Source: Humibacillus sp.
GTDB lineage: Bacteria; Actinomycetota; Actinomycetes; Actinomycetales; Dermatophilaceae
NCBI GenBank assembly: GCA_030452985.1
Contig: JAKDLG010000009.1
Coordinates: forward strand, 1-64,000
Length of the DNA: 64,000 nt
Direction of reading: 5' to 3'
In this document: piece by piece, positions 1-64,000 of the stretch
Numbering within the stretch: position 1 is the stretch's first letter
Layout of the letters: every line of letters begins with the position of its first letter
Notes under the pieces: model-generated
What the model saw: the letters and a program-made list of their open reading frames with translations, nothing else
The model's database searches: none
Told to the model about the DNA's origin: nothing
Made by a program: the position numbers and the translations under genes

Positions 1-1209
1 GTCGAGAGTGCGCGCGATCGGCACGCCGGCCCGGTAAGCCAGGTGGAGATGGCTCGGTGCATCGAGCACCGTCAGCTCGGCCGGCTGCCCTGGGGCAAGG
101 CATCGGTCGAGTCCGAGCGACCGGGCCGACCCGGCGGTCGCGGCGTGGAGCGCTTCGGCAGGAGTCATCCCCATCTCACGCACAGCGAGCGCGATGGCGA
201 ACGGCATCGACGACGAGTAGCACGTGCCCGGGTTGCAGTCAGAGGCGATCGCGATGTCGACGCCCGCGTCGATGAGATGACGTCCGTCAGGGTAGGGCGA
301 CCGGGTCGAGAACTCGACACCGGGCAGCAGTGTGGCCACCGTGGTGCCGCGCGCGGCCGCGAGCGCCTCGACGTCGTCGTCACTGAGGTAGGTGCAGTGG
401 TCGACGCTGCGAGCCCCCAGCTCGCACGCAAGGGCGACACCAGGGCCCAGCGCAAGCTGGTTGCCGTGCACGCGCAGGGCCAGACCGGCGCGGCGCCCCG
501 CCTCCAGCACCACGCGGGCCTCGTCTCCGTCGAAGGCGTGGGCCGAGGCCGGCTCGCAGAACACGTCGATGCTCTCGGCCAGCGATGCGCCTCCCCCGGC
601 AACGACGGCATCGAGCATCGGACCGGTCACCAGGTCGACGTACGCAGCGCGGTTGGCCGCATACTCCGATGGCACGACGTGGGCCCCCAGAAACGTGGTG
701 TGCGTGGTGAACTCGCGGGCGATCCGCAAGGCCCGCAGCTCGTCGTCGAGGGTCAAGCCATAGCCGGTCTTGATCTCGACGGTGGTGGTGCCCTGCGCCC
801 GCATCTCAGCGACCCGCGCCGCGACGAGCGCCCGCAGGTCGTCGTCGGTCGCTGCGCGGGTGGCCGCCACGGAGACCGCGATACCTCCACCGTCGTAGCG
901 CGTTCCTGTCATTCGGGCCGCGAACTCTGCCGAACGATCGCCGGCGAAGACCAGGTGGGTGTGACTGTCGACGAACCCGGGCAGCACGGCCCGCCCCCCG
1001 AGGTCGCGCTGCACGTCGGCCGGGGGCGCCTGCGCGGCCGGGCCGACCCACTCGATGAACCCGTCGCGCACCACCAGGGCGGCATCTCGCACGATGCCGA
1101 GCAACCGGTCACCCGGGTCAGCCCATCCGTCACCCTCGGCCGGGTCGTTGGTCGTGAGCTCGCTGATGCCGGTGAGCAGCAGGCTGGTCGAGGTCGAGGT
1201 CAAGGTCAC
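1..1209 (-). CDS. hutI: Imidazolonepropionase (HutI), 3' end cut by window edge
   Basis: Hydrolyses 4-imidazolone-5-propanoate to N-formimidoyl-glutamate, the third step of histidine breakdown, in the cytoplasm. It is absent from the ORF track because no stop lies inside the window; I translated it by hand. About 403 residues are visible. The metal-binding [14 protein letters not shown] segment follows a LPGFVDSH strand, and later HVVPSEY, DVFCEP and [13 protein letters not shown] match the amidohydrolase family HutI. The start is the GTG at 1209, which overlaps the hutF stop in a GTGA quartet, so the two are translationally coupled. Only a short C-terminal tail should be missing beyond the left edge. 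Confidence 0.93.
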
Positions 1210-2537
1210 GATGCCCCACCGATCACTCGGCCGATCGAATGGCCGAGCAAACGGCCCACGTCGCCGATACGGTGCTGCCCGCCCATGACGATCATCTCGC
1301 CGGCGACCACCACCGTCGAAACGTCTGAGGCGACGCCGGAGTAGATGATCTGCTCGGGCAGGGAACCGGCGGTGTTGACCGTGTCGGTGCGCACCGTGAT
1401 GAAGTCGGCCAGCGCCCCCTTCGAGAGGTGCCCGCCGTCGCCCCAGCCGAGCGCCCGGTAGCCGTTGAACGACGCCGCCATGAGCAGGTCGTTGGCCGCG
1501 AAACGGTCTCGCTCGTTCGTCACGAGCCGCTCGTGCATCTCGAGCCCGCGCAGCTCTTCGAACGGGTCGATGATGACGTGCTGGTCAGAGCCGAGCGAGA
1601 GCGGCGTACCGGCGTCGAAAAGGGCTCGCGCAGGGCCGATTCCGTCGGCAAGGTCACGCTCGGTGGTCGGGCAGAAGCACGCCCCGGTGCCGCTGTAGCC
1701 GAGCCGCTCGATGTCGCTGTCGGTCAGGTGCGTCGCGTGCACGGCAGTCAGCCGATTCGCCAGCGCGCCGGCCTCGTCGAGCAGCTCGGTCGGCGTCCGC
1801 CCGTAGAACATCTGGCAGGCCAGGTTCTCACCGTGTTGCTCCGACAGGTGCACGTGCAGGGGCAGACCGGCTGACGCCTCGACCACGCGAGGCAGGTCCT
1901 CCCGTCTCACAGCACGCACGGAGTGAATAGCCGCCCCGAGGCGAACCTTGTTGGTCTCGGCGCGCTGAGCGGTCATCCGCTCGGCCCAGGCGTCGACACC
2001 GCCGTCGCTGAACCGGCGCTGTCCCGGGTGCAGGGGCACGTGGCCGCTGCCGCTGAGGCCGCCCTCGAGATAGCAGGTGTCGAGAAGCGTGAGGCGGATG
2101 CCGGCCTCGTCGGCAGCGTGGCGCACGGCCAGGCTCATCGCGTTGGGGTCGCCGTACGGCTTGCCGCCGGGACGGTGGTGAACGTAGTGGAACTCACCGA
2201 CGACGGTCATGCCGGCCTGCACCATCTCGGCGAAAACAGCTCGGGCCAGGTCGAAGTAGGTGTCGGGATTCAGCTGCGCGGCAACGGCATACATCTCCTC
2301 GCGCCAGCTCCAGAAGTTGCCGCCGCCGCCGTTGGCCCGCCCACGCAGCGCCCGGTGAAAGGCGTGGCTGTGGGTGTTGGCCATGCCGGGCAGAGTCACC
2401 CCGGCCAGATGCACGTCGTCGGGTTCGGGGTCGACGCCGGAAAGCACGTCCCGCAGCACCCCACCGGAGGCCACCAGGCGAACCTTGCGGGCGAATCCCC
2501 CGGTCAGCCAGGCTGACTCGCACCAGAACGACGTCAT
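1206..2537 (-). CDS. hutF: Formimidoylglutamate deiminase (HutF)
   Basis: Converts N-formimidoyl-L-glutamate to N-formyl-L-glutamate and ammonia, the five-step histidine route. The 443-residue protein has the amidohydrolase-superfamily metal site ([16 protein letters not shown]) followed by the HutF-typical [10 protein letters not shown] stretch, then HVHLSEQ, a conserved HATHL and [15 protein letters not shown]. Length matches the family. It overlaps the upstream M20 gene by ATGA (2534-2537) and the downstream hutI by GTGA, so the three form one tightly coupled unit. Having HutF rather than HutG formiminoglutamase implies that a separate deformylase is needed, which the upstream M20 gene probably supplies. 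Confidence 0.93.
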
Positions 2538-3799
2538 CTCGGTGCGCCTGCCGGTGACGGACCAAGGCGCGAGCAGAGGTCGCTGACGACCGCGGTGAGA
2601 GCCATGACCCCATCGTGGCAGTCGGACGGCTCAGCGTGCTCGGCGGGAGAGTGCGAGATGCCCGTGGGATTGCGCACGTAGAGCATGGCGGCGGGCACCC
2701 CGTGAGTGGCAAGCACCCCTGCGTCATGGCCGGCCCCGGTGCCGAGCAGCGGGGCATCGGGCAGGATGCCGCGCAGCCGGCTGACCAGCCCGGTGTCGAA
2801 GGCGGTGGTGGGCGTCCACGACTCCTCGGTGGCCGTGGCTCCCAGCGACCCGGCATCCGCCAGGACGCCCCTGACGGTCGAGCGAACGGCCTCCTCGTCG
2901 GTGCCGCGGGCGTCGAGCCAGGCCGTGACCCGGCTCGGGATCGCGTTGACCCCACCCGGCTCCACCAGCACCTTGCCGACCGTGGCCACGCACCCGAGCC
3001 GGGCGGCCTGCGCCCTGGCCGACTGCACGACGACGGCGAGGCCGAGCATCGCGTCTCTGCGATCGTCGAGGCGGGTGGTGCCGGCGTGGTTCGCCTCGCC
3101 GGGGATGTCGATACGCCAGCGGCCGTGGGGCCAGATGTCGGTGCCGATGGCGACGGCTCGGGACGGGTCGTCGAGGTCGCTACCGCCGTCGGCGGTGAGG
3201 GCCAGTGCCTTGCCCTGCTCGACGTGCAGCTCGACGAAGCAGGCAACGCGGCCCAGCGCGTCGTCGTCAGGGCCCATCGACTCGGGGTCACGACCCGCCG
3301 CGACCCACGCCTTCGCCATCGAGATGCCATCAGCGTCGGTCAGCGAACGGGCCCGGTCGGCGGTGAGAGCGCCGGTGATGATGCGGGAGCCGGCACAGGC
3401 GACGCCGAAACGGGCGCCCTCCTCGTCGACGAAGTTGACCACCCCCAGCGGCACCTCCGGGGTGACTCCGGTCGCGCGGAGAGCGTCGACCGTGGCCAGG
3501 GCGCTGACCACCCCGAGCGGCCCGTCGAAGGCGCCACCGTCGGGCACCGAGTCGAGGTGCGAACCGATCACCACACCGGGCTGGGCATCGGGGTCGCCCC
3601 ACCAGGCCCACTGGTTGCCGGCTCGGTCCTCGGTCACGTCGAGACCGCGGGCCGCGCACTCACCCACGAACCACTCGCGCAGGTCGTGGTCGGCGCGGGT
3701 CCAGGCGTACCGGCGATAACCTCCCGTCGCAGACTCCCGGCCCACCGGCTCGAGGTCAGACCACATCCGGTCGAAGCTGACCGACACGTCGCTCACCAC
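2534..3799 (-). CDS. M20-family amidohydrolase, probable N-formylglutamate deformylase of the hut pathway
   Basis: A 421-residue M20 metallopeptidase of the allantoate amidohydrolase / beta-ureidopropionase type. Visible metal-site motifs are GSHLDSVPDGG with the following FDGPLGV, NFVDEEGARFG and ELHVEQG. By sequence family alone it would be called allantoate amidohydrolase. Its start-stop overlap with hutF and absence of purine-degradation genes argue that it removes the formyl group from N-formylglutamate, closing the pathway to glutamate. A homologue sits in the same place in Streptomyces hut clusters, to my recollection. Start: GTG GTG at 3799/3796 with GGAGG just upstream; an ATG at 3766 is possible. 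The function is inferred from context. Confidence 0.8.
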   Translation of the reverse strand: MVSDVSVSFDRMWSDLEPVGRESATGGYRRYAWTRADHDLREWFVGECAARGLDVTEDRAGNQWAWWGDPDAQPGVVIGSHLDSVPDGGAFDGPLGVVSALATVDALRATGVTPEVPLGVVNFVDEEGARFGVACAGSRIITGALTADRARSLTDADGISMAKAWVAAGRDPESMGPDDDALGRVACFVELHVEQGKALALTADGGSDLDDPSRAVAIGTDIWPHGRWRIDIPGEANHAGTTRLDDRRDAMLGLAVVVQSARAQAARLGCVATVGKVLVEPGGVNAIPSRVTAWLDARGTDEEAVRSTVRGVLADAGSLGATATEESWTPTTAFDTGLVSRLRGILPDAPLLGTGAGHDAGVLATHGVPAAMLYVRNPTGISHSPAEHAEPSDCHDGVMALTAVVSDLCSRLGPSPAGAPR

Positions 3800-3822
3800 C
3801 CCTCCAGAACTAGTCTCATGTC

Positions 3823-4347
3823 ATGTCTGAGGATGCCAGGTATGACACCGACCGACTTGGCGGGCACGACGAACCGTCGACGCGGGCCGTCGAGGCGGCC
3901 CGGGCTGCCGGTATCGACGTTCAGGTGACGCGGCACGGCCGTGTCTCGAGCCTGGCCGAGGCGGCGGCGGCTCGGGGCATCGAGCCGCGGGACCTGGTCA
4001 AGACTCTCGTCGTGCGCCGCGCCGAGAGCGACCATGTGTTCGTCCTCGTGCCCGGCGACCGCACCTTCTCGTGGCCCAAAGTGCGGTCCCTGCTCGGTAC
4101 GAACCGCCTCTCGATGCCCGACGCCGACGTCGCCCGGGCCGTCACGGGGTACGAGCGGGGCACGATCACGCCGTTCGGTTCGCGGCAGGCCCTGCCGATG
4201 ATCGCCGACCAACAGCTGGTCGGACGGCGCATCTCCATCGGGGGTGGCGGCCACGGCATCGGCCTGACGGTGAACGGAGACGATGTGATCCGGATCTTCG
4301 GTGCGACGGTGGCCGACATCTCCGACGAGGAGGTGACCCACCCCTGA
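3823..4347 (+). CDS. ybaK: YbaK/EbsC-family aminoacyl-tRNA deacylase (Cys-tRNA(Pro) type)
   Basis: A 174-residue trans-editing protein of the YbaK/ProXp family, expected to hydrolyse mischarged aminoacyl-tRNA such as Cys-tRNA(Pro). Visible hallmarks are EPRDLVKTLVVR near residue 55, containing the conserved catalytic lysine, then GTITPFGSRQALPMIAD and RISIGGGGHGIGLTVNGDDVI. About 25 extra residues precede the domain. It is divergent from the M20 gene with only 23 bp between the start codons, so the two promoters must overlap coding sequence. It has no link to histidine breakdown and interrupts the hut cluster. The exact tRNA substrate cannot be told from sequence. Confidence 0.82.
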   Translation: MSEDARYDTDRLGGHDEPSTRAVEAARAAGIDVQVTRHGRVSSLAEAAAARGIEPRDLVKTLVVRRAESDHVFVLVPGDRTFSWPKVRSLLGTNRLSMPDADVARAVTGYERGTITPFGSRQALPMIADQQLVGRRISIGGGGHGIGLTVNGDDVIRIFGATVADISDEEVTHP

Positions 4348-4480
4348 CCCGTCGACCGGCCACCTCTCATCGCTTCTCTCCACTCGAACGGTCGTCCCGG
4401 GCCTGTACGCGACGGTCCACGGGCCACCCGTGCCGGCACCTCCGCCGCCACCTCCGGCGACGCAGCGCAGACTGGTGCTC

Positions 4481-4870
4481 ATGGCCCGACCTGACCTGCC
4501 GACCAAGCCGTGCGCCCGCTGCGGCCGCACCATCACCTGGCGCAAGGCGTGGGAGCGCGACTGGCCCTTCGTGCTCTGGTGCTCGGCCGGATGCCGCAGC
4601 CGCGGCGTCACCGACGTCGACCGGCAGCTCGAGGCCAGCCTCGAGTCCCTACTCGATGCGCGTCCGCGCAGCTCATCCGTCTGCCCCTCGGAGGCCGCCA
4701 GAGCGGTGAGCAAGGCCAATGCGACCGAGGACTGGAACGAGCTGATGGAACCGGCCCGCAACGCCGCCCGACGGCTGGTGGCAGCCGGGCGGGCCGAGAT
4801 CACCCAAGGTGGGCAGGTCATCGACCCCAGCAAGTTCAAGGGGCCGATCCGAGTGCGTCGCCCGCGCTGA
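4481..4870 (+). CDS. DUF2256/DUF3253-type small zinc-binding protein
   Basis: A 129-residue protein of unknown function. The N-terminal 35 residues (KPCARCGRTITWRKAWERD ... LWCSAGCR) resemble DUF2256, with CxxC and CxxxC pairs that could hold zinc. The remainder, from about residue 50, resembles the winged-helix-like DUF3253 (AARRLVAAGRAEITQGGQVI followed by KGPIRVR). The track starts at GTG 4430, but that adds a proline-rich PAPPPPPP leader; ATG 4481 starts directly before the zinc domain and is preferred. It lies downstream of ybaK on the same strand, 133 bp away, and is convergent with hutU. Confidence 0.7.
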   Translation: MARPDLPTKPCARCGRTITWRKAWERDWPFVLWCSAGCRSRGVTDVDRQLEASLESLLDARPRSSSVCPSEAARAVSKANATEDWNELMEPARNAARRLVAAGRAEITQGGQVIDPSKFKGPIRVRRPR

Positions 4871-4922
4871 ACTGCGCGGGCGGCCGAAAGCGGGCACAGC
4901 GGCATCCGGTTGCTCAGGGCTC

Positions 4923-6578
4923 TCACCCCTCCTGCATCGGCACACGCACCCCGCGCTCGTGGGCGACCCGGTCGGCGATGTCGTAGCCGGCGTCGACGTG
5001 GCGGATGACACCCATGCCGGGGTCGTTGGTCAGCACGCGGGCGAGCTTCTGCGCCGCGAGATCGGTGCCGTCGGCGAGGGAGACCTGACCGGCGTGCAGG
5101 CTGCGGCCGATGCCGACCCCGCCCCCGTGGTGGATCGAGACCCAGGTGGCGCCCGAGCTGGTGTTGACGAGCGCGTTGAGCAGCGGCCAGTCGGCGATGG
5201 CGTCAGAGCCGTCGGCCATCGCCTCGGTCTCTCGGTACGGGCTCGCGACCGAGCCACTGTCGAGGTGGTCGCGGCCGATCACGACGGGCGCCGAGAGCTC
5301 GCCGGTGCGCACCATCTCGTTGAACTTCAGCCCGGCCTGGTCGCGCTCGCCGTAGCCGAGCCAGCAGATGCGGGCAGGCAAGCCCTGGAAGGCGACCCGC
5401 TCTTGAGCACCCCGAATCCACTTGTGCAGACGGTCGTTGTCGGGGAAGAGCTCGAGCACGGCCTTGTCGGTGGCCGCGATGTCCTTCGGGTCACCGGACA
5501 GGGCGGCCCAGCGGAAGGGGCCCTTGCCCTCGCAGAACAGTGGGCGGATGTAGGCGGGCACGAACCCCGGGAACTCGAACGCACGGTCGTAGCCGCCCTG
5601 GCGGGCCTCATCGCGGATCGAGTTGCCGTAGTCGAACACCTCGGCGCCGGCGTCCTGGAACTCGACCATGGCCTTGACCTGCTTGGCCATCGAGGCGCGG
5701 GCCCGGTCGGTGAACTCCTCGGGCTTCTTCTCGGCAAGCTCGGACCAGTCGGCCAGGTCGACACCCTCGGGCAGGTAGCTGAGCGGGTCGTGGGCCGAGG
5801 TCTGGTCGGTGACGATGTCGATCTCGACGCCCCGCCGCAGCAGCTCGGGGAAGATCTCGGCGGCGTTGCCCACGACACCCACCGACCAGCCACGACGCTC
5901 CCGCTTGGCGGCGAGGGCCTTGTCGACCGCGTCGTCGAGGTCGTCGGCCACCTCGTCGAGGTAGCGGTGCTCGACGCGGCGGTGCAGGCGGGCCGGATCG
6001 ACATCGACGACGAGGCAGGCACCCTCGTTCATGGTGACAGCCAACGGCTGGGCCCCGCCCATCCCCCCGCAGCCCCCGGTGAGGGTGAGGGTGCCGGCCA
6101 GGGTGCCACCGAACTTCTTCTCGGCCACCGCGGCGAACGTCTCGTAGGTGCCCTGCAGGATGCCCTGGGTTCCGATGTAGATCCACGACCCGGCTGTCAT
6201 CTGCCCGTACATCGTCAGGCCCAGGTGCTCGAGCCGGCGGAACTCGGGCCAGGTGGCCCAGTCGCCGACGAGGTTGCTGTTGGCGATGAGCACGCGCGGG
6301 GCCCACTCGTGCGTCTGCATGACACCCACGGGGCGCCCCGACTGCACGAGCATCGTCTCGTCCTGCTCCAAGGTCGTGAGCGTGCGCACCATGGCGTCGA
6401 AGCTCTTCCAGTCACGCGCGGCGCGACCGGTACCGCCGTAGACGACGAGGTCATCGGGTCGCTCGGCCACCTCGGGGTCGAGGTTGTTCATCAGCATCCG
6501 CAGCGGGGCCTCGGTAGACCACGACTGCGCGGTCAGCGTCGTGCCTCGCGGGGCGCGAACGGGTCGTGCACCTTCCAT
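4923..6578 (-). CDS. hutU: Urocanate hydratase (HutU)
   Basis: Converts urocanate to 4-imidazolone-5-propanoate using a tightly bound NAD, the second step of histidine catabolism. The 551-residue protein carries the urocanase signature [17 protein letters not shown], the glycine-rich [10 protein letters not shown] near the N-terminus and [17 protein letters not shown]. The track begins at GTG 6599, but AAGGGA lies seven bases before the ATG at 6578, so translation most likely starts there. It is downstream of hutH, separated by 145 bp holding two palindromic repeats, and convergent with the DUF3253 gene. Confidence 0.96.
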
Positions 6579-6612
6579 GTCAGTTCCCTTCTCGTTCACC
6601 AGTGGTCTCTAC

Positions 6613-6710
6613 CCGTCGAGACGACGTTGCGCGACAGCACAAACTGTCCTCTCGACGGTGCTTTACCGTCGAGAGGACGTTTCGTGTAGCACGAACTGTC
6701 CTCTCGACGG
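6613..6710. repeat. Two tandem 45-46 bp palindromic repeats between hutH and hutU
   Basis: Copy A (6613-6658) and copy B (6666-6710) each begin with CCGTCGAGA(C/G)GAC and end with its inverse GTCCTCTCGACGG, with a similar interior (CAGCAC/TAGCAC then AAACT/GAACT). Seven bases separate them. Each copy can fold into a 12-13 bp stem, and the two copies can also pair with each other across the spacer. They sit in the intercistronic gap of the hutH-hutU operon. They could act as a REP-like element, an RNA-stability stem or a partial terminator. Confidence 0.8.
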
Positions 6711-6723
6711 TTGCGGGGGTGGG

Positions 6724-8280
6724 TCATCGGAGGGGGCCGGTGACGGTCTCGACGGCGGCAAGCGCCCGACCCGACGCCACCAGCTCGACCGCGGCCTCGA
6801 TCTCCGGGGCGAGGAAGCGGTCGGTGCCGACGCCGTCGACCTCGCGCCGCAGCTCGGTGATGACCGCGCCGGTGGCCGCCGCGGGCTCGAGCGGCGATCG
6901 CATCTCGATGCCGCGGGCTGCGGTCAGCAGCTCGACGGCCAGCACCCGGGTCAAGCCGTCGACCGAGCGCCGCAGCTTGCGGGCGCCCGACCACCCCATC
7001 GAGACGTGGTCCTCCTGCATGGCCGAGCTGGGGATCGAGTCGACCGAGGCCGGCACCGCGAGGCGCTTCATCTCGGAGACGATCGCCGCCTGGGTGTACT
7101 GGGCGATCATGTGCCCGCTGTCGACCCCGGGGTCGTCGGCGAGAAAGGCGTTGAGGCCGTGGCTGCGCGCCTTGTCGAGGAAACGGTCGGTGCGACGCTC
7201 GCTCATCGACGCGACGTCAGCGGCGACGATGGCGAGGAAGTCGAGCACGTAGGCGACCGGCGCCCCGTGGAAGTTGCCGTTCGACTCGACCCGGCCGTCC
7301 TTCGTGACGACGGGGTTGTCTACGGCAGAGGCCAGCTCGCACCCCGCGACCCGGGCCGCGTGCTCAACGGTGTCGCGGGCGCCGCCGGCCACCTGGGGCG
7401 CGCACCGCAGCGAGTAGGCGTCCTGCACCCGGGTGCAGCCCTCGTTGTCGTGGGAGGCACGAATCGGGCTGCCGCTCATGACCGTTCGGATATTGGCAGC
7501 CGAGAGGGCTTGTCCCTGCTGGGGCCTCAGCTCGTGCAGGTCGGCCGCGAACACGGCGTCGGTGCCCATCAGCCCCTCGACGCTCATGGCGGCAGTGATG
7601 TCGGCCACCTTCAGCAGCATCCGCAGGTCAGTGATCGCCAGCGCAAGCATCCCGAGCATGCCGTCGGTGCCGTTGATGAGCGCCAGCCCCTCCTTCTCGG
7701 CGAGCACGACCGGCTCGATCCCGTGGTCGCGCAGGGCGCTCGCGGCGTCGGTCGAGGTGCCGTCGGCGAGCCGGACCGGGCCCTCCCCCATCACCGCGAG
7801 GGCGCAGTGCGCGAGCGGGGCGAGGTCGCCCGAGCAGCCGAGCGAACCGTACTCGTGCACGATGGGGGTGATACCGGCACTCAGCACCGCCGCATAGGCC
7901 CGAGCCGTCTCGAGCCGAATGCCGGTGCGCCCGGTGGCCAGGGTCGACAGCCGCAGCAGCATCAACGCCCGCACGACCTCCTGCTCGACCTCCGGGCCGC
8001 TGCCGGCCGCGTGCGAACGCACCAGCGACCGCTGCAGCTGAGCGCGCAGTGCGACGGGTATGTGCCGGGTGGCGAGGGCACCGAAGCCGGTCGAGACGCC
8101 GTAGTGGGGCGCCGTGTCAGACGCGAGCGCCTCGATGATCTCGCGGCTGCGGCTGATCTCGGTCTCCGACTCGGGGGTCAGCACCACGTCGGCGCCGTGC
8201 CGGGCGACCGCCACGACGTCCTCGATGGAGAGGGGTTGCAGCCCGACGCTGACGGTGACGCTGGCGGTGGTTTCGGTCAT
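6724..8280 (-). CDS. hutH: Histidine ammonia-lyase (HutH)
   Basis: Deaminates L-histidine to urocanate, the entry step of the pathway. The 518-residue protein has the family's YGVSTGFG loop and the prosthetic-group region GSLGCSGDLAPLAHCAL, where the MIO cofactor forms autocatalytically from the tripeptide. Here the triad reads Cys-Ser-Gly instead of the more common Ala-Ser-Gly. Later GNFHGAPVAYVLDFLAI and QEDHVSMG match the family. It is the first gene of the hutH-hutU transcript and is divergent from an IclR regulator across a 96-bp region with a palindromic operator. Confidence 0.97.
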   Translation of the reverse strand: MTETTASVTVSVGLQPLSIEDVVAVARHGADVVLTPESETEISRSREIIEALASDTAPHYGVSTGFGALATRHIPVALRAQLQRSLVRSHAAGSGPEVEQEVVRALMLLRLSTLATGRTGIRLETARAYAAVLSAGITPIVHEYGSLGCSGDLAPLAHCALAVMGEGPVRLADGTSTDAASALRDHGIEPVVLAEKEGLALINGTDGMLGMLALAITDLRMLLKVADITAAMSVEGLMGTDAVFAADLHELRPQQGQALSAANIRTVMSGSPIRASHDNEGCTRVQDAYSLRCAPQVAGGARDTVEHAARVAGCELASAVDNPVVTKDGRVESNGNFHGAPVAYVLDFLAIVAADVASMSERRTDRFLDKARSHGLNAFLADDPGVDSGHMIAQYTQAAIVSEMKRLAVPASVDSIPSSAMQEDHVSMGWSGARKLRRSVDGLTRVLAVELLTAARGIEMRSPLEPAAATGAVITELRREVDGVGTDRFLAPEIEAAVELVASGRALAAVETVTGPLR

Positions 8281-8327
8281 GTCCTCATCGAACCGGCCCG
8301 ACGGTGGCGCGTCACCAGGGAAAGAGG

Positions 8328-8357
8328 CATAGTTGTCTCAGATGTGAGACGTTTATG
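8328..8357. promoter_or_regulatory. Candidate IclR operator between hutH and its regulator
   Basis: GTCTCAGATGTGAGAC (8335-8350) is a perfect inverted repeat of GTCTCA with a four-base spacer. A second symmetric pair flanks it at equal distance: CATA at 8328-8331 and TATG at 8354-8357. It lies in the only intergenic gap shared by hutH and the iclR gene, 20-50 bases before each start. That placement suits a regulator controlling both its own gene and the hut operon. The protein-site pairing is inferred. Confidence 0.7.
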
Positions 8358-8376
8358 CCCGGCAGGGAGGTAGGCC

Positions 8377-9162
8377 ATGTCGAACGCCCCCGCGGCCGGA
8401 CACGCCCTCGACGTGCTCGAGCACCTCTCACGCCACGCCGAACCCGTACCGGCCGCCTCGATCGCCCGCGACCTGACGCTCCCGCGCTCGACGGTCTACC
8501 ACCTGCTCTCGCTGCTCCAGGACCGCGGCTACGTCACCCACTACGTCGAGGAGCGCCGCTTCGGCCTCGGGCAGGCCGCCTACGAGCTCGGCTCGGCCTA
8601 CCAGCGCCAGGCCCCCCTCGCGCGCCTCGCCCGAGGCGCCATCCGCCGCCTGGTCGACCAGTGCGGTCGCAACGCCCACTTCGCCACCCTCGACGGGCGC
8701 GATGTCATCTACCTGTTGGAGGAGCGGGCCTCGGGGCAGCCGATGCTCGTCACCGATGTCGGGGTCCGCCTGCCGGGGCACCTGACCGCCAGCGGGCTGG
8801 CCATGCTCGCCGGTCTCCCGGCCAGCCAGGTGCGCGCTCTCTACCCCGACTGCGACTCCTTCACCCAGCGTCACGAACGCGGGCCGAAGTCGCTCAGCGA
8901 GCTGCGCGGCATCCTCACCCGTACCCGCACCGATGGCTACGCCCGCGAGGACGGGACGGTGACGCCTGACCTGTCGTCGATCGCTGTCGCCATCACCGAC
9001 CGGACCGGCCATTCCCCTGCTGCCATCGCGGTGACCTTCCGCTCGCGGGAGGCCACCGACGAGCACGTCACCGGGCTCGTGACGCTCACCCGGGCGGCGA
9101 CCGCCGACGTCGCACGGCGACTGCGCCCCAGCGCCGGCGCAGCGAAAACACCCGTGCGCTGA
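8377..9162 (+). CDS. IclR-family transcriptional regulator, probable hut regulator
   Basis: A 261-residue IclR-type protein. The N-terminal winged helix-turn-helix spans about residues 5-65 (ALDVLEHLSRH then LPRSTVYHLLSLLQDRGYV), followed by the effector-binding domain (LARGAIRRLVDQCGRNAHFATL, LPGHLTASGLAMLAGL, YAREDGTVTPDLSSIAVAI). It is divergent from hutH and shares the palindromic operator at 8335-8350. The likely ligand is histidine or urocanate, which is inference. ATG start follows GGGAGG. Confidence 0.85.
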   Translation: MSNAPAAGHALDVLEHLSRHAEPVPAASIARDLTLPRSTVYHLLSLLQDRGYVTHYVEERRFGLGQAAYELGSAYQRQAPLARLARGAIRRLVDQCGRNAHFATLDGRDVIYLLEERASGQPMLVTDVGVRLPGHLTASGLAMLAGLPASQVRALYPDCDSFTQRHERGPKSLSELRGILTRTRTDGYAREDGTVTPDLSSIAVAITDRTGHSPAAIAVTFRSREATDEHVTGLVTLTRAATADVARRLRPSAGAAKTPVR

Positions 9163-9188
9163 CGGGTCGGTTCTTCTATCGTCGCCCC

Positions 9189-9911
9189 ATGAACGTTCAC
9201 CTCGTCGGGGGCGGCTGGGACGACGCGCTCGCGCCCACCCTCTACGGGGGGTTCGTCCGGGCGGCCGCCCGCCGTGCCGGCGACCGGCCGCGCCTCGTGC
9301 TCGTGGTCGTGGGTACCGACGCCGAGTCGCTCGCCTACCACGAGAAGTACGTCGAAGCCCTCGGCCTCGTCGGCGGGCACGACCTGGTCGTGGAGCGCGT
9401 GGCCGAGGGCTCACCCTTCGACCCCACGACCCTGGCCGGTGTCGACGGGCTCTTCGTCGGCGGCGGGCTGACCCCCGACTACCACGCGTCGCTCGCTCCG
9501 GCCTACCCCCGCATCCGTGAGCTCGTCGAAGCCGGGATGCCGTACGCCGGCTTCTCGGCCGGAGCGGCCATCGCGGCCACGCACGCCATCGTCGGGGGCT
9601 GGCGCATCGACGGGGTGCCCGTGTGCCCGGAAGAGAGCAACGAAGAACTGGAGCCGGTCACGGTGGTCTCGGGTATCGGGCTCGTCGACGGGGCCGTCGA
9701 CGTGCACGCGGCCCAGTGGGGCAACCTGTCGCGGCTCATCGCAGCCGTCGAGGCGGGACTGGTGCCCCGAGGAGTGGCGATCGACGAGGGCACCGTGCTG
9801 GGGCCCGATGACATCGTCGCCGGCCAGGGATGCGTGTGGCGCGTCAGCCGTGCCGAGCCCGAAAGCGGGACGAACGGGGTCGAGGTTCGCCGGGTCGGGG
9901 CCGGTCAATAG
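9189..9911 (+). CDS. Peptidase S51-type protein (class I glutamine amidotransferase-like fold)
   Basis: A 240-residue cytoplasmic protein of the S51 family (dipeptidase E / cyanophycinase relatives). The nucleophile elbow FSAGAAIAATHAIVGG contains the catalytic Ser around residue 121, following the GLFVGGGLTPDYH loop. No signal peptide or membrane segment is present. It starts 26 bp after the iclR stop and ends 9 bp before a quinone oxidoreductase, so it may be cotranscribed with either. The substrate is unknown. A second, secreted S51 protein occurs at 51.2-53.1 kb. Confidence 0.78.
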   Translation: MNVHLVGGGWDDALAPTLYGGFVRAAARRAGDRPRLVLVVVGTDAESLAYHEKYVEALGLVGGHDLVVERVAEGSPFDPTTLAGVDGLFVGGGLTPDYHASLAPAYPRIRELVEAGMPYAGFSAGAAIAATHAIVGGWRIDGVPVCPEESNEELEPVTVVSGIGLVDGAVDVHAAQWGNLSRLIAAVEAGLVPRGVAIDEGTVLGPDDIVAGQGCVWRVSRAEPESGTNGVEVRRVGAGQ

Positions 9912-9920
9912 GCTCATCCC

Positions 9921-10898
9921 ATGCGAGCCATCACCCTTCCGGAGTTCGGCGACGCCGACTCCCTCGTGCCCGACGAGGTTCCCGCCCCCACCCCCGGCAC
10001 CGGCGAGGTGCTCATCGACGTGGTGGCCGCGGGAGTGAACCGGGCCGACATCAACCAGCGGCAGGGCTTCTACCCCCCGCCCCCCGGTGCGTCCGAGCTG
10101 CTCGGCCTGGAGGTGAGCGGCCGGATCGCCTCCCTGGGCGAGGGCGTGGAGGGGTGGACGGTCGGCGACGAGGTGTGCGCGCTGCTCGACGGAGGTGGGT
10201 ACGCGGCCCAGGCCGTGGCTCCCGCCGGCCAGCTCCTCCCCGTACCGACGGGCGTGTCGCTGGTCGATGCCGCGGCGCTGCCAGAGGTTGTCTGCACCGT
10301 GTGGTCGAACGTGTTCCTCGTGGCCAACATCCAGCCCGGGCAGGTGCTGCTCGTGCACGGAGGCAGCTCGGGTATCGGCACGATGGCGATCCAGCTCGCG
10401 AAGGCGGTCGGGGCCCACGTCGCGGTGACGGCCGGCAGCCAGCAGAAGCTCGACTTCTGCCGCGAGCTCGGCGCCGACCACCTCGTCAACTACCGCGAGG
10501 AGGACTTCGTCGAACGGGTGCGCCACCACACGAACGGTCATGGCGCTGACGTCATCCTCGACAACATGGGCGCCAAGTACCTCGCCCGCAACGTCGACCT
10601 TCTCGCCACGAACGGCCGGCTGGTGACGATCGGCCTGATGGGTGGCCGCAAGGGCGAGCTCGACCTCGGCACGTTGCTGGCCAAGCGGGGCGCCGTGATC
10701 GCCACCGGGCTGCGTTCGCGGCCGCCCACCGAGAAGGCCGCGATCGTGGCCGCCGTGCGCGAGCACGTCTGGCCGCTCGTCGAGGCCGGTCAGGTGCGTC
10801 CGATCGTCCATTCGCGGCATCCCCTCGAGGATGCCGCTGCCGCGCACCGTGAGATGGAGGCCTCGGGCCACATCGGCAAGATCCTGCTCACGATCTGA
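9921..10898 (+). CDS. NAD(P)H-quinone oxidoreductase, PIG3/TP53I3-like MDR family
   Basis: A 325-residue zinc-independent medium-chain dehydrogenase/reductase. The GroES-like half carries NRADINQRQGFYPPPPG, typical of the PIG3 subfamily, and the Rossmann half has VHGGSSGIGTMAIQLAKAVGA. The MDR catalytic-zinc ligands are absent. It probably reduces quinones with NADPH. It starts 9 bp after the S51 gene, suggesting a two-gene operon. Confidence 0.88.
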   Translation: MRAITLPEFGDADSLVPDEVPAPTPGTGEVLIDVVAAGVNRADINQRQGFYPPPPGASELLGLEVSGRIASLGEGVEGWTVGDEVCALLDGGGYAAQAVAPAGQLLPVPTGVSLVDAAALPEVVCTVWSNVFLVANIQPGQVLLVHGGSSGIGTMAIQLAKAVGAHVAVTAGSQQKLDFCRELGADHLVNYREEDFVERVRHHTNGHGADVILDNMGAKYLARNVDLLATNGRLVTIGLMGGRKGELDLGTLLAKRGAVIATGLRSRPPTEKAAIVAAVREHVWPLVEAGQVRPIVHSRHPLEDAAAAHREMEASGHIGKILLTI

Positions 10899-10999
10899 CG
10901 AGCAGGGCGTGGCGGGAAAGGTGCGCCGCTCGTTTGGCGCCCGGGCCTCGGAATCGAACCTGCGCCGAGTGGAACCTGCGCCCGGCCGGGTGAGGCAGG

Positions 11000-11647
11000 A
11001 TGGAAGACATGACCCCGGACGCGAACCAGCAGCCCGACGAGCGGCGAATCGTCGTCGTCACCCAGGACGGCATGGGGGTGTCGAACCCTGCCGACCGCGA
11101 GCGCGACTCCGCCCGTGACGCCGACGCCGTTGACCACGAAGACGACTCCGACACGCGGCCCGGGGGCGGACGACGTGAGCAGACCAACCCGGCTGACCTC
11201 GTCGAGGAGCCGGCCAAGGTCATGCGCATCGGGTCGATGATCAAGCAGCTGCTCGAGGAGGTGCGCAACGCGCCCCTCGACGAGGCCGGGCGACGTCGTC
11301 TGGCCGACATCCACCACCGCTCGATCGAGGAGCTCAAGGACGGGCTCGCCCCCGAGCTGGTGCACGAGCTCGACCGCATCGCCCTCCCGTTCAGTGACGC
11401 CTCTCCGAGCGACGCCGAGCTGCGCATCGCGCACGCCCAGCTGGTGGGCTGGCTCGAGGGGCTGTTCCACGGCATCCAGACCGCGCTCGTCGCCCAGCAG
11501 ATGGCGGCCCAGCAGCAGCTGCAGCAGATGCGGGCCCTGCCCCCGGGGCGCACCCCCGACGGCTCGTCGTACGGCACGCCACCCGGGCTGCATCCTGACG
11601 GCGGCCACCACCCGGGTGAGAGCGGCCCGACCGGGCAGTACCTCTGA
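11000..11647 (+). CDS. bpa: Bacterial proteasome activator (Bpa/PafE)
   Basis: An ATP-independent ring-forming activator that docks on the 20S proteasome and feeds in unfolded proteins. The 215-residue protein has a charged, disordered N-terminus (about 1-65), a helical core (VMRIGSMIKQLLEEVRNAPLDE, HHRSIEELKDGLAPEL, HAQLVGWLEGLFHGIQTALVAQQ) and a disordered Gly/Pro/His-rich tail ending in GQYL, the proteasome-docking C-terminus of this family. Two starts are possible, ATG 11000 and ATG 11009. It is a marker of proteasome-bearing actinobacteria. It is convergent with the histidine phosphatase gene. Confidence 0.92.
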   Translation: MEDMTPDANQQPDERRIVVVTQDGMGVSNPADRERDSARDADAVDHEDDSDTRPGGGRREQTNPADLVEEPAKVMRIGSMIKQLLEEVRNAPLDEAGRRRLADIHHRSIEELKDGLAPELVHELDRIALPFSDASPSDAELRIAHAQLVGWLEGLFHGIQTALVAQQMAAQQQLQQMRALPPGRTPDGSSYGTPPGLHPDGGHHPGESGPTGQYL

Positions 11648-11656
11648 GCTACCGGC

Positions 11657-12340
11657 TCACAGCCACGAGGACCGTTCGCGCGTCGAAGGGATGACGGCGG
11701 CGTTCCACTGCAGGAACGGGGTCTGCAGCCGATAGTGGAAGTCGGGCTGACGCACGAGCACGATCGGCTCCCCGTTGCTCGGGTTCTCGAGCGACTCGAA
11801 GTACTCGACGCTCCAGTGGAACCAGCGCATGCAGAAAAGCCGCATGGTCAGGCCGTGGGTGACGACCACGACGTTGCGCGCGCTCCGTGCGGTCTCGAAG
11901 ATGCGGAACAGCGACTCGAGAAAGCTCGAGACGCGATCGTAGACGTCAGAGCCGGACTCGCCCTGCGTGAAGCGGTAGTAGAAGTGCCCGTAGCGGTCGC
12001 GCTGCTCCTTCTGCACGGCGATGTCGGCGGTGTCCTGGAAGTTGGCCCAGTCCTGCTCACGCAGGCGCGGTTCGACCCGGATGTCATCCGGCACGATCGA
12101 TAGGTTGAGCGCGTCGAGGGTCTGACGGGCGCGCAGGTAGGGCGAGCAGTAGACGTCGACGCTCTCGTCGGTGACGATCGAGCGCAGCCGCGCACCGGTG
12201 GCCGTTGCCTGTTCGATTCCTTTGCTGGTCAGTGCGATCCGATGATCGGGCACCCGCTCGTAGACGGAGTCGTCGATGTTGCCCTCCGACTCCCCGTGCC
12301 GCACGAGGATGATCCGGTGGGGTCGGTGTTCCTGGGCCAC
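11657..12340 (-). CDS. Histidine phosphatase family protein (phosphoglycerate mutase-like)
   Basis: A 227-residue cytoplasmic phosphatase-superfamily member. The catalytic RHG motif is in IILVRHGESEGN near residue 14, the second histidine in VVVVTHGLTMRLF, and YCSPYLRARQT supplies the usual phosphate-binding Arg. The long middle (LREQDWANFQD, GESGSDVYDRVSSFLESLF) is typical of the broad-specificity subgroup. It lies 6 bp downstream of the acyl-CoA synthetase gene, so they are probably cotranscribed. The substrate is not identifiable. Confidence 0.85.
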   Translation of the reverse strand: MAQEHRPHRIILVRHGESEGNIDDSVYERVPDHRIALTSKGIEQATATGARLRSIVTDESVDVYCSPYLRARQTLDALNLSIVPDDIRVEPRLREQDWANFQDTADIAVQKEQRDRYGHFYYRFTQGESGSDVYDRVSSFLESLFRIFETARSARNVVVVTHGLTMRLFCMRWFHWSVEYFESLENPSNGEPIVLVRQPDFHYRLQTPFLQWNAAVIPSTRERSSWL

Positions 12341-12346
12341 GTCGGT

Positions 12347-14206
12347 TCAGCCGCTCAGGTCGGGGAACTGCTCGATGCGCCACTCGAGCGCGGGCTGCGC
12401 GGCGCCGCTCGCGTCGAGGTCGGCCTCACGGCCCCGCAGCTCGACCCGGCGGATCTTGCCCGAGATCGTCTTCGGCAGCTCGTAGAACTCGATGCGACGC
12501 ACCCGCTGCCACGGGGCGAGGCGGGCCCGGGCGTGGGCGAGGATCGAGCGGGCCACCTCGGCGTCCGGCTCGTAACCGGGCACCAGGGCGATGTAGGCCT
12601 TCGGGATCGCCAGGCGCACCGGGTCGGGTGAGGGAACGACCGCCGCCTCCGCCACCGCGGGGTGTTCGATGAGCACCGACTCGACCTCGAACGGGCTGAC
12701 CTTGAAGTCGCTCGCCTTGAAGACGTCATCGGTGCGCCCGACGTAGGTGATGTAGCCGTCCGCGTCGATCGAGGCGACGTCGCCGGTGTGGTAGAAACCG
12801 CCGGCCATGGCGTCGGCGTTGCGCTGCTCGTCGCCCTGGTAGCCGGTCATCAACAGCGTGGGGGATGCCGTGAGGTCGAGACAGATCTCGCCCTCGCGCA
12901 CCGCATCACCGCCGTCAGCGTCGGCGCCGTCGTCGCCGGCGCCGTCGTCGCCCCCCCGGGCAGGCAGCCCGACCGGCTCGTTCGTGATCGGGTCGACGAG
13001 CACGACCGGGCACCCCGGCAATGCGCGCCCCATCGAGCCCGGCCTGAGCGCCGAGCCGACGGTGTTGCCGACGATGGCCGTCGTCTCGGTCTGGCCGTAG
13101 CCGTCACGCACCTGCAGCCCCCAAGCCTGGTGCACCCGCGCGATGACCTCCGGGTTGAGCGGCTCACCCGCGGCCACGATCTCGCGCAGGGTGCCCGCGC
13201 CACCACTGAGGTCGGCGTTGATAAGCATCCGCCACACGGTGGGTGGGGCGCAGAGGGAGGTGACGTGGTGCTCGGTCAGCACCCGCAGCAGCGCGGCCGG
13301 GTCGAACCGGGTGAAGTTGTAGATGAAGATCGTCGACTCGGCGATCCACGGCGCGAAGAAGCACGACCACGCGTGCTTGGCCCACCCCGGGCTCGAGATG
13401 TTGAGGTGTACGTCACCGGGCTGCAGGCCGATCCAGTACATCGTGGTCAGGTGACCGCAGGGGTAGCTCTGCTGGGTGTGCTCGACGAGCTTGGGCCGGC
13501 TGGTCGTGCCGGACGTGAAGTAGAGCAACAGCCGGTCGTCGGGTGCGGTCTCGGGATGCGGAGCCGGGCCGACGGTGAGCTCGTACGCGTCGTGCAGGTC
13601 GAGCCAGTCCGGGCCGCTCGTTCCAGCGGTCGCCGAGGTCGCAGCGCCGAGGGCACCGGCGTCGGGCCCCGTCGGCACCGCGATGCGGAGGTAGTCGCCC
13701 GGCACGTCGTCGAACTTGTGCGTCTCACGCGAGTCGGCGATGACCGCGCGGGCGCCGCCGCGCTCGAGGCGGTCGACGAGGTCGCCCGGACCGGCTGCTG
13801 TGGTGGTCGGCATCAGCACGGCGCCGAGCTTCATCACGCCGAGCATGGTGTCCCACAGCTCCACCTGGTTGCCGAGCATGAGCAGCACCGCGTCGCCACG
13901 CCGCACACCGAGCTCGCCGAGCCAGGCCGCCACCTGGTCGGAGCGGCGGCTCATCAGGTCGAACGAGACCGTCGTGACCGTCTCGTTCGGCGAACCACCA
14001 TTGTCGATGATCGTCAGGGCAGGGCGGTCGTTGCCTCGGGCGATAGCGTCGAACCAGTCGACCGCCCAGTTGAACCGGGGCCCCATCTCGGGGAAGGCGA
14101 ACTCGCTGACGGCGCGCTCGTGCTGGCCCCGCAGCTCGAGCAGCTGGTCACGGGCGGCTCGGAAGGCGGTCGTCGCGCTGGTGGCGTCTGTCATGGCCTC
14201 AGTCAT
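12347..14206 (-). CDS. Acyl-CoA synthetase (AMP-forming, acetyl-/medium-chain-like)
   Basis: Activates a carboxylic acid to its acyl-CoA with ATP. The P-loop LLLYFTSGTTSRPKLVEHT, the A5 motif DGYGQTETT, the A7 motif YHTGDVASIDADGY and the C-terminal lysine motif PKTISGKIRR are all intact. The track extends to 14383 by running into the next gene; ATG 14206 with AAGGT upstream avoids that and gives 619 residues. An Asp/Gly-rich insertion (GGDDGAGDDGADADGGDAV) sits between A5 and A7 and looks disordered. The overall pattern resembles ACSM-type medium-chain ligases; the acid is unknown. Confidence 0.85.
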   Translation of the reverse strand: MTEAMTDATSATTAFRAARDQLLELRGQHERAVSEFAFPEMGPRFNWAVDWFDAIARGNDRPALTIIDNGGSPNETVTTVSFDLMSRRSDQVAAWLGELGVRRGDAVLLMLGNQVELWDTMLGVMKLGAVLMPTTTAAGPGDLVDRLERGGARAVIADSRETHKFDDVPGDYLRIAVPTGPDAGALGAATSATAGTSGPDWLDLHDAYELTVGPAPHPETAPDDRLLLYFTSGTTSRPKLVEHTQQSYPCGHLTTMYWIGLQPGDVHLNISSPGWAKHAWSCFFAPWIAESTIFIYNFTRFDPAALLRVLTEHHVTSLCAPPTVWRMLINADLSGGAGTLREIVAAGEPLNPEVIARVHQAWGLQVRDGYGQTETTAIVGNTVGSALRPGSMGRALPGCPVVLVDPITNEPVGLPARGGDDGAGDDGADADGGDAVREGEICLDLTASPTLLMTGYQGDEQRNADAMAGGFYHTGDVASIDADGYITYVGRTDDVFKASDFKVSPFEVESVLIEHPAVAEAAVVPSPDPVRLAIPKAYIALVPGYEPDAEVARSILAHARARLAPWQRVRRIEFYELPKTISGKIRRVELRGREADLDASGAAQPALEWRIEQFPDLSG

Positions 14207-14276
14207 GACACCGACCTTGCCACGCGCTCGGCCGACGTCAAGAGAGGGTCGGGGTGAGCGGCATCCGGCCGGGGTT

Positions 14277-14930
14277 TCAGGCCTCTCCGGAGCCACGACG
14301 GCTCCGGTGGCGCCGTTCCTCGGCGAGCTCGGGTCGGTCCCGACGCGCGTTCGGGTCGCGGGTGCCACCGAACGACTCGTCATCTCTGTCGTCGACGTCG
14401 TCTCTGGAGCCCTCCAGAGCGCCCTGGTTCCGGCGGCGGCGCAGGTCGTCCTCGTCGATGAGGCGGTTGATCAGCTGCTGCACGTCGTTGCTGTTGGGAA
14501 TGTTGGCGAAGTCCTCGTCGGGGCTGTCACCGGCTGACTCCACGTGAAGGGAGCCGGCGTTGATGATGCGGTCGAACAGGGTCTGCCGAAAGCTCACATC
14601 GGTGATCTTCGAAAGCGTGATGTCCTTGCCCGACTTGCTGATGATGCCGCGCCGCACCATGACCCGGTGGCTGGTCACGACGTAGTGGGTGGTGCGCCAG
14701 CGCAGAAAGGGCACCACCACGAGCCACACCGCCAGCACGAGCAGGATGACGACCGCGCCGAGCTGGATGCCGTTGCCCGTACTGTCGTCAGGGGTCACGA
14801 CGGTGACCGCGACGACCACGGCGACCAGCAGCACCCCCATGACGGTCGGTAGGGCAACCGTCAGCCAGTGCGGGTGGATGCTGCGCTCGACCCGCTCGCC
14901 CCTGGCCAGCACGTTCTCGGGAAACCCCAC
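14277..14930 (-). CDS. PH-like domain (bacterial YdbT/DUF304) membrane protein
   Basis: A 217-residue membrane protein. Two transmembrane helices (TVALPTVMGVLLVAVVVAVTVV and AVVILLVLAVWLVVVPFL) lead into a bacterial PH domain (THYVVTSHRVMVRRGIISKSG, ITLSKITDVSFRQTLFDRII). The last 45 residues are a highly charged Arg/Asp-rich disordered tail. It starts at GTG 14930 with GAGGAG upstream. It is 70 bp upstream of the acyl-CoA synthetase start on the same strand. Function of the family is unclear. Confidence 0.83.
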   Translation of the reverse strand: MGFPENVLARGERVERSIHPHWLTVALPTVMGVLLVAVVVAVTVVTPDDSTGNGIQLGAVVILLVLAVWLVVVPFLRWRTTHYVVTSHRVMVRRGIISKSGKDITLSKITDVSFRQTLFDRIINAGSLHVESAGDSPDEDFANIPNSNDVQQLINRLIDEDDLRRRRNQGALEGSRDDVDDRDDESFGGTRDPNARRDRPELAEERRHRSRRGSGEA

Positions 14931-15127
14931 GGCGAACTCCTCGTCCTACTCGGCTGGTCGACTGCTGGGCCCTGCTTCGCACCGTCGCGACCGACGGTCT
15001 CCGGTGCCACCAGATCCTAGAAGGTTTCGCTGTCCGGTTCGGGTGGCGCGCAGGATCAGGTGGTTCTACGTTCCTTGATGAGCCCCGGCCAGCGGGTCGA
15101 GCTGCCACCCGCACGAAGGAGTGTGTC

Positions 15128-16204
15128 GTGAAGACCGTCAACCGCCCCCGTCGCAGGCTGCTCACGGTCGGCCTTGCCGCCCTGTCGACCACCAGCCTCG
15201 GTCTCGCGCTCGGCGCTCCGGCGCTCGCCGCGGTCAGCACTGGTTACGTCGCCCTCGGCGACAGCTACTCCTCGGGCACCGGCACCCGCAGCTATATCGC
15301 CGACGGCACCTCGTGCCAGCGGTCCACCTACGCCTACCCGGCGATCGACGCGGCGTCGCTCGGTCTGTCCCTGACCTTCCGGGCCTGCTCGGGGGCCACG
15401 GTGGCCGACGTCACGAACACTCAGCTGGCCGCCCTGACGGCCGACACGAGGTTCGTCACGATCTCGGTCGGCGGCAACGACGCCGGCTTCTCGAGCGTGC
15501 TGACCACGTGCGCCCTGCCGAGCTGGTTGAGCAACTGCAACAAGGCCGTCGACAAGGCCCAGGCAACCATCAACAAAACCATCCCGGCGCGCCTGTCGAG
15601 CCTGTACGGCGCCATCAAGGACAAGGCCCCCGGCGCGAAGGTCATCGTCGTCGGCTACCCGCGCATCTTCAACGGCGACGACTGCAATGCCCTCACCTGG
15701 TTCTCGTCGTCGGAGGAGTCGCGGCTCAACGCGACCGCCGACATGCTCAACGCGCAGACGGCTCCAGCTGCGGCGGCCGCGGGTTTCACCTTCGTCAACC
15801 CCACCCCGGCGTTCACCGGGCACGCGGTCTGTGACCGGGTCGAATGGCTGAACGGCCTGTCGTACCCGGTCACCGAGAGCTACCACCCCAACCGCACCGG
15901 CCACGCCAACGGCTACGCGCCCCTGACGCAGCCGGTCTTCGGTCTGCCGCTGGCGCTCGGAAGGGCCGCCGCCGCCGCCGAGGCCCGGTCGTCTGCTCGG
16001 TCCTTGGCCCGCGACGCGAAGCGCTGGGCGGCGGCCGACCGCACCGTCACCCCCAAGCCGTTCGTGCAGCCCGACCTCTCGACCCCCCAGGCCAAGGCCG
16101 CCGCTCGCGCCGCCGGCGTCGACCTGTCGAACCGAGACAGCATCGACCGCGCCGACCGGCAGTTCCAGGCGAAGCAGGATGCCGCCCGGGCCGCCACCCG
16201 CTGA
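15128..16204 (+). CDS. Secreted SGNH/GDSL-family hydrolase (lipase/esterase)
   Basis: A 358-residue exported esterase. A twin-arginine-like signal (RPRRRLLTVGLAALSTTSLGLALG) ends at an AxA site near residue 34. Block I GDSYSSGTG holds the catalytic Ser, GGND is block III, and SYHPNRTGH gives the catalytic His. Cysteines in CQRS, CSG, CALP, CNKA, CNAL and CDRV could form the three disulfides usual in Streptomyces-type SGNH lipases. A charged Ala-rich tail of about 70 residues follows the domain. The start is GTG 15128 with GAAGGAG upstream. Substrate is probably an ester or lipid. Confidence 0.88.
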   Translation: MKTVNRPRRRLLTVGLAALSTTSLGLALGAPALAAVSTGYVALGDSYSSGTGTRSYIADGTSCQRSTYAYPAIDAASLGLSLTFRACSGATVADVTNTQLAALTADTRFVTISVGGNDAGFSSVLTTCALPSWLSNCNKAVDKAQATINKTIPARLSSLYGAIKDKAPGAKVIVVGYPRIFNGDDCNALTWFSSSEESRLNATADMLNAQTAPAAAAAGFTFVNPTPAFTGHAVCDRVEWLNGLSYPVTESYHPNRTGHANGYAPLTQPVFGLPLALGRAAAAAEARSSARSLARDAKRWAAADRTVTPKPFVQPDLSTPQAKAAARAAGVDLSNRDSIDRADRQFQAKQDAARAATR

Positions 16205-16223
16205 CCCACCGACCGCCAACCCA

Positions 16224-16435
16224 GTCGAGTGGCCACTTTCGTACACACCCATCCGTACAGAACTGGCCACTCGACCGGGTGGGACCGTACGGAAGTGGCC
16301 ACTCGACCGGGTGGGACCGTACGAAAGTGGCCACTCGACCGGGTGGGACCGTACGAAAGTGGCCACTCGACCGGGTGGGACCGTACGAAAGTGGCCACTC
16401 GACCGGGTAGGGGCGTACGAAAGTGGCCACTCGAC
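16224..16435. repeat. Palindromic element plus five tandem 32-bp units (GTCGAGTGGCCA family)
   Basis: 16224-16275 is a 52-bp palindromic element, GTCGAGTGGCCA ... TGGCCACTCGAC, with inner CGTAC/GTAC elements. It is followed without a gap by five direct 32-bp units at 16276, 16308, 16340, 16372 and 16404, each ending GAAAGTGGCCACTCGAC or GGAAGTGGCC in the first. Units 2 to 4 are identical; units 1 and 5 carry a few changes. The same core recurs at 21959-21993 and 37031-37143. The array lies between the SGNH gene and the flavoprotein gene and accounts for the spurious Trp/Ser/Thr-rich ORFs here. Confidence 0.92.
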
Positions 16436-16470
16436 GGGGGTTTGGTGACTGGGGTTTGTAGGGTGAGGAC

Positions 16471-18015
16471 GTGCGCTACGACGACGTGATCATCGGTGGG
16501 GGCCACAACGGGCTCACCGCCGCCGCCTACCTCGCGCGAGCCGGGCGGCGGGTGCTGCTGCTCGAGCGCTCGGCCGACGTCGGGGGCGCCGCGGTCTCGA
16601 CCCGGGCGTTCGAGGGCGTCGATGCCCTTTTGTCGCGCTACTCGTACCTGGTGTCGTTGCTACCGCGCCAGCTCCTCACCGACCTCGACCTCGACCTGCG
16701 CCTGGTCCGCCGCCGGTACTCCTCGTACACGCCCCTGCCCGGGTCACCCGAGCGCGGGCTGCTCGTCGACCACGGCGACGAGACCGTCACCGCAGAGAGC
16801 TTCCGCAGACTCACTGGTGGCGACGAGGCGTACGCCGGCTGGCGCGACTTCTACGGGCGAACGGGTGCGGTCGCACAACGGGTGTTCCCGACGGTGCTCG
16901 AACCGTTGCGCTCCCGCGAGGCGATGCGCGACCTGGTGGGCGACGCTGCCCTCTTCGACGCCCTGACCACCCGCCCCGTCGGCGAGCTGACGAGCGAGGT
17001 CACCACCGATGACACCGTGCGCGGCATCATCGCCACCGATGCCCTGATCGGCACCTTCGCGTCGCTGTCCGGGTCAGACCTGCGCGCCAACGTGTGCCTG
17101 CTCTACCACCTGATCGGCGGGGGCACCGGAGACTGGGACGTGCCGGTCGGCGGGATGGGCGCCCTCACCGGCTCGCTGGCGGCTGCGGCATCCGCTGCGG
17201 GGGCGACGATCCAGACCGCTGTCGAGGTCACGTCGGTCGACCCGTCGGCCGGAGAGGTCAGGTGGTCCGGCGGTCACGCCAGCGGCGCCAACGTGCTGTT
17301 CGGGTGCGCCCCCGAGGTGGCCAACCGGCTGCTCTCGGCGGCCGACGCAGACCCGATCGACACCGAGCCCGACGTCGAAGGGGCCCAGCTCAAGGTCAAC
17401 ATGCTGCTGAGTCGCCTCCCCCGCCTGCGCGACGAGTCGGTCGACCCGCGAGCCGCTTTCGCGGGGACCTTTCACGTGAACGAGGGCCACGACCAGCTCG
17501 AGCAGGCGTATGCCGCTGCGCAGGCCGGGCGCCTGCCCGACCTTCCCCCGTGCGAGATCTACTGCCACACGCTCAGTGACCGCTCCATCCTCGGGCCGGA
17601 GCTGGCGGCGTCCGAGGCCCAGACGCTCACCCTCTTCGGTCTGCACTTCCCGGCCCGGCTGTTCCGCGCCGACAACGAGACGGCCACCAAGCAGGCTCTG
17701 GCGGCGACCCTGCGTTCCCTCGACTCGGTGCTGGCCGAACCGATCGAGAGCGTGCTTGCCCTCGACGCGTTCGGCCAACCGTGCATCGAGGTGAAGAGCC
17801 CGGTCGACCTCGAGACCGCGGTCGGCCTGCCCGGCGGCAACATCTTCCACCGGCCCCTGCAGTGGCCGTGGGCCGAGACGGCCGCCGAGGTGGGCACCTG
17901 GGGTGTCGAGACGCGATACGACAACGTACTGGTCGCGGGTGCCGGCGCCCGCCGTGGAGGTGGGGTCAGCGGCATCCCCGGTCACAACGCAGCCCGCGCC
18001 GTTCTCGAGCGCTGA
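16471..18015 (+). CDS. Phytoene desaturase-like FAD-dependent oxidoreductase (PYROXD2-like)
   Basis: A 514-residue flavoprotein. The dinucleotide-binding start VIIGGGHNGLTAAAYLARAG RRVLLLER is at residues 6-33, and the C-terminal FAD-contact region VAGAGARRGGGVSGIPGHNAARAVL closes the fold. It belongs to the CrtI-like amine-oxidase superfamily but resembles the non-carotenoid PYROXD2 branch; no other carotenoid gene is nearby. The GTG start lies 35 bp after the 32-bp repeat array. It is convergent with tag across a palindromic repeat. The substrate is unknown. Confidence 0.82.
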   Translation: MRYDDVIIGGGHNGLTAAAYLARAGRRVLLLERSADVGGAAVSTRAFEGVDALLSRYSYLVSLLPRQLLTDLDLDLRLVRRRYSSYTPLPGSPERGLLVDHGDETVTAESFRRLTGGDEAYAGWRDFYGRTGAVAQRVFPTVLEPLRSREAMRDLVGDAALFDALTTRPVGELTSEVTTDDTVRGIIATDALIGTFASLSGSDLRANVCLLYHLIGGGTGDWDVPVGGMGALTGSLAAAASAAGATIQTAVEVTSVDPSAGEVRWSGGHASGANVLFGCAPEVANRLLSAADADPIDTEPDVEGAQLKVNMLLSRLPRLRDESVDPRAAFAGTFHVNEGHDQLEQAYAAAQAGRLPDLPPCEIYCHTLSDRSILGPELAASEAQTLTLFGLHFPARLFRADNETATKQALAATLRSLDSVLAEPIESVLALDAFGQPCIEVKSPVDLETAVGLPGGNIFHRPLQWPWAETAAEVGTWGVETRYDNVLVAGAGARRGGGVSGIPGHNAARAVLER

Positions 18016-18021
18016 ACCCGC

Positions 18022-18089
18022 AACACACCGAGCAACCGGCAAGCACTCCTGACTGCAACCACGGGGCGTTGGCGACTGCTCGGTGTGTT
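18022..18089. repeat. 68-bp palindromic repeat (ACACACCGAGCA family), copy 1
   Basis: Outer arms AACACACCGAGCA and TGCTCGGTGTGTT are perfect inverse complements. They bracket about 42 bp containing GACTGCAACCACGG. A second copy at 34810-34876 aligns with the reverse complement of this one, including the interior TGCAGTCAG. It lies between the convergent flavoprotein and tag genes, where it could also serve as a two-way terminator. Confidence 0.85.
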
Positions 18090-18107
18090 CGTAGCGGGAG
18101 GGAGCTC

Positions 18108-18695
18108 TCAGGCGGGCCAGACGCCGGAGCTGCCCCGACGGTGGCTCACCAGCAGGTGGGTGTCGACCATGCCGACCGCCTCCATCAGCGCGTACATCGT
18201 GGTAGGCCCTACAAAGGCAAAGCCCTTCTGGCGCAAGGCCTTCGAGAGCGCGATCGACTCCGCTGTCGACGTCGGCACGTCGGCGTAGGCCTCGGGGCGC
18301 GGGGTGTCGCTCGGCTGGAACGCCCAGACGAAGTCGACGAGACCACCCTCGTCGCGCAGGGCCAGGGTGGCGCGGGCGTTGGAGATCGCGGCCCGAATCT
18401 TGCCGCGATGTCGCACGATGCCGGCGTCACCGAGCAGCCGTTCCACGTCGCGCTCGTCGAAGGTCGCCACCAGCTCGGGATCAAAGCCGGCGAAGGCCGC
18501 CCGAAAGGCCGGTCGCTTGCGCAGGATCGTGACCCACGACAGCCCCGACTGGAAGCCCTCGAGGCAGATGCGTTCGTAAAGGCCGACCTCGTCGCGAACC
18601 GGCATCCCCCACTCGGTGTCGTAGTACTCACGCAGCAGCTCGTCGGTCGCCGCCCACTGCGGTCGCGTCAGCCCGTCGTCACCCGTCACCGTCAT
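18108..18695 (-). CDS. tag: DNA-3-methyladenine glycosylase I (Tag)
   Basis: Excises 3-methyladenine from alkylated DNA in base-excision repair. The 195-residue protein has the family landmarks YYDTEWGMPVRDEVGLYERI, LEGFQSGLSWVTILRKRPAF with the catalytic Glu, and QKGFAFVGPTTMYALMEAVGM. Compared with E. coli Tag, three of the four zinc-snap ligands look replaced: the early Cys (here RPQW), the His of HDNEWG (here YYDTEWG) and the late Cys (here SHRRG). The His of DTH is kept. The enzyme is otherwise full length. Confidence 0.9.
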   Translation of the reverse strand: MTVTGDDGLTRPQWAATDELLREYYDTEWGMPVRDEVGLYERICLEGFQSGLSWVTILRKRPAFRAAFAGFDPELVATFDERDVERLLGDAGIVRHRGKIRAAISNARATLALRDEGGLVDFVWAFQPSDTPRPEAYADVPTSTAESIALSKALRQKGFAFVGPTTMYALMEAVGMVDTHLLVSHRRGSSGVWPA

Positions 18696-18720
18696 GGCTC
18701 GACCCTAGAACCCTGCGACC

Positions 18721-19226
18721 ATGCGACCATGCGCCATGCTCCAGACCGATCCGCAGCGCAGCGACGCTGACACGATCGGTCAGCGCGACCTGGCTCGCTG
18801 GGACACCCGGCTCGGCCAGTGGCTCGTGTCGGTGGTGACGAGCCTCGTTCGCACGCTGCGGCCCCGATCGGTCGCGTTGCCGCGTGGTCGCTCGGCAACC
18901 TCGCCTTCGTCGTCTTCAGCGTCATCGCCCTCGTTCCCCAGCGGACACCCGCTCAACGCCACCGTGCTGACCACGGTCGTCTTCCTCGTGCTGATCGAGA
19001 CGACGGCCACACGGCAACGTGTCGTCTCGATCGTGGCCGGCCTGCTGATCGTCGTCGCGATGGCCTCAGCCGGGTCTACCTCGGGCACCACTGGCTGACC
19101 GACGTGGTCGCCGGTTGGGCCATCGGGTTGGCATGGGCGCTGGCGGTGATCACCGCCGGTCGCCCCTGGCTCACCCTGAGAGACGATGGGCACGACGGTC
19201 GGCAGGATGGGCACGCGCACGAGTGA
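18721..19226 (+). pseudogene. PAP2-superfamily phosphatase remnant with frameshifts
   Basis: Pieces of one PAP2 membrane phosphatase lie in two frames. Frame 1 has an N-terminal DLARWDTRLGQWLV and later the second catalytic motif SFPSGHPLNATVLTTVVFLVL. Frame 3 has a membrane-like LGNLAFVVFSVIALV and the third motif SRVYLGHHWLTDVVAGWAIGL. Reading a complete protein needs at least three frame changes, and the first catalytic motif is not found, so a deletion is likely too. Divergent from tag with 25 bp between. A sequencing error could explain one shift but not all. Confidence 0.75.
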
Positions 19227-19270
19227 CTCCTCTCACCGCGCTCGCTCCGGCGCCTCGACCGACGGCGGCC

Positions 19271-19540
19271 TCAGAGCTGACGCAGGTCGCCATCCTCGAA
19301 CGCGTAGCGCACGGCCAGCGTGCTGGCGGCCGGCAAGTTCGCGGGGTTCGTCGCCGGCACCGGCGCACGGGACGCGGCTTGGCTCAGATAGGTGACCCCG
19401 GCCGAGACGCCGCCCGCCCGGGCGTCAGCAGCACCCAGCCCGGCAGTGCCGACGAAGGCGACCACGACGGCCGTCCCCGCGATACCGACGCCACGGCGGA
19501 GCGAGGAGCCGATGACAGAAGGGCGAGAGTTCGTGTTCAT
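19271..19540 (-). CDS. Small secreted protein of unknown function
   Basis: An 89-residue predicted product with a signal peptide: basic N-region (SLRRG), hydrophobic core GIAGTAVVVAFVGTAGLGA and an ARA cleavage site near residue 42. The mature part of about 47 residues is Ala-rich and ends YAFEDGDLRQL. ATG 19540 follows GGTGGAG. The track's longer start at 19612 adds an unlikely Arg-rich leader. No family is recognised. The gene model rests on the signal peptide and position downstream of paiB. Confidence 0.5.
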   Translation of the reverse strand: MNTNSRPSVIGSSLRRGVGIAGTAVVVAFVGTAGLGAADARAGGVSAGVTYLSQAASRAPVPATNPANLPAASTLAVRYAFEDGDLRQL

Positions 19541-19633
19541 GACTCCACCGTCGGACCGGCGCCTGTGGGAGGTCTGTGCCCGGGGCAAGGGTTCGCGATG
19601 GGTGGATCTCACCGCGCCACAGGGTCGTCGATG

Positions 19634-20281
19634 TCAGTGCTCGAACTGCTCCTGCATCGCCGCGGCTACCGCGGAGGCCTGCCGCGCCCCCGGCGGGCCT
19701 GACTCTTCGCGCAAGCCGGCGATGACGCCATAGCGGTCCTCGTCGCTGCGGTTCTGGCTCAGCTTGGCCTTGGCCTCGACCTTCACGATAGTCATCTCGA
19801 TGCCGACGACGGCCCTCAGCTGGCCCGACACGTACGTCGCGGGCGCGTCGCTCACGGCCCACGGCTTGGCCCGCTCGCCCTCGTGACGCTCGGTGAGACG
19901 GGTCACCGCGGTGCGCACCCAGTCGACGTCGTCGTAGATGGTGACCGGCCCACTGAGATGCACGGCGGAGTAGTTCCAGGTGGGAACGACCCGGCCGTGC
20001 TCGGCCTTGCTGGCGTACCAGCTGGGTGAGATGTAGGCATCGGGCCCGGCGACCACGAACAGCGCGGGCGACCCGTTCACGATACGCCGCCAGTGGTTGT
20101 TCGCCCGGGCGAAATGAGCCACGACGCGATCACGGCCCCCGTCGTTGTCGATGAGGATCGGCAGGAGGGTGGCGTCGGGCACCCCATCGGCGCCGACGGT
20201 CACGAGGTGGGCCACCGGGTGGGCCCGCAGGAAGGCACCGACCTCGGGCTCATGCATGATGTTGAAACGAGGCACGTACAC
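19634..20281 (-). CDS. PaiB-like FMN-binding protein (putative negative regulator)
   Basis: A 215-residue protein of the PaiB family, an FMN-binding split-barrel fold first described as a regulator of protease and sporulation genes in Bacillus. Visible landmarks are VAHLVTVGADGVPDATLLP, HFARANNHWR, AYISPSWYASK with the following VPTWNY, and the tail KAKLSQNRSDEDR. I chose GTG 20281, which gives the family-typical YVPRFN start, over the track start at 20305. The DNA-binding role is uncertain outside Bacillus. It lies 32 bp downstream of the WS/DGAT gene. Confidence 0.83.
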   Translation of the reverse strand: MYVPRFNIMHEPEVGAFLRAHPVAHLVTVGADGVPDATLLPILIDNDGGRDRVVAHFARANNHWRRIVNGSPALFVVAGPDAYISPSWYASKAEHGRVVPTWNYSAVHLSGPVTIYDDVDWVRTAVTRLTERHEGERAKPWAVSDAPATYVSGQLRAVVGIEMTIVKVEAKAKLSQNRSDEDRYGVIAGLREESGPPGARQASAVAAAMQEQFEH

Positions 20282-20313
20282 AGACCTGATGCTGCCACCT
20301 GGCAATCAGTCGG

Positions 20314-21831
20314 TCACTCCCCCCCGCCTTGACGGTTCTTCGCGGATGCCGGGCGCCGCGGCCCTTGGCCGCTCGGTGAGCGACGCCCTTGGCTGCGCCG
20401 CTTGGGCTTGACGGCGGCCGACAGCCGGTCGAGCTCGGTCTGCAAACCGTCGACCAGGGCCTGCGGGTCCGGGCACAGCTGCCGCACGGTGGTGACGCTG
20501 ACATCGACGTGCTGGTCGTAGGTGATGGCGGCGAAGAACAGGTGAAGCGGGGGGCAGACGATACCGCGGAGGAAGACGTTCACGATCTGGCGGGTCGCGA
20601 GGTAGAGCGGCTGACGTGGCCCGGCCAGCGTGGAGACGGTGAGGTTCTGGGCGAGCGGGAGGAACCCGAAGGCCTTCGTACCCGCCAAGGCCATCGCCGC
20701 CGAGACGACCCCTGGCATCAGGAGGTCACCGACGTCGGCCAGAGAGTCCCAGTCAGACTTGGACTGAGGCAGTGCCGCCTTGGCGGCGGTGGAGCTCGCG
20801 TGGACCGCCGCCAACCGTTCCACGGGGTCAGTCAGGTGCACGGGAAGGTCGACCCACATCGTGGTCAGGTGGTTGCCCGTCTTGCCGTCGTCTCCGGCGG
20901 CCCGGACGTTGACCGGGCAGCTGGTGCGGATGGGCTTGTCGGGCAGGTCGCCGTTCGCGGCGAGGTAGTCGCGCATGGTCCCGGTCACCAGCGCCAACAG
21001 CACGTCGTTGATGGTCACCCCGGGGAACAGAGCACGCGCCGCCTGCACCTGGCCGAAGGGCAGACTCACGAGCGCCATCGACTTGCGAGGGTCGCTGACG
21101 TGCCGGTTGAACAGGGTCACCGGAGGGGCGTCGGACCGCGAGGGCATGAAGCCGGGGCGCTCTCCCCACCGAATCGGGCCTGGCACAGCGGTCCGCACCA
21201 TGGCGCCGACCAGGTCGGTGGCGCTGACCACGAGCCGCTTGGTCGCCACCGTGTTGGCGACCACCCGGCTCGGTATCTCCACCAGTGCCCGCCGCGCCAG
21301 CGACGGATGTGCTCTCCCACTCATCGGCGCCGGATCACGTTCACGAGACACCGGGGTGGGTTCGAGGTCGAAGAGCAGCTGCTGCAGTGCGACCATCCCC
21401 ATGCCGTCGATGACCGCATGGTGCAGGCGCAGAACCAGTGCCGCCCGCCCATCGGCCAGTCCCGTCAGGTACCAGGCCTCCCAGAGCGGCTGGGTGCGAT
21501 CGAGCGGCTCGGCCGAGACCTCCAGCACCGTCTCCATCAGGGCCGACAGGTCTCCCGGCGCCGGCACGACGCGATGGTGCATGTGAGCGTCGAGGTCGAC
21601 CGAGTCCACCTGCGCCCAGCGATCCTCGCCGATGCGCAGAGGCGCATGAGCGATCACCCGGTTGGCGATGGGGGAGCCGGACAGTCGCTGACCGAACACC
21701 GCCCGAATGTCGTCGAAGGGCAACGGCCCTTCCGGTGCGGCATCCAGAACGTAGATTCCGGCCACGTCCATGGGGAAGCCACTTCGTTCGAGGCGCAAGA
21801 AGATACTCTCCGTGCTGCGCATTGACGGCAT
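20314..21831 (-). CDS. WS/DGAT-type O-acyltransferase (wax ester synthase/diacylglycerol acyltransferase)
   Basis: Transfers acyl groups from acyl-CoA to diacylglycerol or fatty alcohols, making storage lipid. The catalytic HHxxxDG motif is present as LHHAVIDGMGMVALQQLLFDL, and the second conserved region includes GVTINDVLLALVTGTMRDYL and NHLTTMWVDLP. At 505 residues it is longer than usual because of a basic tail (KPKRRSQGRRSPSGQGPRR). ATG 21831 follows GGGAGG at a good distance. Substrate choice cannot be predicted. Confidence 0.88.
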   Translation of the reverse strand: MPSMRSTESIFLRLERSGFPMDVAGIYVLDAAPEGPLPFDDIRAVFGQRLSGSPIANRVIAHAPLRIGEDRWAQVDSVDLDAHMHHRVVPAPGDLSALMETVLEVSAEPLDRTQPLWEAWYLTGLADGRAALVLRLHHAVIDGMGMVALQQLLFDLEPTPVSRERDPAPMSGRAHPSLARRALVEIPSRVVANTVATKRLVVSATDLVGAMVRTAVPGPIRWGERPGFMPSRSDAPPVTLFNRHVSDPRKSMALVSLPFGQVQAARALFPGVTINDVLLALVTGTMRDYLAANGDLPDKPIRTSCPVNVRAAGDDGKTGNHLTTMWVDLPVHLTDPVERLAAVHASSTAAKAALPQSKSDWDSLADVGDLLMPGVVSAAMALAGTKAFGFLPLAQNLTVSTLAGPRQPLYLATRQIVNVFLRGIVCPPLHLFFAAITYDQHVDVSVTTVRQLCPDPQALVDGLQTELDRLSAAVKPKRRSQGRRSPSGQGPRRPASAKNRQGGGE

Positions 21832-21958
21832 CTACGTCCTCCCAGTCGGGCACGGCAGTCAGGACCTGCTCATTATGCTCGGCTCCGGTCGTCGTGGCTC
21901 GCGTGCGGGGGTGCAGGGTTCTCCATCGGGCGGCGAGCCGTCTTCGGAGGGCATGCTG

Positions 21959-21993
21959 GTGGCCACTCGACCAGACTGCGGTCGAGTGGCCAC
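21959..21993. repeat. Palindromic repeat of the GTCGAGTGGCCA family, inverted arrangement
   Basis: GTGGCCACTCGACC, seven unpaired bases, then its exact inverse GGTCGAGTGGCCAC, followed by a TTGGTAC resembling the CGTAC flank in other copies. The arms point the opposite way from the copies at 16224 and 37031. It lies upstream of the WS/DGAT gene and downstream of the small ORF at 22015. Confidence 0.8.
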
Positions 21994-22014
21994 GTTGGTA
22001 CATCCTGGGCCAGG

Positions 22015-22338
22015 TCAGTGACGTCGTAGGGTCGCGCGAGGGTCCGGCAACCAGGGACGAGGCGCCCCCGCGTGCGCAACCGCGGCAGCAGGGTCGCGGT
22101 GCCGAGCCGCTGACGTGGCCACGTACGCAGCGGTTGAGGCGTTCGCGCCGGCAGGATCGAGTCGTTCGGCGATTCGCCTCAGCATCAGCGCGGTTCGGCT
22201 GTGTCGTCGGCTTCGGCCCAGGCGGCTTCGGCTTGTGTCGCGCTCGTGCTCGTGCTGGGAGCGGACCCGTTCGACGATGAGCTCGCGCGCGAGTGCTTCG
22301 TGGGGGCTGAGGATGACCGGCGCGTGTGCGGCGTTCAT
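22015..22338 (-). CDS. Small hypothetical protein, third gene of the RHH/DUF4097 operon
   Basis: A 107-residue product not assigned to a family. The first 60 residues look like charged helices (LSPHEALARELIVERVRSQHEHERD, ALMLRRIAERLD) and the rest is Ala/Pro/Arg-rich. Its ATG overlaps the DUF4097 stop as ATGA (22335-22338), the same coupling pattern seen elsewhere on this chromosome. That overlap is the main support. It has no signal peptide or membrane helix. Confidence 0.55.
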   Translation of the reverse strand: MNAAHAPVILSPHEALARELIVERVRSQHEHERDTSRSRLGRSRRHSRTALMLRRIAERLDPAGANASTAAYVATSAARHRDPAAAVAHAGAPRPWLPDPRATLRRH

Positions 22339-23198
22339 GACAGGCTTCCCTTCGCACGGGCAACGCGGATGTCGCCACTACCGGAGTGAACCGTGAGGCT
22401 GGCCTGCGACTCGGAGCCCTCCGGCCCGTCGGCCTCGTCGAGGTCGACCTTGACGTCACCGGTGACGGTGTTGAGGTCGAGGTAGGCGGCGACCCCGATG
22501 GCGATCGCGATCGCGATGTCGCCCGTGCCGGTCTTCGCTCGCACCGCGCCACCGGACACAGCCCCCAGCTTGACGTCGCCGGTGCCGGTCATCAGGGTGA
22601 GGTCTCCTGACGAGGCGCCGATGCCGATGTCTCCCGAGCCGGTCTTGGCCCTGACCTCGCCGTCGGCCCGGCGCAGCTGGATGTCGCCGCTGCCCGCGAT
22701 CAGGTCGACGTCGTCGCCGGCTGACTCGAGCGTGATGTCGCCCGACCCGGTCTTGGCCTCGACGCCTCCGAGCACGGCTCGCGCGGTGATGTCGCCGGAG
22801 CCCGACTTGAGCTCGGCGGCGTCGACGTCCTCGAAGGTCAGGTCGCCCGAGCCGCTGGCCGCTTCGACACCGGCCAGCAGGCCGCGGGCCGTCACGTCGC
22901 CCGAACCGGTCTTGACATCGACCGCGCTGCCGGTAGGGATCTCGACCTCGACATCGATCGAACCGCGTCGGCCGAAGCGGAAGCCACCGTCTCGGCGCTC
23001 GAGCACGACCACCTCGCCGCCGCCGCGGGCCTCCACCGTGAAGCGCTCCGCCAGATCGGCGCCGTCACCGTCGTGGGGAACGAGTCGCACCCGGGTGGTG
23101 GTGCGCTCGGTGGCGATCAGGCTCACGTCACCCCGCTGCACCTCGACCCTGAGGGTGACCGGGCCGCTGGTCTCGAACTGTCTGTCCAGGTCTTTCAT
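22335..23198 (-). CDS. DUF4097-family beta-repeat protein
   Basis: A 287-residue protein dominated by about ten near-regular repeats built on (T/S)GSGD(I/V/L), for example KTGSGDVTARGLL, KSGSGDITARAVL, KTGSGDITLESAG and KTGTGDIAIAIAI. Such repeats form a right-handed beta-solenoid in the DUF4097 family. No signal peptide is seen. ATG 23198 has AGAGGA seven bases upstream and starts exactly before the domain, so it is preferred to GTG 23273. The longer start would overlap the RHH stop by GTGA. The family is often beside regulators or membrane stress proteins; its role is unknown. Confidence 0.83.
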   Translation of the reverse strand: MKDLDRQFETSGPVTLRVEVQRGDVSLIATERTTTRVRLVPHDGDGADLAERFTVEARGGGEVVVLERRDGGFRFGRRGSIDVEVEIPTGSAVDVKTGSGDVTARGLLAGVEAASGSGDLTFEDVDAAELKSGSGDITARAVLGGVEAKTGSGDITLESAGDDVDLIAGSGDIQLRRADGEVRAKTGSGDIGIGASSGDLTLMTGTGDVKLGAVSGGAVRAKTGTGDIAIAIAIGVAAYLDLNTVTGDVKVDLDEADGPEGSESQASLTVHSGSGDIRVARAKGSLS

Positions 23199-23269
23199 GT
23201 CAACGTCCTCTGCTCTGGTGCTCGCCGGTCGGTTGCTTCTGGTGGTGTCGGCCGTGCCGGTGGTGGGAG

Positions 23270-23812
23270 TCACCGGACCCAGCCCTGCACGCGCTTGTTG
23301 GAGGAACGGTTGCGACCAGGCGCTCCCGGCCCCAGCGCGGCACCGACGTTGATGGTCAGGCCGCCGATGGTCGCCGTGCGCACCGCGTTGACCAGCCAGG
23401 TGTTGAGCGACTGCCCGCGGCCCGCCGCCAGCTCTTCCGCCCGGGCCTTGAGTGCTTCGGGGATGCGGAGAGTGATGCGCGCCGTCTCGTCGCCCTCGTC
23501 TCCTTGCGACATCACTCTGGTGTCACTCTCGGGGATCGCCATCGTCTCGTCCGGTGCCAGCGGCGACGGGCCGGCGCCGACGACCACAAAGACCGGTTCG
23601 CGACCCTGGAGGCGCACCTCGACCGACCGGCCGTCGAGCTCGGTCGTGATCTCGGCCGCGGCGTGCGAGAGGACGTCCATGAGCGCCAGTCGGGTCGAGG
23701 CGTCGATCGCGTACGACAACCGCTCGGCGGCCTGTTCCATCTCCGGACCCATCGCCCTGGCCGCCTGGGCGAGATCCCGACGCAGTGCGTCGACGTGCTC
23801 CGTGATGTCCAT
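23270..23812 (-). CDS. HicB-like / ribbon-helix-helix regulator, probable autorepressor
   Basis: A 180-residue protein. The N-terminal half is helical (VDALRRDLAQAARAMGPEMEQAAERLSYAI shortened here to its pattern of alternating Ala/Arg/Glu) with a beta segment SVEVRLQGREPVFVVVG. The C-terminal part, ARITLRIPEALKARAEELAAGRGQSLNTWLVNAVRTA, is a typical ribbon-helix-helix DNA-binding fold, followed by a basic tail. It resembles HicB-type antitoxins, but no HicA-like toxin is present; the partner genes are DUF4097 and a small ORF. Its promoter carries phased GACGTC boxes, fitting autoregulation by a dimeric RHH protein. Confidence 0.78.
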   Translation of the reverse strand: MDITEHVDALRRDLAQAARAMGPEMEQAAERLSYAIDASTRLALMDVLSHAAAEITTELDGRSVEVRLQGREPVFVVVGAGPSPLAPDETMAIPESDTRVMSQGDEGDETARITLRIPEALKARAEELAAGRGQSLNTWLVNAVRTATIGGLTINVGAALGPGAPGRNRSSNKRVQGWVR

Positions 23813-23813
23813 A

Positions 23814-23873
23814 GACGTCAGAATGACACCGTAGCGACGTCACGTCAACACCATAAAGACGTGCGATGACGTC
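23814..23873 (-). promoter_or_regulatory. Promoter of the RHH operon with four phased GACGT boxes
   Basis: On the minus strand a sigma-70-like promoter is visible: TTGACG (23848-23843), 17 bases, CATTCT (23825-23820), with the ATG at 23812. GACGTC or GACGTG boxes start at 23814, 23836, 23858 and 23868, spaced 22, 22 and 10 bases, that is about two, two and one helical turns. An extra ACGTC follows the second box. They overlap the start side, the spacer and the region upstream of -35, as expected for cooperative repressor binding. Confidence 0.65.
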
Positions 23874-24032
23874 GGATGCTGTTCAAGTCGATCCCTTGCC
23901 GGTGTTGGCAGGCGGGAGCGCCGGTCGAGCCCTGGTTCACGGGGCGTTCGCGAGTGACTCGCACAAAGCACAGGGATTCGGCTGACAATGGACCTACACC
24001 GATCTGCTGCCGTGGGCGGCCAAGGAGGACCG

Positions 24033-25280
24033 ATGAGCTCGAGCACCCGACCCGTTGACACGGCGAGCCCGACGCCGACGCCGAGCGAGTCCTCCGACGG
24101 GCCGTCCGACGAACCGGCGCGGGCCACGATGCGTGCTGGCGGACGGATCTCGCCGCTACGCCGGATGGGAGCCGACGCCGAGTCGATCCTGGCCGCAGTG
24201 ACCAGCTCGCCGAACTTCCACGAGGGCCGGTTCCACTCCCCCGAGCCGACCCATCGACCCGACGGGTCGCAGACCGTGCACATCGCCGCCGCAGCGTGGC
24301 GTCAGCGCGGACGCGGACGGCCGGCCGGTGAGGTGCCGATCGTGGCCGCCCAACCGGCAACGGTGCCCGGACCACTCGCCGTGACCTGGTACGGCCACGC
24401 GACCACCGTGGTCGAGATCGACGGCGCGCGGTTCCTGCTCGATCCCGTCTTCAGCGACCGCGCCTCGCCCGTCGGCCTCACCGGACCGCACCGTCTGCAC
24501 CCAGCCCCGGGGCAGATCGAGGACCTCCCGTCGATCGACGCCGTACTGATCTCTCACGACCACTACGACCACCTCGACGAACCCTCGATCGCCGTGCTCG
24601 AAGCCGTCCACCGTCCGCGCTACGTCGTGCCGCTCGGGGTCGATGCGCACCTGCTCGCGTGGGGGGTGCCTCGCGAGCGCATCATCGCCCTCGACTGGTT
24701 CGACGACGTCGAGGTGAGCGGCATCCGGCTGACGTGCACCCCGGCACGGCACAACTCGGGTCGCGGCTTCACCGAGGCCCAGACCTTGTGGGCCGGGTGG
24801 GCCATGCGAGGCCCGGCGCACGGCGCCTACTTCGCCGGCGACTCCGGCCCCTCCGGCTGTTTCACGGAGATCGGCGCCCGGCTGGGGCCCTTCGACCTCA
24901 CGATCATCCCCGTGGGCGCCTACGACCAGTTCTGGCCCGACATCCACGTGAACCCGGCCGAGGCTCTCGACGCCCACGTCGCAGTCAACACCCCGACGGA
25001 TGCCGCAGCCGGTGTCAGCGGGGGCGACGGCCAACCGGTCGACCACGCCAGCCGTTCGGTCATGCTGCCCGTGCACTGGGCCACCTTCAACCTCGCCCTG
25101 CACTGGTGGTCGGAGCCCGTGCGATGGCTGCGCCGGCTGGCCGGGCCCGCCGGCATCCCCGTCGTCTACCCGAGGGTCGGCGCCCGCGTCGACCTCACGA
25201 CCGGTACGCCCACCAAGATCGCCGACCGCCACGGCACACCGTGGTGGCAGGAGTGTGCGGCAGACGGCGACCACGACTGA
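24033..25280 (+). CDS. MBL-fold metallohydrolase (NAPE-PLD / UlaG-like)
   Basis: A 415-residue cytoplasmic hydrolase. The metallo-beta-lactamase site is ISHDHYDHLDEPS (HxHxDH) with WYGHATTVVEIDG ahead of it and later PARHNSGRG, YFAGDSGPSG and LPVHWATFNLALHWWSEP, the pattern of N-acyl-phosphatidylethanolamine phospholipase D relatives. About 115 residues of unstructured and linker sequence precede it. AAGGAGG lies just before ATG 24033, so this start is preferred to 23988. Substrate is unknown. Confidence 0.85.
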   Translation: MSSSTRPVDTASPTPTPSESSDGPSDEPARATMRAGGRISPLRRMGADAESILAAVTSSPNFHEGRFHSPEPTHRPDGSQTVHIAAAAWRQRGRGRPAGEVPIVAAQPATVPGPLAVTWYGHATTVVEIDGARFLLDPVFSDRASPVGLTGPHRLHPAPGQIEDLPSIDAVLISHDHYDHLDEPSIAVLEAVHRPRYVVPLGVDAHLLAWGVPRERIIALDWFDDVEVSGIRLTCTPARHNSGRGFTEAQTLWAGWAMRGPAHGAYFAGDSGPSGCFTEIGARLGPFDLTIIPVGAYDQFWPDIHVNPAEALDAHVAVNTPTDAAAGVSGGDGQPVDHASRSVMLPVHWATFNLALHWWSEPVRWLRRLAGPAGIPVVYPRVGARVDLTTGTPTKIADRHGTPWWQECAADGDHD

Positions 25281-25284
25281 CCGG

Positions 25285-25688
25285 TCAGCGGAAGACCCAG
25301 CGCCGCAGGGCCACGAACCTGGGGCCGTCGCCACGACGTTGGCCAGCAGCACCACCAGGGTCGCGGTCGTGGTGCTCGCCTGGGAATCCAGACGGCCGAG
25401 CAGGGCCAGCGCCCCCGTCGTGGCCGTCCACGTGATCGCGAAGACCACCAGCGCCTGACCATGATGGGTCGCGAGATGCTCACGACCGGATACCCCGGAG
25501 GTCCAGAGCCGGTTGACGGCAGTGTTGGCGACCGTCGAGATCACCAGGGAGGTTCCGTTCGCGACCTGGTTCGACATCCCGCCCCGCACCAGGGTGGCGA
25601 ACAGGGCCAGGTTCAGCACCGTGGAGGCCACGCCGACCACTGAGAAGCGAATCAGTTGTTGTGACAAGGCCACTCGGGTGGCCACCAC
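25285..25688 (-). pseudogene. GtrA-like membrane protein with a one-base frameshift near the 3' end
   Basis: The reading frame from GTG 25688 gives a GtrA-type protein with four hydrophobic helices: IRFSVVGVASTVLNLALFATLV, NGTSLVISTVANTAVNRLW, ALVVFAITWTATTGALALL and TLVVLLANVVAT. The family's basic ending, RFVALRRWVFR followed by a stop, is present but one frame away, after a run of four C's (25322-25325). One extra C restores a full-length protein. This is either a real recent mutation or an assembly error. GtrA proteins act in moving lipid-linked sugars; the gene sits 8 bp after the GT39 gene. Confidence 0.75.
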
Positions 25689-25696
25689 AGCGCTCG

Positions 25697-27781
25697 CTAG
25701 CTGACCGGGGTCAGGTCGTAGAACGTCGAGCCGTCGATCGTCACCGCGGCGAAGTTCGCTTCGACCCACGAGCGGATCTGCGCACTGGCGCTGCTGCCGC
25801 CGTTCTGGTTGCCGAACCCACCAGCACTGCCGCCGACGAAGTAGTGGATGTCGCCGGCCGCGACGTAGGCCTTGAACTGGTCGAGCGTCGGGCTCGGGTC
25901 AGAGCCGTTGAAGCCGCCGAGCGCCATCACGGGCAGCTGCGTTCCCAGCTGGAGCCCGGCCGCGGTCTGCGAGCCGACCGCCGCTGCCACCCAGGTGTAG
26001 CTGGACGCGTTCTGGGAGAGGGCCGCAACGACAGCAGTGCTCGGCGCGGCGGCCCCCAGCAGGCCACCGGCCCCGCCAGGTGCCGTACCGCCCGCACGGG
26101 CTCCGTTCGGGGCTCCGGCGAAGCCAACCGGCGGCGTTCCGCCGGGACCACCACCAGTGCGACCACCAGTGCCACCACCCGGCGTCCCACCGCTGGTGGA
26201 GCCGGCCGGGCCCGCGGTCACGATCGAACCGGTGTGCCCCTGCGCGGTCGTCGAGAGCGTGAACGCCGCGGGGCCGGCCAGCCCCGCGACCAGAGCCGCG
26301 CCGAGCACGATCGGGACCGCCTTGGCGTGCAGCCATCGGGTGGCAAGGATGAGCACTGCGGCCGCCAGCCCCACGGCCAGCACCGAGACCCGCAGCCAGT
26401 CGCCGTAGGCCGTGGTGCGCGAGAGGAGCACGAAGCCCCAGACCGCGGCCGCCGCAGTCGCGGACGCCAGGGCCACGACCGCAACGGCGCGGTGTCGTCG
26501 CTCCCACGCTTCGACCGCTCCCATCCCGACGAGAGCGCCGACGGCGGGGGCCAGGGCCACCGTGTAGTACTCGTGGAAGATGCCGGCCATGAACGAGAAG
26601 GTGACCATGGTGACGACGAGCCAGCCACCCCACACCAGGTAGGCGGCCCGTCGCAGGTCGGTGCGCGGCATCCGCCCGCGCAGCATCAGGCCGGCCGCGA
26701 GCAGGATGAGCGCGCTCGGGAGCAGCCATGAGATCTGGCCGCCGACGCTCGAAGAGAACATCCGCAGGATGCCGGTCGCGCCCCAGCTGCCGCCGGCAGC
26801 CGCTCCCCCACCGCCGACCGACCCGGTCTCGTCACCGCTGAGTCGACCGAGGCCGTTGTAACCGAAGGTGAGCTCGAGGAAGGAGTTGGTCTGGCTGCCG
26901 CCGATGTAGGGCCGCATCGAGGCCGGCACCAGCTCGACGACCGCTACCCACCACCCCGCCGACACCACCACGGCGCCGACGGCCAGCAGTGAGTGTACGA
27001 TTCGCCTGCGCAAGGTCGTCGGCGCAGCGATGAGGTAGGCGAGCCCGAAGAACGGCACCACCAGCAGCACCTGCAACGTCTTGGTCAGAAAGCCCAGGCC
27101 GATGAAGACCCCGACGGCGATCATCCAGTGTGGCGAGGCCTTCTCGATCGCCTTCATCGTGGCCCAGGCGCCGAGGGCCATGAGAAGGGTGAGCAGGGCG
27201 TCGGGGTTGTTGAACGTGAACATCAGCGCCGCGACCGGCGTCAGCGCGACCACGCCGCCGGCGATGAGGCCGCCGGCTGCACCGAACTGGCGCTTGACGG
27301 TGGCATGGACGACACCGACCGTCGCGACGCCCATCAACGCCTGCGGGACGAGGATCGCGAACGAGCTCAGCCCGAGGGCCCTGACCGACAGCGCCATGAT
27401 CCACAGGGATGCCGGCGGCTTGTCGACGGTGATCGAGTTCGCCGCGTCGGAGCTGCCGTAGAAGAACGCCTTCCAGCTCTCGCTACCGGCCTGCACGGCT
27501 GCGGAGTAGAAGGAGTTGGCGTAGCCGGACGAGGTGAGGTTCCACGTGTAGAGCACGAGAGTGGCAAGAAGCAGCCCGACGAGGGCGGGGCGGGCCCAGC
27601 GGGGGTCGCTCTGAGGCTCATCCGTGAGCCGACCCGACGGGCCGGCTCGGCCTGCTCGCCCGGGACGGTCGGGTGCCGAGTTGTGTGGTGACCCCGAGCC
27701 CTGACCGTCGGCTATCGCAGACTGCGGGCCCGTGGCCACGGGCGCGATGGAGCCAGGATCAATGAAGGCCGTGGTCTGCAT
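25697..27781 (-). CDS. Glycosyltransferase family 39 / ArnT-like membrane protein
   Basis: A 694-residue polytopic enzyme expected to transfer a sugar from a polyprenyl-phosphate donor on the outer face. The early RPALVGLLLATLVLYTWNL helix is followed by VDKPPASLW, the periplasmic acidic loop of the family, and about eleven further helices. A Gly/Pro/Thr-rich linker (TSGGTPGGGTGGRTGGGPGG) leads to an extracytoplasmic domain (LPVMALGGFNGSDPSPTLDQFKAYV). This layout is common in actinobacteria. The gtrA remnant follows within 8 bp, which supports a lipid-linked sugar pathway. The two-component system lies just upstream on the same strand. Confidence 0.87.
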   Translation of the reverse strand: MQTTAFIDPGSIAPVATGPQSAIADGQGSGSPHNSAPDRPGRAGRAGPSGRLTDEPQSDPRWARPALVGLLLATLVLYTWNLTSSGYANSFYSAAVQAGSESWKAFFYGSSDAANSITVDKPPASLWIMALSVRALGLSSFAILVPQALMGVATVGVVHATVKRQFGAAGGLIAGGVVALTPVAALMFTFNNPDALLTLLMALGAWATMKAIEKASPHWMIAVGVFIGLGFLTKTLQVLLVVPFFGLAYLIAAPTTLRRRIVHSLLAVGAVVVSAGWWVAVVELVPASMRPYIGGSQTNSFLELTFGYNGLGRLSGDETGSVGGGGAAAGGSWGATGILRMFSSSVGGQISWLLPSALILLAAGLMLRGRMPRTDLRRAAYLVWGGWLVVTMVTFSFMAGIFHEYYTVALAPAVGALVGMGAVEAWERRHRAVAVVALASATAAAAVWGFVLLSRTTAYGDWLRVSVLAVGLAAAVLILATRWLHAKAVPIVLGAALVAGLAGPAAFTLSTTAQGHTGSIVTAGPAGSTSGGTPGGGTGGRTGGGPGGTPPVGFAGAPNGARAGGTAPGGAGGLLGAAAPSTAVVAALSQNASSYTWVAAAVGSQTAAGLQLGTQLPVMALGGFNGSDPSPTLDQFKAYVAAGDIHYFVGGSAGGFGNQNGGSSASAQIRSWVEANFAAVTIDGSTFYDLTPVS

Positions 27782-27854
27782 GAACCAACTCTCGGTTCGG
27801 CCACTGTGCGGTCCCTATGCTCGGGCTGGGACGCGGTGATGAGTGCGGGCGGGT

Positions 27855-29588
27855 TCAGAGGTGGGCTGGCAGGAGAAGCGAGAAGGTGGTGTCACCGGGC
27901 TTGCTCTCGAGCTCGACCCGACCGCCGTGCGCCTTGGCCACGGCAGAGACGATCGAGAGGCCGAGCCCGGTGCTTCCACCGTTGCGGTTGCGGGCGTCAT
28001 CGCCGCGGGCGAACCGCTCAAAAACGTTCTCCTGCAAGGCGATCGGCACGCCAGGCCCGTTGTCGTGGACCGCAATGCGCACCCATTCTCCCTCGTGACG
28101 CACTGATGTCGTCACCGCCGTGTACTTCGGTGTGTGGGTGCGAGCGTTACCGAGCAGGTTGACCACGATCTGGTGCAGCCGAGCTGGGTCTCCGCGCACC
28201 TCGACCGGTTCGGGCGGCAGGTCGAGACCCCAGCGGTGGTCGGGCGCCGCGGCGTGCGCGTCGCTGACGGCGTTGATGACGAGCATCGACAGGTCGACCG
28301 TGGCGTCGTCGAGCGGGCGGCCGGCATCCAGTCGAGCGAGCAGCAGCAGGTCTTCGACGAGGGAAGACATCCGGTTGGCCTCCGACTCGATGCGCCCCAT
28401 CGCGTGCGTCACCGAAGGGGGCACGGCCTCGGGCTCGCGCCTCGACAGCTCGGCGTAGCCCTTGATCGACGTGAGCGGCGTGCGCAGCTCATGAGAGGCA
28501 TCGGCGACGAACTGGCGTACGCGTTGCTCACTCTGGTGTCGGGAGTTGAGGGCACTGTCGACGTGGTCGAGCATCTCGTTGAAGGCGGCTCCGACCTGGC
28601 CCACCTCGGTACGGGTGTCGGTGTCGGCCGGGCCGACCCGCTCGGCCAGGGCCACCTGGCCGCTGTCGAGCGGCATTCGCGACACGCGGGTCGCGGTGCT
28701 GGCCACCCGCCGCAACGGCTCGAGGTTACGGCGCACGATCCACGTGCCGAGGGCCCCCACGAGCACGATGCCGAGGGCCACGCCCGACAGGACAATCAGC
28801 ACCATCCGTCCCACCGTGGCGTCGGTCGGTGCAGTGGAGAGCCCGACGACCTGGGTGCCCGTGCCCACCGGGTTGCGGTTGACGTCGACGAAGTTCACCC
28901 GGGCGGCCATCAACCGGTAGCGGCCCACGTCGCCGCCGAGGTCGACCGTCTTGGCCTCCGACCCGATGCCGGCGGCCTGGATGTCGGCGAGCTGGCCAGC
29001 CGTCAGCACGATGGTGCCGTGCGTCGACGAGACCAACCCGGCGCTGGAGGTCGAGGTCAGTTGCGCCACCAGCCGGTCGGCGCCCGGCCCGCGTTGGCCG
29101 TTGTCGTCAGGTCTGGGCGCCCCCGGCCGGCTGTTGCTGTCGAGGGAGGCGCGCAGCTGGTCGTCGACCTGGTTGGTCAGCTGGCGGTTCAGGGCCACCA
29201 CGGTGAAGGCTCCGGTGGCGAGACTCAGCACGGTGAAGAGGGCCAGCATCGACGCGACGAGCTTGGCCCGCAGGGTGAACGCCGACCACGGCCGAACCCG
29301 TGCGGCTCCCGCCAGACGGTGAGCGAAGGCAGGTACGCCGCCGTGGCCGGTCGAGTGAGCTGCCTCGCCGGCCGCGGTCGTCGCGGCGGGTGCGAGAACG
29401 GGTTGCGGCCACCCGGGAACCCCTGGGGCCTCGAAGGCAACATCAGCGACAGCGTGATCGGGCAGGTCGGCGGGCTCGGGCTCGGGCTCGTCAGTTGGCT
29501 CGCCGTCGTCGAACCCCTCGAGCTCCTCGGGAGGCAGCGGTGCCGGGACGATCTTCTGCGTCTCGTCAGACCGCGGGCTTGAGGACAT
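27855..29588 (-). CDS. Sensor histidine kinase (HAMP, HisKA, HATPase)
   Basis: A 577-residue membrane kinase. An unusually long acidic cytoplasmic N-terminus of about 105 residues ([19 protein letters not shown]) precedes the first helix ([22 protein letters not shown]). An extracellular sensor region, the second helix ([23 protein letters not shown]), a HAMP linker, the phospho-acceptor [17 protein letters not shown] and the ATPase N/G boxes ([29 protein letters not shown]) follow. It overlaps the response-regulator gene by 23 bp, so they form an operon. It probably also reads into the GT39 gene, 73 bp downstream. Confidence 0.93.
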
Positions 29589-30303
29589 ACCCCGCCCCTC
29601 GCATCGTATGGATCATCGGGTCATGGCCCGCGTCGATCTTCTTGCGCAGGTAGGAGATGTAGAGCTCGACGACGTTGGCCTGCCCGCCGAAGTCGTAGTT
29701 CCAGACCCGGTCGAGAATCTGGGCCTTCGACAGCACTCGCCGTGGGTTGCGCATGAGGTAACGCAGCAGCTCGAACTCCGTCGCGGTGAGGTGCACCTCG
29801 GTGCCGGCCCGCATCACTTCATGGCTGTCCTCGTCGAGCGTCAGGTCACCGACGACGAGCATGGAGTCGGACGACGAGACCGCCACCGTCGTGCGACGCA
29901 TCAGCGCGCGCACCCGGGCCACGACCTCCTCGAGCGAGAACGGCTTGGTCACATAGTCGTCGCCGCCGGCGGTCAGCCCCGACACCCGGTCCTCGACGGC
30001 ATCCTTGGCGGTGAGGAAGAGCACGGGCACGCTGTCGTTGTCGGCTCGCATGCGTCGCAGCACCTCGAGACCGTCGAAGTCGGGCAGCATCATGTCGAGC
30101 ACGACCGCGTCGGGGTCGAAGTCGCGGGCCACCCGAACGGCCTCCATGCCGGTGCCGGCCGAGCGCACGTCCCAGCCCTCGTAGCGCAGCGCCATGCCGA
30201 GCAGCTCGGTGAGGTTGGGCTCATCGTCGACAACGAGCACCCTCACCGGCGACCCGTCGAGACGCTGCAGACGGGCGACCGGGGCCTTCGACTTCTCGTT
30301 CAT
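29566..30303 (-). CDS. OmpR-family response regulator
   Basis: A 245-residue regulator. The receiver domain has VVDDEPNLTELL, the phospho-accepting Asp in VVLDMMLPDFDG and the Lys in VTKPFSLEE; the winged-helix domain has HLTATEFELLRYLMRNPRRVLSKAQILDRVW and the wing NVVELYISYLRKKID. The track runs to 30435, but the ATG at 30303 starts directly ahead of the domain. It overlaps the kinase gene and is divergent from the VIT transporter. Targets are unknown; the GT39 gene downstream is a candidate. Confidence 0.94.
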   Translation of the reverse strand: MNEKSKAPVARLQRLDGSPVRVLVVDDEPNLTELLGMALRYEGWDVRSAGTGMEAVRVARDFDPDAVVLDMMLPDFDGLEVLRRMRADNDSVPVLFLTAKDAVEDRVSGLTAGGDDYVTKPFSLEEVVARVRALMRRTTVAVSSSDSMLVVGDLTLDEDSHEVMRAGTEVHLTATEFELLRYLMRNPRRVLSKAQILDRVWNYDFGGQANVVELYISYLRKKIDAGHDPMIHTMRGAGYVLKPAV

Positions 30304-30497
30304 GGCACCAGTGAACCTGTGCGATCTGTGTGAGCGCCACCATCTTCCTGTGTGATCTCTGTGGATGCGCTGTCGTGCCGTCCGCAGCCGGCCGCTACCT
30401 GCGCCACAGCCCGGGCCCAGCGGCAGACTTTCCATCCGGTTCAGGAGTGCAGGCCACCTGAGCGCCTCGCTCTGAGCGACGGTCCTTCCGCCCTCTC

Positions 30498-30540
30498 AGG
30501 CAAGCCTCGCCTTCGATGACACCGACCCGCCCGGGTGTCA
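30498..30540. promoter_or_regulatory. Inverted repeats in the VIT/response-regulator divergent region
   Basis: TGACACC (30517-30523) and GGTGTCA (30534-30540) form a perfect 7-bp inverted repeat with a 10-bp spacer, 37 bp before the VIT start. Just upstream, CAGGCAAGCCTCGCCT (from about 30498) loosely resembles a DtxR/IdeR-type iron box with AGG/CCT ends. Both are candidate operators for the metal transporter. The match to a DtxR box is weak. Confidence 0.35.
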
Positions 30541-30576
30541 CGATTGGATCAGCACTCTCTGATCGGAGCCAGAGGC

Positions 30577-31344
30577 ATGACGCAGACCCGGGCCGGCGAC
30601 GCCCCTGACGAGATCGAGGCGGCGATGGGGCGAGGGGCCGCGAGGCAGACGCAGGAGCCGCACGACTCCGACGTGTCGGGTCGGCTCAACTGGCTGCGGG
30701 CCGGCGTTCTCGGAGCCAATGACGGCATCGTGTCCACCGCCGGGGTCGTCGTCGGGTTCGCCGGCGCCACCAGCGACCGGGGAGCGATCATCCTGGCCGG
30801 CATTGCGGCCCTGTCTGCCGGCGCCATGTCGATGGCCGCGGGTGAGTACGTCTCGGTGAGCACCCAGCGCGACTCCGAGCGTGCCCTCATCAAGCTCGAA
30901 CGCCAGGAGCTGCAGGACGACCCTGAGGGCGAGCTCGCCGAGCTGGCTGCGATGTACGAGCACAAGGGCCTCAGTCACAGCGTGGCCCGGCAGGTGGCTG
31001 TCGAGCTGACCGCGAAGGACGCCCTCAAGGCGCACGCCGACATCGAGCTCGGCATCGATCCCGACGACCTGACCAACCCCTGGGCTGCGGCCGGTGCCTC
31101 GATGACCGCCTTCATCGTCGGGGCGCTGCTGCCGCTGCTGACCATCACGTTCTCACCCGAGAGCCTGCGCACCCTGGTGACCGTCGCCGCGGTCGCCGTC
31201 GCCCTCGTGGTGACCGGCTGGGCCAGTGCCCGCCTCGGCCGCAGCCCGGCGCCACGCGCCATCGCTCGCAACGTCGTCGGCGGGTTGCTCGCCATGGCCA
31301 TCACCTATGCCATCGGAGCCGCGGTCGGCCTCAACCTGGGGTAA
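30577..31344 (+). CDS. VIT1/CCC1-family iron/manganese transporter
   Basis: A 255-residue membrane protein. Helix 1 region NWLRAGVLGANDGIVSTAGVVVGFAG and AALSAGAMSMAAGEYVSVSTQRDSE are the family's signature segments. The charged metal-binding loop runs from ERALIKLERQELQDDP to DPDDLTNPW, and three more helices end at AMAITYAIGAAVGL. The track starts at GTG 30535; ATG 30577, with GGAGCCAGAGG upstream, is preferred. It should move Fe2+ or Mn2+ out of the cytoplasm or into a store. Confidence 0.9.
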   Translation: MTQTRAGDAPDEIEAAMGRGAARQTQEPHDSDVSGRLNWLRAGVLGANDGIVSTAGVVVGFAGATSDRGAIILAGIAALSAGAMSMAAGEYVSVSTQRDSERALIKLERQELQDDPEGELAELAAMYEHKGLSHSVARQVAVELTAKDALKAHADIELGIDPDDLTNPWAAAGASMTAFIVGALLPLLTITFSPESLRTLVTVAAVAVALVVTGWASARLGRSPAPRAIARNVVGGLLAMAITYAIGAAVGLNLG

Positions 31345-31617
31345 CCGCCTTTCCGCTCTGGCGCACGAACCCCTCCGTCGCCTGTAGGCTTGGGTCAGGA
31401 CCACACCCGTGCCCGCGTCGAGTCGGCGACGAGCCACGACCGTCGCCTTCGGCGATGCGGTCGGGCATCAGGCCCCAGCCCTTGCCGGAACCCGAGTGGG
31501 GCAGCACCTGAGGCACTGGCCAGGTCCGGTACGAACCGGTACGACCGGTCCGCAGCTCGCGGGCCGTTTCGTGGGGAACCCGGCTCGTTGGTCCACCGCC
31601 TCGCCATCAGGAGGAGC
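31345..31617. other. Intergenic region upstream of the SNF2 helicase
   Basis: The track extends the helicase ORF through this stretch, but the low-complexity Arg/Ser/Pro translation and the AGGAGGAG directly before ATG 31618 show it is untranslated. A small hairpin TCGCCTTCGGCGA lies near 31445 and could end the VIT transcript. I see no other feature. Confidence 0.5.
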
Positions 31618-33768
31618 ATGTCGCCCAATGTCCGTCGACGGACGTCCGGTCGCCCGGGCGGCCGCACCGCTCTGACACGCCCTGACGACCCCGCGCCGAT
31701 CATCCCGATCCTGGCCCGACGGGTCCGCGAGATCGAGGCCAAGGTCGGGCGCGGCCCGATGAGCCCCTCGAACCGCACGAAGTTCCAGGTGATCGCCTTG
31801 CTCGTGCGCTCGGAACGCGCCCGCATCAAGGGCGACCCCGAGATCCCGTCGGGGGCCCGCACCGAGTTGCTCAAGCGTCTCGACGGCATCGCGACCATCC
31901 TGGCTCAGGTGGCCTCCAGGGATACGAGCCTGCTGACGCTGCTCGATGGCAACCCCCCCGGCCCGTCGGCTCAGCGGTTGCGACTCGACTGGCTGATCGA
32001 GTCAGGCGCCGAGCTGGCTCCCGAAGACATGGTCATCACGGCGCCGGCGCCGCCCGCGCCCGTGATCCCCGCCGGGGTCACCGCGACGCCGGCTCCGGTT
32101 CCGGCATCCGTCTCGTCGCGGGTGATGTCCAACCCGTTCCTCGCGCCCGACCTCGAGCGGGCCCTGCATCATGAGCGCCTCCCGGGGCGTCTGGCCGGCT
32201 GGGACCTCATGGACCCGCTCTACCGCGCCTTCGAGGAGGGCGCCGGCGGTGGCGCCGCCACGATGAACCTGCCGCCTGCACCCACCATCGACCGCATCTC
32301 GCCGCCGGGCTCGACCCTGATGGTGCACCAGGCCCGCTTCCTCGAGGAGGTGCGCTTCGGGCACCGCACCTTCCTGCTGGCCGACGAGCCCGGCCTGGGC
32401 AAGACGGCCCAGTCGGTGCTCGCCGCCTCCGTGGCGAACGCCTACCCGATGCTGGCGGTGGTGCCGAACGTCGTGAAGATCAACTGGGCCCGCGAGGTGC
32501 AGCGCTGGACGCCGCACCGCCGCGTCGCCGCCATCCACGGCGACGGCCGCGACGTCGACGCCTTCGCTGACGTCTTCGTGGTCAACTACGAGATCCTCGA
32601 CCGGCACTTCGCGTGGCTCTCGACCCTGGGGCTGCGCTCCATGGTGGTCGACGAGGCGCACTTCATCAAGAACCTCAAGTCGCAACGGTCGCAGCAGGTG
32701 CTGGCCCTCGCCGACCGTCTCCGCGATCTCACCCCCGGTGGCAACCCGCTGCTGATGGCCCTCACCGGCACCCCGCTGATCAACGATGTCAAGGACTTCC
32801 AGGCCATCTGGACCTTCCTCGGCTGGGTCCGGAACAACAAGCCCACGTCCGAGCTCATCGGTCGCCTCGAGGAGACCGGCCTGACGCCGTCAGACCGCGG
32901 CTTCTACCGCGAGGCGCGCTCGGCGGTCGTCGACATGGGCATCGTGCGCCGGCGCAAGGTCGATGTCGCCAAGGACCTGCCCGAGAAGCGCGTCGCCGAC
33001 ATCCCCGTCGAGCTCGACGACGACCTCGGCCGGTCGGTCCGCCAGGCCGAGCGGGCCCTCGGCCAGCGGCTGGTTATCAAGTACCGCGCGTTCCTCGCCG
33101 AACACCACGCCGCCGAGATCCCCGGTGAGCCCGACGAGGCCCTGATGCGTCGGGTGGCCGCGGCCGAGCTGAAGTCGTCCTCGGCCAAGAACGGCACCGA
33201 GAACGTTTTCTCGCTCGTGCGCCGCATCGGCCAGGCCAAGGCGGCGCTGGCGTCCGACTACGCCATCCAGCTCTCGCACTCCGTCGGCAAGGTGGTCTTC
33301 TTCGCCAAGCACATCGACGTCATGGACACCGCGGAGCGCAGGCTGGCGGATGCCGGTCTGCGCACCGTGTCGGTGCGCGGCGAGCAGACCTCGAAGCATC
33401 GCCAGGTCGCGATCGACGCGTTCCAGAACGACCCCGATGTCGCGGTCGCCGTCTGTTCGCTCACAGCTGCCGGTGTCGGGCTCAACCTGCACGCCGCCTC
33501 CAACGTGGTTCTCGCCGAACTGTCGTGGACTGCCGCCGAGCAGGGGCAGGCGATCGACCGGGTGCACCGTATCGGCCAGGACGAACCGGTCACCGCGTGG
33601 CGCATCCTGGCCGCCGGCACGATCGACTCGAAGATCGCCGAGCTCATCGACGCCAAGCAGGGGCTGGCCGCCCGGGCTCTCGACGGCAGCGACGATGAGG
33701 TCGCGGTGGGCGACACGCTCCAACTCGAGGCGCTCGTGCAGCTGCTGCGTCAAGCCCTGACCGACTGA
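31618..33768 (+). CDS. SNF2-family DEAD/DEAH helicase-like ATPase
   Basis: A 716-residue superfamily 2 DNA translocase. Visible motifs are the Q region STLMVHQARFLEEV, motif I LLADEPGLGKTAQS, Ia LAVVPNVVKINWAREV, II VVDEAHFIKN, III LMALTGTPLINDV, then in the C-terminal half SLTAAGVGLNLHAASNVV (V) and EQGQAIDRVHRIGQDEPV (VI). The first 230 residues are a poorly conserved, partly Pro/Ala-rich extension. The compact two-lobed core resembles SMARCAL1/HARP-like remodellers. It stands alone, with no nuclease, methylase or other defence gene beside it. AGGAGGAGC immediately precedes the ATG. Confidence 0.87.
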   Translation: MSPNVRRRTSGRPGGRTALTRPDDPAPIIPILARRVREIEAKVGRGPMSPSNRTKFQVIALLVRSERARIKGDPEIPSGARTELLKRLDGIATILAQVASRDTSLLTLLDGNPPGPSAQRLRLDWLIESGAELAPEDMVITAPAPPAPVIPAGVTATPAPVPASVSSRVMSNPFLAPDLERALHHERLPGRLAGWDLMDPLYRAFEEGAGGGAATMNLPPAPTIDRISPPGSTLMVHQARFLEEVRFGHRTFLLADEPGLGKTAQSVLAASVANAYPMLAVVPNVVKINWAREVQRWTPHRRVAAIHGDGRDVDAFADVFVVNYEILDRHFAWLSTLGLRSMVVDEAHFIKNLKSQRSQQVLALADRLRDLTPGGNPLLMALTGTPLINDVKDFQAIWTFLGWVRNNKPTSELIGRLEETGLTPSDRGFYREARSAVVDMGIVRRRKVDVAKDLPEKRVADIPVELDDDLGRSVRQAERALGQRLVIKYRAFLAEHHAAEIPGEPDEALMRRVAAAELKSSSAKNGTENVFSLVRRIGQAKAALASDYAIQLSHSVGKVVFFAKHIDVMDTAERRLADAGLRTVSVRGEQTSKHRQVAIDAFQNDPDVAVAVCSLTAAGVGLNLHAASNVVLAELSWTAAEQGQAIDRVHRIGQDEPVTAWRILAAGTIDSKIAELIDAKQGLAARALDGSDDEVAVGDTLQLEALVQLLRQALTD

Positions 33769-33846
33769 GCGGAAGAGCCCGCCCGACAGCCGGTCGAGAC
33801 CCTCCGCCTGCTGCGGACCGGCGAGACACGGGGCGAGTCCGACCTC

Positions 33847-34227
33847 TCAGTCGGGTCGAACGGCGCTGAGGCAGAACGGATGGCCCACCGGGTCGAGCAT
33901 GACGCGCCACTGGTCAGGGGCAGGCTGGGACTGCGCCTGGCGAGCTCCGAGCTCGATGGCGGCAGCCACGTCGGCCTCGAGGTCGTCGGCCGCAAGGTCA
34001 AGGTGCATCTGCTGGGACTGGGGACCGTTGGGCCACGACGGGGGCTCGTACGCGTCGACGCGCATGAGCGTCAGCATGGGCCCCGCTCCCGCCAGCGCGA
34101 CGACGCCCCGGTCGGGCGTCGCGAACACCTCTTCGAGGCCGAGCAAGCCGCAGTAGAACGGGACGAGGGCGTCGGGGTCGGGGCAGTCGATCGAGATCGA
34201 CGCCAGCGACGCCACACGGTTTGCCAT
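33847..34227 (-). CDS. VOC-family (glyoxalase-like) protein
   Basis: A 126-residue single-domain member of the vicinal-oxygen-chelate fold. ASISIDCPDPDALVPFYCGLLG is the first beta-alpha unit, QQMHLDLAADDLEADVAAAIELGA the second, and RVMLDPVGHPFCL the C-terminal strand. ATG 34227 is preferred to 34257. The metal positions seem only partly kept, so an antibiotic-binding or unknown role is possible. It is convergent with the helicase gene. Confidence 0.82.
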   Translation of the reverse strand: MANRVASLASISIDCPDPDALVPFYCGLLGLEEVFATPDRGVVALAGAGPMLTLMRVDAYEPPSWPNGPQSQQMHLDLAADDLEADVAAAIELGARQAQSQPAPDQWRVMLDPVGHPFCLSAVRPD

Positions 34228-34275
34228 CCGAACAAACCTACAGGGCCCGGCCCACACCCCCCTCGGCGGTTCAGC

Positions 34276-34782
34276 TCAGAGCTCGATGTGCATGATGCTG
34301 AGGCCCACCCGCTCGCCCGTGGGCAGCTCGTGAGCCCGCGGCACCGTGCCGATCACCGCGAAGCCGAGGCTCTCGTAGAGATGGATCGCCGCCCGGTTCG
34401 TGTCGACCACGGCGTTGAACTGCATCGCGGCGTAACCCGCCCGCTGCGCCCACACCAGCGAGTCGACGACCAGAGCGCGGCCGACCCCACGCCCGCGTGC
34501 CGTCTGCCCCACCAGGTAGCTCGCGGTCGCCACGTGGGCACCTGGCCCCGGCCGGTTGCGGCCCATCTTCCCGGCGCCGAGCACCGGACCACCGCTCGTC
34601 GCCACGCTGGCACGACCGGCCGGCCCGTTGTCGAGCCAGATCTCGCGAGCGACCGTCTCGCTCAGGTCGGTCGGGAAGGGAAAGGTGTCGCCGGCTCGCA
34701 CGACCTGCTCGATGATCGACCAGACCTGCGGCCAGTCCGCCTCGACCAGCTCACGCACGACCACGGCATCCGGCTCGCTCAC
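34276..34782 (-). CDS. GNAT-family N-acetyltransferase
   Basis: A 168-residue acetyltransferase. The acetyl-CoA-binding signature ARGRGVGRALVVDSL (Q/RxxGxG/A) and the following AMQFNAVVDTNRAAIHLYESLGF are clear. GTG 34782 follows AGGAGA and is preferred to 34815. The pattern FPFPTDLSETVAREIW is typical of the phosphinothricin-acetyltransferase-like group. Substrate is unknown. Confidence 0.86.
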   Translation of the reverse strand: MSEPDAVVVRELVEADWPQVWSIIEQVVRAGDTFPFPTDLSETVAREIWLDNGPAGRASVATSGGPVLGAGKMGRNRPGPGAHVATASYLVGQTARGRGVGRALVVDSLVWAQRAGYAAMQFNAVVDTNRAAIHLYESLGFAVIGTVPRAHELPTGERVGLSIMHIEL

Positions 34783-34809
34783 CGGGTCTCCTCTGCTCGT
34801 GGACCCGCG

Positions 34810-34876
34810 ACACACCGACCAACCGACAACGCCGTGCGGCTGCAGTCAGTGGTGGTTGACGACTGCTCGGTGTGTT
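34810..34876. repeat. 67-bp palindromic repeat (ACACACCGAGCA family), copy 2
   Basis: ACACACCGACCA at the left and TGCTCGGTGTGTT at the right match the copy at 18022-18089 with one arm mismatch. The interior CTGCAGTCAGTGGTG aligns with the reverse complement of copy 1. It lies between the nadE stop and the GNAT start region. Confidence 0.82.
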
Positions 34877-34897
34877 GAAAGCTGACGGGGGCGCCGG

Positions 34898-36940
<2,043 letters not shown>

Positions 36941-37030
36941 GGCACCAGTCAACCGCACCCCGACGGTTCACACTTCCGCAGCACCACACGACGGTCGACC
37001 GACGGCGTGTCGACCCCCCCCTCAACCTCG

Positions 37031-37143
37031 GTCGAGTGGCCAGTTCCGTACACCCCCGCCGTACGAAAGTGGCCACTCGACCGGGCTCCCACGTCGAGTG
37101 GCCAGTTCCGTACACCCCCGCCGTACGAAAGTGGCCACTCGAC
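37031..37143. repeat. Two 51-bp palindromic repeats of the GTCGAGTGGCCA family
   Basis: Copies at 37031-37081 and 37093-37143 are identical: GTCGAGTGGCCAGTTCCGTA, CACCCCCGCC, then GTACGAAAGTGGCCACTCGA with a closing C. Eleven bases separate them. They match the element at 16224-16275 in arms and layout. They occupy the divergent gap between nadE and the PPOX gene. Confidence 0.92.
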
Positions 37144-37196
37144 GTGGTTGTGGGCGCAGACAGGTGACGGTGTCACGGGCCTCGACACACCCTGAC

Positions 37197-37234
37197 CTGT
37201 CACTCAGACGCCTGAGATACTACAATACGTAGGA
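37197..37234 (+). promoter_or_regulatory. Promoter with 17-bp palindrome upstream of the PPOX gene
   Basis: A -10-like TACAAT (37221-37226) sits inside TACTACAATACGTAGGA (37218-37234), whose 7-3-7 layout and arms match the palindrome TACTACGAACCGTAGTA at 47580 with one arm mismatch and a changed centre. CTGTCA at 37197-37202 is a possible -35 at 18 bases. The arrangement suggests repression by a dimeric regulator; the sequence resembles sites of BlaI/MecI-type repressors, which is inference. Confidence 0.5.
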
Positions 37235-37282
37235 GAAGGCCGCCGACGGCCACCGTGGCCGTCCTCCCGAAAGGTGACGACG

Positions 37283-37711
37283 ATGTCTGCGAGTGATCAA
37301 CCGACCCACGAGCTGCACCCGGAGGAGAGCTGGGAGTTTCTGCGCTCCCACGAGTTCGGACGGATCGCCTTCCATCTGCTCGACGAGGTGCACATCGTAC
37401 CGATCAACTACGTCGTCGACGACGAGCGGTTGCTCTTTCGCACCTCCGAGGGCAGCAAGCTGCTCGGCCTGAAGATGAACGCCGACGTGGCGTTCGAGAC
37501 CGACGCGATCGAGAACGAGATCGCCACCAGTGTGGTGATTCGTGGCGAGGCGCACGAGCTGAGGGGTGACGCCGCGAGGATGGTGGAGCAGCTTCCGCTC
37601 CGCCCCTGGGTCGATACCCCGAAGATGCGAATCGTCGGCATCAGGGTCACCGAGATCACCGGCCGCCGGTTCGACCTCGCGAGGCCGTGGCTGCGGGCGC
37701 GAGTCGACTGA
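37283..37711 (+). CDS. Pyridoxamine 5'-phosphate oxidase-family (split barrel flavin-binding) protein
   Basis: A 142-residue split-barrel protein. LRSHEFGRIAFHLLDEVHIVPINYVVDDERLLF is the conserved first half, and SKLLGLKMNADVAFETD and SVVIRGEAHEL complete the FMN-binding barrel. GTG 37274 or ATG 37283 could start it; the ATG is preferred. Similar actinobacterial proteins bind F420 or FMN. It is probably under the palindromic promoter just upstream. Confidence 0.85.
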   Translation: MSASDQPTHELHPEESWEFLRSHEFGRIAFHLLDEVHIVPINYVVDDERLLFRTSEGSKLLGLKMNADVAFETDAIENEIATSVVIRGEAHELRGDAARMVEQLPLRPWVDTPKMRIVGIRVTEITGRRFDLARPWLRARVD

Positions 37712-37825
37712 CGCCGATGCCGTCGGAGGCGGCTCGCCCCGGTGGCCGCCGTGCGTCTCCGGTCGCGCGTTCGGCATCCCTGAAGACGTGCAGGGGCCAG
37801 ACGCCGCCCGGCAGCGGCCTTCCGC

Positions 37826-38924
37826 TCAGGCGTCGACGGTGGCGCCGCGCAGCTGTTGGGCGATGTCACGCACCATCGCCACGAACACGATGACCCAGGC
37901 TGTCAGGGCCACCCAGATCCAGACGGCCCCGATCGCCTCGAGGATCGGCAGGTGGTCGGCCCGGCCGAGGTAGGTGCTGGCCACCGCGTACATCCCGAGG
38001 GGGAAGACGATGCTCCACAGTCCTGGGGTGTAGCTCAGCGGTACCCGCTTGAACGCGTGCCGCCACAGCCCGGCTGCCACCAGCACCGGGATCAGCCAGG
38101 TCGCGAAGCACCAGAAGACGACGGACAGGCCGGCGATCAGCGCCCTGGTCGCATCGACCATCGGCGCGGTCTGCATCTCCACGATCCGCGCACCGGCCAG
38201 CACCGTGATCGCCACTGCCCCCATGGCCACCCAGTAAGGCGGGTCGAGCTGCACCGGTTCGAGACGGTAGAGCATCAGACGCAACGACACGAAGACACCG
38301 ACCGCCGCGTACAGGAACACCCCGACCGACCACGAGAAGACGGCGATGATGGCCAGCCCGATGCGACCGTTGGTGACCACCACCTCGAGACTGGCCGCTG
38401 CGATGGCAACCGACTGACTGGCGACGACCCAGATGAACCAGGTGCCGTTGGCGCTCGTCAGCACCGGCCGCTCGGCGTGCCCCAGCACGGCGCTCCACGG
38501 CACGACGTAGCCCAGGACGAACCAGCACAGCCCCGCCACCACGAGCAGCCCGCCCGTCACGGCGTGCCAACCCTGCTCACCGGCACGTACCCCGAGTACA
38601 TTCGTGCCGGCGACGAAGGTGAAGAATCCGAACGCCCGTTTCGGGTCGGTGAAGTCGGTGCGCATCGCGTGGTGAAAGCTGACCAGCCGCCAGGCGTTCA
38701 GCACGACGAGCACCAGGTAGCTGGCCACCCCGGCCACGAACAGCACCGCCGAGACCGATCTGAAGCCACCGAGGTCGAGCCCGAGCGAGATGATGCCGGA
38801 GCCCATGACGAGCGCGAAGTAGCCGGGAGTCAGCCCCCGCACCCCGGACGCAACATGCGCGTCCCGGGCGAGCTGGTCTTCGGCTCCACCACCCGTGGCG
38901 AGCTGTGCACGCTGACGACGCGCC

Positions 38925-38938
<14 letters not shown>
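37826..38938 (-). CDS. TDT/TehA-SLAC1 family transporter (tellurite resistance/dicarboxylate)
   Basis: A membrane protein of about 370 residues with ten hydrophobic helices beginning [22 protein letters not shown], the family's first helix. [15 protein letters not shown] and [18 protein letters not shown] are further typical segments, and it ends at [13 protein letters not shown]. The ATG at 38938 is preferred; the start region overlaps the kbl stop by about 14 bp, so the two are coupled. Substrate could be an organic or inorganic anion. Confidence 0.83.
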
Positions 38939-40118
<1,180 letters not shown>

Positions 40119-40194
40119 CGGTGTCCTCACTGGGGTCGGTTGGGGTCCACTGCCAATGTATGCCGCCCCACCCCACCCTGCCCTACCTGCACGC

Positions 40195-40755
40195 TCACCG
40201 ACCGACGGTGTATCGAGCGTAGGTGGTTCCGCCCGCGAACCGGCGACTTTCGTGCAGAGTCAGATCGAGCCGGATGCCGCTGGGCAGGGCTGCGGTGCCG
40301 CCGCCCACGATCGCCGGCGCCCGGAACAGACGGATCTCATCGACGAGGCCGGCCCGAAGAGCATGGGCTGCGAGATGCGGCCCACCGATCTCGACCACAG
40401 CCTCGGCCGCTGCCACCAGGGCACTGACCGCGTCGGGAGCGAAGCTGCGCTCGATGGACGTGCGGCGGCTCGCCGGCTGCTCCAAGGTCGTCGAGTAGAC
40501 GATCTTCTCGGCGGCCTGCCAGATGACCGCGAAGTCGTCCGTGACCGACCCGTCCGGATCGGCGGCGGAGGCGGTCTCCCAGTAGACCATCGTCTCGTAG
40601 AGCTTCCGGCCGTAGAGGTAGGTACCGACCGGTCGCTCCAGGTCGTTGACGAACGAGTGCACCTCCTCGTCGGGCGCGGCCCAGTCGAAACCGCCGCCTG
40701 CATCGGCGACGTAACCGTCCAACGAGGTGATCACCGTGTAGATGAGCTGCGCCAC
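40195..40755 (-). CDS. RibD C-terminal/dihydrofolate reductase-like protein
   Basis: A 186-residue protein of the DHFR-like RibD_C group. [22 protein letters not shown] is the typical opening, [14 protein letters not shown] the NADPH-contact segment, and [23 protein letters not shown] with the following [12 protein letters not shown] the C-terminal half. GTG 40755 has AGGAGG six bases upstream, so the track's 16 extra residues are rejected. It is a common actinobacterial reductase of unknown substrate. Confidence 0.85.
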
Positions 40756-40847
40756 AGCGGCCTCCTGCCATCGCGGGGGCGCAGACGGCGGCCCTCGCAC
40801 CACCAGAATAGGCCGCTGTCGTCGACGGCCGACTAGGGTTTTCTCTC

Positions 40848-42425
40848 GTGAGTGGTCTGGTGCTGACGGTCGTGCTGGTGGTGGGGGTCATCCTGCTCAC
40901 CCCCGTGGCCGACAAGGTGCGCGTGCCCCAGCCGGTGCTGCTGACGATCTTCGGCCTGGTGCTCGCCCTTGCCTCCCCGTCGACGATGCTCTCCCTCGAC
41001 CCGGCCCTCATCCTGCCGGTCGTGCTGCCGCCCCTGCTGTTCGCGGCCACCCAGCGCACCACGGTGAACGAGTTTCGCGAGCACGCCTCGGCGGTCTTCG
41101 TGCTCGCGGTCGGGCTCACCGTCGCCACCGTGGTGGTGGTCGCACTGGTGGCGCATGCCGCCGGCCTCCCCTGGTCGGTGGCGTGGGTGCTCGGGGCCAT
41201 GGTCTCGCCACCCGACCCCGTGGCCGCCACCGCCGTCGCCCGGCGGCTGCGGCTGCCGCACCGCCTGGTGACGATCCTCGAGGGCGAGGGGATGTTCAAC
41301 GACGCGACGGCGCTCGTGGCCTACAAGGTCGCCATCGCGGCCGCCGTGACCGGTGACATCAGCGCGGGCGAGGTCGGGCTCGAGCTCGTTGAGGCCCTCG
41401 TGCTCGGCGTGCTCATCGGACTGGCTCTCGCCTACGTAACGCGGTTGGTGCTCGCCCGCATCCACGACGGTCAGGCCGAGACGACGCTGACGGTGCTGAT
41501 GCCGTTCGGGGCCTACGTCGGGGCAGAGCACGTCAACGGTTCCGGAGTGCTAGCCGTGCTCGTGCTCGGCCTCTACCTGCGGACCTTCGGGCACGCGGCC
41601 ACCACGTCGGGCGGGTGGCTGCTCGGCCGGGCCGTGTGGTCGTACGCCGACTTCCTCATCACCAGCCTCGTCTTCGCCCTGCTCGGCTTCGAGCTCGTCG
41701 CGGTGATCCGCTCGACGTCGGTGACGCTGGACACCGTCTGGCTCGCGCTGCTCGTGGCGGGCACCATCATCGTCTTCCGCGCAGTGTGGATCTTCCCGGC
41801 GGCAGCGATCGGTCGTCGCCGCGCCCGTCGCAGAGACATGCCCGTCCCCTCCAACTGGCGCGAGTCGGCCGTGGTGTCGTGGGCCGGAATGCGAGGCGTC
41901 GTCACGGTGGCCACCGCGCTGGCCCTGCCCGCCGTGGTCACGACGGGTGACCCGTTGCCGAACCGCGACGAGCTGGTCACGGTCGCGCTCGCGTGCGTCC
42001 TGCTGACCCTTGTGGTTCAGGGGCTCACCCTGACCCCGCTCACCCGGCTGCTGGGCGTGGGCAGCGACATCGACGACGCCAAGGAGATCTCTGACCTGCG
42101 GTTGCGCGCGACAGAGGCGGCCCTCGACCAGATTCGCGACACATCGTCCGGTACCGACGACGACGTGCGGGAGGCGGCCATCGCGCAGTACGAGGGCTAC
42201 ATCGAGGCCCAGCGACGCATCGACCAGGCCCGGAGCGTGGGGGGAGCCACCGACGGCGAAGATGCGGAGGCCCGCGGCCGGGAGCTCGAGGCGCTGCTCA
42301 CCCACGCCAGCGATGTCGAACGCCAGCTGGTGCTGGGCGAGCGACGGCGCGGCGAGGTGTCGGCCGGCGCCGCCGACGAGGTGCTGCGCGACATCGAGAA
42401 TCGGGCACTGCGCGACTTCTCCTGA
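40848..42425 (+). CDS. CPA1-type Na+/H+ antiporter
   Basis: A 525-residue membrane antiporter. About twelve helices are visible, with the ion-binding ND motif in LEGEGMFNDATALVAYKVA and the earlier MVSPPDPVAATAVARRL. The last 110 residues form a charged cytoplasmic helix region (LRLRATEAALDQIRD, GRELEALLTHASDVERQLV). It starts at GTG 40848. It should exchange Na+ or K+ for H+. It is divergent from the RibD-like gene. Confidence 0.92.
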   Translation: MSGLVLTVVLVVGVILLTPVADKVRVPQPVLLTIFGLVLALASPSTMLSLDPALILPVVLPPLLFAATQRTTVNEFREHASAVFVLAVGLTVATVVVVALVAHAAGLPWSVAWVLGAMVSPPDPVAATAVARRLRLPHRLVTILEGEGMFNDATALVAYKVAIAAAVTGDISAGEVGLELVEALVLGVLIGLALAYVTRLVLARIHDGQAETTLTVLMPFGAYVGAEHVNGSGVLAVLVLGLYLRTFGHAATTSGGWLLGRAVWSYADFLITSLVFALLGFELVAVIRSTSVTLDTVWLALLVAGTIIVFRAVWIFPAAAIGRRRARRRDMPVPSNWRESAVVSWAGMRGVVTVATALALPAVVTTGDPLPNRDELVTVALACVLLTLVVQGLTLTPLTRLLGVGSDIDDAKEISDLRLRATEAALDQIRDTSSGTDDDVREAAIAQYEGYIEAQRRIDQARSVGGATDGEDAEARGRELEALLTHASDVERQLVLGERRRGEVSAGAADEVLRDIENRALRDFS

Positions 42426-42437
42426 CCGTCGGCCGGC

Positions 42438-43017
42438 TCAGCCCCTGGCCCCGCCGGAACAGAACGGCTCGAAGGAACGGCTCACCGAAGGCGCAGTCGC
42501 CGCCCGTGCGCATCGGACGTCCCTCGATGAGCGCGAGCGGGTCGAAAATCCGGGCCAGGTCGTGAAGCCGATTCCCCCGCCGACGTCGCCGGACGCGATG
42601 ATCTCGGCGTCACGTGTCGACTCCATGCTGCCGTCGTCGAACGTGACGTTGCCGAACGTGACGATGCCGAACCGGCCTCCGAGGCTCAGACCGTCCAGCA
42701 CCCGTCGACGGTAGGTCTCGCGGCGATGAGGCGCGAGGTGGTGGAAGCAGCCTGAGTCGTAGACGACGTCGTAGCGATCGGAGGGTAGGGCATCGCGCAC
42801 GATGTCGCAGATCGTCAGCGTCACGGCATCCGGCATGGTGGGTCCGATCCGGTCGAGCAGGTCGGTGGCGATGTCGATGCCGTCGACCCGCGCCCCCTGC
42901 GCGGCGAACCAGCGGGTGTTGCGGCCGGGCTCGTGCGGTCACCGCGGTCGCTCCCGGCCACGATCTGATCGAGCAGGGCGAGCAGCTGCTCGTGAGTGTG
43001 GATGCGCGTCCCCTCAC
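42438..43017 (-). pseudogene. Class I SAM-dependent methyltransferase remnant
   Basis: Three frames each hold part of one methyltransferase. The N-terminal IHTHEQLLALLDQIVAGSDR is in one frame; RNTRWFAAQGARVDGIDIAT, DRYDVVYDSGCFHHLAPHRR and GGRFGIVTFGN follow in a second; and LARIFDPLALIEGRPMRTGG with GEPFLRAVLFRRGQG lies in a third. The Gly-rich SAM-binding motif I (LDLGCGPG) is missing at the first junction. At least two shifts and a deletion are needed, so this is a decayed gene. Confidence 0.75.
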
Positions 43018-43101
43018 CCTGCCTGATGGGCGAAGGCTGCCAACCCGGCCGGCCTTGGCGCATACGGGCTCTGCCCAGCAAGGGTCTCTAGCCTCTCGCT
43101 C

Positions 43102-44187
43102 GTGCTGTCCCTCGCTCTCGGCTGGCTCGGCATCGTCGTGCTCGTGGTGACCGGTCTGGGGTTTGCGTCAAGCGTGCGCCGCCGGTCTCCGGCCGCGACC
43201 GGCGATGCGGCCCTGGCCACCGAGCTGACCCGTCTGTGCAATCGACGCACCAGGTGCTTGGCCGCCGGCGTCATCGACCTCGATGCGCACCCGGCAATGC
43301 GATCGGCGTTCGTGCGGAGCGACCGGACCACCCGCTTCGAGATCGGCTCTGTCACCAAAGCGCTCACCGGTCTGTTGTTGGCCGACGCCGTCGACCGGGG
43401 CGAGGTCACTCTCGGCACTCAGGTCGGCCAGTTCGTCGTGGAGGCCCGGGGGACGCCGCTCGAAGAAGTCACGTTGCAGGAGCTGTGCACGCACACGTCG
43501 GGCCTACCGCGGCTGGCCCTGACGCTTACGACGGCTTCTCGACAGATGCTGTATGGCGTATGGGGGCTCGACCCCTACCGCGGCACGTCGGCGACGAGCC
43601 TGTTGGCGGCGGCGGCACGACAACGCCTGCGCGGCCAGGGTCGCTACCGCTACTCGAACCTGGGGGCGGGGGTGCTCGGACAGGTGGTGGCCAAGGCCGC
43701 GGGCCGAGAGTTCAGCGACGTGGTGCACGAACGGCTCCTTGATCCGCTCGGCCTGAGCGGTGCGGGCGTGTCGACCCCAGACCAGAACGCCGGCTGGGGC
43801 TGGTCGCCCCTCGGCCTGCCCCGCACGCCGTGGGTCATGGGCGGCTATGCCCCTGCCGGAGGCATCTTCGCGACCCTTGACGACCTGACCGACCTGGCCC
43901 AGGGTCTTCTCGACGGGTCGTCCCCCGGGCTGACAGCGCTGGCGCCGCTGCACGACATCGGCGCAGGTCGGCAGATCGGCATGTTCTGGATGACCGATAC
44001 CGTCCCGGGAACCGGCCGTCAGATGGTCTGGCACAACGGGGCCACCGGCGGCTACTCGGCCTTCCTGGCGCTGTTCCCCCAGGCCCGGCGCGCGGTGGTC
44101 GTGGTGGCCAACACCTCCCGGCCGAGGGAGACACAGCGCGTCGCGACCGCCCTGGCCCACTGGCTCGTGGTTGATCGGCAGCGCTGA
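43102..44187 (+). CDS. Beta-lactamase-like serine hydrolase (class C/DD-peptidase fold)
   Basis: A 361-residue penicillin-binding-like hydrolase. The nucleophile motif SVTK lies in FEIGSVTKALTGLLLADAVDRG, the second motif is YSN in YRYSNLGAGVLGQVVAKAAG, and HNG in MVWHNGATGGYSAFLALFP fills the third. An N-terminal hydrophobic segment (ALGWLGIVVLVVTGLGFASS) makes it a membrane-anchored or exported enzyme. GTG 43102 is the start. Substrate may be a peptide or ester. Confidence 0.86.
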   Translation: MLSLALGWLGIVVLVVTGLGFASSVRRRSPAATGDAALATELTRLCNRRTRCLAAGVIDLDAHPAMRSAFVRSDRTTRFEIGSVTKALTGLLLADAVDRGEVTLGTQVGQFVVEARGTPLEEVTLQELCTHTSGLPRLALTLTTASRQMLYGVWGLDPYRGTSATSLLAAAARQRLRGQGRYRYSNLGAGVLGQVVAKAAGREFSDVVHERLLDPLGLSGAGVSTPDQNAGWGWSPLGLPRTPWVMGGYAPAGGIFATLDDLTDLAQGLLDGSSPGLTALAPLHDIGAGRQIGMFWMTDTVPGTGRQMVWHNGATGGYSAFLALFPQARRAVVVVANTSRPRETQRVATALAHWLVVDRQR

Positions 44188-44411
44188 GGCTCAGCCGAGC
44201 CCTTGCAGGTGTCTCCGGTGCGCGGGTCGACGCCTGCGAGTGCCTGCCCCCATCCCGACTCGGGCCCTTCGGCCCTGGTCGACCGAGAGGCACCTGCCTC
44301 ACCATGAGCTCATGGGGCGAGACGATCAGAGGCGCTGGTCCACCGGCGCTCCGTGGACTTCACCGGCCGCGGCTCCCAGGGCCGGCGGCGCGGGGTGGTG
44401 ACGGGTTCACG

Positions 44412-45212
44412 ATGACCGCCACCCGAACCACCTCACACCCTCGTCGCACGGGCTGGGTTCTTCCGCTGGCTTTGTTGCTGATCACCTTCGGAGCCCCGTC
44501 GATGCGCGGCGGCGCGATGGTCAGTTCAGAGCAGGTCACGGAACTGATCCAGAGCGTGCTCATGCAGCCGTGGTCGGAGGCCGTCCCGATCCTGATGCCG
44601 GTTGCCAAACTGGCCCTGCTCGCGGTGGCGGTCATCGGCGTCACCGGAAAGGGTCCGTACGCCAAGATCGTGCTCGGTTACTACGCCGCGATACTCGCCG
44701 TGGTGGCGGTCTTCCAGAACACCGCCACGCTGTCAGATGGCGTTGCCATCATCGTCGGCAACCTGCTGGCGCAGCTCGTGGTGGTGGCGGTCTGCCTGCT
44801 GGGGCTTCATCACACGTCGGATACCGCCGCGCTGCGACACGACCGGTTGTGGATGCTGCCTCTCATGCTGTGGGCCTGGCTCTACCCTTTCGCCCTCCAG
44901 GGCAACACCGTCGTCCCGGGCGGGTGGGCCGAGGTGCTCACCAACAGCGCGGGCGTGACGTACTGCATGGTCACGCCGGTGATCGTGGGCACGATGGCGC
45001 TACGACCGGCTGCCTACGGCAGAACCACCCGGGTCGTCGTCGGTTGGCTCGCGCTCATCTTCGGCCTGCTCAACATGCTCACCTGGTTCGCGGTCAAGCC
45101 CGCCAGCTGGTGGATGGGGGTTCTGCACCTGCCGCTCCTGGTCATCGCGGCGGTTCTGACGATCACCTCCTGGCGTGAAGCGCGGATCGGAGCCGCACAG
45201 GCCACACCGTGA
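44412..45212 (+). CDS. Polytopic membrane protein of unknown function
   Basis: A 266-residue protein with about seven hydrophobic helices, for example WVLPLALLLITFGAPSM, LALLAVAVIGVTG, IIVGNLLAQLVVVAVCLLG and VVVGWLALIFGLLNMLTWF. I do not recognise a family. ATG 44412 replaces the track start at 44304, whose leader is Pro/Arg-rich. It stands alone between the serine hydrolase and a convergent GNAT gene. Confidence 0.7.
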   Translation: MTATRTTSHPRRTGWVLPLALLLITFGAPSMRGGAMVSSEQVTELIQSVLMQPWSEAVPILMPVAKLALLAVAVIGVTGKGPYAKIVLGYYAAILAVVAVFQNTATLSDGVAIIVGNLLAQLVVVAVCLLGLHHTSDTAALRHDRLWMLPLMLWAWLYPFALQGNTVVPGGWAEVLTNSAGVTYCMVTPVIVGTMALRPAAYGRTTRVVVGWLALIFGLLNMLTWFAVKPASWWMGVLHLPLLVIAAVLTITSWREARIGAAQATP

Positions 45213-45214
45213 GG

Positions 45215-45793
45215 CTAGGTTGGTCGGGCTGCGAGTGGCGCCGCCCGGGGCAGGATCATCAGGTAGACCGGTTCGGCGGTGGCGGGAAGCCACGCGGGCC
45301 GGGACCGGCCCACCTCGACCCAACCCCGGCCCAGGTAGAGGTTGCGTGCGGCGCGGTGCTCAGCCACGACGTCGAGCACCGGGGCACCGTCCCCGTCGAG
45401 CACTCGCTGGGTGGCGCGCTCGAGCAGCGCTGAGCCAATACCCCGACGGGCGAGCCTACGGTCGGCGAACAGCACACTGATGCAGCGCAGAGCAGCAACG
45501 GGCACGCCGTGGGCAGCCGCCCACACGGTCCCGAGCTCGTCGTCGTCGGCGACCACCTGGATGGCTACGTGACCGACGACCAGGCCCTCGAGCTCGGCCA
45601 CCCACGCCTCACGTTCTGTGGGGCGCCGCAGAAAGTCCTCCGGCGAACGATCGGGTGGCCAGCGGAAGGGATACTGCGTCTCGGGCTGCTGCCTGAAAAG
45701 CAGGTCGACCAGGGCCGGCACGTCCTCGTCGCGTCGGGGCCATAGCAGGAGGTCGGGCACCCGCCGAGTGTAGGAGCCAGCGCCCCACGCCAT
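45215..45793 (-). CDS. GNAT-family N-acetyltransferase
   Basis: A 192-residue acetyltransferase. The acetyl-CoA loop is RRLARRGIGSALLERATQRVL and the C-terminal strand is VLDVVAEHRAARNLYLGRGWVEVG. The start could be ATG 45793, with GAGGAC upstream, or GTG 45760. Substrate is unknown. Its stop lies 2 bp from the convergent membrane-protein stop. Confidence 0.83.
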   Translation of the reverse strand: MAWGAGSYTRRVPDLLLWPRRDEDVPALVDLLFRQQPETQYPFRWPPDRSPEDFLRRPTEREAWVAELEGLVVGHVAIQVVADDDELGTVWAAAHGVPVAALRCISVLFADRRLARRGIGSALLERATQRVLDGDGAPVLDVVAEHRAARNLYLGRGWVEVGRSRPAWLPATAEPVYLMILPRAAPLAARPT

Positions 45794-45849
45794 GCCGACG
45801 TCCTCGACGCACCCCGGCCTGGCGGGCGTCTGCGGTTACGGTCGCGGGT

Positions 45850-47472
45850 ATGAGCCCGGTCGACGCGAACCACCAGAGCCCTGCCGACATCGTGTTCTCC
45901 GGTGGCCCAATCCTGACGATGGATGCCGCCGGGTCCCGTCCCGAGGCCGTGGCCCTTCGCTACGGCCGGGTGGTTGCCGTCGGATCTCTGGATGAGGTGA
46001 ACGGTCTGGCCGGGCGGCTGACCGAGCGGGTCGATCTCGACGGGCGGACCCTGCTGCCCGGGCTGATCGACCCCCACATGCACTCCGCCATGGTGCAGCT
46101 CGCCGACTGGGTCGACGTGAGCCCGATGGCCACGCCGACCGCCGACGAGGTCTACACCGCTCTGCGCGGCGCCAGCGCGACGAGCACCGGTTGGGTGCTG
46201 GCGCAGCAGTTCGACCCGAGCATCACTGAGGGCCACCCTCGCCTCGACCGCGAGACCCTCGACCGCCTCGTGCCCGACCGTCCCCTGCTCGTGCTGGAGA
46301 GCAACGGCCACGTCGCCTGGGTCAACTCCGCGGCGCTGGATCGGGCCGGCGTCGATCGTGACACGCCCGACCCGCCGGCCGGTCGCTACAGCCGGGATGG
46401 GAACGGCGAGCTGACCGGGCGTCTCGAGGAGTCGCCTGCCGTGTGGGCCTTCACCATCGGCTTCCCCCTCGTCACCGGCGCCGCGCTCGAGGGCCGCATC
46501 CGAAATCTGTTGTGGCACGCGGCCGGACAAGGCGTCACACTGCTGCACGACTGCGGTATCGGGTCGATCGACGGGGCCACCGACCTCGACGGCCTGCGCC
46601 GCGCTGTCGACGAAGCGACTCCCGTGCGCTACCGGGGCATGCTCGTCTCGAACGCGTACGACGCCTGGGCCCAGCTCGGGCTCCGGCCCGGGTTCGGCGA
46701 CGACCGGTTCCGGGTCGACGGGATCAAGGCTTGGTCAGACGGGTCGAACCAGGCCGGCACCGGGTTCCAGCGCGAGCTCTACCTCGGCACCGACTCCTGC
46801 GGGTCGCTCAACTACTCCCCCGACGAGCTGGCCGAGGTCGTGCTGCGCGCGCACCGCGACGGCTGGCAGATCGGTGTGCACGCCAACGGCGACGCCGCCA
46901 TCGACGTCACGATCGATGCCTTCGAGCGTGCCCTGACCGCAGCTCCGCGCGATGACCACCGGCACCGCATCGAGCACTGCAGCGTGCTGCACCCCGAGCA
47001 GATGGCGCGGATGGCGGCGCTCGGGCTCTCCCCCTCGTTCCTCATCGGTCACCTCCGCTGGTGGGGCACGGCCTTCCGCGACCGGCTCCTCGGCCCGGAG
47101 CGTTCGGCGCTCTACGACCCGTGCGCCTCGGCCCTGCGGGCCGGGCTGCGCATCTCGTTGCACAGCGACTGGAACGTCACCCCGTTGGAGCCGCTGCGCT
47201 ACGTGGAGGATGCCGTCATGCGGGCCATGGCCGAGAACGGCGAGGTGCTGAACGCCGACGAACGTATCAGCGTCGAGGCGGCGCTGAGGGCCGTCACCAT
47301 CGACGCTGCCTGGCAGTGTCGCGCCGACGACGTGACCGGCTCGATAGAGGTCGGGAAGTACGCCGATCTCGTTCTGCTCGAAGACAACCCGGCTACGGTC
47401 GACCCGACCACGATCTCGGGAATCGGCGTCTCCGAGACGCGGCTGGCGGGCGAGGTGCGCTACTCGCGGTGA
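45850..47472 (+). CDS. YtcJ-like metal-dependent amidohydrolase
   Basis: A 540-residue amidohydrolase-3 family enzyme. The metal-binding LLPGLIDPHMHSAMVQLADWVDV, the central HVAWVNSAALDRAGVD, GWQIGVHANGDAAIDVTIDAFE, HRIEHCSVLHPEQMARM and SLHSDWNVTPLEPL match YtcJ-type proteins, which act on cyclic amides or N-acyl compounds. No signal peptide. It ends just upstream of the redox operon promoter. Substrate is unknown. Confidence 0.87.
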   Translation: MSPVDANHQSPADIVFSGGPILTMDAAGSRPEAVALRYGRVVAVGSLDEVNGLAGRLTERVDLDGRTLLPGLIDPHMHSAMVQLADWVDVSPMATPTADEVYTALRGASATSTGWVLAQQFDPSITEGHPRLDRETLDRLVPDRPLLVLESNGHVAWVNSAALDRAGVDRDTPDPPAGRYSRDGNGELTGRLEESPAVWAFTIGFPLVTGAALEGRIRNLLWHAAGQGVTLLHDCGIGSIDGATDLDGLRRAVDEATPVRYRGMLVSNAYDAWAQLGLRPGFGDDRFRVDGIKAWSDGSNQAGTGFQRELYLGTDSCGSLNYSPDELAEVVLRAHRDGWQIGVHANGDAAIDVTIDAFERALTAAPRDDHRHRIEHCSVLHPEQMARMAALGLSPSFLIGHLRWWGTAFRDRLLGPERSALYDPCASALRAGLRISLHSDWNVTPLEPLRYVEDAVMRAMAENGEVLNADERISVEAALRAVTIDAAWQCRADDVTGSIEVGKYADLVLLEDNPATVDPTTISGIGVSETRLAGEVRYSR

Positions 47473-47568
47473 GACGGAGGTGGCGCACGTCCATGACCGG
47501 CCAGGGCCAGACCCCAACACGTCAAGGTGAGCGGAAGCCCACCCACGGACCTCCGAAAGACTGACAAG

Positions 47569-47597
47569 TTGCCCCGATTTACTACGAACCGTAGTAT
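47569..47597 (+). promoter_or_regulatory. Promoter of the redox operon with 17-bp palindromic operator
   Basis: TTGCCC (47569-47574), 17 bases, TAGTAT (47592-47597) form a sigma-70-like promoter. The perfect 7-3-7 palindrome TACTACGAACCGTAGTA (47580-47596) covers the spacer and most of the -10, the classic position for a repressor. A near-identical palindrome overlaps the -10 of the PPOX gene at 37218. The site resembles BlaI/MecI-type operators; no such regulator is encoded in the window. Confidence 0.65.
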
Positions 47598-47734
47598 GTT
47601 CCACGCCCGGTGGAGCCACCGCGCTGAACCGATCGGCAGTCTGCTTCTCCTCGAAGGGAGCCCCCGGCAATGGAAGACGAGAGGCCCCCGCCCTGCGCGC
47701 GGGTGTCGACTTCCGCGGCACACAGAATGCGACC

Positions 47735-48196
47735 GTGCGAGTCTCCGAGCACGTCAGGCCGGGGAGGAAGCGCGCCCCGCTGCTGCGCTACGTGCGCATC
47801 AATCTGCCGCGGGCCACTCGGCTGCTCCTGCTCTTGGTCGTCGCCGTCATCGGGGCGGCGTCTGCGGCCGTCGCCCTGAGTGATCACCCACCCTTCGCCT
47901 TCGCCACCCCGATCCTGTGGGCCGTCTGCGGTGCGGCTGTCGTGTTCGGCGCGATGGGGCTCGTGACGTCGGCCCGCATCTGGGCCTGGGGCGCAGGAAT
48001 CGCCGTGGCCTCCCTGTTGGTCTACTTCGGTGGCCTCGCGGGCGATGCCCCGTACGTGTGGAACGGTGCCAGCGTCGTGCTGGCCGCGACGTGGAACGTG
48101 ACGCTCCTGGCGTCCATCGGCTATCTCGTCCTGTTCTGGGCGCTGCGGTACGGGACCATCGTCGCCGCTCCCGACGACCAGAACTTCATGGACTGA
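47735..48196 (+). CDS. Small membrane protein, first gene of the redox operon
   Basis: A 153-residue protein with four hydrophobic helices (LLLLLVVAVIGAASAAVAL, ILWAVCGAAVVFGAMGLVT, WGAGIAVASLLVYFGGLAG, ATWNVTLLASIGYLVLFWA) and a basic N-terminus. No family is recognised. GTG 47735 has a weak ribosome site. A much better ATG with AAGGGAG exists at 47670 but in another frame, so an N-terminal frameshift is possible. It is 14 bp upstream of the cytochrome/molybdopterin gene, which argues for a partner role such as a membrane anchor or quinone-site subunit. Confidence 0.7.
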   Translation: MRVSEHVRPGRKRAPLLRYVRINLPRATRLLLLLVVAVIGAASAAVALSDHPPFAFATPILWAVCGAAVVFGAMGLVTSARIWAWGAGIAVASLLVYFGGLAGDAPYVWNGASVVLAATWNVTLLASIGYLVLFWALRYGTIVAAPDDQNFMD

Positions 48197-48210
48197 GAAG
48201 GAGCTTCGTC

Positions 48211-49728
48211 ATGGATCTCGGCTTTCCCTGGTGGCTCCGCGTGGAGCACTTCCTCAACCTCGTCTTCATCTCGTTCCTGGTTCGCTCGGGTATCGAGATC
48301 CTCGGCACCTACCCCAAGCTGTACCGCTCGCAGCACACTGTGGCCGGCACGGCCTGGGCCCAGTTCACGGTCCAGCGGGCGCCCAAGCACAAGTACTACA
48401 CGGTGGGCGGTGAGTACGACGACTACTCTCCCCGCCTCTCCCTGCCGGGCCGCGGGCTGCTGGGCCTGGGGCGGTACTGGCACTTCATCACCGTCACGGG
48501 CTTCGTCACCTCGTGGGTGATCTACTTCGTGCTGTTGGTCTTCACGGGGCAGTGGCGGCGGTACGTCCCCACCTCACTGGACACCTTCACCCAGGCCGGT
48601 CACGACATGCTCGCCTATCTGGCGTTCACGGTTCCCGGTGCCGTGGAGGGGATGCCGTTCAACGCGGTGCAGCAGCTGTCCTACGGCTTCGTCATCCTGG
48701 TCCTCACCCCGCTGGTGATCATCACGGGCGCGTTCCAGTCGCCGGCCATCGCCAACTACTTCTCGCGCATCACGCGCGCCGTCGGTGGCCGTCAGGTGAT
48801 CCGCACCGTCCATTTCCTGTGCCTCGTCGGGTACGTCGCGTTCTTCGTGGTGCACGTGCTGATGGTCCTGATCCACGGGTACGCCCACGAGACGTCGAAG
48901 ATGGTGTTCGGCAGCACCGATCTTCCGGTGGCAGGCGGGATCATCTTCACCGTCAGTCTCATCGTCGTGGTGGCCCTGCACGTCGTGGCCACTCGCTGGA
49001 CGCTGGCCGACGGCCGTGCTGTCGAAAGGCTGCACAACGTGGTGGTGCGGCCGTGGTCGAACCTGCTCTACCGCCTGCCGGCCCGAATGCACTACAGCCG
49101 CTCCAACGTCTCCGGAGAGGACGTGGGGCTGCAGAACACCACCCACAACTTCCGGGGAAGCGGGCGACCACCGGAGGCCAAGGAGTACCTGGCCCTGATG
49201 GCCAACGGCTACGACGACGACTACGTGCTCGAGATCGGTGGTTACGTCGAGCGCCCGATGTCGCTGACCATCCGCGATCTGCGCGAGCTCGCCGACGGCC
49301 ACTCCCAGACCACTCTGCACCACTGTGTACAGGGCTTCTCCTCGATCGGGCGATGGCGCGGGATCACCGTCTCCGACCTGCTCGACCTCGCCGGGCCCCT
49401 CCCCGGCGCGACCGACGTCGTGTACACGAGCTTCCAGAACATGGGCCGCGACGACGCCCTGTACGAGGGCGGCACGTACTACGAGTCCAACCCGATGATC
49501 GAGGCGCGGATGCCGCAGACCCTCATCGCCTTCGAGCTCAACGACGAGGGTGAGATCCCGGCCAAGAACGGCGCCCCCGTGCGGTTGCGCATGGAGACCT
49601 CGACCGGGTTCCGCAGCCTGAAGTGGCTGGAGCGGATCGAGGTGGTGAACCGCTACGACATCATCGGCCAGGGTCGCGGTGGCTACTTCGAGGACGCCGA
49701 CTTCTACGACCGCAACCAGCTGATCTGA
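48211..49728 (+). CDS. Cytochrome b-type membrane domain fused to sulfite-oxidase-family molybdopterin domain
   Basis: A 505-residue fusion. Residues 1 to about 265 are a heme b membrane domain: helices with candidate heme histidines in RVEHFLNLVFISFLVRSG, YWHFITVTGFVTSWVIYF and HFLCLVGYVAFFVVHVLMVL, resembling thiosulfate-reductase or b561-type cytochromes. From about 320 it becomes a SUOX/MsrP-like molybdopterin domain, with Cys372 in HHCVQGFSSIGRWRGI as the expected Mo ligand and TSTGFRSLKWLERIE near the end. The molybdopterin part lacks its own signal peptide, so the topology decides on which side it faces. It would pass electrons between a substrate and the quinone pool. AAGGAG precedes ATG 48211. 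Confidence 0.85.
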   Translation: MDLGFPWWLRVEHFLNLVFISFLVRSGIEILGTYPKLYRSQHTVAGTAWAQFTVQRAPKHKYYTVGGEYDDYSPRLSLPGRGLLGLGRYWHFITVTGFVTSWVIYFVLLVFTGQWRRYVPTSLDTFTQAGHDMLAYLAFTVPGAVEGMPFNAVQQLSYGFVILVLTPLVIITGAFQSPAIANYFSRITRAVGGRQVIRTVHFLCLVGYVAFFVVHVLMVLIHGYAHETSKMVFGSTDLPVAGGIIFTVSLIVVVALHVVATRWTLADGRAVERLHNVVVRPWSNLLYRLPARMHYSRSNVSGEDVGLQNTTHNFRGSGRPPEAKEYLALMANGYDDDYVLEIGGYVERPMSLTIRDLRELADGHSQTTLHHCVQGFSSIGRWRGITVSDLLDLAGPLPGATDVVYTSFQNMGRDDALYEGGTYYESNPMIEARMPQTLIAFELNDEGEIPAKNGAPVRLRMETSTGFRSLKWLERIEVVNRYDIIGQGRGGYFEDADFYDRNQLI

Positions 49729-49759
49729 CCGGCACACCAGGAAGGAGAGGCAGACAATC

Positions 49760-50767
49760 ATGACGACCAACAGGATTCGCCCCATCGCCCCGGCCCCGGC
49801 CGAGGCCCGCGTCGCCCAGCGGCCACGGACCCAGTCGGGGCTCGACGCCCTCGTCGCCGAGTGGCCCCGACCGGTGCGCAACACGTTCGACGGGATGTTC
49901 CCGCTGCACGAGGACCTCGAGCTGTCTGACGAGCAGGTGAAGATCGTGCTCGACTACGTCCAGGAGGTTGACTTCCACCTGCCCGGGGCGACCCCAGAGG
50001 AGTTCCTCGTGGTCCGCTGGGCCCGCTACACCGGGTTCCAGCTGGTGCAGGAACCTCTGGAGGCGTATGCCGTCGGGCTCCGGTGCACCCATCCGGGCCT
50101 GGAAGGCCAGCACACCTTCATCCGCATGTCGTGGGCCCAGCTCATGGGCGATCCCGAAGCGCCTAGCCTGCCCGTCAACGAGCCGGTGCTGGCGAGCGAC
50201 ATGATGACGCTGGCCCGCTATCGCGACACCCGCACCGGGCCCTCGAGAACAGGTGTCGACGCGTACGCTGCGACCGCCCCTGACGGGGTGCCGGGTGCCG
50301 ATTTCGACCTGCGGCTGCTCAGCGGAGCGCTCGACGACGTGCTGGCCCACCACGCGACGGGTTGCGGCCGCGAGATCAACTCGTGGTGGAACCCGGCCCT
50401 GAACTGGGGGGTCGCTCTCGCCGGACGCTACCCCCGCCTGAAGTACTTCCAGTCGAAGGGTCGCCTCGACGAGGCGACGTCGACCACCCTGCGCTCTTTC
50501 GAAGAGCGGTCGGCGCAGGCGGAGCCGGTGTTGCGCGAGCTGGGCCTGGCCTCTCCCGCGCCGGTGGCGGATACGGCGCTCAGACAGGCAGCGAAGGCCG
50601 AGAGTGGCACACTCGTGCATCGCCTGCGGATCCGCAACCCGCGGCCCCTCACCGAGTCGCGGCCCGACGACGGCCCGACAGCGGCGGAGGACACCCGGCC
50701 CCACACCGAACCTCGATCTGGGTCGGTGACCCCGTCGTCCGACGGCCCCACACCAACCAGCCCCTAG
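49760..50767 (+). CDS. Conserved-looking hypothetical protein of the redox operon
   Basis: A 335-residue soluble protein without recognised family, signal peptide or membrane helix. The central part (EFLVVRWARYTGFQLVQEPL, GLEGQHTFIRMSWAQLMGDP, LLSGALDDVLAHHATGCG, WWNPALNWGVALAGRYPRL) looks folded; the last 60 residues are Pro/Thr/Asp-rich and disordered. HHATGCG could bind metal or cofactor. AAGGAGAGG precedes ATG 49760, 31 bp after the cytochrome fusion. Context suggests a cytoplasmic or assembly partner, which is inference only. Confidence 0.75.
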   Translation: MTTNRIRPIAPAPAEARVAQRPRTQSGLDALVAEWPRPVRNTFDGMFPLHEDLELSDEQVKIVLDYVQEVDFHLPGATPEEFLVVRWARYTGFQLVQEPLEAYAVGLRCTHPGLEGQHTFIRMSWAQLMGDPEAPSLPVNEPVLASDMMTLARYRDTRTGPSRTGVDAYAATAPDGVPGADFDLRLLSGALDDVLAHHATGCGREINSWWNPALNWGVALAGRYPRLKYFQSKGRLDEATSTTLRSFEERSAQAEPVLRELGLASPAPVADTALRQAAKAESGTLVHRLRIRNPRPLTESRPDDGPTAAEDTRPHTEPRSGSVTPSSDGPTPTSP

Positions 50768-50783
50768 CGGAAGCGAGAGCACC

Positions 50784-51086
50784 ATGCCCCTGTACCAAGC
50801 CGTCTCGGTCGTCGGATCGGTCCTGCTACTGGCCGCCTACGCCGGCCTGCAGACCGGAAAGCTCAACCCCAGCACGTCCTACATCTACCAGCTGTTCAAC
50901 TTGGTCGGCGCCGCCTGCCTGACCTACTCGGTCATCGAGCCGTTCAACTCCGGGGTGTTCATCACCGAGTTCTGCTGGACCATCTTCAGCATCGTCGGCG
51001 TGGTCAAGCTGGTGCGGATGCGCGACGCCAACCGTGCCGCGGCAGAAGCTGACGCGCCAGAGGAAGCGGCCCGCCCCGCCGGCTGA
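50784..51086 (+). CDS. CBU_0592-type small membrane protein
   Basis: A 100-residue membrane protein with three helices: AVSVVGSVLLLAAYAGLQTG, YIYQLFNLVGAACLTYSVI and FITEFCWTIFSIVGVVKLV, followed by a charged Ala/Glu tail. The YIYQLFNLVGA pattern matches the CBU_0592 family of unknown function. It lies 16 bp after the preceding gene, the last member of the redox operon. Confidence 0.75.
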   Translation: MPLYQAVSVVGSVLLLAAYAGLQTGKLNPSTSYIYQLFNLVGAACLTYSVIEPFNSGVFITEFCWTIFSIVGVVKLVRMRDANRAAAEADAPEEAARPAG

Positions 51087-51149
51087 GCACCTGCTGACTC
51101 GTCGACTCGTCACGACGCCCACCCCCACGGACGCGGTGACCACCGCTCA

Positions 51150-53069
51150 TCAGATGCGCTGGCCGGGACCGAAGGTGCTGATCAAGCCGTTGATCATGCC
51201 GAAGGTGCCGTTGCTGGCGCTCAGGAACCGAGCGTAGCGGGCGTCCAGGGTGGTGACGGATCGATCACCGACCACCCGAGCGCGACCGTGCCCCAGCTCG
51301 AGGGCCGTCAGTTCACTGACACCCACCGACAGCGTGCTGGGGTGCGGGCGGGCGGCATCGAACAAGCGACCCCAGCGGTAGTCCCGGGTCAGTCTCGGCT
51401 CGAGGGTGGCGTCGCTAACCACATCGAATCCAGGTTGAAGCTCTGCGTTGCCGGCTCGGAAGTCACGGACGGCCTCGTCTTCGAGCGTGTTCTCGTCGGG
51501 GTCCGCATCGGTGGCGTAGCGCGTGCCCATTGCCGCAGTCATGGCCCCATCGGTCATGACGACGGCGCTGTCACGGGCCGACGCCTTGACTGCGGTGGCG
51601 AAGGCGCGGTCCGAGACCGCCCCGCCGATCTCGGACTGGCCGCCGCCGATCAGGATGACTCCCGCTGCCCCCTTCACGGTCTTCGCGTTGATGCGATCGA
51701 CGCCGTGCACCTTGATCAGAACCTGCCCGAGATCGGTGCGGCCGGTGGCGGCCAGCGCGTCGCGATACGTCTTTGCGTCGGCCCGGGCGGCAGTGACGTC
51801 GGCGTACCCGGCAGCAATGATCACGACGCGCTGCGACGAGCCCTTCCCGGCAATCTGAGCGAACCGCTTCATCACCGCAGCCGACCCGTCGGCGTTGTCA
51901 CCACCCCCGAGCAACAGGGTGGCCCGAGCCGACGTGGTGATCTTCGGAGTGGCCCGGCCGGCTCGATCCGGCAGCCGAACGGGGCGTCCGTCGACGATCG
52001 GCAGCCGGCGGGTCAGGTCGTAGGTCATTCCCGTACCGGGGGCCTGGAGGTGGGTGAGCACGTTGCGCGCGGTGAGGGTCTGCTTCGGTCCGACCCAGGT
52101 CGGAGCGACCCTGGTGGTGCCGTAGTCGAGGATCGCCACCGACGAGTCACCGACGATCGTGGTCAGCTTCTGGTCGTCGATGTCGGTGACGCCGGTGGCG
52201 TAGTCGACCCCGACCCCGACCAGCCCTCCGGGTGTTCGGGGAACGGACTGAGCCGTCAGGTTGAGCAGTCGGCCGAAGCGGCCGCGCTGGTAGAAGTGCT
52301 GGTCGAAGATGGTGCGGCGGGAACCGAAGCTCAACCCTCGTTCGGCATCGCTGTCGTCACCCCACCAGATCAGCGGGGAGTCCTTCTCCAGGCCGTTCTC
52401 GGCGTAGCCGTCGTCGCTGTAGCCCGCCGTCATGGAGCGGGACTGCACGGCAGCGCCGGCGCTGGTGCCGCTGATCACCACCCCCCGCCGATAGGCCCGG
52501 GCCATGGCCTTCTCGGCCGGGGAGTTGGCCAGGATGGTCATGGCGAGGTTCTGGTCGCCACCGAGGATGAAGGCACCGTCGGTGAGGGCGGAGTCGAAGG
52601 CCGTGGAGTTTCTCGGATCCATCGCGTCGGCGCGGTTCAGCAGCACCAGCAAGGTGGCGTTGCACCCGGTGAAGGACCGTCGCAAGCTGGGCGAGGCGGC
52701 AACCGTCGCGTCGCAGATGGCGTCGATCTGGCTCGTGCGCTCCCTCGCCAGCGCCAGGTTCGCGTCGCGGTCTTCGGGAGCATCGCCGTAGCTGGAGGGA
52801 ACGACGAGGATGTCGACCGTCTTTCCGGTGGCCTGCTGTGCCGTGACGGTCGAGAAGCCGCTCAGAGCGTTCTCCTCGTAACCGCCGCCAATGGGCAGCA
52901 GGACCCGCGCTCCGTGGTGGTAGAGGCCGCTCGTGGTGGCGGCGAAGGCGGTGCTGCCGACACCGAGAGGGAGCAGACTGAGGCCGACGACGCAGGCGGC
53001 GAGGCGGCTCGGCTGGCGCAGCCTGCGGCTCGACGTGGCGCTACGGATGCTGGCTGTCGTCTTCGACAT
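51150..53069 (-). CDS. Secreted tandem-S51 (cyanophycinase-like) protein, second domain degenerate
   Basis: A 639-residue exported protein. The signal peptide has a basic start (RRLRQPSR) and core LAACVVGLSLLPLGVG ending near AFAA. Domain 1 (about 45-330) has the active S51 elbow VVISGTSAGAAVQSRSM and the cyanophycinase signature FDQHFYQRGRFGRLLN. Domain 2 (about 385-600) repeats the fold, with ILIGGGQSEIGGAV, but the elbow reads VVMTDGAMTAAMG, lacking Ser, and the His region reads SDATLEPRLTRDYRWGRLF. ATG 53069 follows GAGGGG. Domain 1 probably cleaves an aspartyl or polyamide substrate outside the cell; domain 2 may bind it. Confidence 0.85.
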   Translation of the reverse strand: MSKTTASIRSATSSRRLRQPSRLAACVVGLSLLPLGVGSTAFAATTSGLYHHGARVLLPIGGGYEENALSGFSTVTAQQATGKTVDILVVPSSYGDAPEDRDANLALARERTSQIDAICDATVAASPSLRRSFTGCNATLLVLLNRADAMDPRNSTAFDSALTDGAFILGGDQNLAMTILANSPAEKAMARAYRRGVVISGTSAGAAVQSRSMTAGYSDDGYAENGLEKDSPLIWWGDDSDAERGLSFGSRRTIFDQHFYQRGRFGRLLNLTAQSVPRTPGGLVGVGVDYATGVTDIDDQKLTTIVGDSSVAILDYGTTRVAPTWVGPKQTLTARNVLTHLQAPGTGMTYDLTRRLPIVDGRPVRLPDRAGRATPKITTSARATLLLGGGDNADGSAAVMKRFAQIAGKGSSQRVVIIAAGYADVTAARADAKTYRDALAATGRTDLGQVLIKVHGVDRINAKTVKGAAGVILIGGGQSEIGGAVSDRAFATAVKASARDSAVVMTDGAMTAAMGTRYATDADPDENTLEDEAVRDFRAGNAELQPGFDVVSDATLEPRLTRDYRWGRLFDAARPHPSTLSVGVSELTALELGHGRARVVGDRSVTTLDARYARFLSASNGTFGMINGLISTFGPGQRI

Positions 53070-53360
53070 GGGCGGGCCCCTCGACACAGATAGACCGGTA
53101 TGAGCATTTCCTGCGGCACGCTATCTGTTGACCCCACCGCGGGTCCAGACCCGGCGGCCAGTGAAGGGGACTGGGCCTCGACCTACGACCTGACGAGGAG
53201 GTGGACCAGGGTCGACACATCGGCGTCCACCCCTGATGGCGAGTCGCGTCCTGGGCGCACGACGCGTCGGGTCGCCGGTCATGTCGCTGCTGATGTCGTC
53301 TCAGCAACACCTCCTGCGACACGACTCGCGATGTGACCTGTCGGGGGCGCGCCTGGCCCG
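53070..53360. other. Intergenic region upstream of the secreted S51 gene
   Basis: No convincing gene. The small ORFs listed here are Arg/Pro/Ser-rich and unsupported by a ribosome site. The stretch should hold the promoter of the S51 gene and the end of the hydrolase transcript. Partly repeated GTCGCTGCTGATGTCGTCTC-like triplet patterns occur around 53283, but I see no clear palindrome. Confidence 0.4.
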
Positions 53361-54104
53361 TCAGACGGAGGCCGGGTCGTCGAGAAAGGCGTGGGTCAGC
53401 GCGGCCAGCTCGCGGGCCGAGTCGGTGTTGAGCAGCGCGCCGGCCCCCGGCACGACCTCGAGCCGAGCGTCGGGCAGCTCGGCGACGAGAGCCGTGGCGG
53501 CCACGACACCCGCTTTGTCCTTCGACCCGGCCACGACGAGGGCGGGCACGCTCAGCTGACGCAGCGACTCGCGTCCGTCGAAACCCTTGAGGGCGTCGAG
53601 CACCGCCAGCATCCTCGGGCGGGACACACCGGCATCCACGAGCTTGCTCTCGGGCACCACTCGCATCGCCAGCTTCTGCAGCCGGATGGCGCCGTTGGAG
53701 GGCCGCACCAGAGCCCCGCCGACGATGAGCCGACCGACGAGCTCAGGGCGTTCGACGGCCAGCCGCAACGCGACGCTGGCCCCGATCGAGACGCCGACGA
53801 AGTCGGCCTGCCGGATGCCCTGCAGCTCGAGGTCGTTCGCGACGCCATGGGCGGCCGCGGCGAGGTCGAAACCGACCGGGTCGCCGGGCTTGAGGCCCCG
53901 CATCCAGGGTGCGTTCATCGACCGGCCGGCCCCGAACGCGGTGACGAAGTCCTGCCAGGCGATGGGCGACTGGCCCAGGCCGTGCAGCAGCACCAGCGGG
54001 CGTGGCTTGGTCTGGCGAGGAGCGAGCGCGCCTGCTGGTGCGGGGGTTTCGCCCTCCCGAGGGCCTAGACCCGGCATGTCGTCGGGGTGCGAGCGGCCTG
54101 GCAT
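53361..54104 (-). CDS. Alpha/beta hydrolase lacking the usual catalytic histidine
   Basis: A 247-residue hydrolase-fold protein. The oxyanion region LVLLHGLGQSPIAWQDF, the nucleophile elbow FVGVSIGASVALRLA and the acid region VVAGSKDKAG are present. At the expected catalytic histidine the sequence reads VVPGAGALLNTD, where homologues have GAGH. It may be inactive or use a different base. ATG 54104 with AAGGGAG upstream is the start. It lies 11 bp after tdh, so it is probably cotranscribed. Confidence 0.8.
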   Translation of the reverse strand: MPGRSHPDDMPGLGPREGETPAPAGALAPRQTKPRPLVLLHGLGQSPIAWQDFVTAFGAGRSMNAPWMRGLKPGDPVGFDLAAAAHGVANDLELQGIRQADFVGVSIGASVALRLAVERPELVGRLIVGGALVRPSNGAIRLQKLAMRVVPESKLVDAGVSRPRMLAVLDALKGFDGRESLRQLSVPALVVAGSKDKAGVVAATALVAELPDARLEVVPGAGALLNTDSARELAALTHAFLDDPASV

Positions 54105-54115
54105 CCGTGCTCCCT

Positions 54116-55153
54116 TCAGCTCCAGTCGAGGATGACCTTGCCGCACTGACCCGACCGGGCGGTGGCGAAGGCCTCCTCCCACTGCTCGGCCGGGAAGCGG
54201 TGCGTGATGACCTGGGTGACCGCGTCGCGCAGCGGCGCCGAGGTGGCGATCATCTGCGACATCGCGTACCAGGTGTCGTACATCTCACGACCGTAGATGC
54301 CCTTGAGGGTGAGCATGTGGGTGATCACCTTGCCCCAGTCGAGCTGGTAGCCCTGGTGCGGTAGGCCGAGCAGCGCGATCCGCCCGCCGTGGTTCATGTT
54401 GTCGATGAGGTCGCTGACGGCGGGGGCCGCACCCGACATCTCGAGGGCGATGTCGAAACCCTCCCGCATCCCGAGGTGTTGCTGGGCGTCGGCCAGCGAC
54501 TCCCGCGTCACGTTGATCGTGAGGTCGGCTCCCGCCCGCTCAGCCAGCTCGAGCCGGTAGTCGCTGGCGTCGGACACGACGACATAGCGCGCGCCCGCGT
54601 GCCGGGCGATGGCCGCGGCCATCACACCGATGGGCCCGGCACCGGTGATGACGACGTCCTCGCCGACCATCGGCCACTGCAGGGCCGTGTGCGTGGCGTT
54701 GCCGAGCGGGTCGAAGACGGCGCCGAGGTCAGGGTCGAGGTCACGCGGCTGCACCCAGACGTTGGATGCCGGGAGCGCGACGTAGTCGGCGAAGGCGCCG
54801 TCGCGGTTGACGCCGATGCCGCGAGTGCGGATGCAGAGGTGGCGCCGGCCGGCGCGGCAGTTACGACAGCGCCCGCACACGATGTGGCCCTCGCCCGAGG
54901 CGCGGTCACCGATCTCGATACCGGTGACGTCGGCGCCCACCTCGACGACCTCGCCGTAGAACTCGTGGCCGATCACCATCGGCGGCGAGACGGTGGCGGC
55001 GGCCCAGTCGTCCCACTCCTGCAGATGAAGGTCGGTGCCGCAGAGGCCGGCGCGAAGTACGCGCAGCACGACGTCGTCGGGGCCGCACGACGGCTCCGGT
55101 CGGTCGACGAGCTCGAGGCCGGGGCCGGCAGTCAGCTTGGTGAGGGCGCGCAC
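54116..55153 (-). CDS. tdh: L-threonine 3-dehydrogenase
   Basis: Oxidises L-threonine to 2-amino-3-oxobutanoate with NAD. The 345-residue zinc MDR enzyme has the catalytic-zinc CGTDLHLQEWDDWA, GHEFYGEVVEVG and the structural-zinc cluster CGRCRNCRAGRRHLC, then GAGPIGVMAAAIARHAGA. The C-terminal GREMYDTWY is typical of Tdh. GTG 55153 follows GGAAGG. Its partner kbl lies 14 kb away; the neighbour downstream is an alpha/beta hydrolase. Confidence 0.94.
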   Translation of the reverse strand: MRALTKLTAGPGLELVDRPEPSCGPDDVVLRVLRAGLCGTDLHLQEWDDWAAATVSPPMVIGHEFYGEVVEVGADVTGIEIGDRASGEGHIVCGRCRNCRAGRRHLCIRTRGIGVNRDGAFADYVALPASNVWVQPRDLDPDLGAVFDPLGNATHTALQWPMVGEDVVITGAGPIGVMAAAIARHAGARYVVVSDASDYRLELAERAGADLTINVTRESLADAQQHLGMREGFDIALEMSGAAPAVSDLIDNMNHGGRIALLGLPHQGYQLDWGKVITHMLTLKGIYGREMYDTWYAMSQMIATSAPLRDAVTQVITHRFPAEQWEEAFATARSGQCGKVILDWS

Positions 55154-55219
55154 GACGATCCTTCCGTCAGAATGATGAGCCAGGGTTCAGCCAGGATGTC
55201 AGCGAGTGGCAGCCAGCCA

Positions 55220-55241
55220 AGACGACGAGGGTCCGTCGTCT
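55220..55241. promoter_or_regulatory. Palindrome in the tdh/fur divergent region
   Basis: AGACGAC, eight bases, GTCGTCT is a perfect 7-bp inverted repeat midway between the divergent tdh and Fur-type genes (starts at 55153 and 55289). It could be an operator for either gene. It does not look like a classic AT-rich Fur or Zur box. Confidence 0.4.
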
Positions 55242-55288
55242 GAGAGTCTGCCACCCGACCCCGGGCGCGGTGAAGGCACAATGGCGGG

Positions 55289-55819
55289 GTGGAGGAGAAC
55301 GCCGTCGACAGCCCCAGGGTGGCCAGTGCCGTGGCGCGGATGCGAGCCTGTGGTGAACGGGTCACTCCCGCGAGGCACGCCGTGCTGCGAGTCGTCGACC
55401 TCGCCGATCGTGCCGACGAGCACCTCACGGCCGAGGTCATCGGGGCCCGGGTCTTCGAGCTGGCCCCGAGCGTTCACCGCGCCACCGTGTACCGCACCCT
55501 GACGTCGTTGACCGAGGCCGGGTTTCTCTCCCAGGTACACCTCGGGGGCGCTTCGACGATCTACCACCTGGACGCCCCCGGGGCGGCGGCCGAGACCGAC
55601 CCGGCCGACGCCGCATCCGGCCCGGCGGTCGAGGGGCCTCCCGCCGCGGGTCACGCGCACGTTCGGTGCATCTCGTGCGGTCGAGTGCTCGATGTTCCGC
55701 CGAACGCCTTCGACTCGTTGGCCGCCCGGCTGGCAGACGGTATCGGTTTTGCTCTCGACCCGGCCCGCACGGCCCTGCTCGGCACCTGCCGTGCCTGCCG
55801 GGCCGATACCGCCGACTGA
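55289..55819 (+). CDS. Fur-family metalloregulator
   Basis: A 176-residue repressor. The winged helix includes RVTPARHAVLRVVDLA and VHRATVYRTLTSLTEAGFL; the dimer domain starts with a metal-site HAHVRCISCGRVLDVP and ends CRACRADTAD, giving two CxxC pairs for structural zinc. An extra 25-residue Ala/Pro/Glu linker separates the two. It starts at GTG 55289. No metal transporter lies next to it, so its metal cannot be deduced. Confidence 0.87.
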   Translation: MEENAVDSPRVASAVARMRACGERVTPARHAVLRVVDLADRADEHLTAEVIGARVFELAPSVHRATVYRTLTSLTEAGFLSQVHLGGASTIYHLDAPGAAAETDPADAASGPAVEGPPAAGHAHVRCISCGRVLDVPPNAFDSLAARLADGIGFALDPARTALLGTCRACRADTAD

Positions 55820-55838
55820 CGACACCGGCGCCGCGAGG

Positions 55839-57626
55839 TCAGCCTCTGGGGTTCATGGCCCGCAGGGTGTCACGGATGTCGATCCAGCCGACGGGCTGGT
55901 CACCCTCGGCGGCGATCACCGGGATGGCGCTGATGCCGCTGCCGTCGAGCGCCTCGATGGCCTGGTCGAGCTGGTCGCCCTCACGTAGCGTCACCGGCAG
56001 CTCGACCAGCAGCTCGGCGGGAGCGATGTCCTGCTGGCCGTCGGCCAGCGCCTCTGCCACGGCCCGGGCCGTCACCACCCCGATGTACCTGCCCTGTGCG
56101 TTCGCCAGGGGCAGCACGCCGTAGCGGGCTCCCCCCAGGAGGTTGGCCGTCTCCCTCAGCGTCGTCTCGGCGCTGATCACCATCGGCACCGGCCGCATCA
56201 CCTCGCGCACCGCGATGAGGCTCGCGGCCGCGCTGCTCGCCGGCTCGGACAGGTCGATGCCGCGCCGGCTCAGCTTGAGGGTGTAGATCGAGTCGGGGGT
56301 CATCCGGTGGCTGAGCAGGGTGGCCAGCACGACCGCGATCATGATCGGCAGGATGATCGAGTACTCCCCGGTCAGCTCGAACATGATGATGACCCCGGTG
56401 ATCGGGGCCCGGGCCGCGCCACCGAACACGGCCCCCATCCCGATCAGCCCGTACGCCCCGATCGGTCCGGCGATCCCCGGCACCACCGACTGCGCGACGA
56501 GGCCGAAGGCAGCCCCGAGCATGGCGCCGATGAACAGGCTCGGGGCGAAGACGCCTCCGGAGCCGCCGATGCCGATGGTCAGGGAGGTGGCGATGATCTT
56601 GCCGATGAGCAGCACGACGAGGAAGCCGATGGCGTACTTGCCGTCGATGGCTCGGCCGAGCACGGGGTAACCGACCCCGTACATCTGCGGGAGCACGAGC
56701 AGCAGCACGCCGAGCAGGATGCCGCCGACAGCCGGGCGCAGCCATTCCGGGCCGTTCCAGATGGCATCGCAGAGATCTTCGATGGCGTACAGCACCTTGG
56801 TGAAGCCGACGCCCACAGCGCCGGCGATCAGCCCGAGCAGGGCGAAGAGCAGGTACTCGGACGTGTGCTCGACGGTGAACGGGGGCAGCAGCAGGAACGG
56901 GGTGTCGCCGAGGATGGCCCGGCCGATCACCGAGGCGGTGACCGACGAGAGCACGACCATGCCGAACGACTGCGTCGTGAAGTCGACGAGGATCAGCTCC
57001 ATCGCGAAGAAGACTCCGGCCAGGGGTGCGTTGAACGTCGCCGCGATGCCGCCGGCGGCTCCGCAGGCCACGAGCACCCGCATGCGCGGCGTCGGCAGGC
57101 GTACGATGCGGCCCACCGTCGACCCGAGCGCCGAGCCGATCTGCACGATGGGTCCCTCTCGACCCACCGAACCCCCTCCGCCGATGCAGAGGGCCGACGC
57201 CACCGCCTTGACCGCGGCGACCTGCGGCTTGATCCGCCCGCCTCGTCGGGCGACGGCGTACATGACCTCGGGGACGCCGTGGCCACGGGCCTCGCGGGCG
57301 AAGAAGTAGACGAGGGGGCCGTAGAGCAAGCCGGCTACGACAGGCACCCCGACGACGAACCACCGACCGAGCCCGGGCAGCGACGGGTTGGCCGCGCCCG
57401 GCACCGCGGCGTAGTCGCGATAGCCGGTGAACATTAGCGTGAAGGCACTGATCAGCCAGCGGAAGAAGACGGCGGCGAGGCCCGTGCCGGCGCCGACGAC
57501 GAGCGAGAGGGCGAGCATCCCCCCGTTCGAGCCCCGGATTCGGTCGAGGGAGAGCAGCGCCCGACGCCACGCCGGCCCGCCGACGCCCCCCGGGTCGGCT
57601 GCTGGGACGGCGGCATAGGAAGGCAT
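55839..57626 (-). CDS. ClC-family chloride channel/antiporter with CBS domains
   Basis: A 595-residue channel or Cl-/H+ exchanger. The selectivity-filter segments GGGGSVGREGPIVQIGSALG, GAAGGIAATFNAPLAGVFFAMEL and GGSGGVFAPSLFIGAMLGAAFG are intact. Two CBS domains follow (about 455-590: PVPMVISAETTLRE, GVLPLANAQGRYIGVVTA and VIAAEGDQPVGWIDIRD). The track starts at 57923 inside the divergent MarR gene; ATG 57626 is preferred. A palindrome at 57630 touches its start. Confidence 0.93.
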   Translation of the reverse strand: MPSYAAVPAADPGGVGGPAWRRALLSLDRIRGSNGGMLALSLVVGAGTGLAAVFFRWLISAFTLMFTGYRDYAAVPGAANPSLPGLGRWFVVGVPVVAGLLYGPLVYFFAREARGHGVPEVMYAVARRGGRIKPQVAAVKAVASALCIGGGGSVGREGPIVQIGSALGSTVGRIVRLPTPRMRVLVACGAAGGIAATFNAPLAGVFFAMELILVDFTTQSFGMVVLSSVTASVIGRAILGDTPFLLLPPFTVEHTSEYLLFALLGLIAGAVGVGFTKVLYAIEDLCDAIWNGPEWLRPAVGGILLGVLLLVLPQMYGVGYPVLGRAIDGKYAIGFLVVLLIGKIIATSLTIGIGGSGGVFAPSLFIGAMLGAAFGLVAQSVVPGIAGPIGAYGLIGMGAVFGGAARAPITGVIIMFELTGEYSIILPIMIAVVLATLLSHRMTPDSIYTLKLSRRGIDLSEPASSAAASLIAVREVMRPVPMVISAETTLRETANLLGGARYGVLPLANAQGRYIGVVTARAVAEALADGQQDIAPAELLVELPVTLREGDQLDQAIEALDGSGISAIPVIAAEGDQPVGWIDIRDTLRAMNPRG

Positions 57627-57629
57627 GAG

Positions 57630-57642
57630 TTGCAGTATGCAA
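57630..57642. promoter_or_regulatory. Candidate MarR operator between the ClC and marR genes
   Basis: TTGCAGTATGCAA is a perfect inverted repeat of TTGCA around a three-base centre. It lies in the 49-bp gap, 3 bp before the ClC start and 33 bp before the MarR start. Size, symmetry and position fit a MarR-family operator controlling both genes. Confidence 0.55.
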
Positions 57643-57675
57643 TAGTTGTGCTGGTCAATGGAAGAGGGAGGTTCG

Positions 57676-58272
57676 ATGGCACGCGACGGTAACAACCCTG
57701 CCGAGGGCGCTGCCCGGCCCGGGCAGGACTGGGCCTCAACCGAGCTCGACGTCAGTGTGCTCGAGACAGCCGGTGCGCTCGAGACGGCCGGTGAGTTCGA
57801 GACTGCCTGGGAGACCGACGACGTCGTCAGTGCGCTGTTGACGGCATCCCGGGTGCTCGTGGGCGTGTCGGCCCGTTCACTGGCGGGGGTCGAGGAGTCG
57901 GTGACCCTCACCCAGTTCCGCACGCTCGTCGTGCTCCACGGTCACGGGTCGACGCGACTGGTCGCCCTGGCCGAGCGCCTCGGCGTCAACGCCTCGACCG
58001 CCCTGCGCACCGTCGACCGGCTCATCGCTGCGGGCATGGTGCGGCGTCGCGAGAACGAGCTCGACCGACGCGAGGTCGTCATCGACCTCACTCCGGCCGG
58101 TGCCACCATGGTCGGCGAGGTCACCGCCCGACGACGCGACGCCATCGAGAACATCGTCTCGGCGATGCCGGCTGACCGCAGACGGGGGCTGGTGACGTCG
58201 TTGACCGCCTTCGCGGATGCGGCCGACGAGCCTCCCAGCAGGGACGACGCCGCGAGCCGGCTCGGCTGGTGA
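57676..58272 (+). CDS. MarR-family transcriptional regulator
   Basis: A 198-residue winged-helix regulator. The core from about residue 55 has LTQFRTLVVLHGHGSTRLVALAERLGVNASTALRTVDRLI, and the wing MVRRRENELDRREVVIDLT. The first 50 residues are an acidic extension with repeats ETAGALETAGEFETAWETDD, unusual for this family. ATG 57676 is chosen because GGGAGG lies five bases upstream. It is divergent from the ClC gene across a short palindrome. Confidence 0.87.
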   Translation: MARDGNNPAEGAARPGQDWASTELDVSVLETAGALETAGEFETAWETDDVVSALLTASRVLVGVSARSLAGVEESVTLTQFRTLVVLHGHGSTRLVALAERLGVNASTALRTVDRLIAAGMVRRRENELDRREVVIDLTPAGATMVGEVTARRRDAIENIVSAMPADRRRGLVTSLTAFADAADEPPSRDDAASRLGW

Positions 58273-58309
58273 ACTCGGTGGGCTCGGTGGGCTCGGTGCC
58301 GGCGGTCGC

Positions 58310-60493
58310 TCAGACGACACGGACGTCGAGCAGGTAGCCCTGGGCCGGGCCGATGACCGGCACCGGCAGTCCGACCGAGGTCAGCACCGATCCCGGTACG
58401 ACGAGACCTTCCTCGCGCATGGCCGCGTCCCACCAGGCGGGCACCGCTGCCTGCACGACGGCGGGGAGCCCTGCCTCGGAGCGAACGCGCACGGAGTAGG
58501 TACGACTCGGGTCGAGACCGGGCAACGGCAGCGGCCCGGTGACGGCATCGCGACCGGTCACGAGCCGCACGACGGTGAACACCGCCCGCTCCCCGTCGCC
58601 GGCGATGGTGCCGGTCACCTGCACGGTGCCGTCGGGGCTCTCGCTCCGGGCCAGGTCGCCGGTGTGCAGCAGCGGCCGCAGCTCACGAACGAGCGCAGTC
58701 CAGTCGGTCAGGGTGGCCAGCTCGTCGTCGGAGCAGGTGGTGATGTCCCACTCGAGGCCGGCGTGACCCGCAGCGGCCAGCAGCATCCGGAAGCCGAGGT
58801 CGAGGGTGCGGTGCGTCGTGTGCGCGGTCGGCGGGCCGATGTGGCTGCCGATCAGCTCGGGCGGCACGAGCAGGCTGGTCCAGCGTTGGATCGAGGCCCG
58901 CTCGAGCGCGTCGTTGCAGTCGCTGGTCCAGATGCGGTCGGTGCGCTCGAGCACCCCGAGGTCGACCCTGGCCCCACCACTGCTGCACGACTCGATCTCG
59001 AGGCCAGGGTGGGCAACTCGCAGCGCGTCGAGCAGGGCGTAGAACGCCAGGGTCTGCCGGTGCACCGCCGGTGCATCGGTGACCTGGCCGACCGGCGTGT
59101 CGCGCGTGTGCACGGCTTCGAGGAGGTCGCGGTTGTGGTCCCACTTGAGGTAGTCGATGCGGTACTGCCCCACCAGCCCGCTGATGCGCTCGAACACCTG
59201 CTGCCACGCGTCGGGATTGGTCAGGTCGAGCAGCTGCTGATGGCGCCACTCACGGGGCGCGCCGTCGGTCGGGCGCAGCATCCAGTCGGGGTGCTCGCGC
59301 ACGAGATCGCTGTCGTCGTTGACCATCTCGGGCTCGAACCACAGCCCGAACTGCAGGCCCAGGCCCTTGACGTGGTCGACGAGGGGGCGCAGGCCCTGCG
59401 GCCACACGTCACCCGAGACCACCCAGTCACCGAGGGCCGCACGGTCGTGACGGCGACCGCCGAACCACCCGTCGTCGAGCACGAACCGCTCGGCGCCGAT
59501 GCGGGCCCCGGTGTCGGCCAGGGCTTTGAGGTGGTCGAGGTCGGTCTCGAAGTAGACGGCCTCCCAGGTGTTCAACGTCACCGGGCGAGGGCTGCTCGGA
59601 TGGTTCGGTCGGGCCCGGAGGCTGCAGTGCAGGCGCCGCGAGAGCCCGTCGAGCCCCTCGGTCGAGTGGACGAAGACGACCGTCGGGGAGACGTACGTCT
59701 CGCCCGGTTCGAGACGCACCTCCCCGGGAGCGAGCAGCTCGGCGCCTCCGATGACCGCGTGATGGCGACCGGCCCCTTCGGGCAACGCCTCGACCAGGTG
59801 CTCGTGGTTGCCGCTCCAGGCCGTGTGGACGGCCCACGCCTCACCGGTGCGCCAGCCGAACCCGCGGGTGCCGGCCATCATCAGCAGCGTGGCGTCGTGG
59901 CCGGTTCGCCCGCGCCGACTCGCTCGCAGGTGGGTGCCGTGGTCGAGCCGGCTGCGCTGCGGTGAGCGCTCGCGACACCAGCGCCCGGTGAGGTCGAGCA
60001 CCTCGTCTGCGCGCACCGGCAGTGGCAGCAACGAGCGCAGCGCCGCCACATCGACGGTGCCCTCCGTGCGCGAGTTGGTCACGGATGCCGTCACCCGCAG
60101 CACCCCATGCGCGTCGAGGTCGTGGCGCAGCACGAGCACGACCCCGTCGGTCGACCGGGCACTCGTGACGATGGCTTCGTCGATGACCTGGCAGGTCACG
60201 TCACCCCACCGCACAGCGCCGGAGCCGCCACCGCGGTGGGCAGCATAGCCAGGTGTGCCCGACCAACCGTCGGCCTCACCGGGCAGCAAGGTCAGGGGCC
60301 ACGGAGCGTCGAGGGCACTCGGGGGCACCGCCGCCGAGGTGGCGAGGAGCAGCGCGTCGTAGGCGGAGGCACCGCCCTCGAGGGCAGACCCCCAGTGGAG
60401 CACCTCGGGTAGACCGGCATCCGTCGGCACCACCACAAGGGCGGTGCCGGCGGACTCGATGAAGATCGACGAACCAGGTTTGATGACAGCCAC
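58310..60493 (-). CDS. Alpha-galactosidase, GH36
   Basis: Releases alpha-linked galactose from melibiose, raffinose or related sugars in the cytoplasm. The 727-residue enzyme has LNTWEAVYFETD, FVLDDGWFGGR, LGLQFGLWFEPEMVN, the nucleophile Asp in YLKWDHNRD and the acid Asp in RIWTSDCNDALER. The track merges it with the permease frame; the true start is GTG 60493, just after the permease stop. Length is normal for GH36. It is the last gene of the uptake operon. Confidence 0.92.
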   Translation of the reverse strand: MAVIKPGSSIFIESAGTALVVVPTDAGLPEVLHWGSALEGGASAYDALLLATSAAVPPSALDAPWPLTLLPGEADGWSGTPGYAAHRGGGSGAVRWGDVTCQVIDEAIVTSARSTDGVVLVLRHDLDAHGVLRVTASVTNSRTEGTVDVAALRSLLPLPVRADEVLDLTGRWCRERSPQRSRLDHGTHLRASRRGRTGHDATLLMMAGTRGFGWRTGEAWAVHTAWSGNHEHLVEALPEGAGRHHAVIGGAELLAPGEVRLEPGETYVSPTVVFVHSTEGLDGLSRRLHCSLRARPNHPSSPRPVTLNTWEAVYFETDLDHLKALADTGARIGAERFVLDDGWFGGRRHDRAALGDWVVSGDVWPQGLRPLVDHVKGLGLQFGLWFEPEMVNDDSDLVREHPDWMLRPTDGAPREWRHQQLLDLTNPDAWQQVFERISGLVGQYRIDYLKWDHNRDLLEAVHTRDTPVGQVTDAPAVHRQTLAFYALLDALRVAHPGLEIESCSSGGARVDLGVLERTDRIWTSDCNDALERASIQRWTSLLVPPELIGSHIGPPTAHTTHRTLDLGFRMLLAAAGHAGLEWDITTCSDDELATLTDWTALVRELRPLLHTGDLARSESPDGTVQVTGTIAGDGERAVFTVVRLVTGRDAVTGPLPLPGLDPSRTYSVRVRSEAGLPAVVQAAVPAWWDAAMREEGLVVPGSVLTSVGLPVPVIGPAQGYLLDVRVV

Positions 60494-60495
60494 CT

Positions 60496-61416
60496 TCAGC
60501 CTTTGGTGGCGCCGAGCGTCAGCCCCGCCACGAAGTGTTTCTGGAGCACGAAGAAGATCACCAGCGTAGGCACAGCGACGATGATCGACCCCGCCGCCAC
60601 GAGGTTGTTGTCGCTGAAGAACTGGCCCACCAGATTGTTCAGCGAGCTGGTGACGGGGAACTTGTCGCCCTCTTGCAGCAGCACCGTGGCCCAGAAGAAC
60701 TCGTTGTAGACCCAGGTGAACTGCAAGGTGGCGAGCGCCGCCAGCGGCGGGCGGCACAGGGGCAGCGTAAGGGTGAAGAACTGCCGCAGCACACCGGCCC
60801 CGTCGATGACCGCCGACTCGTAGATCTCTCGGGGGATGGTCTTCATGTAGTTGCTCAGCACGAAGGCGCAGAAGCCGGTCTGGAAGGCGACGTTGACAAG
60901 CACGAGACCGGCCAGGCTGTTGAGCAGGTGACCGGAGTCGTTGATCCACGTCGGGACCTCGATGGCCCGGAACATCCGGTACACCGGGATGAGCAGGGCC
61001 TGCGGGGGCAGCAGGTTGGCCGCGAGGAAGACCGCCAGCAACGTCAGGTTGAACTTGAACGAGAACCGCGACACGACGAAGGCGATGCAGCACGAGAGGA
61101 AGAGGGTGAGCAGCACCGCCGGAACGGTGATGATCGCCGAGTTGAGGAAGTGCTTGCCGAAGTCGGCCTGCTGCCAGGCGTTCTTGTAGTTGTCGAGCGT
61201 GAAGCCACCCCACGAGACGTAGCCGTACTTGGCGGTGTACGCATAGTCGCGAAAGGAGTTGACGGCGGCGAGCAGCATCGGGCCGAGCCAGATGAGGGCC
61301 ATCACGGTGAGGAACAGCGGCAGCAGCCAGCGCCGCCCGCTCCTCGGGCCACCTTCTCGCGGCCTCATCAGCCGCTGCTCCTGGGCGACGACCGGATCGG
61401 TGCTGGTCGCAGACAC
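60496..61416 (-). CDS. Carbohydrate ABC transporter permease (MalG/MsmG type)
   Basis: A 306-residue inner-membrane permease with six helices beginning WLLPLFLTVMALIWLGPMLLA. The ATPase-contact EAA loop is YESAVIDGAGVLRQFFTLTLPLCRPPL. GTG 61416 follows AAGGAGGACTG; the track's 569-residue ORF is an artefact that reads into the next gene. It starts 2 bp after the first permease. Works with the binding protein and a shared ATPase encoded elsewhere. Confidence 0.91.
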   Translation of the reverse strand: MSATSTDPVVAQEQRLMRPREGGPRSGRRWLLPLFLTVMALIWLGPMLLAAVNSFRDYAYTAKYGYVSWGGFTLDNYKNAWQQADFGKHFLNSAIITVPAVLLTLFLSCCIAFVVSRFSFKFNLTLLAVFLAANLLPPQALLIPVYRMFRAIEVPTWINDSGHLLNSLAGLVLVNVAFQTGFCAFVLSNYMKTIPREIYESAVIDGAGVLRQFFTLTLPLCRPPLAALATLQFTWVYNEFFWATVLLQEGDKFPVTSSLNNLVGQFFSDNNLVAAGSIIVAVPTLVIFFVLQKHFVAGLTLGATKG

Positions 61417-61418
61417 GG

Positions 61419-62306
61419 TCAGTCCTCCTTCATGACGATGCGGAGATAGCCGACGACCAGCACGCTCGAGATCGCGAGCATGATCGTGGCCAGGGCGGAG
61501 CCGAAGCCGATGCGGCTGGCCTCGCCGACGACGTTCTGCGTGACGAGGGTCGAGATCAGCTCGAGGCCGTTGCGCCCCCGGTTGATCACCCAGACGAGGT
61601 CGAAGGCGCGCAGCGACTCGATGAACGTCACGACGAGCACGATCAGGTTGATCGGGCGCATGACCGGAAAGATCACCCGGAAGAACGTCTGCCGGTCGGT
61701 GGCGCCGTCGACCTTGGCCGCCTCGCGCAGTGAGGGGTCGACCCCCTTGAGCCCGGCCAGGTAGAGCAGCATGATGTAACCGGAGTGTCGCCAGGTAGCG
61801 GCGACCAGTACCGCCCAGAGGTTGACGCTCGGGTCGCCGTACCAGTCGGTCGACCCGCCGGTGATGGCGTTGAGCAGGCCCTGGTCTCGGGAGTAGATCA
61901 GCTGCCAGATGAAGCCGACGAGGGCGAGCGAGAGCACGACCGGCAGGTAGATGCTCGTCTGGTAGAACCGCGTTCCCCGCACGCCCTTGTCGATGAGGAT
62001 GGCGAAGAACATGCCCAGCGGGGTCGCGATGAGGAACATCACGCCCAGCCAGATCAGGTTGTGCTGGATGGCCGGCCAGAACGGTGGGTAGATGGTGGCG
62101 ATGTCGACGTAGTTCTGGAAGCCCACCGACTTGATGCCGGAGAGCGGCCCGATGCCGTCCCAGTTCGTGAACGAGAGCAGCACCGAGCCGATCGCCGGCA
62201 CCCACACCAGCCAGAGCACCAGGGCGGTGGGCACGACCACCATCAGACCCACGACGATCTTGTCGCGCGTCGACAGCTGGTCGATGCCCTTGTACTTCCG
62301 TGCCAT
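61419..62306 (-). CDS. Carbohydrate ABC transporter permease (MalF/MsmF type)
   Basis: A 295-residue permease. The first helix is IVVGLMVVVPTALVLWLVWVP, followed by the periplasmic region SFTNWDGIGPLSGIKSVGF typical of sugar importers and the EAA loop LREAAKVDGATDRQTFFRVIFPVMRP. It lies 15 bp after the binding-protein stop, the middle of the operon. Confidence 0.92.
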   Translation of the reverse strand: MARKYKGIDQLSTRDKIVVGLMVVVPTALVLWLVWVPAIGSVLLSFTNWDGIGPLSGIKSVGFQNYVDIATIYPPFWPAIQHNLIWLGVMFLIATPLGMFFAILIDKGVRGTRFYQTSIYLPVVLSLALVGFIWQLIYSRDQGLLNAITGGSTDWYGDPSVNLWAVLVAATWRHSGYIMLLYLAGLKGVDPSLREAAKVDGATDRQTFFRVIFPVMRPINLIVLVVTFIESLRAFDLVWVINRGRNGLELISTLVTQNVVGEASRIGFGSALATIMLAISSVLVVGYLRIVMKED

Positions 62307-62321
62307 GGTGGTGCCCTTCGG

Positions 62322-63674
62322 TCAGGAAGCGAAGATGCTCTTCTTCTGGGCCTCGATGCTGTTGGTCAGCCCGTCGATGTCCTTCGGGTTCTTCAGGAAC
62401 GTCTGGATGGCCGGGATCATCACGGTGGAGGCGAAGTCGGGACGGGTGTCGCGGTCCATGAACTGTGCGATCGACTTGGCCGACTTGACGAACTCGACCG
62501 ACTTCTTCTGCAGCGAGGTGTAGGCGGCCTCGTCGGCGCCGTCGTTGGTGGCGATGACGCTCGGGTCGGCCTTGACCACGATGTTCCGCGACTCGGGCGA
62601 GCCGAGGTAGGCCAGCAGCTTATTGGCCGCGCCCTCGTTCTTCGGGCTCTTTCTCATCATCCAGCCGTCGATGGGCGCCTCGATGGCATCGGCTCCGATG
62701 GCCGGGTCGATCTCGGGGAAGGTGAAGAAGTCGAGGTCCTCCTGCTCGGCGCCCTTGCCGAACTGCTGGGCGACGAACGAGCCGAGCAGGTACACGCCCG
62801 ACTTCTTCTGCTGCAACGACTGGGCGGCTTCCTGCCAGGTACGGCCCAGGGCGTCGGGCTGGTGGATCGGCAGCAGGCCGGCCCAGGTGTCGAAGACCTT
62901 CTCGACCTTGGGGTCGGCCCACGACTCCTTGCCCGCCATCAGGCTGACGTGGAAGTCGTAGCCGTTGATGCGCAGGTTCAGCTGGTCGAAGGTGCCCATG
63001 GCGGGCCAGCCGTCCTTGTCACCGAAGGCGATCGGGATCAGGCCATCCTTCTTCATCTGACCACCGAGCGTGTTGAGCTCATCGAGGGTCTTGGGCACCT
63101 CGTAGCCCTTGTCCTTGAAGACGCTCTTGCGGTAAAAGATGGCCCACGGGTAGTACGTGGCCGAAACGAAGTACTGCTTGCCGTCGTCGGCGGTCGACGC
63201 CTTCTTGAGGGCGTCGCTCATGCCGGTGATCTTCGTCCACACGTCGGAGACGTCGCCGGCGAGCTGCTTGTCGGCGAAGAAACGCATGCGGTAGCCCGAG
63301 AACCAGGTGAAGACGTCGTCGGGGGCACCCTGCAGGTAGTTGTTGATGTTCGCCTGGAAGCTGTTGTGGTCGATCGTGTTGATCTTGACCGTCGTTCCGG
63401 AGTCGGCCTTGGCGAAGGCGTCCATGACCGCCTGGATAGCGGCCTTCGACACGGCATCCGACTGGTTGGAACCGGCCGTGACCGTGCCGGTGACCGCCCC
63501 CGTGGGCACGCCCGTCGCCGTCGTGGTGTCGCTGCTGCACGCGGCGAGGCCGCCGGCGCCGAGCAGCGCGCCGATGCCCACGGCCCCGCGCAGCAGGGTG
63601 CGACGGTCGACACCGCTCAGGGACGGGGGGATGAGCCGGGCGAGGTACTCGGCCTCGTTCGTCGGACGGGTCAT
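62322..63674 (-). CDS. Sugar-binding lipoprotein of an ABC importer (Tat-type signal)
   Basis: A 450-residue family 1 solute-binding protein. The leader DRRTLLRGAVGIGALLGAGGLAACSS combines a twin-arginine motif with an LAAC lipobox near residue 46, so it is probably a Tat-exported lipoprotein. The mature part shows DKQLAGDVSDVWTKITG, PWAIFYRKSVFKDKGYEVP and GDKDGWPAMGTFDQ. ATG 63674 follows AAAGGAG; the 60-residue extension in the track is rejected. Linkage to GH36 indicates alpha-galactosides as ligand. Confidence 0.93.
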   Translation of the reverse strand: MTRPTNEAEYLARLIPPSLSGVDRRTLLRGAVGIGALLGAGGLAACSSDTTTATGVPTGAVTGTVTAGSNQSDAVSKAAIQAVMDAFAKADSGTTVKINTIDHNSFQANINNYLQGAPDDVFTWFSGYRMRFFADKQLAGDVSDVWTKITGMSDALKKASTADDGKQYFVSATYYPWAIFYRKSVFKDKGYEVPKTLDELNTLGGQMKKDGLIPIAFGDKDGWPAMGTFDQLNLRINGYDFHVSLMAGKESWADPKVEKVFDTWAGLLPIHQPDALGRTWQEAAQSLQQKKSGVYLLGSFVAQQFGKGAEQEDLDFFTFPEIDPAIGADAIEAPIDGWMMRKSPKNEGAANKLLAYLGSPESRNIVVKADPSVIATNDGADEAAYTSLQKKSVEFVKSAKSIAQFMDRDTRPDFASTVMIPAIQTFLKNPKDIDGLTNSIEAQKKSIFAS

Positions 63675-63978
63675 GGCAGGTCTCCTTTGACGCGGTACTG
63701 GGGCTCTGCCTCGGTCGGGAGGACGCAAAGTCAAACATTCGTCCCCACAAACCATCAGTAGTGCACAGACTGCTGCAGCCCGTCTCGGACCTGTCAGGGG
63801 CAACGGCCGACACTTGAGCAACCTGTCACCTCGGCCCGAATCGCTGAACAACACTGCCAGTGAATCGAATTCGTGCGATGGCCAACCGTGTTACGGCTTC
63901 TCCAGACCGAAATCACCTTCTCGGAACCGATGTTGGGAATTGTTGACAAGTGCGACCTGGCCCGTCAGCCTGTGTGTC
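63675..63978. other. Divergent promoter region of the alpha-galactoside operon
   Basis: About 300 bp without a gene. CACTGCCAGTG (63852-63862) is a perfect 5-bp inverted repeat about one base and could be a LacI-type operator; CGAATTCG follows nearby. TTGACA at 63943 is a good -35 for a forward transcript, but no strong -10 follows. Confidence 0.4.
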
Positions 63979-64000
63979 ATGAGACCTTGGCCGACGAAGA
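63979..64000 (+). CDS. Possible start of a divergent gene, cut by the right edge
   Basis: An ATG at 63979 opens a frame (MRPWPTK) that runs off the window. TTGACA lies 31 bases upstream and no ribosome site is visible, so it may be leaderless. A regulator of the galactoside operon is expected at this position, but seven residues cannot show it. Confidence 0.25.

Follow-up and report, generated by a model that had tools for sequence, protein, structure and literature searches.

The known bacterial members of the SUOX molybdenum family work mainly on the outer side of the membrane, to which Tat exports them. SorA, SorT and SoxC are exported, pass electrons to cytochrome c and possess a dimerization domain. 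MsrPQ (YedYZ) combines a YedY-like Mo domain containing a Cys ligand with a heme b membrane partner; the two are separate subunits and MsrP is Tat-exported. Sco3746, a heme b/MoCo fusion described by Tooke et al. (2017, eLife; PMC5449189), is a single polypeptide in which five transmembrane (TM) helices with heme-binding His residues precede a Mo domain of the SUOX fold. Its topology was measured as N-in (PMC5449189), and it has a twin-arginine motif directly before TM5, an N-in charge distribution, relatively short loops and a Tat-dependent external Mo domain. FdnI, of the Ni_hydr_CYTB family, has four TM helices and serves a separate external enzyme. In NarGHI, NarG belongs to the DMSO-reductase family and works with an Fe-S subunit, NarH.

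The locus described here encodes a protein, B, with the same single-chain plan as Sco3746. The first-pass annotation had treated such a fusion as unusual; Sco3746 was already described in 2017, and many bacteria and archaea have B-type fusions. The fusion itself is thus known, and what is new is the fusion origin of its partner, C, and the prediction that B faces inward. Literature searches on the cluster, on CBU_0592 and on later Sco3746 work found nothing beyond PMC5449189 and a review mentioning that work.

Organization of the locus

The window, the 64,000-nucleotide stretch of Humibacillus sp. DNA that was analysed, contains four forward-strand genes in the order A, B, C, D, separated by 14, 31 and 16 bp according to the ORF calls. 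The features are:

47580..47596, no strand: perfect 7-3-7 palindrome TACTACGAACCGTAGTA (TACTACG-AAC-CGTAGTA), operator-like
47671..48196, + strand: gene A, four-TM membrane partner (homology from ATG 47671; readable ORF 47735-48196, GTG start)
48211..49728, + strand: gene B, 505-aa five-TM cytochrome b/SUOX-family molybdopterin fusion (Pfam, structure, alignment)
48223..48912, + strand: di-heme cytochrome b part of B, residues 5-234 (Pfam PF01292, FdnI alignment)
48931..48996, + strand: TM5 of B, about residues 241-262, with no twin-arginine motif before it
49216..49653, + strand: molybdopterin domain of B, residues 336-481 (PF00174, YedY and Foldseek matches)
49760..50767, + strand: gene C, 335-aa soluble protein made of two fused accessory domains (hhalign)
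49889..50173, + strand: N-terminal domain of C, residues 44-138 (hhalign 97.9%, E 3.7e-13)
50285..50563, + strand: C-terminal helical domain of C, residues 176-268 (hhalign 97.6%, E 3.7e-12)
50784..51086, + strand: gene D, 100-aa CBU_0592-family small membrane protein, accessory (NCBIfam)

The first-pass annotation had proposed four closely spaced forward genes encoding a four-helix membrane protein, a cytochrome b/SUOX-family fusion that keeps its Mo-ligand Cys and lacks a signal peptide before the molybdopterin domain, a 335-residue protein of no known family and a CBU_0592 membrane protein. Each of these points held. The ORFs encode 153, 505, 335 and 100 aa and are separated by short gaps; the four TM helices are those of A; and D scored 74.2 bits against the CBU_0592 NCBIfam model (cut-off 25). 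Profile searches of Pfam and NCBIfam returned no family match for A or C. The earlier view of a specialized redox unit with two partners outside known families is supported.

The readable A ORF, of 153 aa, seems to lack its 5′ part. In A, the conserved N-terminal sequence MEDE...PALRAGVDFRGT begins at ATG 47671, and a one-base difference near 47685 with respect to locus L001 places it out of frame with the remainder of A. The C-terminal tail, VAAPDxQNFxD, is conserved, and distant A homologues adjoin sister fusions (hhalign 97.3%, E 2e-11). Matches of A to RhaB_D2 or other Pfam families look like chance.

Domains and cofactor ligands of B

B exceeded the cut-offs of both Ni_hydr_CYTB (PF01292; 47.5 bits, gathering cut-off 30.1) and Oxidored_molyb (PF00174; 90.7 bits, cut-off 24). 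The Mo domain matched PDB 1xdq/YedY with an E-value of 2e-18. A fold model of low confidence (pLDDT 59.8) comprised five long helices followed by a SUOX domain, and matched the SUOX-fold structures 1xdy and 2ca4 in Foldseek. Neither the heme ligands H13, H91, H201 and H215 nor the Mo-ligand Cys372 (codon 49324-49326) vary among 34 related fusions, the most distant of which have ∼35% identity. According to an alignment with FdnI, the heme His residues have the FdnI spacing, and N151 and Q154 correspond to the quinone-site residues N110 and Q113 of FdnI, Q154 being invariant. B thus has the four heme His residues and the N..Q quinone-site motif of FdnI.

B resembles MsrPQ in having a YedY-like Mo domain with a Cys ligand and a heme b membrane part, but is a single chain with neither a signal peptide nor a twin-arginine motif, and scored 53.9 bits against the MsrP model (NCBIfam NF003767), whose equivalog cut-off is 207. 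It has Gln and Met where MsrP has E104 and H151, and position 434 is variable. Although its Mo domain is of the SUOX family, as in SorA, SorT and SoxC, B scored only 42.4, 15.4 and 30.4 bits against these models (cut-offs 600, 570 and 420, respectively), and Pfam detected no Mo-co dimerization domain. The sulfite or sulfoxide specificity suggested in the first-pass annotation is neither strengthened nor dismissed. Unlike Sco3746, B has no twin-arginine motif directly before TM5, the hallmark of dual Sec/Tat insertion; it also differs in its reversed charges, its FdnI-type His pattern and its partners A and C.

Conservation and transfer of the gene cluster

Among orthologous loci with the required flanking sequence, A adjoins B upstream in all 26 and C adjoins B downstream in all 28. 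The possibility that B occurs mostly without these partners is therefore contradicted, and A-B-C is a conserved unit across B orthologues. D was found in eight of 11 actinobacterial and none of 17 proteobacterial loci; it is an optional, lineage-bound accessory outside this unit. Of the four-gene unit originally proposed, A-B-C stands and D does not.

The operator-like palindrome had been described as part of the system. It is perfect, and 0.01 matches per window are expected by chance for its pattern with up to two mismatches. Its length alone is unremarkable, as seven-base palindromes of some kind occur in six of 23 orthologous upstream regions. The palindrome itself was absent from all 23, including that of L001, whose B is 98% identical, and a conserved operator was therefore rejected. 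The 5.5-Mb genome has exactly one further perfect copy, which lies at an unrelated locus in the gap separating two divergently oriented genes. The palindrome is private to the source genome and outside the conserved cassette. The proposed shared promoter was not confirmed: no sigma-70 consensus match was found upstream, a weak test in the source organism.

The lack of conservation of D and of the palindrome would fit a chance neighbourhood rather than a functional unit. For A-B-C this reading is already refuted and its probability is negligible, as each orthologous locus has both A and C next to B, in two phyla and amid differing flanking genes. No flanking gene was common to most loci and none named a substrate, so neighbouring genes were rejected as a clue to it; transporter-like genes adjoin some loci. 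Two sister clusters adjoin formate dehydrogenase genes and other sister clusters do not. An N-oxide guess derived from habitats (fermented fish, brines) was dropped as anecdotal.

The 17 proteobacterial B sequences formed one clade nested among the actinobacterial ones. Carriers of A-B-C that are in culture include Halomonas halodenitrificans and Oceanimonas smirnovii. The proteobacterial B sequences are 83% identical to B of the window, whereas RecA is only 72% identical. Judging by this nesting and these identities, the cassette passed as a block from Actinobacteria into Proteobacteria. B-type fusions at 33-35% identity to B are also present on rhizobial, Rhodococcus and haloarchaeal plasmids. 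A plasmid location of the cassette was rejected, as we found no plasmid with a B orthologue of >60% identity and none with C.

Composition of C

The N-terminal domain of C is homologous to a separate ribbon-like protein with four Cys, only one of which C retains, and the C-terminal domain is homologous to a separate protein of ∼105 aa. Unrelated hhalign controls were not significant for either domain. By homology, C arose by fusion of two small proteins that sister fusions have beside them as separate genes. No signal sequence was visible in C or its separate homologues. An AlphaFold model of C (pLDDT 65) had no significant PDB match. A weak match to the AF_0587 pre-PUA domain (best E 0.011) was set aside because its motif falls within the stretch that C has in common with the separate helical protein.

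Orientation of B

No twin-arginine motif precedes TM5 in B, and the same holds for 33 of 34 B-type fusions. In all 34, the N-terminus and loops 2 and 4 together contain 2-5 Lys and Arg residues versus 12-21 in loops 1 and 3 and the C-flank, counts that come from related sequences and hence are not independent; the positive-inside rule is also weak for long loops, and loop 1 of B is long. This pattern is opposite to that of FdnI and the reverse of that in three Sco3746-like proteins with the twin-arginine motif (15-17 vs 3). Ten relatives of B have an extra N-terminal TM helix with a positive N-flank, which suggests that the core is N-out. TM5 is also more hydrophobic (mean KD of 2.42) than in Tat-type proteins (1.5-2.0). 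Based on the reversed charges, the extra helix in relatives and the missing twin-arginine motif, the Mo domain of B is predicted to face, and probably does face, the cytoplasm; the first-pass annotation had not settled its side of the membrane.

Some observations count against an inward orientation. FdnI-family cytochromes are N-in, as is Sco3746 by measurement, and inversion in B is therefore a strong claim. A paralogue in the same genome, C342, has a twin-arginine motif before TM5, and sister clusters carry a lipoprotein-like β-propeller that should lie outside. Moreover, the conserved Arg of loop 3 might serve the heme propionates rather than topology.

Discussion

Our best guess, held with even confidence, is that B is an inward-facing, quinol-linked reductase with a NarGHI-like layout in a single SUOX-fold chain. 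We infer its orientation, quinone use and reaction direction, and the roles of A and C, from the computed features above. The core would be B, with five helices and two b hemes fused to the sulfite-oxidase-fold Mo domain. Were the chain N-out/C-in, unlike Sco3746, the Mo domain would remain in the cytoplasm, Tat export would not be needed and soluble C could be contacted there. The H91/H201 heme would be the one closer to the Mo domain, and the H13/H215 heme would lie on the far side, beside the quinone site. Quinol would be oxidized near the outer face, and its electrons would travel inward from heme to heme, allowing the Mo centre to reduce a cytoplasmic oxo-substrate. A would be a membrane subunit, and C, with its degenerate ribbon and helical domain, a cytoplasmic assembly subunit or one on the electron or substrate side. 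The proposed five-TM, N-out di-heme cytochrome b with an outside quinol site and a cytoplasmic Mo centre is a working analogy with NarGHI, and no homology is claimed. In B, the Mo domain is part of the one chain, and Fe-S clusters are lacking. The same explanation, which seems to us evenly balanced, makes A-B-C a respiratory molybdoenzyme that is complete in itself and moves horizontally.

B could instead face outward like Sco3746, being N-in, exported by Tat without a recognizable twin-arginine motif, and reducing methionine sulfoxide, another sulfoxide or an N-oxide. The similar plan and measured topology of Sco3746, the orientation of FdnI, the putative outer lipoprotein of sister clusters and the MsrP-type Mo domain, the best relative of that of B, are consistent with this. 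We nevertheless judge it unlikely given the near-universal absence of the motif, the charge reversal, the extra helix of relatives, the low MsrP score and the replacement of E104 and H151. A cytoplasm-facing B might also run as a dehydrogenase, for example oxidizing sulfite at Mo and delivering electrons to the quinone pool; sulfite dehydrogenases are among its SUOX-fold relatives, and some sister clusters adjoin quinone-linked dehydrogenase-like genes. This appears quite improbable: the SorA, SoxC and SorT cut-offs were missed by hundreds of bits, the dimerization domain is lacking and a quinone site on the outer side would make the reaction consume membrane potential instead of conserving it.

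Compatible with either orientation is the reading that C and its separately encoded homologues serve solely in maturation, as chaperones inserting Mo cofactor or heme and not as subunits, with A as an assembly factor. C is soluble, rare and tied to one enzyme type, its ribbon is partly degenerate, and paralogues of B in the same genome occur without C or its homologues. Strict co-transfer suits subunits equally well and C matched no known chaperone fold, and we consider this reading plausible but somewhat short of even.

More tentatively, B-type fusions may be widespread, unrecognized, inward-facing, energy-conserving SUOX-fold quinol reductases: a single-chain functional counterpart of NarGHI and a topological mirror of the Sco3746 class, with the compact three-gene cassette A-B-C as a complete mobile respiratory module. 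If the predicted inward orientation is true, the same parts would have been assembled in two opposite membrane orientations, such fusions would offer a single-gene model of a redox half-loop, and an as yet unassigned respiratory activity would come to light in haloarchaea and in many bacteria of soils and the sea.

The gene cluster and its upstream palindrome

The locus consists of four forward genes, A to D, with short intergenic gaps throughout, preceded by a palindrome:

47580-47596, perfect 7-3-7 palindrome
47735-48196, + strand, gene A (ORF call), four-TM membrane partner
48211-49728, + strand, gene B (ORF call), PF01292 and PF00174
49760-50767, + strand, gene C (ORF call), 335-residue soluble protein, no family match
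50784-51086, + strand, gene D (ORF call), CBU_0592 match

Profile matches bear out the first-pass annotation of B and D: by Pfam, B carries a prokaryotic cytochrome b (PF01292) and a molybdopterin domain (PF00174) in one chain, and D is a CBU_0592 protein in NCBIfam. A and C matched no family in either database. Judging from homologues, gene A is expected to start at ATG 47671. A one-base difference from L001, an orthologous locus whose B is 98% identical, breaks this conserved frame in the start region (47671-47740), and GTG 47735 was therefore left as the first readable start. The break is either a sequencing error or a real truncation. The genes on either side, at 45850-47472 and 51150-53087 (minus strand), encode an Amidohydro_3 hydrolase upstream and a large peptidase S51/cyanophycinase-like protein with a secretion-like N-terminus downstream.

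The palindrome, earlier described as repressor-like, is present here but not in orthologous loci: none of the 23 other upstream regions checked contains it, that of L001 included. One further exact copy occurs in the genome (L034 1501-1517; G000:C81:30653-30669), between divergent arginine-deiminase-like and reductase/SDR-like genes. Because it is missing upstream of orthologues and recurs once between divergent genes, the palindrome is probably a local operator; the second copy suggests a small regulon of some, possibly TetR-like, regulator.

A-B-C is a travelling cassette

Scanning 85,462 species genomes yielded 29 loci, a lower bound as the scan catches only stretches matching short peptide patterns. 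Where the contig extended far enough, A lay upstream of B (26/26) and C downstream (28/28), with an unrelated minus-strand ORF between B and C in L016 of Vreelandella jeotgali (7838-9280). Since A and C stay with B while the flanking genes vary, A-B-C travels as a cassette. The proposed four-gene unit thus held for A-B-C but not for D, which occurs in 8 of 11 actinobacterial and 0 of 17 proteobacterial loci, usually in two copies:

L023 7535-8164, tandem CBU_0592 pair
L024 8206-8779, tandem CBU_0592 pair
L025 8215-8857, tandem CBU_0592 pair
L012 8597-9189, tandem CBU_0592 pair
L027 4629-5214, tandem CBU_0592 pair, divergent, upstream of the cassette

Close C homologues are rare. Of 397 actinobacterial genomes sampled, only the one the window comes from has such a homologue; 3 of 58 close relatives (own genome included) do, and of 274 gammaproteobacterial genomes only that of the query owner does. 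A tree of B, rooted on sister fusions from actinobacteria, places all 17 proteobacterial sequences in a single clade (100/99) nested among actinobacterial ones. Between the window and proteobacteria, B is 83% identical and RecA 72%, as evidence of transfer between the two phyla.

C is a fusion of two small proteins

Remote C matches in other actinobacteria are two small separate genes adjoining B-like fusions, encoding a protein of ~85-107 residues with four conserved cysteines and a helical protein of ~105-148 residues. In profile comparisons, the first half of C matched the four-Cys protein (97.9%, E 3.7e-13) and the second half the helical protein (97.6%, E 3.7e-12); unrelated controls were not significant. 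By these sequence comparisons, C is a fusion of two proteins encoded separately elsewhere. C, which has lost three of the four ribbon cysteines, probably does not act here by binding metal. The sister clusters also contain an A homologue (97.3%, E 2e-11), and several encode a lipoprotein-like protein, weakly matching beta-propellers, which the A-B-C cassette lacks:

L046 9177-10250, minus strand, lipoprotein-like protein, weak beta-propeller match
L047 6018-7052, lipoprotein-like protein, weak beta-propeller match

B and its relatives

The cytochrome b/Mo fusion architecture is already known. B-type fusions are widespread and carry no annotation beyond molybdopterin-dependent oxidoreductase. 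In the open-access literature searched, neither the A-B-C cassette nor C is described, nor is the inverted charge pattern reported below. The heme histidines H13, H91, H201 and H215 and Gln374 are invariant among 34 B-type fusions, at identities down to ~35%, as is Cys372, confirming that the Mo ligand is kept. The predicted structure, a low-confidence model, has five long helices followed by the Mo domain. This domain is nearest to YedY/MsrP by sequence and fold, and B falls below the model cut-offs of MsrP, SorA, SorT and SoxC. In alignment, B shares its histidine spacing and the N151/Q154 pair with FdnI, the formate dehydrogenase-N gamma subunit, in which the corresponding residues line a quinone site. 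The genome encodes two more B paralogues (37-38% identity) without A or C: L031/L049 on G000:C342, and L032/L050 on G000:C88, the latter with an extra N-terminal helix.

Orientation and proposed mechanism

In Sco3746, a known fusion of the same general plan, the Mo domain lies outside, Tat-exported via a twin-arginine motif before TM5 (PMC5449189). By contrast, 33 of 34 B-type fusions lack this motif, the G000:C342 paralogue being the sole exception found. In all 34, the N-terminus and loops 2 and 4 carry 2-5 Lys+Arg and loops 1 and 3 and the C-flank 12-21, the reverse of the FdnI pattern; three Sco3746-like proteins with the motif from the sampled genomes show the opposite direction (15-17 versus 3). 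Ten relatives possess an additional N-terminal helix with a positive N-flank, which would turn the core N-out. Together, these sequence features (missing motif, reversed charges and extra helix) favour an N-out, C-in B with a cytoplasmic Mo domain. Two points limit the charge argument: the conserved loop-3 arginines may serve the hemes, and loop 1 is long, which makes the positive-inside rule a weaker guide.

Given an N-out, C-in topology, the H91/H201 hemes would sit on the inner side, adjoining the Mo domain, with the quinone site near H13/H215 on the outer side. Next to two of the sister clusters lies a formate dehydrogenase whose gene contains an in-frame UGA, which hints at a respiratory context that is not general among the clusters:

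L102 135-4276 and L104 10726-13950 (minus strand), genes for a formate dehydrogenase alpha subunit (in-frame TGA, selenocysteine-like context), accompanied by an Fe-S subunit and lying next to A-propeller-B-ribbon-helix clusters

As in NarGHI, energy would be conserved if quinol were oxidized outside and a substrate reduced inside, whereas oxidizing a substrate to reduce quinone would cost energy. For this reason, the preferred reading of B is a quinol-driven reductase.
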